DNA from: a virus
Strand: one strand, 5' to 3'
IMG/VR virus record: IMGVR_UViG_3300017949_000026
Location: 1 to 35,936 of that record
Length of the DNA stretch: 35,936 nucleotides
Position numbers and translations under genes: made by a program. A model generated the notes under the pieces. The model worked only from the letters and a program-made list of their open reading frames with translations, was not told the DNA's origin and did not search any database. Numbering within the stretch: the first letter of the stretch is position 1; every line of letters begins with the position of its first letter. Positions 1-35,936 of this stretch are shown piece after piece.

Positions 1-38
1 GAAACTGCGTATAATGATTTTGGTTCAACTGTTGCCAT
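1..38 (-). CDS. Truncated start of a late phage gene
   Basis: Only the first 12 codons and part of the next are in the window (reads MATVEPKSLYAV). The ATG at 38 is preceded by AAGGAT, a reasonable ribosome binding site. Two TATAAATA elements lie 29-50 bases upstream, so this is a leadered late gene and perhaps an abundant virion protein. The product cannot be identified from so few residues. Confidence 0.6.
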   Translation of the reverse strand, partial: MATVEPKSLYAV

Positions 39-66
39 AGTGTTTAAATCCTTTGTCTTATGTACT

Positions 67-87
67 TATTTATATGAATTATTTATA
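67..87 (-). promoter_or_regulatory. Twin T4-type late promoter elements
   Basis: Two exact TATAAATA octamers on the minus strand, at 80-87 and 67-74, spaced 13 bp apart. TATAAATA is the T4 late promoter consensus. They overlap the end of the gene at 79-528 and point at the truncated gene starting at 38. This is the strongest late-promoter match in the window. Confidence 0.65.
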
Positions 88-528
88 AAAGGACCAACTT
101 GGTGTGCCAATATACTTGCAGGCGTTGTTGGTCATGTGCCGTTCTTTGCCGTTTACTTTGATGTATGCTTGGTATGTACGGCAGTATCCGCCTGATATTG
201 GGTAGGAGTGTATGATACGCACCTTTCCGTTGGCCAGACGCTCCTTGCTGTACCAACTGACGATCTTGCCGTTCTCCGCGTTTGTTAGGGCGAAGAACAC
301 CGCTGATTCGTGCAGTTTCTTCTCTGTGCCGTTGAGCCTGAATCTCATGAACTGCGTCTTACGGAATAGGTAGGCAGGCATACTGTATTTGAGATCATCA
401 CCCAACCATTGCGGTTCTGGCATATCTCCTATTGTGCCTTTCGTGTCTCCTGGTGTTTTCGACCCTGCTAAAGCAATAGTCGAAAATAATAAACTACTCA
501 ATACTATGATAACCTTGAACAATTTCAT
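79..528 (-). CDS. Small exported protein, unknown function
   Basis: 149 residues from the ATG at 528. A longer form from 540 is possible, but the signal peptide fits the shorter one. The N-terminus is a classic signal peptide: Lys at residue 2, a hydrophobic stretch, then ALA followed by Gly-Ser as the likely cleavage site. The mature protein is basic, with two cysteines near the C-terminus that could form a disulphide. No family is recognised. It overlaps the 3' end of the next gene upstream and belongs to an envelope cluster with 494-853 and 860-1417. Confidence 0.65.
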   Translation of the reverse strand: MKLFKVIIVLSSLLFSTIALAGSKTPGDTKGTIGDMPEPQWLGDDLKYSMPAYLFRKTQFMRFRLNGTEKKLHESAVFFALTNAENGKIVSWYSKERLANGKVRIIHSYPISGGYCRTYQAYIKVNGKERHMTNNACKYIGTPSWSFYK

Positions 529-853
529 ATCCAGTCCCATCCATTTTCTGGCAGGCTATCTGCCTCTGTGTTATTATTACTTCACCTACCGGCATGTCCC
601 AGGTGTACATCTCGCAGGACTCCGCTATGCCCATGTCCTCCAGGAAGTCAGCGGCCCCGTCGTTGCACACCACCTTCTCCTCCACCTTGGATTCGAGGAT
701 GTTGCCGTCTGTGTCTACCACTCTTATCTGCGTGGTCTCCACGTCACAGTATTGGTCGCTCCACGGTCCACCGGCCTCGGACTTGCTTATCCAAAACAAC
801 TTGACGGCGAAGATTATGAGAGCCAGGGCGATCAATTTAATGATTAATCTCAT
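494..853 (-). CDS. Small exported or membrane-anchored protein
   Basis: 119 residues. Residues 1-22 form a hydrophobic signal or anchor segment, followed by SEAGG, a plausible cleavage site. The rest is acidic and has five cysteines, consistent with an oxidised periplasmic domain. Its ATG is 6 nt after the stop of the lipoprotein gene, and its 3' end overlaps the next gene by about 35 nt, so the three are probably cotranscribed. No family is recognised. Confidence 0.65.
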   Translation of the reverse strand: MRLIIKLIALALIIFAVKLFWISKSEAGGPWSDQYCDVETTQIRVVDTDGNILESKVEEKVVCNDGAADFLEDMGIAESCEMYTWDMPVGEVIITQRQIACQKMDGTGYEIVQGYHSIE

Positions 854-859
854 GTCGCC

Positions 860-1417
860 CTAGTTCTTCAGTACTTTGTCTGCGGCCGCATCGATGTCTG
901 TGGTGTCGATGTTCTGCGCCAATTTCATCTGCTTGATCTCTGAAACAATGTTCGCCACGTGGTCCTTGCCGATCTTCACCATCACATAAACCCTGTAAGA
1001 TTTATTCTTTGTAGTGTAGATCACCTGTCTGTCCACCTCGTAGTGTGTCACAAGTGTGTCGTTAATCACGTTCACGATGATGTCCTGCGATTGTGCAGTC
1101 ACCGTCATTGACTCGTTCGTACCAGCCTCGTTCTTGTTGATGGTAGATCTGTTGTTCATCTCACCATTGATCCTGTCAGCCAGTTTAGCCTTGGCAAGTA
1201 AAGTTGCCTTCTTAACAGCCAACTCCAAGTCCGGAGAAACAGCCGAAGCCGCCTCTTGGTAGAACTTCTTGGTTGTGTGTGGATACTTCACGTACCATTT
1301 AGGCGTCTTGTTGATCACACCGTTCTTGCTCATATCCGACTTCATCGAATACGTAGAACATTGTGCAAGGAAAACACCAGCGATGATAACAAGAAGTATA
1401 TTTTTTATGTTTGTCAT
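860..1417 (-). CDS. LPP20-like outer-membrane lipoprotein
   Basis: 185 residues with a lipoprotein signal: a hydrophobic stretch ending in LAQC, so Cys20 would be lipidated. The segment PKWYVKYP, followed by an alanine-rich helix ending in KAKLADRINGE, resembles the LPP20 lipoprotein family, whose members are bacterial surface lipoproteins. The C-terminal half alternates strand and helix. An AGGAAAG ribosome binding site precedes the ATG. It follows the 54-residue gene at 1425-1589 by 7 nt. A role in altering the infected cell's envelope is inference. Confidence 0.6.
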   Translation of the reverse strand: MTNIKNILLVIIAGVFLAQCSTYSMKSDMSKNGVINKTPKWYVKYPHTTKKFYQEAASAVSPDLELAVKKATLLAKAKLADRINGEMNNRSTINKNEAGTNESMTVTAQSQDIIVNVINDTLVTHYEVDRQVIYTTKNKSYRVYVMVKIGKDHVANIVSEIKQMKLAQNIDTTDIDAAADKVLKN

Positions 1418-1424
1418 ATCTTTC

Positions 1425-1589
1425 CTATGAGTTGAAGGTACCTATTAGATTACCTATGCCGTTGACGATGCTTGTTATCTTGTTCTCGATCGCCTGCAAG
1501 TCAATGCTGGCAACAAAGTTCTCATAACCGTTTGCACCTATCTGATAGCCTACGTAAAATATGGCACCTATTATTATTAGTTTAATCAT
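1425..1589 (-). CDS. 54-residue membrane miniprotein
   Basis: Short ORF reading MIKLIIIGAIFYVGYQIG at the N-terminus, a single membrane segment, then a polar amphipathic tail rich in Ile, Asn and Gly. It is the first gene after a good sigma70-type promoter whose -10 ends 6 nt before the ATG, so its mRNA would be nearly leaderless. It heads the small envelope cluster. No family is recognised. Confidence 0.6.
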   Translation of the reverse strand: MIKLIIIGAIFYVGYQIGANGYENFVASIDLQAIENKITSIVNGIGNLIGTFNS

Positions 1590-1595
1590 ACTACA

Positions 1596-1623
1596 ATTAT
1601 AGCATAGTTTCCAAATGCGTCAA
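1596..1623 (-). promoter_or_regulatory. Sigma70-type promoter
   Basis: Minus-strand TTGACG (1618-1623), 16 bp spacer, TATAAT (1596-1601). The -10 ends 6 nt before the ATG at 1589, so the predicted transcript starts at or next to the start codon. Confidence 0.7.
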
Positions 1624-1664
1624 CCAAAGTTGATCTTGCTAGAATGGTTGATTTTATTGACTTT

Positions 1665-1955
1665 TTACAGTATGGTCTTGATGAATCCTATGCCATCTAT
1701 GCCCAAATATACCAAATACATCGCAGTGAAGCCAAAACTCTTTCTGCTATATGCTCCGTACATCAGGAAGCAGGTCGCGACCAGGAAGAAGATGTAGGCA
1801 ATAAACATTGGTGGGTTTGGTGAATACCACATTAGGATCAGCGATGCGATAAGGTTGGAAATCATTCCAACTACCTCGCACCAGAATCTTACAGGGTTCG
1901 ACCTGTAGTCTTCCTTGATCCATTGTAATGTAGATTTTCTTCCTATTCGTGCCAT
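1665..1955 (-). CDS. Small polytopic membrane protein
   Basis: 96 residues from the ATG at 1955; an in-frame GTG at 1961 would add two residues. The N-terminus is basic and cytoplasmic-looking (MARIGRKSTLQW). It is followed by three hydrophobic segments at roughly residues 26-43, 49-66 and 74-90. It lies 10 nt after the stop of the 1966-2328 gene and is probably cotranscribed with it. No family is recognised. Confidence 0.65.
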   Translation of the reverse strand: MARIGRKSTLQWIKEDYRSNPVRFWCEVVGMISNLIASLILMWYSPNPPMFIAYIFFLVATCFLMYGAYSRKSFGFTAMYLVYLGIDGIGFIKTIL

Positions 1956-1965
1956 AGGCACATAC

Positions 1966-2328
1966 TTATTTGTTGCCCTTCATCAGGGTGATCTCCTTGG
2001 CACCTTCTTCGTCCCAAACAGGAACAAGATTGCTCTTGTGCATCAACCCTATGCCAAGTAATTTTCTTTCTCCTGAGTAAGCCTGTGGCGGTGCCTTCTT
2101 GCCACCTGCGACAGGTACCTTATCAGAACACTGAGGATAGTCAGGGTCTGCCTTGTATTCGGGTATGTCATACCCCTTGAAGTGCTTGGTCTTCTGCTTG
2201 AGAGTGTAAGTGTCGAGGCCTTGAGACTGCAACCATTCCTCGTGGTTGGCCTGTGCGTCACGATTACGTTTAGAGTTCTCGGCCTTTTTTCTCATTCTCT
2301 TTGCTAGTTTCAGTTGTATGAATCCCAT
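1966..2328 (-). CDS. Hypothetical basic phage protein
   Basis: 120 residues, lysine-rich at the N-terminus, without membrane segments or a recognisable domain. The ATG lies only 5 nt beyond the -10 box of a perfect consensus sigma70 promoter, so translation is probably leaderless. It is the first gene of a unit that continues into the membrane protein at 1665-1955. Confidence 0.65.
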   Translation of the reverse strand: MGFIQLKLAKRMRKKAENSKRNRDAQANHEEWLQSQGLDTYTLKQKTKHFKGYDIPEYKADPDYPQCSDKVPVAGGKKAPPQAYSGERKLLGIGLMHKSNLVPVWDEEGAKEITLMKGNK

Positions 2329-2333
2329 ACGTA

Positions 2334-2362
2334 ATTATAACACTATGGTAATTTGTTGTCAA
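2334..2362 (-). promoter_or_regulatory. Consensus sigma70-type promoter
   Basis: Minus-strand TTGACA (2357-2362), 17 bp spacer, TATAAT (2334-2339), a perfect consensus. The -10 ends 5 nt from the ATG at 2328. It overlaps the 3' end of the glucosaminidase gene. This is likely an early promoter using unmodified host RNA polymerase. Confidence 0.8.
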
Positions 2363-3041
2363 CTATGGCCTGTAATATGATTTCCGCGTATTCTGGGTTG
2401 GTGCTCCAGGCATTCATCCTTACCATCAATGCTCTGTAGTCCCATTGGCCTTTGTCTATCTGTTTTTCTCTTTCTATTCTGAATTCTTCGTAGGCCGGGT
2501 GCCTGTTCAAGATCGCGATCATGTCCCCTACTGACTTGCATTTGGTCAGATATTTCTTCACGCCCCATGGTGCATCCATGTTGCCTTTTGCTTTCATATG
2601 AGGAACGTTGTCTAAATCCCACGTCCTCACGCCGAACAATGCGTTGCCCTCATTGGCGAATCTGCTGGTACCCCATCCTGATTCCACACCTGCCATCGCT
2701 ATGATGATGCTGGTAGGAACCCTGCTCATCCTGTCAGTGGTGTAGTTAAGGTATTGCACACATCTGAGTGTTGTTTCTATGAATGAGTCTTTGTCGGTAT
2801 ATCGGAATTCAGGCTCTTCTAGTCCCAATAGATGAACCTCGCTCAACTCCTTCTTATGGAATTGATCTTCTAGTTTTTCAACCGTCCAAGGATTAGGGTA
2901 GAATGTGCCGCCTAGGAAAGAGCCACCTAGTCCTAGCATTGTCACTAGTATGGTGGCAAATATCCACTTGGTAATATTAAGGGAGGTGGACCGAGATTTT
3001 ATTGCATTGGCCTTTTTGGCACTATGGAAACTCGAGTCCAC
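2343..3041 (-). CDS. Membrane-anchored Bax-like glucosaminidase
   Basis: Peptidoglycan hydrolase, probably an endo-beta-N-acetylglucosaminidase. The core VESGWGTSRFANEGNALFG matches Bax and the glucosaminidase (GH73-like) fold, with the Glu of VESGWG as candidate catalytic acid. One membrane segment lies at about residues 26-44, placing the enzyme in the periplasm. I prefer a GTG start at 3041: it has GAGGGAG 9 nt upstream and lies 19 nt after the preceding stop. The ATG at 3140 would force an 80-nt overlap with that gene and add a Gln-rich tail. A role in lysis or wall remodelling is likely. Confidence 0.75.
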   Translation of the reverse strand: MDSSFHSAKKANAIKSRSTSLNITKWIFATILVTMLGLGGSFLGGTFYPNPWTVEKLEDQFHKKELSEVHLLGLEEPEFRYTDKDSFIETTLRCVQYLNYTTDRMSRVPTSIIIAMAGVESGWGTSRFANEGNALFGVRTWDLDNVPHMKAKGNMDAPWGVKKYLTKCKSVGDMIAILNRHPAYEEFRIEREKQIDKGQWDYRALMVRMNAWSTNPEYAEIILQAIVDNKLP

Positions 3042-3060
3042 TGTATTTTTCTCCCTCAAA

Positions 3061-3417
3061 TTATACCGCAACTTTCTGCTCTGTTGCTGTTGTTTCTGCT
3101 GTGTCTGTAGAATACTTCTTTTTGTATTCCGCTTCGGCATTTCTCATAGAGTTGTTCCAGTCTGCCTTAGACAATCCTGTGAACCTTGTGATGATACCGT
3201 CTGACATGATCTTGAATGAACCACATAACTTGTGTGATCCGTCTTCTGCAATCTTGTGTACAACACCTGTTGCCTTACCGTCAGCGTTCTCTCTGCCCAT
3301 GATGTACATATAGTTGCCTGATCTGCCTCTCCACTTGTTGTTGGTCTGTGTGTCTTCTTGACATCTAGATCTAACTTGATCCAAGACCAATTGTGCTTTT
3401 ACTGAACATTTATACAT
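3061..3417 (-). CDS. Hypothetical phage protein
   Basis: 118 residues, soluble and basic, with four cysteines in the first half and an Ala/Thr/Glu-rich C-terminus. The ATG at 3417 has AGGAGAAAG just upstream and a 20-30 nt leader from a sigma70-type promoter, so this is one of the leadered genes. No domain is recognised. Confidence 0.65.
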   Translation of the reverse strand: MYKCSVKAQLVLDQVRSRCQEDTQTNNKWRGRSGNYMYIMGRENADGKATGVVHKIAEDGSHKLCGSFKIMSDGIITRFTGLSKADWNNSMRNAEAEYKKKYSTDTAETTATEQKVAV

Positions 3418-3440
3418 ATCTTTCTCCTATTGTTACCACT

Positions 3441-3468
3441 ATTATAACAGGTAATGGTAAACAGTCAA
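3441..3468 (-). promoter_or_regulatory. Sigma70-type promoter with leader
   Basis: Minus-strand TTGACT (3463-3468), 16 bp spacer, TATAAT (3441-3446). It drives the gene at 3061-3417 and probably the glucosaminidase behind it. The transcript would carry a leader with AGGAGA. Confidence 0.7.
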
Positions 3469-3496
3469 CCTGGTAAAAAACCGCGTAAATTGGAAA

Positions 3497-4066
3497 TTAT
3501 TCGAAGATGTCTAGTCTTTTTATGTTGTTATCGATGGCTGACCACACCGTTTCTGCCATTGTCTTACCTGAAATAAATTCGGGATTTTTGTCAAACCTAC
3601 TCTGCATTTTGCAGGGATTAATTTTGATAAAAGTTGTCTGGGTGTATATGTTGGATAGCAGGTCGGTTATCCTATCCAGATAGGTTTTACTGCTGGCATA
3701 CACCACGTTTCTTGATTGCAGTTCTGTAACACTGATGGAACCTATTACTACCACGTGACCTTTTTTGTTCTTTGCAAGATATTTCTTCAGGAGCATTGTC
3801 ATCCCTGTGCAGTTGACCGCTATTGTGTTTTGGATGTAGTCAAAGTCCACTTCTTTCTCTTTAAACTCGAATTTCCTACCGTGCCTCATACCTGCTCCTG
3901 CCACGAGTATCAGACAATCGAATCCCTTGTAATCAAATTTTACTATTGACTCTGGTTTGCTGAGGTCCAGTTCCTCCCGTTTGGGGGCTACAAATTTGTG
4001 TGTTTTGTTTTTCAGCAGTGCCTGACCAACCAGGCTGGTGCCGCCTAGCAGTAGAATTTTCTTCAT
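3497..4066 (-). CDS. Short-chain dehydrogenase/reductase
   Basis: 189 residues, a compact NAD(P)-dependent SDR enzyme. The nucleotide-binding glycine motif is LLLGGTSLVGQ (residues 5-15). The catalytic set can be followed as Asn85, Ser110 (VIGSISV), Tyr123 and Lys127 (YASSK). The start at 4066 is chosen because AGGAG precedes it and its ATG overlaps the preceding stop as TAATG, giving translational coupling. It is shorter than the usual 240-250 residues, lacking C-terminal substrate-loop material. The substrate is unknown; a nucleotide-sugar or lipid role would suit the aminotransferase nearby. Confidence 0.75.
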   Translation of the reverse strand: MKKILLLGGTSLVGQALLKNKTHKFVAPKREELDLSKPESIVKFDYKGFDCLILVAGAGMRHGRKFEFKEKEVDFDYIQNTIAVNCTGMTMLLKKYLAKNKKGHVVVIGSISVTELQSRNVVYASSKTYLDRITDLLSNIYTQTTFIKINPCKMQSRFDKNPEFISGKTMAETVWSAIDNNIKRLDIFE

Positions 4067-4218
4067 TAGTGTCTCCTGTTGTACTGTTTGCAAAGATGCA
4101 CGTACACCGATTCCCAATATTTCTTGAACCATGGGTCAGTGGCATTCTGCATCATAGTATAAGCATTGTTTAGCAATCTATCCTTGCTGGGTAAAAATCT
4201 TTTTGCCAGAGGGGTCAT
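4066..4218 (-). CDS. 50-residue miniprotein in a coupled chain
   Basis: Starts MTPLAKRFLPSKDRLLNNAY and ends at a TAA at 4066-4068. Its ATG overlaps the stop of 4215-4736 as ATGA, and its stop overlaps the SDR start as TAATG. That double coupling is good evidence that it is translated. Basic, with Trp- and Tyr-containing helices; no family recognised. Confidence 0.6.
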   Translation of the reverse strand: MTPLAKRFLPSKDRLLNNAYTMMQNATDPWFKKYWESVYVHLCKQYNRRH

Positions 4219-4736
4219 TTCAGTTTAGCAAGTATCTCTGCTTCTCGTCTTTTTGCTTTTTCTTGTTTTACTCTTTCTATTTCCTCGATCTCTTCTTGTG
4301 TCTTGACCTTCTCAGGTTCCAATTGCGTGGGTGCCTCTATGGGAAGACCGCCGTTGTCAAACCATCTGCCGTCAGCGGTAACTGTGCATCTGCTATAGAA
4401 ACTCTTGTTCTCTTTGGTGATTGGATCCTTATTGGTTATTAATCTTCTTTTTCTGTAAAGTTTACCCTTGTACACCGTGCCGTCCTTCTGGAGAAGTGCA
4501 CCTTCGTTCCATAGGTTGCCGTACACCCTGTCAATCATTATGAATTCATCACCATCCTCGTCTTTTCTCTTCTTGGCGTTGTCATATCTTTTTGGTAATT
4601 TGTGTATCGATTCTGGTATTGAAGTATAGAATCTATTTGTATAGGATTGTACCTTTGGTTCTGCTTTGGTAGGTGCGACACCACTGCTGTCTGTAAGTTT
4701 GTTTAGATTTGCTAGAAGTTCTTTTGTTTTGCTCAT
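4215..4736 (-). CDS. Hypothetical phage protein with charged C-terminal helix
   Basis: 173 residues. The N-terminal third is polar. A central segment (IDRVYGNLWNEGALL onward) is probably beta-rich. The last 35 residues form a Glu/Lys-rich coiled-coil-like helix. The ATG at 4736 overlaps the stop of a short reading frame in the leader. No family is recognised. Confidence 0.65.
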   Translation of the reverse strand: MSKTKELLANLNKLTDSSGVAPTKAEPKVQSYTNRFYTSIPESIHKLPKRYDNAKKRKDEDGDEFIMIDRVYGNLWNEGALLQKDGTVYKGKLYRKRRLITNKDPITKENKSFYSRCTVTADGRWFDNGGLPIEAPTQLEPEKVKTQEEIEEIERVKQEKAKRREAEILAKLK

Positions 4737-4819
4737 AACTGTTTAACACTGAGGTTCCCAACGTAATCGCCCTCGGATTGTCACCACCCTTTGGGCACTA
4801 TATTACTCGCATAGGACAT
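4733..4819 (-). pseudogene. Leader ORF interrupted by an in-frame TGA
   Basis: From the ATG at 4819 the frame reads MSYASNIVPKGW, then TGA (4781-4783), then QSEGDYVGNLSVKQL and a final TGA that overlaps the next gene's start as ATGA. The frame is open on both sides, and its end is coupled exactly like its neighbours. This suggests a 28-residue gene broken by one stop, a recoding site, or a 12-residue leader peptide. It sits in the roughly 130-nt leader behind the promoter at 4876-4903. Confidence 0.35.
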
Positions 4820-4875
4820 AGACTGTCTCTTAAATTGAGTTTAAAAGTGACGACGTTGGCCCCTGTGTTTCTTAT

Positions 4876-4903
4876 AGTATACACTATTTTGGTTATTAGT
4901 CAA
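4876..4903 (-). promoter_or_regulatory. Sigma70-type promoter
   Basis: Minus-strand TTGACT (4898-4903), 16 bp spacer, TATACT (4876-4881). It overlaps the stop codon of the aminotransferase gene and would drive 4215-4736, 4066-4218 and the SDR with a leader of about 130 nt. Confidence 0.6.
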
Positions 4904-5957
4904 CCTTATCAAAATACTGCTTGACCGAACTTATGATTGTGGACACTTCTTGTTTGGTAAAGAATGGTGACAATGGCAGGCTCACGGATGTCTTGTTCAG
5001 CCTTTGGGTCATCGGTACCGATGTGCCATCTCCCCACATATTACTGAAGTTGTCAAAGAATCCTATCTGTGCGTCTATGCCTCTGCGTTGCATCGCCTTA
5101 AGGAAGTGATCCCTGTTATCAGTCTCTAATCCTAATTTGAAGTAGGATGGTTCGCACTTGGCATTTGGTTTGAAGAACCTCAAAGGATAACCACTCAGTT
5201 CTGCCATTACGTGTCTGGCTATGTCGGTCCTATCCTGTTTCCATTCCTTCCAGTACTTCATCCCCACACTCAATATAGCACACTGGAGTTCTTGTGCGGC
5301 ACCCCTGAATCCCAGCATCTCTATTGGAAGTTCTCTGTCCTCGCCCGACTTGCCGTGATTTATGGCACAGTCTATCTTGTGCGCCAAATGGTCATCGTCA
5401 GTTGCACAGGCTCCTGTGAATCCTCTCGTGCCCACAGGCTTCTGTCCACCAAAAGAGAAAGTGGATATGTCGCCGAAGTATCCGTCGTTCCTGCCGTTGT
5501 ACTTGGCTCCAAAACTCTGTGAACAGTCTGTGATTACTTTGCCTTCGTGCTTCAAAGCGTCATAGTCTGAGACGTTGCCCCAGTAGTTCACCAAGTTTAC
5601 TGCATCACATCCTTGTGGTATCTGTTTGATGTCTAACAGTGTGTCCTCATCACAATCCACATAGATTGGTTTGGAGAACGCCTGGTACTGGTTCACACAG
5701 GCCACGTAGTTGTAACTGCCGACCGCAACTTTCTTATCAAATAGGTCAAGTGCGTAGATGGCCGCCGTTATGGCCGCCGTGCCACTCATCGTCATGATCA
5801 CGTGCCTACGACCCGTTACTTCCTTCATCTGTTCCTGGCACAGTTCTGTGTACTTGCCACAGGCGTCCAGTCCATTGTCCATGACGTCCTGCAACACCGT
5901 GTCATACTCTGCCTTGTGTAGTTGGTACTGTCTTTTGTGCTGTTTTTGGAATATCAT
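4896..5957 (-). CDS. DegT/DnrJ/EryC1-type aminotransferase
   Basis: 353 residues, PLP-dependent sugar aminotransferase family. Visible landmarks are SGT at 58-60 (phosphate binding), Asp144 and Gln147 in DCSQSFGA (cofactor ring contacts) and Lys173 in SFGGQKPVG (Schiff-base lysine). Length is near the family norm of about 370. Such enzymes aminate keto-sugars for surface glycans. With the SDR, glycosyltransferase and methyltransferases in the window it may help alter host or virion glycans; that role is inference. Confidence 0.8.
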   Translation of the reverse strand: MIFQKQHKRQYQLHKAEYDTVLQDVMDNGLDACGKYTELCQEQMKEVTGRRHVIMTMSGTAAITAAIYALDLFDKKVAVGSYNYVACVNQYQAFSKPIYVDCDEDTLLDIKQIPQGCDAVNLVNYWGNVSDYDALKHEGKVITDCSQSFGAKYNGRNDGYFGDISTFSFGGQKPVGTRGFTGACATDDDHLAHKIDCAINHGKSGEDRELPIEMLGFRGAAQELQCAILSVGMKYWKEWKQDRTDIARHVMAELSGYPLRFFKPNAKCEPSYFKLGLETDNRDHFLKAMQRRGIDAQIGFFDNFSNMWGDGTSVPMTQRLNKTSVSLPLSPFFTKQEVSTIISSVKQYFDKVD

Positions 5958-5971
5958 TATTGTTATGTATC

Positions 5972-6496
5972 CTAGGTTTGGATCCCAAGCATTTTGAAGT
6001 GATCATCTAGTGTGTAGTTAGACAGATCTATGATGTGCCCATCAACACTCTTTATGTTATTGTTGTAACCAGCGGACAGGTACCTCCTGAAAGGATATTG
6101 CCAATTGCCTGCCTGTTGCCAATCCGACTCCAGAATGTGTTTATCTGAGTCACTGATCAAACACAACGGCATCTGTAGTGCCTGATCGGCTGTTATTAGA
6201 CCGTGTAAGTATGCATTTATTATCTTGTTCTGTGGAATCACGTGTTCGAGATGTTGTTTGCCTTCTATGTTATCAGCACGATAATGATAACCCATCGGTG
6301 CCAACTGTTTTTGCATGGACCTTATGTAAAGTGCCAAAGATGATTTTATGTGTTTCTTAGTTGCCTGGCTGTATTTGTCATCGAATAAGTCAGATTTCAT
6401 ATCATCAATATAGTTGGCTAATTCTTTTACTGCTGGTCTTGATTTAGATTTGAAACTTATCTCAGGCAGATTGTTAAGGCTTTGGTAGTCTATCAT
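5972..6496 (-). CDS. Possible HNH/DUF1524-like nuclease
   Basis: 174 residues. The segment LEHVIPQNK (about residues 83-91), followed about 25 residues later by MPLCLISDSDKH, resembles the His-Pro strand and the following Leu/Ser helix of HNH or DUF1524 (His-Me finger) nucleases. The N-terminal half is helical. No zinc cysteines are seen. It overlaps the 64-residue gene upstream by 23 nt. The nuclease call rests on a short motif; it may be an inactive relative. Confidence 0.4.
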   Translation of the reverse strand: MIDYQSLNNLPEISFKSKSRPAVKELANYIDDMKSDLFDDKYSQATKKHIKSSLALYIRSMQKQLAPMGYHYRADNIEGKQHLEHVIPQNKIINAYLHGLITADQALQMPLCLISDSDKHILESDWQQAGNWQYPFRRYLSAGYNNNIKSVDGHIIDLSNYTLDDHFKMLGIQT

Positions 6497-6668
6497 GAAA
6501 CTGCTCCCTTGTTACATTTGGCATCCATTCCAATTCCACCGCATCCGCTCCCTGGTCGTACTGCTCCTGCACGGACTCCTCTACGAGTTCCTGCGGTAGG
6601 CATAGCCACCAAGTCTCCGTCTTGCCTGACTTGGTGACCAGCATCTTGTAGGTCTCTTCCTTACCCAT
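6474..6668 (-). CDS. 64-residue acidic hypothetical protein
   Basis: Soluble small protein, acidic, with Trp pairs (ETWWLCLP and LEWMP). The ATG at 6668 overlaps the end of the ParB-like gene by 8 nt and its end overlaps the next gene by 23 nt, so it is translated within one operon. Function unknown. Confidence 0.6.
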   Translation of the reverse strand: MGKEETYKMLVTKSGKTETWWLCLPQELVEESVQEQYDQGADAVELEWMPNVTREQFHDRLPKP

Positions 6669-7740
6669 TGATGTATTTCTTGAATGCAGTCTGTGCCTCA
6701 GACTCTTCTGATACGTTCTTCACCTTAAGTCCCACTTGCACCTGAGGTATGAAACTGGGTTCGAAACCTTCTGGAACTTCAAGTTCATATATCTCCTTCA
6801 GCACGTGTGACATCGCCACTGGTGCGTCCCAACCTGTACCGTTGGCGTGTTGCCATTGTCTCTTGCTGGCTGTGTGTATCAGTGTGGCACTCGCACACAC
6901 GCTCTTTGTGGCCACCAACAACTGCTTCATCCAGTCCTCTGGCAACCTGTGCAACCTGCCCGCTGATAACTCGTATTGCTTCATCAGGCCTATGAATATC
7001 CCCTGGTTGATCTCACCGCCCGGTTCATCTGGGAACACGTCCTTGATGGCCTGTAATGCGTCAATGAGTCCTTGTTTGCCTGCCATCTTTATTCCCTTGT
7101 AGGCGTAGTCGAAGTGTGAGAAGTAGTGATCGTTAGGACCCTTCTTGTTGGCACTGCTTCGCACCCTCTTGGGTTCTAGGTCTATGCCCACTTGGTCAAA
7201 TGCGTCCTGCACCTGTCTGGCTATCCAAGGCCTGCTGTCAACTTCCTGTTCTCCCATCTTGTATCTGTGTAACAACACCCTGTGAATCTCTTCTGTGCCT
7301 GCTCTCAATATTCCAGTGTCATTAACGATCTCAAATGCAATGGCGTCAAAGGCCGGCTCATCTGTTTCAACTATCGTGACTGGTATGCTCTTGAATCCAA
7401 GTAATGCGAGGCTCACTGCTCTGTGCTGTCCATCAAATATGTAAAGTGTTTTGCTGTCTGATCTCCTCACAGCGGACACAGGACAACACACACGTGGATC
7501 GAACTTCCTCATAATGTTCATCACGTGTCCTGCCCTCACGTCTCTCTGTACGGAGTAGTTGAATGCGAAGTCCTCCAACGGATGTGCCTCAGTGCCCAAT
7601 GGCAACGTGAATCCCTCTTCCAACTTGTTTTTAAGATTAATTTTTGCTTCTTCGTACCTTTTAGACCAGTTCGGTACGTCTTCTGGTGCTTCTCTTTTTA
7701 CTTCGTCAACGACGTCGAGGAGCGTTCTTACGTTTTGCAT
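6661..7740 (-). CDS. ParB/sulfiredoxin-like DGQHR protein
   Basis: 359 residues. Residues about 60-125 form a ParB-like N-terminal fold: strand, then YIFDGQHRAVSLALLGFKSIPVTIV, with the DGQHR signature at 103-107. This motif occurs in ParB-type nucleases or CTPases and in DndB-like DNA-modification regulators. The rest is helical and unrecognised. It heads a unit driven by a perfect consensus promoter, has TGGAG before the ATG and a leader of about 65 nt. It may bind DNA or control a modification or host system. Confidence 0.6.
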   Translation of the reverse strand: MQNVRTLLDVVDEVKREAPEDVPNWSKRYEEAKINLKNKLEEGFTLPLGTEAHPLEDFAFNYSVQRDVRAGHVMNIMRKFDPRVCCPVSAVRRSDSKTLYIFDGQHRAVSLALLGFKSIPVTIVETDEPAFDAIAFEIVNDTGILRAGTEEIHRVLLHRYKMGEQEVDSRPWIARQVQDAFDQVGIDLEPKRVRSSANKKGPNDHYFSHFDYAYKGIKMAGKQGLIDALQAIKDVFPDEPGGEINQGIFIGLMKQYELSAGRLHRLPEDWMKQLLVATKSVCASATLIHTASKRQWQHANGTGWDAPVAMSHVLKEIYELEVPEGFEPSFIPQVQVGLKVKNVSEESEAQTAFKKYING

Positions 7741-7814
7741 ATATTCTCCAATCAGTTAATATGTTGTATTGCTAGATTGTGCCAACAATAGGCGATTTCT
7801 AAAAATACAAATAC

Positions 7815-7843
7815 ATTATAACACGAAAACGGATTTTTGTCAA
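7815..7843 (-). promoter_or_regulatory. Consensus sigma70-type promoter
   Basis: Minus-strand TTGACA (7838-7843), 17 bp spacer, TATAAT (7815-7820), a perfect consensus. The leader of about 65 nt to the ATG at 7740 has no obvious hairpin. The -35 box overlaps the 3' end of 7840-8145. Confidence 0.8.
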
Positions 7844-8145
7844 CGTAGGCGCTTTTTACCAAGCAAGTCTCTCACGGTGTCCTTGCAGGCGTCGTGCCAG
7901 TATTTGCCCGATTCTCGAAGTGCATCATTGGCGCTTCTCAGCCTTTCCATTATCTTCTCCACCTGTTTGTGCTTGGCCTTAGTGAGGGGTTTACCCTTGG
8001 CCTGTGCCTTTTCGATGAGGTCCAACACCTTGTCTATGTCAGGACAGGTTATGTCAGGAACCTTGGGTGCCTTCTTGCGTATATTGGACCAATAGTTAGT
8101 CCTCTTCTGTGCTGACTTGAACAATATTTTCTTCCCCCGTAGCAA
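7840..8145 (-). CDS. Small basic helical protein
   Basis: 101 residues from a TTG at 8145. A second in-frame TTG at 8124 has GGGGGAAG upstream and may be the real start. Strongly basic, mostly helical, with two cysteines and no membrane segment. It could bind nucleic acid, but no domain is recognised. Last gene of the 8833-to-7840 small-gene run. Confidence 0.5.
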   Translation of the reverse strand: MLRGKKILFKSAQKRTNYWSNIRKKAPKVPDITCPDIDKVLDLIEKAQAKGKPLTKAKHKQVEKIMERLRSANDALRESGKYWHDACKDTVRDLLGKKRLR

Positions 8146-8177
8146 ATTATTTAATGACCTACAGTTGTGGAATTATA

Positions 8178-8378
8178 CTAGTGCTTTGTGATTACCCACG
8201 CACGGTGATAGAAATCATCTATGTTGCGTTGTATCAGTGACTTCGCCATCTCGGTGGCCTGCTTCTCGTCTGAGTATGGACCATATTCTTTCTCAGTTTC
8301 ATGGTCTATGGTGTCCTTGTCGTTGGGATCCTCGTGTGTGCCCTCTACTACCCAATATCTGTTTGTTGTCTTGCCCAT
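8178..8378 (-). CDS. 66-residue hypothetical protein
   Basis: Starts MGKTTNRYWVVEGTHEDP. I take the ATG at 8378, directly after the stop of the 25-residue membrane peptide, rather than an upstream start at 8441 that would overlap that peptide out of frame. Acidic middle, C-terminal helix ending in AWVITKH. Function unknown. Confidence 0.55.
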   Translation of the reverse strand: MGKTTNRYWVVEGTHEDPNDKDTIDHETEKEYGPYSDEKQATEMAKSLIQRNIDDFYHRAWVITKH

Positions 8379-8380
8379 TT

Positions 8381-8458
8381 CTATAAGAGAGTGTAGGCAC
8401 CGTAGATGAAGATCAATGTGTAGATTACGATAATCCCCCACAAAGTTGTGTTGCTCAC
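8381..8458 (-). CDS. 25-residue single-pass membrane peptide
   Basis: GTG start at 8458 overlapping the previous stop as GTGA. It reads SNTTLWGIIVIYTLIFIYG and then a short tail, almost entirely one membrane helix. The overlap before it and the 2-nt gap to the next ATG support translation. Similar phage micropeptides often act on the inner membrane, but no function can be assigned. Confidence 0.45.
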   Translation of the reverse strand: MSNTTLWGIIVIYTLIFIYGAYTLL

Positions 8459-8616
8459 TTGATACCGTGTTTCTTCGCGTGTTTCACACGTCCTTTTTTA
8501 ACTCCCATGTAGTACTCTCCGGGCTCATAGTCCCAGACTTTACCATGGTGTCCTCTGACGTCTGCGTAAAACATTCTTAGTTTGGCCAGCATTTTTACTA
8601 ACGGGTTCTTGCTCAC
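8455..8616 (-). CDS. 53-residue basic miniprotein
   Basis: GTG at 8616 (or 8622, or ATG at 8592) to TGA at 8455-8457. The C-terminal half is rich in Lys, His and Arg (KKGRVKHAKKHGIK). It contains a YEPGEYYMGV segment. Start choice is uncertain because no clear ribosome binding site is seen. It is coupled to the membrane peptide behind it. Confidence 0.45.
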   Translation of the reverse strand: MSKNPLVKMLAKLRMFYADVRGHHGKVWDYEPGEYYMGVKKGRVKHAKKHGIK

Positions 8617-8629
8617 TCTCACTTGTTGT

Positions 8630-8833
8630 CTAACGTCCTATCTTTTTCTTTCTACCTAGTGGTAACTTCTGTTCTTTGACGAAGAGCTCTCCGCCCTTGG
8701 TCATCCACTCGATAGTTATCATCTTGGCTTTAGAACTGCCCTGATATGATTTCACGGCCTTCTTGTAGGACATCGCCTCGACCTCCTTGGTCTCGGTCCC
8801 CTCAGTGATCTTGAATATTCTGTTTTTTGGCAT
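8630..8833 (-). CDS. 67-residue basic hypothetical protein
   Basis: The ATG at 8833 (MPKNRIFKITEG) is chosen over a start at 8905 because the -10 box of its promoter ends 7 nt upstream, and because the longer form would run through the promoter and the tmRNA acceptor region. The fold is probably beta-alpha-beta, with a C-terminus of RKKKIGR. Function unknown. Confidence 0.6.
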   Translation of the reverse strand: MPKNRIFKITEGTETKEVEAMSYKKAVKSYQGSSKAKMITIEWMTKGGELFVKEQKLPLGRKKKIGR

Positions 8834-8840
8834 ATAAACT

Positions 8841-8869
8841 AATTTAGCACAAAGTTGACAATACGTCAA
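8841..8869 (-). promoter_or_regulatory. Sigma70-type promoter, minus strand, facing away from the tmRNA
   Basis: Minus-strand TTGACG (8864-8869), 17 bp, TAAATT (8841-8846), ending 7 nt before the ATG at 8833. It interlocks with the plus-strand promoter at 8855-8883, so the two polymerases would compete for the same DNA. Confidence 0.6.
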
Positions 8870-8883
8870 CCTTAAGGTATAAT
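8855..8883 (+). promoter_or_regulatory. Consensus sigma70-type promoter of the tmRNA
   Basis: Plus-strand TTGACA (8855-8860), 17 bp, TATAAT (8878-8883), a perfect consensus. Transcription should begin near 8890 and run through the permuted tmRNA and on into the gene at 9204. Confidence 0.8.
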
Positions 8884-8889
8884 TATCGT

Positions 8890-9188
8890 TATAAATGTTG
8901 ATCAAGATGAAATAAACATTTCGGACGTCGGGGCAGTACCGACCACCTCCACCAATTTATTACTTGGTGGCCTATGTAATCCCTTCCGGGGGTGAACTAG
9001 ATTCGACGGGTGTGTAAAGATCTTGGGAGTTTGTCCAGTAGGCACGAGGTAACGTCCAGTTTTTAAATGCAAACAAAAGAGCATTAGGATTTGCCGACCT
9101 AACAGTCGGTATGTCTGAAATGAGATTAGCGGCGTAATAACCGCCTGATCTCGGGGTCGGGCAACACCTAGCAACAGAAGTTGCCCAC
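8890..9188 (+). ncRNA. ssrA: Permuted two-piece tmRNA
   Basis: Trans-translation RNA that frees stalled ribosomes and adds a degradation tag. The acceptor piece comes first: ATTTCGGACG (as in E. coli tmRNA), a T-arm with 5-bp stem 8927-8931/8939-8943 and 7-nt loop, CACCTCC (8944-8950), then ACCA ending at 8954. A 33-nt spacer follows. The coding piece starts at 8988 with GGGGGTG, which pairs fully with CACCTCC (one G-U) as a 7-bp acceptor stem, followed by CTAGATTCGACGGG, the tmRNA 5' signature. The tag frame runs 9069-9134 (22 codons, begins ANKRALGF, ends MRLAA) with a double TAA at 9135-9140. A GGGCAAC/GTTGCCC hairpin (9159-9186) closes it. Ends are estimates. Confidence 0.9.
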
Positions 9189-9203
9189 TTGAAAGGACAC
9201 CTA

Positions 9204-9428
9204 ATGTGGAAAATATTTGCAATAATCTGTATCCCCCTAGTCAATCCAATGGGTATTGAACAGGAACAGTGCCAGTTGTACTACGAAACTGACAATAGAG
9301 TATTCCAAACCGAAATAGAATGCGATCAGAAGGCCGAAGCAAAGGCCTACGAGATGGTCAACGGGTTCACAGAATTAAACGTGCCATTCACGAAGATGCA
9401 GTTTGGCTGTGAACTAGACAAAGATTAA
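9204..9428 (+). CDS. Small exported protein behind the tmRNA
   Basis: 74 residues from the ATG at 9204 with AAAGGA upstream. Starts MWKIFAIICIPLV, a short signal peptide or anchor, then an acidic domain with three cysteines. It is read from the tmRNA promoter or from processed RNA. Its stop overlaps the converging 9425-10654 gene in a shared TTAA. Function unknown. Confidence 0.6.
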   Translation: MWKIFAIICIPLVNPMGIEQEQCQLYYETDNRVFQTEIECDQKAEAKAYEMVNGFTELNVPFTKMQFGCELDKD

Positions 9429-10654
9429 CTCAAAGTATTACTGGATTCGTTGAGATCTAATTCTCTCGCAACATTAGAACGATCTTGCTCGTTTAAATTA
9501 GTAAGCAATCTCCTGCTCTGATCGGCCACAGAAAGGTTCGCTACATCCAGGCCTAATTGCTCGCAAGACCTGGTGATCTGCTGTTCGACCGTTAGGAAGT
9601 CGTAATTCTTGTTGTCCACTCTATGATCACGCTGTGCCTTATTCGACACCGCATCAAAATCTAAGAAATCTAACACGTCCGGCAATCCACGTGACGCCAA
9701 AACCTGATCTATTATTGCGCTCTTGTCGGAATCAGTGGTTGTTGTGTACACCGGATTCAAATAAGATTGGTTAGTAACATAGTTCTCAAAGTAGTCTTTC
9801 CAATTAGCATTTTGTGCCACCTTGGCCATAAGTTTCCTTAGTTCCTCATCATCTGCCACTCCCACATAGGCCTGGTTGTCTGTGAGTGTCTCTGTGTAGG
9901 TTCTCAACGATGTGATGTTGCTGTTCTCCAATGTCAGTTGTGTGACGATGCTTTCCCTGTCAGCGATCATCTGTGTCCTCTTGATGCTGTAAGGGTGTGA
10001 TTGCAGTGCGGTGTCGAAGTTGGTGTGTGCTGTGGCCACCGCTGTCGCGAACGTGTCCAGAGTCTGTTGGAAATCGGTTGAGTCATCTCTGGTGCTGTTC
10101 ACAAAGTCCTTGAGATCATCATATGCAGTTTCCAGTGCCGACTCTGTGGCCAGGTTGGCGTTGCTGATGAATGAGATGCTTTCCTTCAGTGTGGTGAAAA
10201 CCGGTTGTGAACTGTCGTCTGTGCTCACAAACATGTTGTTGAGTATTCCAAAGTGGTCCTTGATGGACCTATTCTTCTCCGAGGCCGGGACACCGTAGAA
10301 TTCCGGTATGATGTTCTGTAGTGATTGCACTGACTGTAGTGCTTCCAGGAATGTGAATGTCTGTTCCTCGTCCGCCGGTATGGGCATTATCGTGCCATCT
10401 AGTATGGAGTTGGTGTGCCTCACCATGTCGTTGAGGTACCTGCCCACATTGAGGTATGCTATGTTGTTGATGTCATCCCGTAGGTCATTTTTTTGGGACG
10501 TGGTCAGAACTGTGTTGTTTTCTATGGCGGTGTCCAGTTCCACGGACTTGATCACCCATCCTGTCTTGAGTTCATTGATAGCGTTCTCTAGTGCCTGGTT
10601 GCTGAAGTTGGGTGATGATTCCACCAGAGATTTGAGACCCTTGTTGACTACCAT
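9425..10654 (-). CDS. Putative virion structural protein
   Basis: 409 residues, mostly helical, rich in Thr, Asn, Asp and Ser, with a single Cys and no enzyme motif. Its ATG has a strong GGAGG and lies 1 nt after the stop of the PAAR gene, so the two are cotranscribed from the late promoter at 10964. Position beside the spike-tip gene and composition suggest a tail or baseplate component. No family is recognised. Confidence 0.55.
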   Translation of the reverse strand: MVVNKGLKSLVESSPNFSNQALENAINELKTGWVIKSVELDTAIENNTVLTTSQKNDLRDDINNIAYLNVGRYLNDMVRHTNSILDGTIMPIPADEEQTFTFLEALQSVQSLQNIIPEFYGVPASEKNRSIKDHFGILNNMFVSTDDSSQPVFTTLKESISFISNANLATESALETAYDDLKDFVNSTRDDSTDFQQTLDTFATAVATAHTNFDTALQSHPYSIKRTQMIADRESIVTQLTLENSNITSLRTYTETLTDNQAYVGVADDEELRKLMAKVAQNANWKDYFENYVTNQSYLNPVYTTTTDSDKSAIIDQVLASRGLPDVLDFLDFDAVSNKAQRDHRVDNKNYDFLTVEQQITRSCEQLGLDVANLSVADQSRRLLTNLNEQDRSNVARELDLNESSNTLS

Positions 10655-10655
10655 C

Positions 10656-10958
10656 TTAACCTCCGTTAGCGTACACGTTGAATGATGCCTGTATCATCCT
10701 GCCGAAGTCGGCCGAGTCACCCCTCCTGGCCACCGGTATGCCCTCAGCGAAAACACTGGGTGATCCACTGTTGACCATGGCGGAATGGCCTTTGCACTTC
10801 TTGCCTATCTTGATCAGGTGCGGGGCCAGTGGATCCCCACGCCTGGCTATCCTTATACTATTGACATACACCGAGCGTGACGTTGCCCGCACGGGTGCCA
10901 CGGTATGACAAAGGTGTCCTGTGGCGGCTAGATCTCCATTTCTTGATATTCCTGGCAT
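10656..10958 (-). CDS. PAAR-motif spike tip protein
   Basis: 100 residues. Two repeats of the PAAR pattern are visible: a VYVNSIRIARRGDPLAPH block, then VFAEGIPVARRGD, with His and Cys residues (H17, C41-type positions) that could bind metal. PAAR proteins cap the membrane-piercing spike of contractile tails, as gp5.4 does in T4. The ATG lies 5 nt from a late promoter element. This is one of the strongest virion calls here. Confidence 0.8.
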   Translation of the reverse strand: MPGISRNGDLAATGHLCHTVAPVRATSRSVYVNSIRIARRGDPLAPHLIKIGKKCKGHSAMVNSGSPSVFAEGIPVARRGDSADFGRMIQASFNVYANGG

Positions 10959-10963
10959 ATTGG

Positions 10964-10971
10964 TATTTATT
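10964..10971 (-). promoter_or_regulatory. Late promoter element, leaderless
   Basis: Minus-strand AATAAATA ending 5 nt from the PAAR gene ATG at 10958. In T4 geometry the transcript would start at the A of the ATG. Confidence 0.6.
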
Positions 10972-10991
10972 GGCGGAGAAAACCGCCCGTA

Positions 10992-12092
10992 TTATAACTT
11001 AAATTTACTGAACTGACCTTTTTTCACGTCTTGCTTGATGCCACCAACGATATAACTCTCAACCTCAGTCTCCTGTGGTGCCACCTGCATACCCTTGCTT
11101 GATAGCCAGTGCTGTGTCCAAGGCAGTGGATTCTGTGTTGCCGGTTGGTCGTAAAGTGGATCATATCCCAGTGCCTTTAATCTCTTGTTCGCGGTCCATT
11201 CCACGTAGTTGGCCAACAACTTCTCGTTCAGTCCAATTATGGATCCGTCCTTGAAAAGGTGTTGTGCCCAGGCCTTCTCTTCTTCAACTGTGGCCTTGAA
11301 CATCTTGATCACTTCACCATCACATTCTTTGATGATCGCTTTCATCTCCTTGTCGTCGCCCGCCATCCAGTTCTTGAGGATGTGTGTCGATATCGCTAGG
11401 TGCTGTGATTCATCCCTCGCGATCAGTGAAAGTATCTTGGCTGATCCCTCCATCAGTTTCAGCTCACCGAACGCGAATGTGCATGCGAATGAAACATAGA
11501 AACGTAAGCCTTCCAACAGGTTCACGTTGACCATCGCTAAAAATAATTTCTTCTTGAGAACCTTGGTTGATCCCTTGCCATTCACGTCCCACTGCTTGGC
11601 GTATTCGATGAAGTCATCGTAGTGTTTCGTGACCGAGGTCGCCCTCTTCAGGATCTGCTCATCATCTACTATGGTGTCGAACACTTCCGATGGATCTGGG
11701 TATATGTTCTTGATGATGTGTGTGTATGATCTCGAGTGTATGGTCTCAAAGAAATCCCACGTGACTATACAGCTCTCCAGTTCTGGTAGTGACACGTAAG
11801 GTAGGAAAGCAATCACTGGCCCCCTGCCCTGTACTGAATCCAACAGTGTCTGGTACTTCAGGTTTGAAGTGAATATGTGTTTCTGTTCTGGTCTGAAGTT
11901 CTGGAAGTCGGCCCTGTCCTTCTGTAGTGAGACCTCCTCTGGTCTCCAGAAGTAGCCCAACTGCGTCTGTGTGAGTTTGTCGAACACGGGGTACTTGTAC
12001 ACGTCGAACCTCTGTGTGTTCTGGTCCTCACCAAAAAACATTGGCTGTTTAGTGAAGTCAACTCGGTTCTGGTTAAAAATTGTCTTGCTCAT
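10992..12092 (-). CDS. nrdB: Class Ia ribonucleotide reductase, small (beta) subunit
   Basis: 366 residues. It holds the di-iron tyrosyl radical used by NrdA to reduce ribonucleoside diphosphates. The ligand set is intact: Asp85, Glu116 and His119 (in WDFFETIHSRSY), Glu194, Glu228 and His231 (ARDESQH), with radical Tyr123 four residues after His119, as in E. coli NrdB. The ATG follows GAGGAC. nrdA lies 17 nt upstream, so the two form one operon. It supplies dNTPs for phage replication. Confidence 0.93.
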   Translation of the reverse strand: MSKTIFNQNRVDFTKQPMFFGEDQNTQRFDVYKYPVFDKLTQTQLGYFWRPEEVSLQKDRADFQNFRPEQKHIFTSNLKYQTLLDSVQGRGPVIAFLPYVSLPELESCIVTWDFFETIHSRSYTHIIKNIYPDPSEVFDTIVDDEQILKRATSVTKHYDDFIEYAKQWDVNGKGSTKVLKKKLFLAMVNVNLLEGLRFYVSFACTFAFGELKLMEGSAKILSLIARDESQHLAISTHILKNWMAGDDKEMKAIIKECDGEVIKMFKATVEEEKAWAQHLFKDGSIIGLNEKLLANYVEWTANKRLKALGYDPLYDQPATQNPLPWTQHWLSSKGMQVAPQETEVESYIVGGIKQDVKKGQFSKFKL

Positions 12093-12109
12093 CTGTCCTC
12101 GTTTCTATG

Positions 12110-14467
12110 TTAGATTGTACAGGCCTCACACTCACCGTCGTCATCAGTGGTTGTACTTATCTGCTCTACTGGATTTTCTGGTTCTAGTATAACATCCTCA
12201 CCTTCGTCGTCTTCTGCTATGCCAATTCCCGCAGGTTGCACATCTTCTTCCTCACCTTTGAAGTCGTATGTGTTTTGATAGTATGAAGTTTTCCAACCGT
12301 ACTTGTAGGCCATCAACATGTCTTGTGCCATTGCTGACAAAGGAACCTCATTGTTCTCGTAATGTAGTGGATTGTAACTCCAGTTTCCTGATATGGCCTG
12401 GTCAAAATATTTCTGCATCATCGCTACAACATTAATGTAACCTGAGTTGTCCGGCATATCCCACAACAGCGTGTAGTCGTTCTTCAGTTTAGGGAAGCCT
12501 GGTGCTATCTGTTTCAGTGGACCTTTCTTGCTCTTCTTGATCTGTAGCATCGCCCTTGGTGGTTCGATACCGTTGGTCTCGTTACTGACAACGGAAGAAC
12601 TTTCCGAAGGCATCTGTGCTGATAATGTGCTGTGTCTCAATCCATATTTGGCTATGTCTTTCCTTAGACTCTCCCATGCCATACGTTGTTTGTGTGGAAC
12701 TATCTCGTCGATCTCTTTCTTGTAGTGATCGATTGGCAGTAGGCCATCTGCGTATTTTGTTCTCTCGAAACCTTCACACTTGCCCTTCTCCATCGCTATG
12801 TTGCAACTTGCCCTCAGTAGATAGTATTGGAATGCCTCTGACAGTCTGTCAACCAACTCCCAGGCACCCTTCTCGTTGTACTTCACGCCGTTCTTGGCCA
12901 GGTAGTGTGCTAGTCCTATATACCCAATTCCTAGGCTTCTTCTTTTCTTGGTTGAAACCTCTGCGGCCTTCACAGGGTAGTCTTGGTAGTCTATGATCTG
13001 CTCCAGTGCTCTCACACTTAGGTCACATAGGTTCTCTAGTTCATTCACGTCATTCAACTGTCCTACGTTAATCGCTGACAATATGCACAATGCAATCTCA
13101 CCTTGCTCGTCATACAGGTCCTGTATAGGTGTGGTTGGCAAAGTGATCTCTTGACAGAGATTGCTCATCGAAACCTTGTCCTTGAACGAACTGTGTGAGT
13201 TACAGTGATCCAAGTTCATTATATAGATCCTGCCTGTCTCTGCTCTCTCCTTCAAGAGGTCAAAGAAAAGATCTTGTGCTGGCACAGTCTTTTTTGGTAT
13301 AGTCTTATCATTCTCATATTTCAAATAAAGATCATCGAACTCTTCTGTACCAAAGGCTTCATATAATCCTGGTGCCATGTGAGGTGATATCAATGTAATG
13401 TCCTCTTCGTTCATGAATCTCTCATAGAACAGTTTGCTTATCTGTATCGAGTAGTCCATTCTTCTCACTCTGTTGTCTTCTGTTCCCTTGTTGTTTTTAA
13501 GAACTAGGATGTCTTCTATTTCTGGGTGCCATATTGGGAAGTGGACAGTTGCGTTTCCACCACGCACACCGTTCTGTGTGCAACATCTCACAGTTGCCTC
13601 GAATTTTTTTAGGAACGGAATCACACCTGTGTGTTGTACCTCCCCTCCTCTGATCTTTGAGTTTATACCTCTAATCCTACCTGCGTTGATTCCAATGCCG
13701 GCCCTACGTGCGACATAAAGTCCGATAGCCATGTCACTAGAAAATATACTAGGGAGTGTATCGTCTGAATCCACAAGTACACAACTGGCAAACTGACGAA
13801 TAGGAGTCCTAACACCAGCCATGACAGGAGTCGGTATATTGATCTTGTGTTGGCTAATTGCATCATAATATTTCTTGACATAACTCATCCTTGTTTTCTC
13901 TGGATAGTCAGCGAACAGTGTGGCCGCGATCATCATGTACATGTCTTGCGGTGTCTCGTACAGTTGTCCTGTTGATCTATCTTGGACTAGATACTTGTCA
14001 CAGATCTGTCTCAGTCCTGCGTATGTGAACTTGAGATCCCTGTCCCTTCTTATCCACGTGTTTAATTTTTTGATTTCGGTCTTGTTGTATTTCTCAACGA
14101 TGCCTCTGTCGTAAACTCCTAACTTGATGTTCCTCAAGATCAGTTTCAACAACGGAATATATTCGTACTGACCGTGTGCTTCCTTCCTTACATCGTAAGA
14201 CAGAAGTCTCGCCGCGGCGTACTGGTAGTTGGGTGTTTCTAAAGTGATCAAGTCGTTTGCTGATCTCACTAGGACGTTTTGAATATCTTTTGTCGTCATG
14301 CCATCATAGAACTGTATGTTGGCGTTCATCTCAATTAGAGAACTTGACACACCCGATAATCCTTCACAGGCTTCTTCAACTACGAAATGAATCTTGTTGA
14401 TGTCTAAAGGTTCCAACCTGCCGTCTCTTTTTTGAACTTTAATAGTGGAAGAGTTTGTGTTCGGCAT
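12110..14467 (-). CDS. nrdA: Class Ia ribonucleotide reductase, large (alpha) subunit
   Basis: 785 residues from the ATG at 14467. An ATP-cone begins at VQKRDGRLEPL. Catalytic residues are visible: Cys229 (FASCVL), Asn436/Cys438/Glu440 (NLCQE) and Cys461 (IALCIL), the paired Tyr of SYYQNT near the C-terminus, and the redox pair CEAC in the tail. I prefer 14467 over the ATG at 14515 because it leaves a short E. coli-like N-terminus before KRDG, and because a promoter-like element overlaps 14515. It forms an operon with nrdB. Confidence 0.93.
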   Translation of the reverse strand: MPNTNSSTIKVQKRDGRLEPLDINKIHFVVEEACEGLSGVSSSLIEMNANIQFYDGMTTKDIQNVLVRSANDLITLETPNYQYAAARLLSYDVRKEAHGQYEYIPLLKLILRNIKLGVYDRGIVEKYNKTEIKKLNTWIRRDRDLKFTYAGLRQICDKYLVQDRSTGQLYETPQDMYMMIAATLFADYPEKTRMSYVKKYYDAISQHKINIPTPVMAGVRTPIRQFASCVLVDSDDTLPSIFSSDMAIGLYVARRAGIGINAGRIRGINSKIRGGEVQHTGVIPFLKKFEATVRCCTQNGVRGGNATVHFPIWHPEIEDILVLKNNKGTEDNRVRRMDYSIQISKLFYERFMNEEDITLISPHMAPGLYEAFGTEEFDDLYLKYENDKTIPKKTVPAQDLFFDLLKERAETGRIYIMNLDHCNSHSSFKDKVSMSNLCQEITLPTTPIQDLYDEQGEIALCILSAINVGQLNDVNELENLCDLSVRALEQIIDYQDYPVKAAEVSTKKRRSLGIGYIGLAHYLAKNGVKYNEKGAWELVDRLSEAFQYYLLRASCNIAMEKGKCEGFERTKYADGLLPIDHYKKEIDEIVPHKQRMAWESLRKDIAKYGLRHSTLSAQMPSESSSVVSNETNGIEPPRAMLQIKKSKKGPLKQIAPGFPKLKNDYTLLWDMPDNSGYINVVAMMQKYFDQAISGNWSYNPLHYENNEVPLSAMAQDMLMAYKYGWKTSYYQNTYDFKGEEEDVQPAGIGIAEDDEGEDVILEPENPVEQISTTTDDDGECEACTI

Positions 14468-14514
14468 TATGTTTTTATAATTTTTTGTCTTGATAATTGT
14501 TTTTGTTGTATCCA

Positions 14515-14541
14515 TATTTATCTAATCTTGTTGTTTGTCAA
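14515..14541 (-). promoter_or_regulatory. Possible nrdAB promoter
   Basis: Minus-strand TTGACA (14536-14541), 15 bp, TAAATA; the same bases form GATAAATA (14515-14522), a late-type octamer. It overlaps the upstream ATG at 14515, which supports starting NrdA at 14467 with a leader of about 40 nt. The 15-bp spacer is short, so the sigma70 reading is uncertain. Confidence 0.4.
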
Positions 14542-14665
14542 AATTGGAAAAAAACTTTTCTAAGAATTTGCATAGTCAAATTCCAACTTTAGTAAAGTAC
14601 TAATATTATAATAATCTAAATCAAATGTCTATCTTATTATGTGGTTAAATGAACAAGCAACGGTA
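14523..14665. other. AT-rich intergenic region
   Basis: 143 bp between the tail fibre gene and nrdA, with no convincing ORF. It holds a minus-strand TATAAT near 14610 with a weak TAGACA 15 bp upstream, and a small inverted repeat CTTTAGTAAAG. No clear terminator for the tail fibre gene is visible. Confidence 0.4.
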
Positions 14666-16288
14666 TTAAACCATAACTTGTATTTGGTATTCCATAGTGG
14701 CCGCTGAGCCTGTGCTGGTTGAAGTGAACTGAACACGTATGGTGTCGTTGCCAGCAGTGGAATCTCCGTCTGAAGTCTTTGCGGAAAGTGTAACTCCTGC
14801 ATCTCCGTTTGACTCTTCGTAGTCATCATTGGTGCTACAGAACTCACCTGCCGCACTGATCGTCATCACACCGGTCCTGTACGTAGAACCTCTGTTTATT
14901 TTGTAAGTTATCTTAACACCTTTGTCATAAAAGCCAGGAAGGTAAATTCCTGTATCGGTGGCCGTCGATGTGTTGTCTGCAAGAGTAATCTGTTTGACTG
15001 CTTTGGTATGTAAACCGATACCTTGTACTTCAGGTGGCGTGTTTGATGGATCAGTTGAATCACCAAAGTCTGTGTCTCTTTGATCTGTTCTTTCAAAGAA
15101 ATCCATTATACTGGTACACTCATCGTTATCAAACTGTATGACAGGTACCTCTTCTATGCTGTTCACACCTCTGAAGTTATTCGCGACTGTGTCAGCATAC
15201 CAGTTCCCATAACTGATAACATTCCTAGTGCCAGTCCCTGTGGTCGAACTTGATTGTTTCACATAGATTGCCTGCTGTCCGATATCACTCCAACTGTTTC
15301 CTGTGAACTGTATGTCCCTTGGACCAATTGTGAGACCATTCGTTGAACCGTCCATTGTTTCACCCAGCATGGCACCATAGTATCCTGTGCTGAAATCACA
15401 GTCATTGAACCTAACATTAGTGACGTCATAACTTAGGTCTACAAGTCTAGCAAATGATTTAAACTGACACTGACTGAAAACTATATTAGCACAAGGTAGT
15501 GCCGTTGTGGATCTCACAGTGACACCTTTTGAAGTCGACACGTCTGCACCACCTGATGAATACGTGCCTAAAAATTTACAGTTGTTGAAATATGCCTTAG
15601 TTGTGTTGTCAATGGATACACCACCGTAGCCTGTGGGATTAGTATTTTTAAATGTGATGTTCGCGATCTGTATCTGTGTTGGTGTTGTCGCACTCGACCC
15701 ACCGATGCTTCCAAATGTTTGACCTTCATCGTCTTCTGTCACCGCAACAGCAGTGGCACCGCTGTTCTCAATTATGGTCTTGTCCGGTCCCTCGCCTAGC
15801 AAGTGTGCAAAAGGTGGAATGGTCATCGCTGTCGTAATCTTGTATATCCCTGCAGGAAAAAATAATGTTCTCCTTGCTCTTGTGTCATCTTGATCTGTGT
15901 CTGAGTAAAGTTCGTCTAATGCCCTTTGTATCGCCGCCGTGTCATCGGTGCTGTTGTCTCCCAAAGCACCAAATGCCTTGACTGACACTGTGTCATCTAA
16001 TCTCTGTTGCAGTGTCCTTGTGTAGTCACCCGACGCACCTGTCTGTATGGGTGTGCCATCTCCTAGGTATCCTTTGTACACATAAGTCAATGCTGTTGTG
16101 AAACTGCCTGAACCTGCTGTTACGATCTCTGTGTTTCCCACTGCTGGGGCACCGTCGGATATGGTGCCGTTACCTATGAACAATCTCTGTTCGTCTATGA
16201 CCCAACCCAATTCACCTGCCGCGAGTTGTGGAAGATCAGTACGTTTTCCGCGTCTGTGTTGTATTCTTGATATCTGTACTATAGGCAT
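14666..16288 (-). CDS. Tail fibre or tailspike with pectate-lyase-type beta-helix
   Basis: 540 residues. Residues 1-41 carry the short fibre attachment repeat common in marine T4-like phages (HRRGKRTDLPQLAAGELGWV, then LFIGNG). From about residue 101 (VSVKAFGALGDNSTDDTAAI) a right-handed beta-helix of the pectate-lyase-3 type begins and continues to about residue 370, rich in NCKF/NCDF-type turns. The C-terminal 150 residues are Thr/Ser/Asp-rich and beta-like. It likely binds or cleaves host surface polysaccharide. The ATG lies 7 nt from a late promoter element. Confidence 0.8.
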   Translation of the reverse strand: MPIVQISRIQHRRGKRTDLPQLAAGELGWVIDEQRLFIGNGTISDGAPAVGNTEIVTAGSGSFTTALTYVYKGYLGDGTPIQTGASGDYTRTLQQRLDDTVSVKAFGALGDNSTDDTAAIQRALDELYSDTDQDDTRARRTLFFPAGIYKITTAMTIPPFAHLLGEGPDKTIIENSGATAVAVTEDDEGQTFGSIGGSSATTPTQIQIANITFKNTNPTGYGGVSIDNTTKAYFNNCKFLGTYSSGGADVSTSKGVTVRSTTALPCANIVFSQCQFKSFARLVDLSYDVTNVRFNDCDFSTGYYGAMLGETMDGSTNGLTIGPRDIQFTGNSWSDIGQQAIYVKQSSSTTGTGTRNVISYGNWYADTVANNFRGVNSIEEVPVIQFDNDECTSIMDFFERTDQRDTDFGDSTDPSNTPPEVQGIGLHTKAVKQITLADNTSTATDTGIYLPGFYDKGVKITYKINRGSTYRTGVMTISAAGEFCSTNDDYEESNGDAGVTLSAKTSDGDSTAGNDTIRVQFTSTSTGSAATMEYQIQVMV

Positions 16289-16295
16289 ATACTGT

Positions 16296-16303
16296 TATTT
16301 ATT
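16296..16303 (-). promoter_or_regulatory. Late promoter element, leaderless
   Basis: Minus-strand AATAAATA ending 7 nt from the tail fibre ATG at 16288. It overlaps the start of the 3' end of the nuclease gene. Confidence 0.6.
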
Positions 16304-17012
16304 ACAGTATCTTCTTGTAGTATTGTTCCAATTTAGAGTACCATTTTCCTGTCCACTTGGCGTAGTCGTCTATTTCAAATGTCTGGAATTCATTGTTCTG
16401 TGTGCATATAAAGATACGTCCGGTCTTTATCTGAGTGTCATAGGTCTTGTTGTGTGCTTCTGCATAGGCCACAAGTTGGAGGAAGTAGTCCTCTACCCAT
16501 TCTTTCTTCTTAAGTTTTCTAGCCTGTTTGAAATCCATAATGGCAGGTGCACCATTACACACACCCACTAGGTCTGTTGTGCCTGCGTAAAGTTCCGGGT
16601 AGTAGAGCGATACCTCTGAACCCCAGACCTCTGTCACTTCGTTCAATCCATTCTCAATGATCACGTTGGCCATCTTGTGTGCCTTCTGCTGTATGAGATT
16701 TGACCCCGGCGTCCTGTCCTCGCCCTTGACGTGCTTCTCGAGACTGCGGTGCATCACGGTTCCTATGTTGGCAGATTCAGTTGATATCCTTTGGGCCTCT
16801 TGTTCTCCCACCCTTTTACGCCATTCCATGAGGTGAGTCATATCCTTGGTCGCACTCAGTACAGTTGTGACACTAGGTACTTGTCGACCATCTGGCGTCT
16901 CGTAGTGTCTCTTCTTATCCTTGGTCACCCGTGCCAACTCGCCGTATGGATATTTTTGATTGTAGATTATGCCTTTTTCTTCTAATATATCTTTTGGTAT
17001 TTTCACTGTCAT
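16302..17012 (-). CDS. PD-(D/E)XK nuclease, RecB/Cas4-like
   Basis: 236 residues. Motifs of the PD-(D/E)XK exonuclease superfamily can be followed: His88 in GTVMHRSL, Glu133, Asp147 in AGTTDLVG, Asp160-Phe-Lys162 (IMDFKQA) and Gln179 in FLQLVAYA. No FeS cysteine cluster is present, so it resembles the phage exonuclease branch rather than true Cas4. It probably processes DNA ends in recombination or host DNA breakdown. It follows the radical SAM gene by 8 nt. Confidence 0.75.
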   Translation of the reverse strand: MTVKIPKDILEEKGIIYNQKYPYGELARVTKDKKRHYETPDGRQVPSVTTVLSATKDMTHLMEWRKRVGEQEAQRISTESANIGTVMHRSLEKHVKGEDRTPGSNLIQQKAHKMANVIIENGLNEVTEVWGSEVSLYYPELYAGTTDLVGVCNGAPAIMDFKQARKLKKKEWVEDYFLQLVAYAEAHNKTYDTQIKTGRIFICTQNNEFQTFEIDDYAKWTGKWYSKLEQYYKKIL

Positions 17013-17020
17013 ATTTTACA

Positions 17021-18289
17021 CTACAAATTGGATTCCGTCAATGCTGTGTGCAAATCAGGTATCAGTTCACGCCATGTTTTACAATTCCTAAACTTATCTT
17101 GTGCATCATTGTATTTCATAAAACTTCGTTGAATGTGATCCAAGTGGTTGGAATCGCTTGGTATCCTCAACCTCGATGCGTGTTGTTCGAGCTCATTCCT
17201 GTTATGTTCATTATTAATGTTTTTTAGATTGGATTCGATCTTGTCAGCCACTTTGTTTTTCCAATTAATCGGTGCGTGATCGTAATCACAAATTATGGGC
17301 CACCTCACGTGAGATATCCAAGAATAACTTGCTACATCATCAAAGGTTTCAAAATACTGTACCATCTCTGGCAAGATGTCTATGTTAAGAGTCTGTATGG
17401 CTGGGTTGAAACTAATGTGTCCTTTTTTCTGGTCCTTCATCATCGTTGCGTAGAAATCTAGAGACTTCTGTATCGCTGTCCACTTGCTGGGATATCTGAT
17501 GTACTCGTTCCTTTCGCCAACTCCATCCACACTGGCATGGATAGTGAAGTCTTTCAATTCCTTCAACCACTTTGTGAATTTTGGATTTGTATTGGTAAGG
17601 TTCGTAGTCACTGTGATACTCTTGTCCTTCAAAGTTTTTTGATCATAGCAGTATTCAAGCAGTTCATAGAATTCCGGTATTATGGTAGGCTCGCCTCCTA
17701 TCACAACCAGTTTTTCACTGTGTTTGCTGACCACCTCGAATATCTCTTTCTTGATTTTCTCGTTCTTGTACCAGTCGTAGACAACGTCTAGTTCACTGGT
17801 CCAGTTGTTGACCAACCCACTTTCTTTCTTAACCCATTTTAGAAAATCAGGATCCTTCTCGCCCATCTTCAATAATTCTTTTCCTATCATATGAGAAAAT
17901 TGTGTGCTACACATTTTACAGGACAAATTGCACACGTTGCCAAAGTGCAGTTCGATATCTGTGGGTAGCAGGTCTAAAGTGCCTTCGCTATTTGTGTGTT
18001 GCTTGAAATAACTAGAATCTCCTTGTCTTCTCATGCTGGTTAATCCGCTGTCTTCTGCCATCCAACACTTCTTGCATTTTTCTAACCTCTTGTTGGCCAG
18101 CATATCCTTCCTTATCTGCTTGTAATAGGCACTGTTCCACAACACTGTCAGGCTGTCTCTACTCGCATTGAACTGATGGTAGCCATCATCTTTGGTGACG
18201 TGCTCGTCCATCATACAACAGACTTTGAAATGCCCTGTGCTGTGCAGGTATAGATGTTCAAAAGGGTATGAGCAGAAATTATTTTTCAC
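17021..18289 (-). CDS. Radical SAM protein with SPASM/twitch-type N-terminus
   Basis: 422 residues from a GTG at 18289. The radical SAM cluster motif is CNLSCKMC (Cys120, 124, 127). Ahead of it lie further cysteines (FCSYPF, KVCCM and CKKCW) resembling an auxiliary FeS or twitch/SPASM module. The GTG is preferred because the TTG at 18322 gives a 44-nt overlap with the glutathione peroxidase gene, while the GTG gives 11 nt and has GAGG/CAGG upstream. It probably modifies a peptide or small molecule by radical chemistry; the substrate is unknown. Confidence 0.8.
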   Translation of the reverse strand: MKNNFCSYPFEHLYLHSTGHFKVCCMMDEHVTKDDGYHQFNASRDSLTVLWNSAYYKQIRKDMLANKRLEKCKKCWMAEDSGLTSMRRQGDSSYFKQHTNSEGTLDLLPTDIELHFGNVCNLSCKMCSTQFSHMIGKELLKMGEKDPDFLKWVKKESGLVNNWTSELDVVYDWYKNEKIKKEIFEVVSKHSEKLVVIGGEPTIIPEFYELLEYCYDQKTLKDKSITVTTNLTNTNPKFTKWLKELKDFTIHASVDGVGERNEYIRYPSKWTAIQKSLDFYATMMKDQKKGHISFNPAIQTLNIDILPEMVQYFETFDDVASYSWISHVRWPIICDYDHAPINWKNKVADKIESNLKNINNEHNRNELEQHASRLRIPSDSNHLDHIQRSFMKYNDAQDKFRNCKTWRELIPDLHTALTESNL

Positions 18290-18698
18290 TGAGTACCTGC
18301 CTCGGAGACACGTTGCTACCAAATTGCTTTACGAAATCGTGTTTCTCAGTGAACAGATATTTGTTGAAGTTCCATTCAGGTTTTCCAAACCTTGTAAAAA
18401 AATTGTGTTCTACTGTTTGCTTTGTGCAAATAGGAAATTCGACCCCGTACTTCTGACTGTAGAACTGTTGTATCTCGTAGTTGTCACCAGGTTCTTGACT
18501 GCCGAAATTGTTAGTTGGTATCGCTATCGGAACTGCCAGACCTTCGCTGTAGATTTCCTGGAACTCTTTCAGTTGGTGTGTGTAACCACAAAGAGAAGCA
18601 CTGTTGAAAAAAATTATTTTTTTATCATAGAATCTATCACTGGTCAACAGTCCGACTTTCTGTGATTCCAGACCTATGTCCGCTATTTTGTCTTGCAT
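18279..18698 (-). CDS. Glutathione peroxidase family protein
   Basis: 139 residues, thioredoxin-fold peroxidase that reduces peroxides with thiol. The catalytic tetrad is intact: Cys37 (NSASLCGYT), Gln68 (NNFGSQEPG), Trp109 and Asn110 (PEWNFNKYLF). It has Cys, not selenocysteine. Slightly shorter than bacterial homologues (about 160), lacking C-terminal residues. It overlaps the radical SAM gene. It may protect the infected cell, or iron enzymes encoded here, from oxidative damage; that is inference. Confidence 0.85.
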   Translation of the reverse strand: MQDKIADIGLESQKVGLLTSDRFYDKKIIFFNSASLCGYTHQLKEFQEIYSEGLAVPIAIPTNNFGSQEPGDNYEIQQFYSQKYGVEFPICTKQTVEHNFFTRFGKPEWNFNKYLFTEKHDFVKQFGSNVSPRQVLSEK

Positions 18699-18717
18699 AG
18701 TATTAGTTATGGAAGAT

Positions 18718-19074
18718 TTACTTGCGCCTGTTCATGGCTGACTTTGCCATCTTCTTTACCACGTCAGTAGAGCCTTGGTCATCATAGTCCATCGCGGGAT
18801 CCTTCTCCGCCTCTTTGTCTGTCTTGATGACGATCTTCTCTTGGTCGAAGTCAGCAACCACATTCTTGAGATCACCATCCTGGTCATATATTCTTTTCAA
18901 TACGTCGTAATTGAATGCTGGGTATCCGGTATTGTTCATTATTTGATTAACGGCTTTGACACTTATCTCTGATGGTATTCCCTTCTCATCAGCGTCACCC
19001 TTCATGTTCATCAGCACGTTGATCAGTGCCGCTTCCATATCGCTGTCTGTGTTTTTGAATTCGTAAAATCTCAC
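18718..19074 (-). CDS. Hypothetical phage protein
   Basis: 118 residues from a GTG at 19074 (reads MRFYEFKNTDSD). Acidic, helical in the first half, beta in the middle (ADFDQEKIVIKTD), basic at the very end (NRRK). It starts 4 nt after the stop of 19079-19912, so it is cotranscribed with it. It may be structural; no family recognised. Confidence 0.6.
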   Translation of the reverse strand: MRFYEFKNTDSDMEAALINVLMNMKGDADEKGIPSEISVKAVNQIMNNTGYPAFNYDVLKRIYDQDGDLKNVVADFDQEKIVIKTDKEAEKDPAMDYDDQGSTDVVKKMAKSAMNRRK

Positions 19075-19078
19075 GGGA

Positions 19079-19912
19079 TTACTTCCCCGCTAGTTTGCTG
19101 TACAGTCTGTTTGATGCTTCAAACACTTCTTTGGATTCTCTCTGCTCTCTGCCTTCGGGTTCTGTGCCACCGGCTTCGGCATCAGAGGCTCCAAACTCAT
19201 CTGTCTCTTCACCGCCTTCTGAGTCCAGTGAGTCTAGATCTGTGTCCATATCCATCGTGTCATCTGCGCCCATGGGTTCTGAAGCAACTTCTTCTCCGGT
19301 CAATATTCTTACACCGTTGTCTAGTTCTTGCCTAGTTGTAGTTAAAGTGGCCTCCGCCTGTTCAATCGCTGGTTGGATTTTTTGCATGAAAGCGTCCGCC
19401 TTGTCTGCTCCCATTTCGTCTCTGATTCTGTCTGCTAGTTCTAACATACCTTCTGTCTTCATTGATGCTAGATCTTCCAAGTAACCTGTGACTTTGTCCA
19501 TCATGTCCTTGGCCGCTAATATTAATTCTGATTGTTCCTCAACACCTTCTTTCGTCATTAGTTTGCTGACAACTTTCTTTTCGTTTTGATCAAGTGCCTG
19601 GCCTTTGTCTAGTTTGCTTTTTGCACTCAGTGCCTGCTGGGCCGCCATCTTCTCTTGGTCACCATACTCGTTGATTGCCTGGTTAACAATGTCCAGCATC
19701 ATCTGGCTCTTCTGGTACTGCTCGTTCTTTAGTTCGTGTCCGAAGTGTGTGTTCTGTGTGATGTTGTGTATCTTAGTCCTGATGTGGTTCGCAGTGTCTT
19801 CCAGTTCTTCTTTGGTGTAGTTGCTCACATCAAGCGTTTGATTGAATCTTGATTCGAATTCTTTCAATAAACTTTCTGTTGTAATGGGTTTTGTAAGTTC
19901 TAAACTCTTCAT
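19079..19912 (-). CDS. Helical structural-type protein with acidic tail
   Basis: 277 residues. Residues 1-200 are charged and helical, with coiled-coil-like heptads. Residues about 205-255 are a low-complexity Asp/Glu/Gly/Ser linker, followed by a short basic C-terminus. The pattern suggests a virion or scaffold protein. It is read from its own late element with the ATG 7 nt away. No family is recognised. Confidence 0.55.
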   Translation of the reverse strand: MKSLELTKPITTESLLKEFESRFNQTLDVSNYTKEELEDTANHIRTKIHNITQNTHFGHELKNEQYQKSQMMLDIVNQAINEYGDQEKMAAQQALSAKSKLDKGQALDQNEKKVVSKLMTKEGVEEQSELILAAKDMMDKVTGYLEDLASMKTEGMLELADRIRDEMGADKADAFMQKIQPAIEQAEATLTTTRQELDNGVRILTGEEVASEPMGADDTMDMDTDLDSLDSEGGEETDEFGASDAEAGGTEPEGREQRESKEVFEASNRLYSKLAGK

Positions 19913-19918
19913 ACGCTT

Positions 19919-20758
19919 TTATTTAGTATTGTATCCAAAAAGGTTTATTGGTTCTTTTGTGTGCTCACTGCGATTTTTCGCTGTGATCCACCATAAATTA
20001 CCGCTTTTTGCAGATTTAGTCATTGGATATTTTAACTCCTGATCCATATTCTTTATTTGTACAATATCAAAGCCATTCCTGTCAATGGTATATTCCATAT
20101 ATTGTTTGGAGTACATTGAGTGAATATAAGTGGCGTCTGACTGCCGCCCGTGTGAGTCCATTTGGCTACGATTATCTATTCCGTTCCTGTGCATTGAATT
20201 ATCCGATTCAAACTTGTACACAAGACCTTTAAATCTTTTGCCAACATTTTTTCCTTGTGATCCAGGAAAAGCAAAATCAACGCTGGCATCGATCATTGTA
20301 GTTTGTATCAATAATATTGCATTGGGCAGAGCACATCCGATCCTGTAAAGAAAATCATCGAAGTCTGGTATCTCTTCATCAAAACTCATCATGCTCACAA
20401 CGTCGACACCGTCGACTTCAAAAACTTTCGGATGGAAACCCTGTATCATCTTGCAGGGAATATCGTGTTGTTTTGCGAATTCGTTGAAAAGGTCTACTAT
20501 GTTTGCTCTAGGTTCCACACCTATGACCTCTTTTGCACCATGCAGGTAGAACTGCAACATATAGTATCCTGTGTTGCATCCAACATCTATGATAGTTTTG
20601 CCTTTTATATGTTCGACGTTTTCTGTGATGTGTCTCTTGATCTTTAGATCTACTTCGTCACTGGTCAAATACTTGTCTGTGTCAGTTTCGTTGATATGCC
20701 CGTCTTGTGACATATGCGACTGCCATAGTTTTAAAAGCCTATCCGCGGAAAGTCTCAT
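19919..20758 (-). CDS. SAM-dependent methyltransferase
   Basis: 279 residues from the ATG at 20758; an ATG at 20791 would add 11 residues and overlap the previous gene by 53 nt. SAM motif I is IIDVGCNTGYYM (about residues 74-85), followed by the acidic ribose-binding strand end VIGVEPRA and motif DGVDVVSMMSFDE. The layout resembles CmoB-type and other class I methyltransferases. The C-terminal part is unrecognised. Substrate unknown. Confidence 0.75.
   Translation of the reverse strand: MRLSADRLLKLWQSHMSQDGHINETDTDKYLTSDEVDLKIKRHITENVEHIKGKTIIDVGCNTGYYMLQFYLHGAKEVIGVEPRANIVDLFNEFAKQHDIPCKMIQGFHPKVFEVDGVDVVSMMSFDEEIPDFDDFLYRIGCALPNAILLIQTTMIDASVDFAFPGSQGKNVGKRFKGLVYKFESDNSMHRNGIDNRSQMDSHGRQSDATYIHSMYSKQYMEYTIDRNGFDIVQIKNMDQELKYPMTKSAKSGNLWWITAKNRSEHTKEPINLFGYNTK
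19920..19927 (-). promoter_or_regulatory. Late promoter element, leaderless
   Basis: Minus-strand ACTAAATA ending 7 nt from the ATG at 19912. It overlaps the stop codon of the methyltransferase gene. Confidence 0.55.
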
Positions 20759-21242
20759 TGAAAATGTTCTGTATGTTGGCCTTACATTCATCTGCCAGAC
20801 GATTTGCGGAGTCTAGCCTGTCCCAGTAAACATCCTCTGTGAGTTCGTCTTTATCCTTTTGTGCTTCCTTTATCATCCTTTTGGCACTCTGTATGTCGAA
20901 CAGTTGTGATGCAAATTTCATGTCTAGGTCTAGTAGATTGGCAGGCACAGGCTTGCCATCGGCAAGATAGTTTGCCACTAGTATGGCTGTTTGCTTTAGA
21001 TTGATGTCATCGTGTATGATCGTGGCTTCCATCATGTCCGCTATGACGTACACATATCTAGTGCCTGTGTGTTTCTTGGGCACAATGGCTATGTTGCCTA
21101 TCAGGATGCCTTTTGAGAACTGCTTGGGTAGATGTCGGAACGGCCTGCGTGCCTCTTCCTTGCGGGCGAGGTCCTCCAGTTTGTTCTTGAGACCATAGGC
21201 CTCGATCTGTTTTACCAGTTCTGATTTATTTTTTGAGATCAT
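20739..21242 (-). CDS. Hypothetical phage protein
   Basis: 167 residues from the ATG at 21242, with AAGGAT 8 nt upstream; a TTG at 21248 is less likely. Basic helical N-terminus, a central beta region (GILIGNIAIVPKKHTGTRYVYVI), and a long charged helix at the C-terminus. It overlaps the gene upstream by 17 nt. No family is recognised; neighbouring gene order suggests a virion or assembly role. Confidence 0.6.
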   Translation of the reverse strand: MISKNKSELVKQIEAYGLKNKLEDLARKEEARRPFRHLPKQFSKGILIGNIAIVPKKHTGTRYVYVIADMMEATIIHDDINLKQTAILVANYLADGKPVPANLLDLDMKFASQLFDIQSAKRMIKEAQKDKDELTEDVYWDRLDSANRLADECKANIQNIFNETFRG

Positions 21243-21456
21243 TGACAATCCTTATGCGTCTATTTAAAGCATATTGGGTGTCAGTGTCAAGTTTCTTTCT
21301 AACGAAGATGGCCTTGTCCGCCAGTCGTTTGGCCTGGTCCTGTTGTTCGGGTGTGAGTTGGCTGGCTTTGAACGAGTGTTGCCTGTGTTTGTTTATGAAG
21401 TCTAGGTCAGAGTCCGTCACGTAAACTTTCACTCTAGGTGCTATCTGTATGTACAT
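21226..21456 (-). CDS. 76-residue basic hypothetical protein
   Basis: Starts MYIQIAPRVKVYVTD, a beta-type N-terminus, then two charged helices. Its 3' end overlaps the next gene by 17 nt. No ribosome binding site is obvious. Function unknown. Confidence 0.6.
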   Translation of the reverse strand: MYIQIAPRVKVYVTDSDLDFINKHRQHSFKASQLTPEQQDQAKRLADKAIFVRKKLDTDTQYALNRRIRIVNDLKK

Positions 21457-21478
21457 TGTGTTTGGTAAAGTATCGGTG

Positions 21479-21784
21479 TTAACCTGGCATCTTCATCAGG
21501 ATTACTACCACTGTGGATAGTAAACCTGCGACCACTGTGCCCGCTGTGGCTATGATTGTTTTTGTGGTGCTCTTGTGCGAGGTGCCCATGTCCTCGTTCA
21601 TCTTCGCCAACCTGATCTCGATCGCAGAAAGTCTGTCGTGTAACCCCTTGTATCTCTCCGCACAAAGGTCCACGTGTGCTTCTAGGTTCTGTTTTTCTAA
21701 ATCGGTTGTACTCATATAATTCCTAATCTCATTCTTGAGGTTCCTCACCTCGAACATTAGAGCCTGTAGGTGCGCCTGTGTCAT
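21479..21784 (-). CDS. Coiled coil plus C-terminal membrane anchor, holin/XhlA-like
   Basis: 101 residues. Residues 5-70 form an amphipathic coiled coil. A single membrane helix follows at about 75-96 (IIATAGTVVAGLLSTVVVIL). This architecture matches XhlA-type haemolysin or holin accessory proteins and small tail-associated membrane proteins. No catalytic motif is seen. A late element lies 47 nt upstream. A lysis role is a hypothesis from architecture only. Confidence 0.45.
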   Translation of the reverse strand: MTQAHLQALMFEVRNLKNEIRNYMSTTDLEKQNLEAHVDLCAERYKGLHDRLSAIEIRLAKMNEDMGTSHKSTTKTIIATAGTVVAGLLSTVVVILMKMPG

Positions 21785-21830
21785 TGCCTAGTTGTGCCTT
21801 TTGTGTTATATAAAGTGCCTTAATCAAATA

Positions 21831-22301
21831 CTATTTATTTGATATGCCTGCGTAGGAAAAGTAGGTGTTTAAAGTTTTGAGGTTTTCAGTGTCGAACGTG
21901 CTCAGTGGGAACGTCGCGGTCTCCTTGCAGAAACTGACTATGGGCACCTGGTGGAAGTCACCCACTAGGTTTGCTGTGGGATCCACATCATCACCATACA
22001 CCCCCGACTGCTCAGTGAAGAATTGGAAGTGCCACGCTGTGTGTTTCCCTTCATAGAAGTTGCCAAAGCCCATGTTGCCTAACGTGTCGTTTGTCCTGAA
22101 AGGCGGTTGCTCCCATACGATGTTTCCCCTCATCTGTAGTAATTGTAACATGGTGTTGAAGTTAGAGTTTTGGTTTCGGGCAATGGCCAGACTGTTTTTG
22201 TCGTGAATGACCTCACCGCCGGACGTCTTGAATGGGAACGCCTGTTTGAGGTTGCCGTTGTCCGTGATGTCGACCAGTGTGTGGACCCTATACTCGTGCA
22301 T
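21831..22301 (-). CDS. Hypothetical phage protein
   Basis: 156 residues, beta-rich, with many aromatic residues (TAWHFQFFTEQSG). The ATG at 22301 immediately follows the stop of 22302-22937. No family is recognised. Its size and order near structural genes suggest a virion or assembly role. Confidence 0.6.
   Translation of the reverse strand: MHEYRVHTLVDITDNGNLKQAFPFKTSGGEVIHDKNSLAIARNQNSNFNTMLQLLQMRGNIVWEQPPFRTNDTLGNMGFGNFYEGKHTAWHFQFFTEQSGVYGDDVDPTANLVGDFHQVPIVSFCKETATFPLSTFDTENLKTLNTYFSYAGISNK
21832..21839 (-). promoter_or_regulatory. Late promoter element
   Basis: Minus-strand AATAAATA inside the last codons of 21831-22301. It would give a leader of about 42 nt for the coiled-coil membrane protein at 21479-21784. 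Confidence 0.4.
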
Positions 22302-22937
22302 CTATTTGGCCTTGCGGTAGTACCAATCTTCGGGTGCCAGATACTCCTCTAACTTCTGCTTGAGTTCGGGACTCTCGTTCACAAGTTTCTTGAACTTGGG
22401 CATTATTTCCTTGTGTATCTTGACCGTGTCTGGATCCTTCTTGTACCTTGGCCGCACCTTGTCTATGCCATAGGGACAGTTGAATCCGTACTGTTGGGCG
22501 AGTGCCTCTATCTTGTCACTGAGTCCGTTGTCCAGTTTGATGAAGTGTTTGACCTGTGGCACCTGGTCAATCACCTCCGAGTACCTCAAGGTGTACCTGT
22601 CGAAGTGGGGGAACCATTCCATGATGTCGTCGTGTTGCCACCACTCGTGTGTGCCCCAGTTGGTGCTCCATTCTGTGATGCCGTTCCAGTATCTCTTCTC
22701 AGGTTCGGCCAGTATTACGAACACGTCCTTTTGGTAGTCCTTGAGCTCATCTGGATGTACCTGCTTGAACTCACCTCTGTGGAATTCATTAAGCCACGCC
22801 ATCATGCTGTGCTGTGCCCCACCGGTTAGGTGAAGCCATCCCGCCTTGTCATTGATATTGATGACCACGGGGGTTTTTCTCCGCATGCCGTTCTGTGGAG
22901 AACGCATTATTGAAAGCACTGTGTCGAGATTGCCCAT
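22302..22937 (-). CDS. Hypothetical protein, possibly sulfotransferase-like
   Basis: 211 residues, Trp- and His-rich. The segment VFVILAEPEKRYWNGITEW resembles the RDPxERxxSG loop that binds the cofactor phosphate in sulfotransferases, and is followed by a His-rich stretch. The usual N-terminal P-loop is not clear, so this is a weak lead. The ATG lies just left of the terminator of 23012-23404. A TAAATT 7 nt upstream of the ATG could be its -10 box. Confidence 0.35.
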   Translation of the reverse strand: MGNLDTVLSIMRSPQNGMRRKTPVVININDKAGWLHLTGGAQHSMMAWLNEFHRGEFKQVHPDELKDYQKDVFVILAEPEKRYWNGITEWSTNWGTHEWWQHDDIMEWFPHFDRYTLRYSEVIDQVPQVKHFIKLDNGLSDKIEALAQQYGFNCPYGIDKVRPRYKKDPDTVKIHKEIMPKFKKLVNESPELKQKLEEYLAPEDWYYRKAK

Positions 22938-22953
22938 ATGTTATAATTTAGCC

Positions 22954-22992
22954 GTAAAAAAAAGGGCGAACCTAAAAATAGATCCGCCCTTT
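22954..22992 (-). terminator. Rho-independent terminator
   Basis: Minus-strand hairpin with stem AAAGGGCG/CGCCCTTT (22984-22991 with 22960-22967), followed by a T8 tract. It closes the 23012-23404 transcript. Confidence 0.85.
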
Positions 22993-23011
22993 ATGGTAAA
23001 GTTAAAAACTA

Positions 23012-23404
23012 TTAACTTACTGCCGCCGCAGTTAAGATACCAAGTTTAGTTTCTGTAACTGTTGCACCTGTTACATCAGCAGTGATCACAGTAGTGTCCA
23101 TTGCTCTGATAGCCGTTTGTAAAGCCGCTTTAGTCGTAGTTGCCGATAAAGTGTCTAAGTTATCAGTTCTTACAGCGTAAGTTTTCTGAGTGTTAGTGTC
23201 CACTAATGGACCTTCACCTAGTACTGCTACACCGTTGTTTTCGATTGTTGCTCTAGTTAATTCCAAACCAGCAGTTGCGCCTGTTGCCAAGTCAGATGTC
23301 TCTGAGTTCATCGCGTTGATGAAGTCAACTGTTAAGTAAGTGATATCAACTGAACCTACTTCGTAGTTCTCGTTTCTTGAGAAGTTGTTTTTTGCTATTG
23401 CCAT
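23012..23404 (-). CDS. Strongly expressed small virion-type protein
   Basis: 130 residues, rich in Ala, Thr, Val and Asn, with no Cys. It starts MAIAKNNFSRNENYEVGSVD. It is the best-equipped transcription unit in the window: late element, 5' hairpin, AAAGGAGG ribosome binding site, own terminator, and frequent GTT/GCA/CCA-type codons. That suggests a very abundant product such as a capsid decoration or tail protein. No family is recognised. Confidence 0.6.
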   Translation of the reverse strand: MAIAKNNFSRNENYEVGSVDITYLTVDFINAMNSETSDLATGATAGLELTRATIENNGVAVLGEGPLVDTNTQKTYAVRTDNLDTLSATTTKAALQTAIRAMDTTVITADVTGATVTETKLGILTAAAVS

Positions 23405-23438
23405 TTTTAATCCTCCTTTTTATCTGATTTAAATGACT

Positions 23439-23459
23439 GCAATACCGCTCAGGTATCGC
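23439..23459 (-). promoter_or_regulatory. 5'-terminal mRNA hairpin
   Basis: Minus-strand GCGATACC, loop TGAGC, GGTATTGC: 8 bp with one G-U. With the late element at 23468-23475 the mRNA would begin about 3 nt before the stem. Such 5' stem-loops are known to protect mRNA from RNase E, which fits a highly expressed gene. Confidence 0.5.
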
Positions 23460-23467
23460 GTTAAAAG

Positions 23468-23475
23468 TATTTAGT
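23468..23475 (-). promoter_or_regulatory. Late promoter element with leader
   Basis: Minus-strand ACTAAATA. The leader to the ATG at 23404 is about 58 nt and holds the hairpin and an AGGAGG. Confidence 0.55.
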
Positions 23476-23503
23476 GGTAAAGTTGGTAAATTAACCGCTA
23501 ATA

Positions 23504-23620
23504 TTAGGATTTTTGCTCTTCTTTACAGCATTTGCACATACAGTCAGGACAATCTCTGCATTCTGCACAACTGCCTTTGCAATGGTGTTCACACCCACAT
23601 TCACATACACATTTTATCAT
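23504..23620 (-). CDS. 38-residue metallothionein-like Cys-rich miniprotein
   Basis: Twelve cysteines in 38 residues at positions 4, 6, 8, 10, 14, 18, 21, 24, 27, 29, 31 and 32, plus two His. CxC, CxxC and CC spacing is typical of metal-thiolate cluster proteins. The ATG at 23620 lies 5 nt from a late element GTTAAATA. It is distinct from known metallothioneins in spacing as far as I can tell. Metal binding is inference. Confidence 0.6.
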   Translation of the reverse strand: MIKCVCECGCEHHCKGSCAECRDCPDCMCKCCKEEQKS

Positions 23621-23625
23621 GCTAA

Positions 23626-23633
23626 TATTTAAC
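23626..23633 (-). promoter_or_regulatory. Late promoter element, leaderless
   Basis: Minus-strand GTTAAATA ending 5 nt from the ATG at 23620. It sits between the two Cys-rich ORFs, so the second has its own promoter. Confidence 0.5.
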
Positions 23634-23635
23634 TA

Positions 23636-23758
23636 CTAGGCAGTGTTTGATTTCTGCAAACATTTATGACAATCACACACGTCGCAGTTTTCACAGTTTT
23701 TACATTTTTCATTGCAGTGCGGATCACAGTTGCACCTGTAACACTTCTCTCTCGTCAT
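23636..23758 (-). CDS. 40-residue metallothionein-like Cys-rich miniprotein
   Basis: Ten cysteines at positions 6, 9, 11, 15, 19, 22, 25, 28, 30 and 33, plus two His, in 40 residues. Its ATG overlaps the oxygenase stop as ATGA, so it is translationally coupled. Probably related to the 38-residue neighbour. It may buffer zinc, iron or copper, or serve the adjacent Fe(II) oxygenase. Confidence 0.6.
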   Translation of the reverse strand: MTREKCYRCNCDPHCNEKCKNCENCDVCDCHKCLQKSNTA

Positions 23759-24390
23759 ACCTGTAAACTGACGTTTTCCTTGCTGTTGAAGATGCTGTCA
23801 AACTTTGCTGTCCTCTTTCCGACTAAGAACAACATTGGTCTTTCTGTCACTCCAAAATTCGCTGTGCCGTGTGGCAGATTGGGCCAATCAAACCATACCA
23901 CATCACCTCTTCTCCATTTTGCGAAATGGTCACTGCCCATTAACATTATCTGTCCGGGTGCCCAATCCTCTAGGAACACAAAAAGTTTAACATAATCTTT
24001 CTCTTTTTGCTCTTGGGTGAGATGATCTAATTTGCCTTCAACCCTGAGACCATCAAGATGGAGTAGAGTCATCTGTCCTGGTTTTTGATTGTGAAGGAAA
24101 CATTCGACTAGGTCAAGTCCAATTGCTTCAAGGATGTGGTCAAATTTGGATTCGCCTACCGCTATTTTATGGGAATCAAATCTATCTTTGACCTCGAGGC
24201 CATACTTGTCATTCTGTTCAATAACTCTTTGGTTGGATGACACATATAATTCTTGCTCGCTCTTAGTGTCCCATTGTCCGTCCAACGTGGCAATTTTCCT
24301 GTAAAACTTCGAAGAGTCTTTTGAAAAGTAGTCGCCCACCTCTTGATCCCAAAGTGTTGGTTTTTTCCTGTCAACGTAAAGGTCTATCAT
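23755..24390 (-). CDS. 2-oxoglutarate/Fe(II)-type oxygenase, paralogue 1
   Basis: 211 residues with a double-stranded beta-helix core. Iron triad candidates are His111-x-Asp113 (LLHLDG) and His174 (LPHGTANFG); Arg184 (ERPML) is at the place of the 2-oxoglutarate salt bridge. The signature DWAPGQIMLMG also occurs in paralogues at 28242 and 34242. The fold resembles aspartyl/prolyl hydroxylases. Its ATG overlaps the previous stop as ATGA and its stop couples to a Cys-rich gene. Substrate unknown. Confidence 0.65.
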   Translation of the reverse strand: MIDLYVDRKKPTLWDQEVGDYFSKDSSKFYRKIATLDGQWDTKSEQELYVSSNQRVIEQNDKYGLEVKDRFDSHKIAVGESKFDHILEAIGLDLVECFLHNQKPGQMTLLHLDGLRVEGKLDHLTQEQKEKDYVKLFVFLEDWAPGQIMLMGSDHFAKWRRGDVVWFDWPNLPHGTANFGVTERPMLFLVGKRTAKFDSIFNSKENVSLQV

Positions 24391-24953
24391 TTGGAATATT
24401 TACTTCTGATTTCCTTGTGTATATCAGTTCCCGGCAGTGCTTGGTTTACAATGTTAAGCAGTTTTACCTGCAACATTTTTTTATCAGTCGAATTTAGCCC
24501 GTTGTAGTTTGCAACGCCACGTCTGATGTTTCTGAGATTTGCATCAAAAATTCCTAGCCCTCTTTCTAGTTGTGTCAGAGCACCATAAGGGTTATCCCAG
24601 GTACGTATGTATCTCCTGAAAGCCATCACTGGCATGGATTGCCTCTGCCTCAAAGCCTGTGCCTGATTCTTGTTCTTTAACTTTTTTGTGATCTCCGGAT
24701 CACCTGACACGATGGCCATCATGTTATAAAGATCATTCTGAGACATTCGCACCTTGTCGAACGTGCCATACCCCAGAGTCTGCTCAACGTATGACTTGAC
24801 GAAACGGTCGTGTCCTGTAAATTTTAGGAATGTCAAAGCCAGCACACTGATGTATATCCGCTGACAAACTTCTGGAAAAGTGAATCTCTGCAAGTCACTA
24901 AAACGTCTTATCACCCTGCCTTCGGATACATACTTTAAGAATGGGGTTATCAT
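24387..24953 (-). CDS. Hypothetical phage protein
   Basis: 188 residues from the ATG at 24953; the ATG at 24959 lies inside the late promoter, so a transcript starting near 24953 would only contain this later one. Basic, helical, with an RIYISVLALTFLKF stretch that is hydrophobic but not clearly a membrane span. It is coupled by ATGA to the oxygenase gene. No family is recognised. Confidence 0.6.
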   Translation of the reverse strand: MITPFLKYVSEGRVIRRFSDLQRFTFPEVCQRIYISVLALTFLKFTGHDRFVKSYVEQTLGYGTFDKVRMSQNDLYNMMAIVSGDPEITKKLKNKNQAQALRQRQSMPVMAFRRYIRTWDNPYGALTQLERGLGIFDANLRNIRRGVANYNGLNSTDKKMLQVKLLNIVNQALPGTDIHKEIRSKYSK

Positions 24954-24958
24954 ACCCA

Positions 24959-24966
24959 TATTTATA
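24959..24966 (-). promoter_or_regulatory. Late promoter element, exact consensus
   Basis: Minus-strand TATAAATA ending 5 nt from the ATG at 24953. On the plus strand the same bases lie 6 nt before the divergent glycosyltransferase ATG at 24973, which has no other visible promoter. Confidence 0.6.
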
Positions 24967-24972
24967 GACTGT

Positions 24973-26034
24973 ATGCAAAGAAATTTTATTCTTACCGATG
25001 TGATGAAGACTGGTGATCATTTGTCTTACGAGCAATTCATCGATGCAAATACTTTACCAAATCAGTCATTCGAATACACCGGAGAGTATTACACCCTGCA
25101 CAACTATGATCTTGAACAGTATGATCGTAAACTTGCGTTCATAGATATGAGGATCCACAACAATCGTATACTAGGAAATGATGCATACAAAAAAGATCTT
25201 CAAAAACGACTGTCATTATTACACCAGCAAGGTTTCAAGTTTATACTTGCTAACCCTTGGGAATCGGAAGACAACATTCGAAACCAGTTGTTCATTACAG
25301 GGGAGAAGATGGCCCATGTTGATATACCTTATCCCTATCATCTATGGACAGGCGGCGTGTCTTGGTTCTGGAGTTATATGTACCACAAGCACAAGGATAC
25401 CAGTTTCAACTTTAATCACAAGGAAAAAGTTTATGATTTCTTGTACCTTAACAAGGCACCGCGTGAACATCGTGTGAAGTTGTACGACACATTGATGCAC
25501 GACGGTCTTTTAGACAAAAGCCTACACACTTTCGTTGGCCGCAATCCTTCTAGGAGATTGCCAAAGCAGTATGAACTTCCTGGGGTGAATCCCAAGGACT
25601 ATCCTAGGTGGGGTCTAGACCAGGACATATATGAATTACCCTACAATCACACCAATTGCAGTCTGGTATCCGAAACCAACGATAATGATTACGAGATTTT
25701 CATGACCGAAAAGATCTGGAAGCCTATCATAGCAGGTCACCTTTTCATTGTACATGGCAATTACCTTTACCTACAAAAACTCAGAGAGATGGGATTCAAG
25801 ACTTTTTCTCAGTATTTTGACGAAGGTTATGATCTCGAGAAGGATCCTGTGCAACGTATCATTAAGATAGCGGATCTGTGTAAAGAGGTGAGATCTAAGA
25901 ACTGGCAGGACATATACCTTGCATCACAATCACTGAGGGAACACAATACTAAAACTTTCTTTGACAAAGAAAAATTATCTTTGCAGGTTAACGAAACTAT
26001 AAATTTATTTCTTGAATTTGTTGATCGCAGTTAG
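24973..26034 (+). CDS. Glycosyltransferase, GT10-like C-terminal domain
   Basis: 353 residues from the ATG at 24973; a longer frame from 24880 would run across the divergent promoter. The segment SETNDNDYEIFMTEKIWKPI with AGHLFIVHGNYLYLQKLREMGFKTF matches the nucleotide-sugar-binding C-terminal domain of fucosyltransferase-like (GT10) enzymes. It probably transfers a sugar to host LPS, capsule or a phage component. It converges with 26005-27219, overlapping by 30 nt. One of few plus-strand genes. Confidence 0.7.
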   Translation: MQRNFILTDVMKTGDHLSYEQFIDANTLPNQSFEYTGEYYTLHNYDLEQYDRKLAFIDMRIHNNRILGNDAYKKDLQKRLSLLHQQGFKFILANPWESEDNIRNQLFITGEKMAHVDIPYPYHLWTGGVSWFWSYMYHKHKDTSFNFNHKEKVYDFLYLNKAPREHRVKLYDTLMHDGLLDKSLHTFVGRNPSRRLPKQYELPGVNPKDYPRWGLDQDIYELPYNHTNCSLVSETNDNDYEIFMTEKIWKPIIAGHLFIVHGNYLYLQKLREMGFKTFSQYFDEGYDLEKDPVQRIIKIADLCKEVRSKNWQDIYLASQSLREHNTKTFFDKEKLSLQVNETINLFLEFVDRS

Positions 26035-27219
26035 ATTTCTTCTGCTGAATCCCAACCTATCAACTAACTTGACTGCGTTGCCTGTTTTGTCAACAGCAAC
26101 AAATCCTTCCGGCTCTGTGACTTCTAGTCCGCTGTCTGTCTGTTGGAATGACCCTATCGCTTGGGCCTGATTCATTTTCTTTAGAACGAAGGCCTTCATG
26201 GTCTGTACGCCTCTGTAGAAAGTAAGCATGGCCTGTAATGGTTTCTTAGCCTTGTTTAGAAAAATTGGCATCTGCTTCATCTTGTCTTGCCTCAGCGCCA
26301 GTGCTTTCTGTGCCTTAAGTCCTGACATCTGTTGTTGCATTCTATCATTGTAGAACTTCTTGAATCCCAATAAGAACTTGTTGGCATCATTTGGCAGTTT
26401 GCCTTCTCTTACCATTGCATTGATGTACATCTGGAACATAGGTATGAAGTCTTGGTTTTGTCCTAGCACACTTGCTAGGTTACGTGGCACACCGTTCAAT
26501 AGATTCTCAAGTTTTTCTATGCCGTTGAAGAACTGTTTGGTCTCGGCATCTGTGAACTTGGCACTGCCTGACACATCTTTGTATGTTGCATTGTCAAAGA
26601 ACACATCCGGACTTTTAGTGAATCCGGACACGTCTGCACCTCCCTGTGCGTTCATATCGCTCAGCGAATCACCAGCGTAAGTCGTGTGGAATATTATTCC
26701 AACCTTTGCACTGTCTATCTGTTTGGACAAGTCTGACCCCTCGGGCACCGCATAGGTGATTGTGTTGGGGGTAAAAGTGATGTGTGGTTTGCCATCTATG
26801 TTCTTCCTGATGATGTCCTCGTCAGTGAATAGCAGGTCTCCCTGCACCACTCCTTGTATATCTAATTTTTTGAGGTGTACCAGGCATTTCAATAATTTCT
26901 GTCCCAGTTCGTCTGTGCCGTGATTGTTTGCTATGTCTCTCTTGGTGTAGTTTATCTTTGCGTTCTTGGCGAATACTGATTTGGTGCCAACAAAAAACTT
27001 ACCATTGTCTGGATTGGTTCCACAAACCACAGCGGGTGCACCATCCCATTTGACGGACACACTCATTGCCTCTGAACTGGTGCCTTTCAGTGTTAATAGT
27101 AGTCCCCTGAAGTATTCTATCACAGCCTGGCCACCTTGGTATCCATCAGTTATCACAAGATCTTCTATGTGTTCGAGGTGTGTCCTCTTGAACTCTGTTA
27201 GGACATCTTCTATCAACAT
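26005..27219 (-). CDS. Nucleotidyltransferase-like protein with ligase motif I
   Basis: 404 residues. VSVKWDGAPAVVCG (Lys57-x-Asp59-Gly60) matches motif I of ATP-dependent DNA/RNA ligases, and FFVGTKSVFAK and GVVQGDLLF (Asp128) could be motifs III and IIIa/IV. The C-terminal half is helical with Gln/Lys-rich stretches. Similar large proteins are common in marine T4-like phages, but a proven function is not known to me. An adenylylated-lysine enzyme is a reasonable hypothesis. Confidence 0.5.
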   Translation of the reverse strand: MLIEDVLTEFKRTHLEHIEDLVITDGYQGGQAVIEYFRGLLLTLKGTSSEAMSVSVKWDGAPAVVCGTNPDNGKFFVGTKSVFAKNAKINYTKRDIANNHGTDELGQKLLKCLVHLKKLDIQGVVQGDLLFTDEDIIRKNIDGKPHITFTPNTITYAVPEGSDLSKQIDSAKVGIIFHTTYAGDSLSDMNAQGGADVSGFTKSPDVFFDNATYKDVSGSAKFTDAETKQFFNGIEKLENLLNGVPRNLASVLGQNQDFIPMFQMYINAMVREGKLPNDANKFLLGFKKFYNDRMQQQMSGLKAQKALALRQDKMKQMPIFLNKAKKPLQAMLTFYRGVQTMKAFVLKKMNQAQAIGSFQQTDSGLEVTEPEGFVAVDKTGNAVKLVDRLGFSRRNLTAINKFKK

Positions 27220-27221
27220 TG

Positions 27222-27521
27222 TTAGTCCTCTTGATATTCGCCGTCTTTGATTTTGAGCACGTTCTGTTTGATATCTTTGTTCTCTTTGATACGAGCGACA
27301 CCCTTGCTGAACTTGGATGCGTCCATGTTTTTTAGTGCTGAGTTAAACTTCTTCTCTAGTTTGAATGCTGTGTCCTGGTCGAAATTTTCCCTGATGTAGT
27401 ACATTAACCTGATCGCTGATTCTAAAATGTGTGACGCCCTGCTCTCTACAACTTCTTCCTTGTCCCTTTTGAGGGGCATAGAGCTCAGTTCTTCTAAAAG
27501 GCTTCTAGTGTGTTTTTGCAT
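27222..27521 (-). CDS. Small helical hypothetical protein
   Basis: 99 residues, charged and all helical. It is coupled to the ligase-motif gene (2-nt gap, GAGGAC before that ATG). Its own ATG lies 8 nt from a late element. It may be a partner of the downstream protein; no family is recognised. Confidence 0.6.
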   Translation of the reverse strand: MQKHTRSLLEELSSMPLKRDKEEVVESRASHILESAIRLMYYIRENFDQDTAFKLEKKFNSALKNMDASKFSKGVARIKENKDIKQNVLKIKDGEYQED

Positions 27522-27529
27522 ATATTAGG

Positions 27530-27569
27530 TATTTACACTTAATTGTAGCATAATAATAGTAAAAGTCTA
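27530..27569 (-). promoter_or_regulatory. Late element plus possible sigma70 promoter
   Basis: Minus-strand TGTAAATA (27530-27537), 8 nt from the ATG at 27521. Just upstream, TAGACT (27564-27569), 16 bp, TACAAT (27542-27547) could be a second promoter. Together they would allow both early and late expression. Confidence 0.45.
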
Positions 27570-28232
27570 CTGCGAATTCTTGCGATAAACAAAGTATTTG
27601 CGAGAATTCGAATCATCTCGTATGTCCAACACCTTGAGATCGAACATCTCTGCCAGTTCTATTATGAATGGCACATTCCATGCATAGAACTCTATCCATT
27701 TGGCTTCGGGTTTGTCGTGCTGTATTCCCGGATTGACCCTGAAAAACATGATGCCTCCCTTCTCTAACAAGTTGACACATTTACTAACTTCAGCAATGAT
27801 CTTGTTTCTTCCGCCAAAGTTTATTGAACCCAGTGCTAAGATAACATCAAACTTTTGCAAGGGCCTGTACTCCATAAGGTCTAACTGATAATCTGCTTGC
27901 CTATTATAAGGATCTATACCTATCAGGTTGTGCACCTTGCCTCGGAACTCGTTGAAACCACAACCAACATCCAACACACTCCTTGGCTTCATGTCATTGA
28001 TCTGATCTATCAGTGTAAGTCCAGAGTGTTTCCATTTTTTCATGTCTGCCTGCCAGTGGTTTGAAAAATACCTATGGAGACATTTTTTATCAATGGCTTC
28101 TGTGTATGATACAAGATTATCAAATGTTTCATCAACATCTACGTCAAAGGCCTTCTTAATCAAATCGGGAGTGACCAGTAATGGGTCATTGTTGGTCAGC
28201 CTGACCAACTCAGCAAATATCTTCCTGTTCAT
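27567..28232 (-). CDS. SAM-dependent methyltransferase, paralogue A
   Basis: 221 residues. SAM motif I SVLDVGCGFNEFRGK, then GIDPYNRQADYQLDL and VILALGSINFGG. The unusual GCGxNxxxGK motif, and the later LALGSxNxG, are shared with 30491-31042, so the two are paralogues. Both also have HSG/HWQ residues before motif I. Likely class I small-molecule, sugar or peptide methyltransferases; substrate unknown. Confidence 0.7.
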   Translation of the reverse strand: MNRKIFAELVRLTNNDPLLVTPDLIKKAFDVDVDETFDNLVSYTEAIDKKCLHRYFSNHWQADMKKWKHSGLTLIDQINDMKPRSVLDVGCGFNEFRGKVHNLIGIDPYNRQADYQLDLMEYRPLQKFDVILALGSINFGGRNKIIAEVSKCVNLLEKGGIMFFRVNPGIQHDKPEAKWIEFYAWNVPFIIELAEMFDLKVLDIRDDSNSRKYFVYRKNSQ

Positions 28233-28241
28233 TTAATAATA

Positions 28242-29114
28242 CTATGATGGATTTTTATGGATGTCAAGAGTATGACTTGAGTCTTTGTTGGTGCTCTCTA
28301 TGAATTTCCAAGTCTTGTCTGTAGTCCTGCCGGTGAATTGCAGGATGTATCTTGTGTCCCAACCCATGTTGGCCGTTCCATGCGGGAAGTCCTGCCAGTG
28401 CCAACTGATGATATCACCCGCCTTCCAGTGAGTGTGTACAGCCGTACCTTGATGCCATATCTGTCCCATGCTCCAATCATTGAGAAACACAACAAATCTG
28501 TGCACCTTCTTGGGGTCAACATCATAATCTAATTCGTCAAAACTGTTTTGCCTGTCTAATCTGGCCGCGAAGTTGTCCATGTGCATATGCAAGAGTTGTC
28601 CACAAACTTGTGAGTGAAGTTTCAATTCATAGTCATAAAGACCAAGCAGTCCTTCTGCCAGTGCAACTGCTTTTGGATCCGTAAACATATTGGCCCTGCC
28701 ATATATCTTTGCCTCAGGATCGCCGCCTGATCGCACGACGTCATAAACTTCTTGATCTATACCGTAGTTTTCTCCAACGCTCTTGTTCCGTGTGGCCCAG
28801 TGTACAGCATTGTCCAAAGCCTTGTCGCCGTATGTATCAATAAAGTAGTTGCAATCCATATCAACATTGCCATGGAACATTAACACGTCTTCGATGTTGT
28901 CTTTCTTGCTCCAGTCAAAATGATAGGCACCTCTTGCAAGAGCTCTCTTCTTCTCGTAGTCCCAACGGCTCTTGCCGTATTCCAACTTCCTGCCGGTCTT
29001 GACTGCGTTGACTTCTGCGTGTGCTTTTAAATTTTTAATCGCTTGATCGGAATCCTGTAGGTCCTCGTCTATCTTTTTTAAAACGTCTTGTGAGTAATCT
29101 TTGCTGTGTTCCAT
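28242..29114 (-). CDS. 2-oxoglutarate/Fe(II)-type oxygenase, paralogue 2
   Basis: 290 residues, the longest of the three. The core has His178-x-Asp180 (HMHMDN), LNDWSMGQIW, FPHGTANMG with His245, and Arg255. It carries a roughly 160-residue N-terminal extension with helical segments absent from the other two. The ATG lies 5 nt from a late element CTTAAATA. It probably hydroxylates a host or phage molecule; substrate unknown. Confidence 0.65.
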   Translation of the reverse strand: MEHSKDYSQDVLKKIDEDLQDSDQAIKNLKAHAEVNAVKTGRKLEYGKSRWDYEKKRALARGAYHFDWSKKDNIEDVLMFHGNVDMDCNYFIDTYGDKALDNAVHWATRNKSVGENYGIDQEVYDVVRSGGDPEAKIYGRANMFTDPKAVALAEGLLGLYDYELKLHSQVCGQLLHMHMDNFAARLDRQNSFDELDYDVDPKKVHRFVVFLNDWSMGQIWHQGTAVHTHWKAGDIISWHWQDFPHGTANMGWDTRYILQFTGRTTDKTWKFIESTNKDSSHTLDIHKNPS

Positions 29115-29119
29115 AGTGA

Positions 29120-29127
29120 TATTTAAG
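29120..29127 (-). promoter_or_regulatory. Late promoter element, leaderless
   Basis: Minus-strand CTTAAATA ending 5 nt from the ATG at 29114, directly after the terminator of the ferritin-like gene. Confidence 0.5.
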
Positions 29128-29131
29128 TCGT

Positions 29132-29165
29132 AAAAAAAGGGCGATAAAAAAATTACCGCCCTTAA
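29132..29165 (-). terminator. Rho-independent terminator
   Basis: Minus-strand stem AAGGGCG/CGCCCTT (29157-29163 with 29137-29143) followed by a T run. It closes the ferritin-like gene. The stem sequence is nearly identical to the terminator at 22954-22992. Confidence 0.85.
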
Positions 29166-29188
29166 TGGTACTTTGTCTTAAGATTTTA

Positions 29189-29881
29189 TTAAGCGTACAC
29201 TTCCATCAACTTGGCGCTTTCTTCTAATGTGCCAGTCTTGCTTGAAGTGATTGCGAATAAGTCTTTTCTGAACTCGTTTACAACAGAGTTGATTTCGTCT
29301 TGAGCTTCTTGTGTTTCACATAGTTTCTCAAGTTCCATTCTTCCGATTGAAGCGTGGAAAGTTTCATCTCTGGCGATCTTTGCGTATCTTGAAGAAATGA
29401 ACTTGTCTTCGATACACTCGGCCATCATAGCCCAGTTTCTCGCCGCTCTGCCTTCTGCTATCAATTGGTACATTGCCAACATCAACGGATTGTCGTTGCA
29501 GTTGTACTTCTTGATCATTGCCGCACCTTTTTGGTGTAATCTCTCTGCATGGCTTTCTACTGCCTTCTGCATGTCAATTTTCTCACCTTTTAGGTATTCA
29601 ACAACTTCTCTTACGAATTGAAAGTGTTTTGCCTCGTCGTGTGCTTGTTTCGAAAGTAGAACCAATTTCTCAGGATCTGTTCCGGCTGGAAGAGCCGCGA
29701 TCTCTCTAGAAATTTCTTCCATGTTCATTCTCTCGTTAACCATACGACCAGTGAAGTTGTCAATCAACTCCTCTTTGTCTGTAGTGTTCTCGTAGTAGTG
29801 CTTGATCTGTAACTCAGACGCTCTGAATAGGGCCTCGTTGTCCTTCTCAAGTTTGGCTACGAATTCTTTTCCTGATAACAT
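29189..29881 (-). CDS. Ferritin-like di-iron protein
   Basis: 230 residues, four-helix bundle. Metal ligands fit E, ExxH, E, ExxH: Glu50 or 56, Glu83-x-x-His86 (HDEAKHF), Glu143 (AEGRAARN) and Glu173-x-x-His176 (RDETFH). The pattern is that of ferritin-like oxidases and oxygenases rather than storage ferritin. An AGGAGA precedes the ATG, with a leader of about 34 nt and an own terminator, so expression is likely high. Substrate unknown; an oxygenase with iron or O2 chemistry is suggested. Confidence 0.7.
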   Translation of the reverse strand: MLSGKEFVAKLEKDNEALFRASELQIKHYYENTTDKEELIDNFTGRMVNERMNMEEISREIAALPAGTDPEKLVLLSKQAHDEAKHFQFVREVVEYLKGEKIDMQKAVESHAERLHQKGAAMIKKYNCNDNPLMLAMYQLIAEGRAARNWAMMAECIEDKFISSRYAKIARDETFHASIGRMELEKLCETQEAQDEINSVVNEFRKDLFAITSSKTGTLEESAKLMEVYA

Positions 29882-29915
29882 TTTTGTCTCCTAGGTTTTT
29901 GTTAGTATACGAAGA

Positions 29916-29923
29916 TATTTACC
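29916..29923 (-). promoter_or_regulatory. Late promoter element with leader
   Basis: Minus-strand GGTAAATA, 34 nt before the ferritin-like ATG at 29881, giving a leader with AGGAGA. Confidence 0.45.
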
Positions 29924-29939
29924 ACCATCAGTGCCTATA

Positions 29940-29947
29940 TGTAAATA
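29940..29947 (+). promoter_or_regulatory. Late promoter element, leaderless
   Basis: Plus-strand TGTAAATA ending 6 nt from the ATG at 29954. It is back to back with the minus-strand element at 29916, forming a compact divergent late promoter pair. Confidence 0.5.
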
Positions 29948-29953
29948 TATTGC

Positions 29954-30508
29954 ATGAAAATACTCATCAGCCAGCAGGAATTCATACATCCTCGTAACAA
30001 TTTCCAGTTTGATGCACTTGAACGCAGTTTCTATGTGTTTCTGCGTGGGCACGAACTGATTCCCGCACCAAACATCAATAAAGTACACTATAATGATTAT
30101 GACTGCCTGTTGCTGACTGGGGGTCCAGACAGCCTGTCGAGGCACCTCACAGAAAACTTGCTGTATCGACATGCAACGCAAAATGACCGGGCAGTGTTGG
30201 GCATATGCCATGGAGCATTCGCGATTAACGATCTATTGGGCGGCAAGAACGGTCAAGTAGAAGGTCACAGGAACACAGAACACACAGTGGTACTGGAAGG
30301 CAAAGAAATAATGGTCAACAGTTATCATTCACAGTGCATAAGAGAACTTTCAGATGAACTGCATCCGTTGGCACACGACAAGCATGGCAACTGCGAAGCA
30401 TTCGAACACAAGAGCAAACAGCAATGGGGAGTGGTATGGCATCCTGAACGAATGTCAGATCCTGTCTTGCCTGATGCTGTGAGAAAATTCTTATCTTCTA
30501 CGATATAA
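29954..30508 (+). CDS. Class I glutamine amidotransferase-like protein
   Basis: 184 residues. Nucleophile Cys85 sits in the elbow GICHGAFA; the His-Glu pair is His163 and Glu165 (VWHPERM). Oxyanion LLLTGGPDS is at 53-61. The triad is complete, resembling GATase1 or gamma-glutamyl hydrolase proteins. It may release ammonia from glutamine or cleave a gamma-glutamyl bond. It converges with 30491-31042, sharing 18 nt. Confidence 0.75.
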   Translation: MKILISQQEFIHPRNNFQFDALERSFYVFLRGHELIPAPNINKVHYNDYDCLLLTGGPDSLSRHLTENLLYRHATQNDRAVLGICHGAFAINDLLGGKNGQVEGHRNTEHTVVLEGKEIMVNSYHSQCIRELSDELHPLAHDKHGNCEAFEHKSKQQWGVVWHPERMSDPVLPDAVRKFLSSTI

Positions 30509-31042
30509 CCACACGTACCTATGAGGCCATTCACGTTCCGGCAGGGTGCCGTCGGTATTGTATTCCATCTCCACACGCTCAACTGTGAAGTCCATAAGAT
30601 TAGCGAAGTAGTCTATCTCTTTTGTTCCCCATTGGAACCATTTTAGTCCTTGGTCATTCTTATATCCACCTGGTGCTCCTCTCATATAGAGTCGTCCACC
30701 CGGCTTCAGCCAAGATTTCAATTTGATCAACATATGAGCGATGTCGTCATGGTTGCCCCAGTTGACTGACCCCAGAGCCAGTATCACGTCTGCGCAACCT
30801 GGCTTGAATGGTGCGTCCCAGTGTCCACACTTGATGTCTGCCTCGTCAAACACGGGATCATATCCCACTAGATTCTTGATCTTGCCTTTTAGGAAGTTAA
30901 TTCCACACCCTGCGTCGATCACCAGTGAGGGATTGAGTTCGTTGATCTCGTCCACTAGGTTGCTACCCGAGTGCTTGAATAGGTGTATGTTTGACTGCCA
31001 GACGTTTTTGTAGAAATAATCCTGTGCTTCTTGATCTATCAT
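30491..31042 (-). CDS. SAM-dependent methyltransferase, paralogue B
   Basis: 183 residues. Motif I is LVIDAGCGINFLKGKI, then VGYDPVFDEADI and VILALGSVNWGN. It shares the motif pattern and length of the core with 27567-28232. The N-terminus is shorter. It lies 13 nt beyond the tctA stop in the same direction. Substrate unknown. Confidence 0.7.
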   Translation of the reverse strand: MIDQEAQDYFYKNVWQSNIHLFKHSGSNLVDEINELNPSLVIDAGCGINFLKGKIKNLVGYDPVFDEADIKCGHWDAPFKPGCADVILALGSVNWGNHDDIAHMLIKLKSWLKPGGRLYMRGAPGGYKNDQGLKWFQWGTKEIDYFANLMDFTVERVEMEYNTDGTLPEREWPHRYVWLYRRR

Positions 31043-31055
31043 ATATCTTTAGTTA

Positions 31056-32492
31056 TTATGCGTAGTCGATGCCTCTATTCTTTTGGGTGATACTCCTGTA
31101 AACTAAGATCAATACCATTGCGAAAAGCACTAGAAACAATGGCCTCACAAACATCTCTTGCAGTGTATACATTGTCTGTAGTTGTTGCCCTAGGTTCTGC
31201 CACTTGTCTATTATGATGTAAGTTAAAAGTATCGCTGGTCTGCTGATCTTAAATTTGTAACAGAAAAGACCTAACACACTACAACAGGCCAAAGTCACAT
31301 AGTCCATGTATAAGCCTGTGTACGATTGGCAGGTGTATATGATAATTGCAAATATTATGCCAGCATAGATCCAATAAGGTATCTCTAATATTTTTACCAG
31401 CAGTTTAGAAGTGAATATACAGATTATGAAAGTCAAAATTGTGGCTCCGACAAAACCATATCCAAGTAATGACAAAAATTTCTTGTCTTCAAGCATGAAA
31501 GGATTCCCCACATCTAATCCAAACGTGATACACATGGCCATAAAGATTGCCGCAAACGGAGATGCCGGTATACCAAACAACACTGTTGGAATCAGGCTTC
31601 CTGCCTTCTGTGCGTTGTTGGCTCCCTCACAACCTGCCAGTCCTTTGGGATTTCCTACACCGAACTTGTCATTGGGGTGTGCCCTCACAGTTGCACCATA
31701 GGCCAACATATCTCCCACAGGTCCGACTCCCGGCAGTAGTCCTGCTATAAAACCAATAAAGCCTCCCCTTATAGAGTCTCGCCACAACTTCAATGTGGTC
31801 CTGAAGCCGTCGAACAATTGGCTGAAATAGTTGTTTATGGGTGTGGGCCTGTTCTTTCCAAAGTGGAAACCCGACACCAGTTCTGGAATGCCAAAAAGTC
31901 CTGCTATCATCATTATGATCGGCACTCCGTCCTGTAGGTACAAAGTGCCAAATGTCAGTCTCGGTCCACCGGTCTGTGGATCAATACCCATCAGTCCAAT
32001 GAAGGCACCTATCGCTATCGCACAACAACTGAGCCAGAAGTTCTTAGACACAATGAAAGCCACACAGGCTATGGACAGTGTCATGAACATGAACAGTTCA
32101 GGAACTCCAAACTTGTATATGATTGGTGCGTAGAATGGCAACAGTGCGAAAGCCAACACTCCAAAGAAGATGCCGTTGAACGTGCTGTCGGCCATCGCTA
32201 TACCTATCGCCTTGGCGGCATCTCCGTTCTTGCTCATCTTGTATCCATCTATGATCGATGCCGCCGTTGTGGAGGCACCGGGTATGCCCGTGAGCAGTGA
32301 CGTGTATGAGTCAGCGGTGCTTGACGCCGCTATCACACTTATCAAGAATATAAGACCGTAATAGGGATTGGGATCAAAGTATCCCGCGAATGAGAATACA
32401 AGTAACATCGCCGTTCCGGCGCCTGCCATGGGAATCACTCCCAAGAGAATTCCGTATACTGTTCCCAGCAGGCACCAGAGTGCGTAGTCCAT
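31056..32492 (-). CDS. tctA: Tripartite tricarboxylate transporter, large membrane subunit
   Basis: 478 residues, about 11-12 membrane segments. Signatures include GIPGASTTAASIIDGY, LLPGVGPVGDML and GCEGANNAQKAGSLIP, all typical of the TctA family. It moves organic acids such as citrate or other carboxylates across the inner membrane with TctC. The start is 1 nt after the tctC stop. No TctB-like four-helix gene is seen nearby. It is unusual in a phage and is likely a metabolic cargo gene. Confidence 0.9.
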   Translation of the reverse strand: MDYALWCLLGTVYGILLGVIPMAGAGTAMLLVFSFAGYFDPNPYYGLIFLISVIAASSTADSYTSLLTGIPGASTTAASIIDGYKMSKNGDAAKAIGIAMADSTFNGIFFGVLAFALLPFYAPIIYKFGVPELFMFMTLSIACVAFIVSKNFWLSCCAIAIGAFIGLMGIDPQTGGPRLTFGTLYLQDGVPIIMMIAGLFGIPELVSGFHFGKNRPTPINNYFSQLFDGFRTTLKLWRDSIRGGFIGFIAGLLPGVGPVGDMLAYGATVRAHPNDKFGVGNPKGLAGCEGANNAQKAGSLIPTVLFGIPASPFAAIFMAMCITFGLDVGNPFMLEDKKFLSLLGYGFVGATILTFIICIFTSKLLVKILEIPYWIYAGIIFAIIIYTCQSYTGLYMDYVTLACCSVLGLFCYKFKISRPAILLTYIIIDKWQNLGQQLQTMYTLQEMFVRPLFLVLFAMVLILVYRSITQKNRGIDYA

Positions 32493-32493
32493 G

Positions 32494-33552
32494 TTACTTC
32501 AATAGGTGTGGTTTGAACTCGGCCTTCCAACCGAAGATGTTGTTGAACCACCAAACAAGATCCTTCAGTTTTTTCTCAGTGTAAAGGGATCGCTGATACT
32601 TCACTATCTTGTCTGCTTCTTCACCAATTGCCCACTGGTAGTCACCACCGGATGCCTTGGCGATAATTGCTCTCGACTCTGGATCTTTCAACATCTTTTT
32701 CAGTGCCTTCACAAGTTCTTTCCTGTGCTTGGCACCTTTGTTTACCCATAAGCCTTTTTGCAGAGAGTCATTTTGGAACTGCACTAGCCTGTATGCGTCA
32801 TACAATTCACCACTTGGTTTTTCACCCCAAGTCTGTTCGAACACTGTGTCAAAGTCCTTGCCTGGTGCGTTGGGGTTTGTCACGATCCTCTTTTTCTTTT
32901 TATCGTACACACCTTGCGTGAACCAGATCTCGCCGTGTTCAAATTTCTTGATTTTCTTTGTCCAAGCAGTTGGGTTGCCCCTGAACACGTTGAACTCGCC
33001 ATTTGCGAACATAAGTGTTCCTTGCTTGTCGTCTACACCTTTCACGTACTTCATCTCCTCGTCCACACATTTCTTGTATGAAGCGATCTTGCCGTCAAGG
33101 TTACCACAGTACATAAGCACCATACCTGTAACGTCACCTGCCGCGTGGTCGTTTCCGAAGACCATTCCGCCTGATCTAGGATCCCAGTCTTTTCTCTTAC
33201 CAACGAAGATGTCTAACAACTGCACTCCGATGGCGTCCCAGTTCATGTAGTCGTACTCTACACCCGTCTTCACAAGTGTGTTCACTGAAGTTGTTCCACC
33301 CGTGACGGTGATAGCACCTTCCTTGAATCTGTTCTCTTTGTTCCATTTGTTCATTCCGATCAAGTGCCTCGCACCTGGAATGTGGACGGACTTTACGTCT
33401 GCGTCAAGATGTTTTTTAAGTTCTTTGATCACCACCTGCGCCCATTGATCCAAACCAGATCCTGGTTTAGTTGGTAGGTAGATGGTGTAGTCGGCCATAG
33501 CCGATGTAGCCATAAAGAACAAGAAGGCCACTGATGTTATCAGTTTTTTCAT
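32494..33552 (-). CDS. tctC: Tripartite tricarboxylate transporter, periplasmic solute-binding protein
   Basis: 352 residues with a signal peptide ending in TSAMA before Asp. The mature protein opens with YTIYLPTKPGSGLDQWAQVV, the TctC-type start of a periplasmic carboxylate-binding protein. Slightly longer than typical TctC (about 325). AGGATATT precedes the ATG. It is the first gene of a tctC-tctA operon. The ligand cannot be read from sequence alone. Confidence 0.85.
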   Translation of the reverse strand: MKKLITSVAFLFFMATSAMADYTIYLPTKPGSGLDQWAQVVIKELKKHLDADVKSVHIPGARHLIGMNKWNKENRFKEGAITVTGGTTSVNTLVKTGVEYDYMNWDAIGVQLLDIFVGKRKDWDPRSGGMVFGNDHAAGDVTGMVLMYCGNLDGKIASYKKCVDEEMKYVKGVDDKQGTLMFANGEFNVFRGNPTAWTKKIKKFEHGEIWFTQGVYDKKKKRIVTNPNAPGKDFDTVFEQTWGEKPSGELYDAYRLVQFQNDSLQKGLWVNKGAKHRKELVKALKKMLKDPESRAIIAKASGGDYQWAIGEEADKIVKYQRSLYTEKKLKDLVWWFNNIFGWKAEFKPHLLK

Positions 33553-33646
33553 GTAATATCCTATTGTTTGTTTTGGAAATTGTATGCTGTGAACTTCTTG
33601 TGGAGCGTTACAGCAAAATATGTTCTTGTAATTATGATTGCAACTA

Positions 33647-33652
33647 TATAAT
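33647..33652 (+). promoter_or_regulatory. Possible -10 box, leaderless
   Basis: Plus-strand TATAAT ending 4 nt from the ATG at 33657. The -35 is weak (TTGTAA at 33626, 15 bp away). Confidence 0.35.
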
Positions 33653-33656
33653 TGTA

Positions 33657-34094
33657 ATGAAACTGAGTAGGCAAACCAAGATCAGGATGTATTCGCACTA
33701 TGATCACGACATAGACGTGGATGACGAGTTCTGGCCAATGATGGGCATAATGCTCACGATATGGTCTTTGTGGACTGGTCTCATACACCTGATTGACTGG
33801 TTTACTTTTGATGTGATACCATGGTGGATCGAGCCTTTTACCATTGTTCCAGTTATCTTCCTAGTGATAATGAAAGAACTTTATGATTCCATCAATCCAT
33901 TGCACTGGTGGCCAATGGTGTGGGGTTACAAAGCCAAACTGCCAGACGAGGATAGGATCACAATCAGACCTTTGGACACAGAACGCATACTAAAGCAACA
34001 CGGTGGTAGAATGAACGTGCATATCATTGACTTCGAATACGTTAAATTCAGAAGGAAAAAGGACGCTGTTATTTTTGGTCTGCGATATTTCTAG
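33657..34094 (+). CDS. Two-helix membrane protein
   Basis: 145 residues from the ATG at 33657; a frame open from 33534 has no plausible start signal. Two membrane segments lie at roughly 26-45 and 56-74, flanked by many Trp residues, then a basic cytoplasmic tail. Not TctB, which has four helices. It diverges from tctC. Function unknown. Confidence 0.55.
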   Translation: MKLSRQTKIRMYSHYDHDIDVDDEFWPMMGIMLTIWSLWTGLIHLIDWFTFDVIPWWIEPFTIVPVIFLVIMKELYDSINPLHWWPMVWGYKAKLPDEDRITIRPLDTERILKQHGGRMNVHIIDFEYVKFRRKKDAVIFGLRYF

Positions 34095-34245
34095 ACGACC
34101 TGAATACCTTACCGTACTTGTTCTCGTACAGGCTCAATTTGTCTGACAACTCCCGTACAATTTGTCTGTACTCGGCATTTTGCACTTCTAGGTTGCCTAA
34201 CTTTGCCGACAGCATCCTTATCTCTGTGTCTTTGTCTTCTTTCAT
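34069..34245 (-). CDS. 58-residue coiled-coil miniprotein
   Basis: Begins MKEDKDTEIRMLSAKLGNLE. Heptad-like Leu/Ile spacing runs through residues 9-40. Its ATG overlaps the oxygenase stop as ATGA, so it is translationally coupled. The 3' end overlaps the converging plus-strand gene by 26 nt. Function unknown. Confidence 0.55.
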   Translation of the reverse strand: MKEDKDTEIRMLSAKLGNLEVQNAEYRQIVRELSDKLSLYENKYGKVFRSSRNIADQK

Positions 34246-34904
34246 ACCTTGAACTTTAGTTTTGATTTGCTTTTTAAAATTTTCCTAAACTTGTCAGTGG
34301 CTATCCCTCTAACGAAAAGCATTGGACGGAGGTTGTGTCCAAAATTGGCAGTACCATGTGGGAGATGTTGCCAATTGAAATACATTATGTCTCCTTTTTT
34401 CCAACGCACCCAATGGTGGCTTCCCATCAACATAACCTGTCCTGGGTACCAATCGTCCAACATTATAAAACAGGTGACTAATCTTTCTCGCCTCTGTTTT
34501 TCACTCAGTGGTTGTCCGTTGTTATCTAGGTATTCATTTTCTGATCTGGCGGTATCCATGTGTATTACAGTCATCTGTCCTGGCACCTGGTCCTGCAGGT
34601 GAATCTTGATATCTTCCAGTCCGATTGGATCTACGAATTTCTTATACTGACTAAAGGATTTCTTGTCAAGTTTCGTGGATGTGTATATCTGATCAACCTG
34701 AATTCCGAACTTTCCCTGTTGTGCGATCACGGAAGGGTTGCTTGATACAAGTTTGTTTTTATGTGTCCTTTTTGGCAGTCGGGGCCATTTTCCTTGTACG
34801 TTGCCTATAATTTTGAACATTTCACTATCAGGTTTGTCATTATGATAGTTCCAATGCCATCTACTTTGTTTCTTTCTCCTGAAAAATTCCTTCGACGGTT
34901 TCAT
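34242..34904 (-). CDS. 2-oxoglutarate/Fe(II)-type oxygenase, paralogue 3
   Basis: 220 residues. Iron triad candidates are His115-x-Asp117 (VIHMDT) and His183 (LPHGTANFG); Arg193 (LRPMLF) is the expected cosubstrate arginine. DDWYPGQVMLMG is near identical to paralogue 1. N-terminal 30 residues are basic and aromatic. It lies 14 nt beyond the stop of 34919-35062. Confidence 0.65.
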   Translation of the reverse strand: MKPSKEFFRRKKQSRWHWNYHNDKPDSEMFKIIGNVQGKWPRLPKRTHKNKLVSSNPSVIAQQGKFGIQVDQIYTSTKLDKKSFSQYKKFVDPIGLEDIKIHLQDQVPGQMTVIHMDTARSENEYLDNNGQPLSEKQRRERLVTCFIMLDDWYPGQVMLMGSHHWVRWKKGDIMYFNWQHLPHGTANFGHNLRPMLFVRGIATDKFRKILKSKSKLKFKV

Positions 34905-34918
34905 GCTGAAAAAAGGTT

Positions 34919-35062
34919 CTACTTACCTTGTCCAACGTAAGGCTTGTAACTTCTCTTTTTGGACTTGTTCATAGAGCTCAGTTTGATCCTGCTCTTGTTC
35001 CTGCCTTGAGAGGTCTTCTTGGCCTTGCCTGGAGTGTATCCCGATGTGTTGTGTATTGCCAT
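34919..35062 (-). CDS. 47-residue very basic miniprotein
   Basis: Starts MAIHNTSGYTPGKAKKTSQG and contains about 14 Lys/Arg and no acidic residue. The composition suggests nucleic acid or ribosome binding, or a packaged DNA-binding peptide. The ATG at 35062 lies 6 nt from a sigma70-type -10 box. Function is not known. Confidence 0.55.
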   Translation of the reverse strand: MAIHNTSGYTPGKAKKTSQGRNKSRIKLSSMNKSKKRSYKPYVGQGK

Positions 35063-35068
35063 AGTGTT

Positions 35069-35096
35069 ATTATATAGTAGACATATTTACAGTCAA
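35069..35096 (-). promoter_or_regulatory. Sigma70-type promoter, leaderless
   Basis: Minus-strand TTGACT (35091-35096), 16 bp, TATAAT (35069-35074), ending 6 nt from the ATG at 35062. It interlocks with the plus-strand promoter of the DUF1178 gene. Confidence 0.65.
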
Positions 35097-35113
35097 CCTG
35101 TATAATGTAAATA
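35078..35113 (+). promoter_or_regulatory. Promoter of the DUF1178 gene, dual type
   Basis: Plus-strand TAGACA (35078-35083), 17 bp, TATAAT (35101-35106), overlapping TGTAAATA (35106-35113), which ends 5 nt before the ATG at 35119. Both early and late use look possible. Confidence 0.5.
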
Positions 35114-35118
35114 CTTTT

Positions 35119-35559
35119 ATGATCAAGTTCGCTCTCAGATGTGAATGTAGCGCCAAGTTCGAAGGCTGGTTCCCAAGCAACGAAGAATATGAAAATCAGT
35201 TGGCCAAAGGACAACTACTCTGTCCAATGTGTGACAGCACCAAGGTGAAGAAAGACATTATGGCGCCTGCCGTTGGTAAAAAAACCACAGCGAGGAAACG
35301 TGGTAAGGCCAAGATGGAGGAACTCACCGGCGACCAGATGGTGATGGGTGGACAGGCACGTACACTGTTGAAACAGATTCAGAACCACGTGGAGAAAAAC
35401 TTCGAGAACGTTGGTAAAAAGTTCGCCAAGGAGGCACGTAAGGCACACAAGGGCGAGAGGAACCTGGAGTTCTATGGTAAGCCAACAAAGAAAGAAGTCA
35501 ATGAACTGGTGGATGAGGGCATAGATCTGTTCGCGGTGCCCAAGGTCAAGGACAACTAG
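35119..35559 (+). CDS. DUF1178 family zinc-ribbon-like protein
   Basis: 146 residues. The N-terminus MIKFALRCECSAKFEGWF, then LLCPMCDSTKVKKDIMAPAV, is the DUF1178 pattern. The two cysteine pairs (CEC and CPMC) could form a zinc ribbon. The C-terminal block EEARK-type (FAKEARKAHKGE) and EGIDLFAVP also match the family. Known mainly from alpha- and betaproteobacterial genomes; function not established. It is probably a host-derived gene, which supports an alphaproteobacterial host. Confidence 0.85.
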   Translation: MIKFALRCECSAKFEGWFPSNEEYENQLAKGQLLCPMCDSTKVKKDIMAPAVGKKTTARKRGKAKMEELTGDQMVMGGQARTLLKQIQNHVEKNFENVGKKFAKEARKAHKGERNLEFYGKPTKKEVNELVDEGIDLFAVPKVKDN

Positions 35560-35587
35560 TCGCAAAAACACTGGCTTTTCTAGCCGG

Positions 35588-35616
35588 TTGACTTTCCACA
35601 CGTCTTAGTATATAAT
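35588..35616 (+). promoter_or_regulatory. Sigma70-type promoter
   Basis: Plus-strand TTGACT (35588-35593), 17 bp, TATAAT (35611-35616). It gives a leader of about 70 nt to the ATG at 35694. A weak hairpin (35570-35588, stem ACTGGCT/AGCCGGT) just before it may be a remnant terminator of the DUF1178 gene, but it lacks a T tract. Confidence 0.65.
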
Positions 35617-35693
35617 TGTTGTTGATGCGTAGGATAACAGAGATTGAAACTCCGACGAATCGTAAATTAACAAACTAAGGAAAGAGGAACAAT

Positions 35694-35936
35694 ATGCTAA
35701 CAGGTATGTTTAATACACTTTTTCCATCTACTAAGAAGGAAACAAAGACCATGGCAAACTCAACTCAATACGTTGTATACACTAGAAACTTCAAATCAAG
35801 AGCGAAGCAAATCGGTGTATTCGCCGAGCCGGCTTCTTCATACAAAGTGAATGGTGAAGTACACGGTGGTAAAATCAAGTTCAAAAACCTAGCAGTAAAA
35901 AACACTGCAAGAAAAACAGCGACTAACAAGTTGTTA
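35694..35936 (+). CDS. Truncated small basic protein, 3' end outside window
   Basis: 81 codons seen, no stop before the window end. ATG at 35694 with AGAGGA upstream (starts MLTGMFNTLF). Internal ATGs at 35706 and 35751 are possible. Lys-rich, beta-type repeats around GGKIKFKNLAVKN. Codon use favours abundant tRNAs. It is leadered and has a strong promoter, so probably an early, highly expressed protein. No family recognised. Confidence 0.55.
   Translation, partial: MLTGMFNTLFPSTKKETKTMANSTQYVVYTRNFKSRAKQIGVFAEPASSYKVNGEVHGGKIKFKNLAVKNTARKTATNKLL

Follow-up and report, generated by a model that had tools for sequence, protein, structure and literature searches.

What use a bacteriophage makes of a carboxylate transporter that seems to consist of two parts instead of three is the question raised by the locus described here. 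It lies in a single linear virus fragment of 35,936 bases, the whole of which was analysed and is called the window below. On the minus strand tctC is followed by tctA across a gap of 1 nt (position 32493), and both genes are full-length and intact, as the initial annotation had stated; ORFs, PF01970 and the TctC/Bug fold described below all agree with this. The pair and the parts of it that are needed for the argument are as follows.

31056-32492, minus strand: tctA, multi-helix transporter subunit of 478 aa without a C-terminal TctB domain (Pfam PF01970)
32494-33552, minus strand: tctC-like periplasmic solute-binding protein of 352 aa (BugD profile match, predicted fold)
33493-33552, minus strand: signal-peptide-like N-terminus of TctC, residues 1-20, MKKLITSVAFLFFMATSAMA (from sequence; ends SAMA-DYT)
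33448-33474, minus strand: ligand-loop motif PTKPGSGLD of TctC, residues 27-35, an altered TctC/Bug signature (alignment with the signature of PMC5812351)

The window is a fragment of an uncultured T4-like marine phage. Around the pair it encodes ribonucleotide reductase, endolysin, a tail-spike-like protein and DUF6267, and the best cultured matches of NrdA and DUF6267 come from Pelagibacter phages Mosig (69%) and HTVC008M (41%), respectively. One more gene bears on the host.

8851-9189, plus strand: alphaproteobacterial-type permuted tmRNA gene (Rfam RF01849, 113.7 bits; ARAGORN tag ANKRALGFADLTVGMSEMRLAA)

Since pelagiphages are the best cultured matches of the window genes and the tmRNA is of alphaproteobacterial type, an alphaproteobacterial host is plausible.

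PF01970 covers residues 5-423 of the window TctA (profile positions 2-423 of 423, E 7.3e-89), which identifies it as the TctA membrane subunit of a tripartite tricarboxylate transporter (TTT). Its partner has no match in Pfam even at E<=10, so that it falls outside PF03401 (TctC), and none in PHROG or NCBIfam. A profile built from 13 viral TctC homologues nevertheless recognized the TctC-type receptor BugD (2f5x) among PDB sequences with E 0.0018, and the AlphaFold model of the protein (pLDDT 83, pTM 0.82) gave BugD and other TctC/Bug structures as its first structural matches. VIA Z-scores of this model against 11 TctC/Bug structures, i.e. TTT receptors, were 16.5-19.2, those against all others not exceeding 12.2; the predicted fold is thus specifically of the TctC/Bug receptor type. 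The signal peptide previously ascribed to TctC was confirmed as a signal-like N-terminus, and its pattern of basic, hydrophobic and small residues is retained in 13 homologues. The signature motifs had also been taken for intact. For TctC this holds only in part: the published ligand-loop signature is P-F-x-A-G-G-x-x-D (PMC5812351), and in the alignment the window loop P-T-K-P-G-S-G-L-D retains from it P, the first G and D, while the loop of another viral clade, PQKPGGGTT (or TS at its end), retains P and both G.

Such departure from the published signature might indicate that the pair is not an importer at all, being instead a modified receptor with a membrane protein that serves for sensing, for export, or as a block against uptake or against superinfecting phages. 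Orphan bacterial TctC proteins are indeed thought to have roles other than transport (PMC5812351), and an archaeon needs a TctA-like protein in order to take up DNA (PMC10133366). We consider this interpretation quite improbable, given that the two phage proteins are co-inherited and conserved along their length, and that a K and GGG loop like the viral one is also present in cellular TctC proteins adjoining TctA fused with TctB, which are described below.

Joint inheritance of the two genes was evident at several levels. The pair is conserved in 14 other contigs, with identity of 74-92% for TctC and 80-96% for TctA, and is under purifying selection, dN/dS being about 0.01-0.06 at dS near saturation. 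Alignment search revealed TctC relatives in 353 viral contigs; TctA accompanied TctC in 85 of 87 fetched loci, and the divergence of the two proteins was correlated (Mantel r 0.91, 76 loci). In 50,697 GenBank phage records nothing was found with either the window TctC or a distant viral TctC, and TctA had only remote matches there (24-28% identity). With the same TctC alignment, just 2 loci were registered among 84,980 cellular species. The first of them (L036) was rejected as a cellular copy: it carries DUF6267 and is a phage contig misbinned as Pelagibacter. The second, in a metagenome-assembled genome named 'Marine bacterium B5-7', has bacterial-type flanks. Its contig (L035 4548-7044, L210 7555-10057) holds a viral-type TctA-TctC pair with P-loop and methyltransferase genes of the type found near the pair in phages, and also bears DsrK-like, YcaO and DUF2058 genes; the pair was possibly transferred from phage to bacterium in this case.

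One could suspect that a single linear fragment carrying a member of so common a bacterial family as TctA is contaminated with host DNA, or that the genes are a non-functional passenger of the assembly, and contamination had been named at the outset as an observation that would overturn the claim of a phage-borne pair without TctB. This suspicion was rejected as extremely improbable, since gene order and flanks, that is the same phage synteny, are identical in many independent contigs, since TctC relatives are so unevenly divided between viral contigs and cellular species, and since purifying selection is strong. Hundreds of viral contigs against almost no bacterial genomes give the impression that viruses have long used the pair, and suggest, as far as sequence comparisons go, a nearly virus-specific solute uptake system. 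Gene order is C-A in the window's clade and A-C in other viral clades; since on the TctA tree the C-A clade nests within A-C clades, the flip to C-A looks derived.

No less important is whether the third subunit is really missing. PF07331 (TctB) had no match in the window record, a 35.9-kb fragment, in accordance with the initial annotation, where TctB was not seen. A TctB gene elsewhere in the genome had been anticipated there as the other fatal objection, and none came to light in 31 other viral contigs of up to 157 kb, four of them 138-157 kb long, with either PF07331 or a model of the closest fused TctB-like domain; the latter matched nothing in all 32 viral records and found all of its 3 positive genomes. 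Searching by predicted helices, with a predictor that assigned 4-5 helices to 20 of 20 TctB controls, gave no recurrent 4-helix gene of 80-280 aa within 6 kb of TctA in 86 loci; two isolated ORFs of this kind were mutually unrelated. Three other candidates were dismissed. The two-helix gene at 33657-34094 had been judged unfit as TctB beforehand, and this judgement proved sound: tblastn finds it in all 5 sites that are free of the genes accompanying the transporter, as a clear ORF in 4 of them, and since it is kept there it is not the transporter's small subunit. A 74-aa two-helix gene adjoining TctC in 9 loci is too small and too sporadic, and the 722-nt gap between TctA and TctC in one locus (L029) contains a 2OG-oxygenase-like gene.

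Thus the small four-helix subunit was found neither as a separate protein nor as a fused domain, in contigs that are mostly fragments and for a protein that is poorly conserved. It is known that earlier BLAST searches for TctB failed, that its function is unknown, and that the equivalent small subunit of TRAP transporters is essential (PMC5812351). A very divergent TctB could therefore escape the search, which weakens the case for TctB-independence. That a divergent or unrelated small subunit of the phage was missed in this way, the window and most contigs being incomplete, is nonetheless very unlikely in our estimation: both models remained silent in contigs of up to 157 kb, some of which are probably near full length because genomes of cultured relatives are 141-147 kb, and four-helix genes do not recur in the 6 kb around TctA. 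As the search for TctB was negative and the receptor signature is altered, we file the pair as a two-gene TTT variant rather than as a canonical system.

Cellular relatives were sought with profiles in genomes of SAR11 and other Pseudomonadota. The closest TctC proteins of cells measure 353-397 aa and adjoin TctA ORFs of 649-683 aa, and when TctA was searched for without recourse to TctC, the nearest cellular proteins reached 697 aa. These TctA proteins carry a C-terminal extension of 154-172 aa with 4-5 helices, which resembles TctB (hhalign E 4e-6, probability 87%), and PF07331 matches lie inside three of the long ORFs. Phage TctA, in contrast, ends at residue 478, once the TctA core is complete, and the C-terminal TctB domain of the fused lineage is absent. 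Fusion of this kind had been reported for a single case, Paraburkholderia caribensis (PMC5812351); from the genomes searched it appears to be far less rare. TctC with fused TctAB is widespread, and 12 of 13 such loci (L196-L209) adjoin a gene for PrpF. This protein belongs to an isomerase family of the aconitate/methylitaconate type, and its presence points to a short tri- or dicarboxylate as the cargo of the fused lineage. The locus without PrpF, from SAR11, has a ComA-like gene of the phosphosulfolactate synthase family (L205 2950-3855, minus strand). Both PrpF and ComA-like genes are absent from all viral loci examined, and since PrpF is missing there the phage cargo may differ from that of cellular relatives. 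On the TctA tree one clade holds all viral sequences and is a sister of the cellular fused lineage, not nested inside it, and apart from classical TctA, with SH-aLRT support of 100 by a quick method and a long viral stem (1.57) that makes the exact viral placement uncertain.

These relationships also bear on the idea that phage TctA and TctC assemble with TctB of the host into a complete three-part transporter. PF07331 is detectable in 61 of 151 Pelagibacter-genus genomes, and an alphaproteobacterial host is plausible; the other 90 genomes show no TctB, and Pelagibacter may not be the host of the window. The nearest cellular kin of the phage TctA have TctB fused in cis, so that any separate TctB available for recruitment would belong to a distant TctA subfamily. 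Recruitment of the host subunit, the chief alternative to TctB-independence, is therefore less favoured and, on balance, unlikely.

The transporter genes do not travel alone. In the window they stand next to several enzyme genes, and this group, referred to as the cassette, is listed here together with the genes that border it.

26005-27219, minus strand: DUF6267 / phrog_455 gene of marine T4-like phages, cassette border
27222-27521, minus strand: 99-aa gene, cassette border in filled and empty sites
27567-28232, minus strand: second SAM-methyltransferase-like cassette gene
28242-29114, minus strand: 2OG-Fe(II)-oxygenase-like cassette gene
29189-29881, minus strand: ferritin-like / R2-like di-iron protein, cassette version of the window's clade
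29954-30508, plus strand: class I glutamine amidotransferase-like gene, cassette version of the window's clade
30491-31042, minus strand: SAM-methyltransferase-like cassette gene
33657-34094, plus strand: two-helix (predicted) membrane protein, cassette border, also present in cassette-free sites
34242-34904, minus strand: second 2OG-oxygenase-like gene, outside the cassette

Among 88 loci with viral TctA-TctC, the recurrent neighbours were a methyltransferase family (69 loci), a P-loop protein (53 loci) and a 2OG-oxygenase-like family (42 loci), with gene order and orientation shuffled from locus to locus. A tblastn scan was then evaluated for 21 sites, namely those of close relatives with enough upstream sequence, which belong to one phage clade and are not fully independent. 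TctA/TctC together with methyltransferase, oxygenase-like and P-loop genes were present in 16 of them; the remaining 5 had no cassette gene whatsoever, their flanking genes being adjacent or enclosing unrelated genes. Like an auxiliary metabolic gene cassette of marine T4-like phages, it thus lies in a phage context and is optional, present or absent as a whole, at one fixed site, which is filled or empty and has the two-helix gene on one side and the 99-aa and DUF6267 genes on the other. Loci found by means of the P-loop gene contained TctA/TctC in 21 of 23 cases with enough flank, a rate that is biased because the query came from a cassette and the loci were taken in order of their similarity to it. 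The window itself has no P-loop gene and possesses the glutamine amidotransferase-like and ferritin-like genes as extra members; the best NCBIfam match of the former (29954-30508, plus strand) is gamma-glutamyl-CDP-amidate hydrolase, far below the cut-off.

We attempted to read the substrate from the cassette enzymes, and this was abandoned. The P-loop protein (family alignment A8; L037 7241-7828) is a conserved viral protein of 196 aa with the motif GAPGS(K/R)WS, and it has no match among PHROG and PDB sequences. Its confident, P-loop-like model (pLDDT 95) has weak structural matches, in which sulfotransferases and nucleotide kinases are tied near Z 8-9, and the methyltransferase and 2OG-oxygenase families of the cassette gave no specific match with PDB. 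Since the former matches are weak and the latter unspecific, no substrate is claimed.

Comparison with known systems places the phage pair more precisely. In TctCBA (TC 2.A.80, the Salmonella citrate system and its relatives) a TctA-family subunit and a receptor of TctC/Bug fold are likewise encoded together; the phage pair differs in having no TctB gene, in a TctC below the Pfam TctC threshold and in a TctA about 28% identical to that of Salmonella and outside its clade. Systems of TctC with fused TctAB from SAR11 and other Pseudomonadota contain the closest cellular kin of either phage protein; they share with the phage pair the TctC-TctA adjacency and a ligand loop with K and several G, whereas their TctA of 649-697 aa has a TctB-like domain and usually a PrpF neighbour, the phage protein of 478 aa being deprived of both. 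TctA domain hits were reported for SUP05 single-cell viral contigs, so TctA has been met in marine viral contigs before, and the same study reported 2OG-Fe(II) oxygenase genes; in the accessible portions of that paper tctA is a domain hit only, and neither a partner TctC nor a test for TctB nor a cassette is mentioned (PMC4164917). The TctC/Bug fold also occurs in phages as 'PBP2_Bug_TTT' proteins of uncultured Caudovirales in BFVD (e.g. A0A6J5L7K0), which are merely 12-14% identical to the phage TctC. Archaeal orphan TctA proteins resemble the phage one in the lack of TctB, but archaea are also without a clear TctC, and one TctA-like protein there has the role in DNA uptake mentioned above (PMC10133366). 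In the literature searched, a TctA-TctC pair in phages, its absent TctB and the cassette are nowhere described.

Based on these data one can assume, with some preference over the alternatives weighed above, that the pair is a phage-encoded, TctB-independent, two-part carboxylate importer used in infection. If expressed in the infected cell, TctC would be exported into its periplasm, where a carboxylic acid, the presumed class of cargo, would be caught in the TctC cleft. TctA of the inner membrane would then receive the acid from TctC and carry it inward, transport being driven by an ion gradient, and methyltransferase and oxygenase enzymes of the cassette may take the imported compound, or metabolites related to it, as their substrates. 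The replacement of a host system or competition with it, which the initial annotation put forward, is conjectural. A more far-reaching version, according to which an obligate two-part TctA-TctC importer without any TctB evolved in viruses and was spread by them together with cassette enzymes modifying the imported acid, seems to us rather doubtful.

Because TctA-TctC without TctB forms a large natural family and its cellular sister lineage has a fused TctB, the need for TctB can be put directly to the test. The uptake system travelling with enzyme genes further suggests that marine phages of this kind may alter the uptake of solutes from seawater by infected cells.
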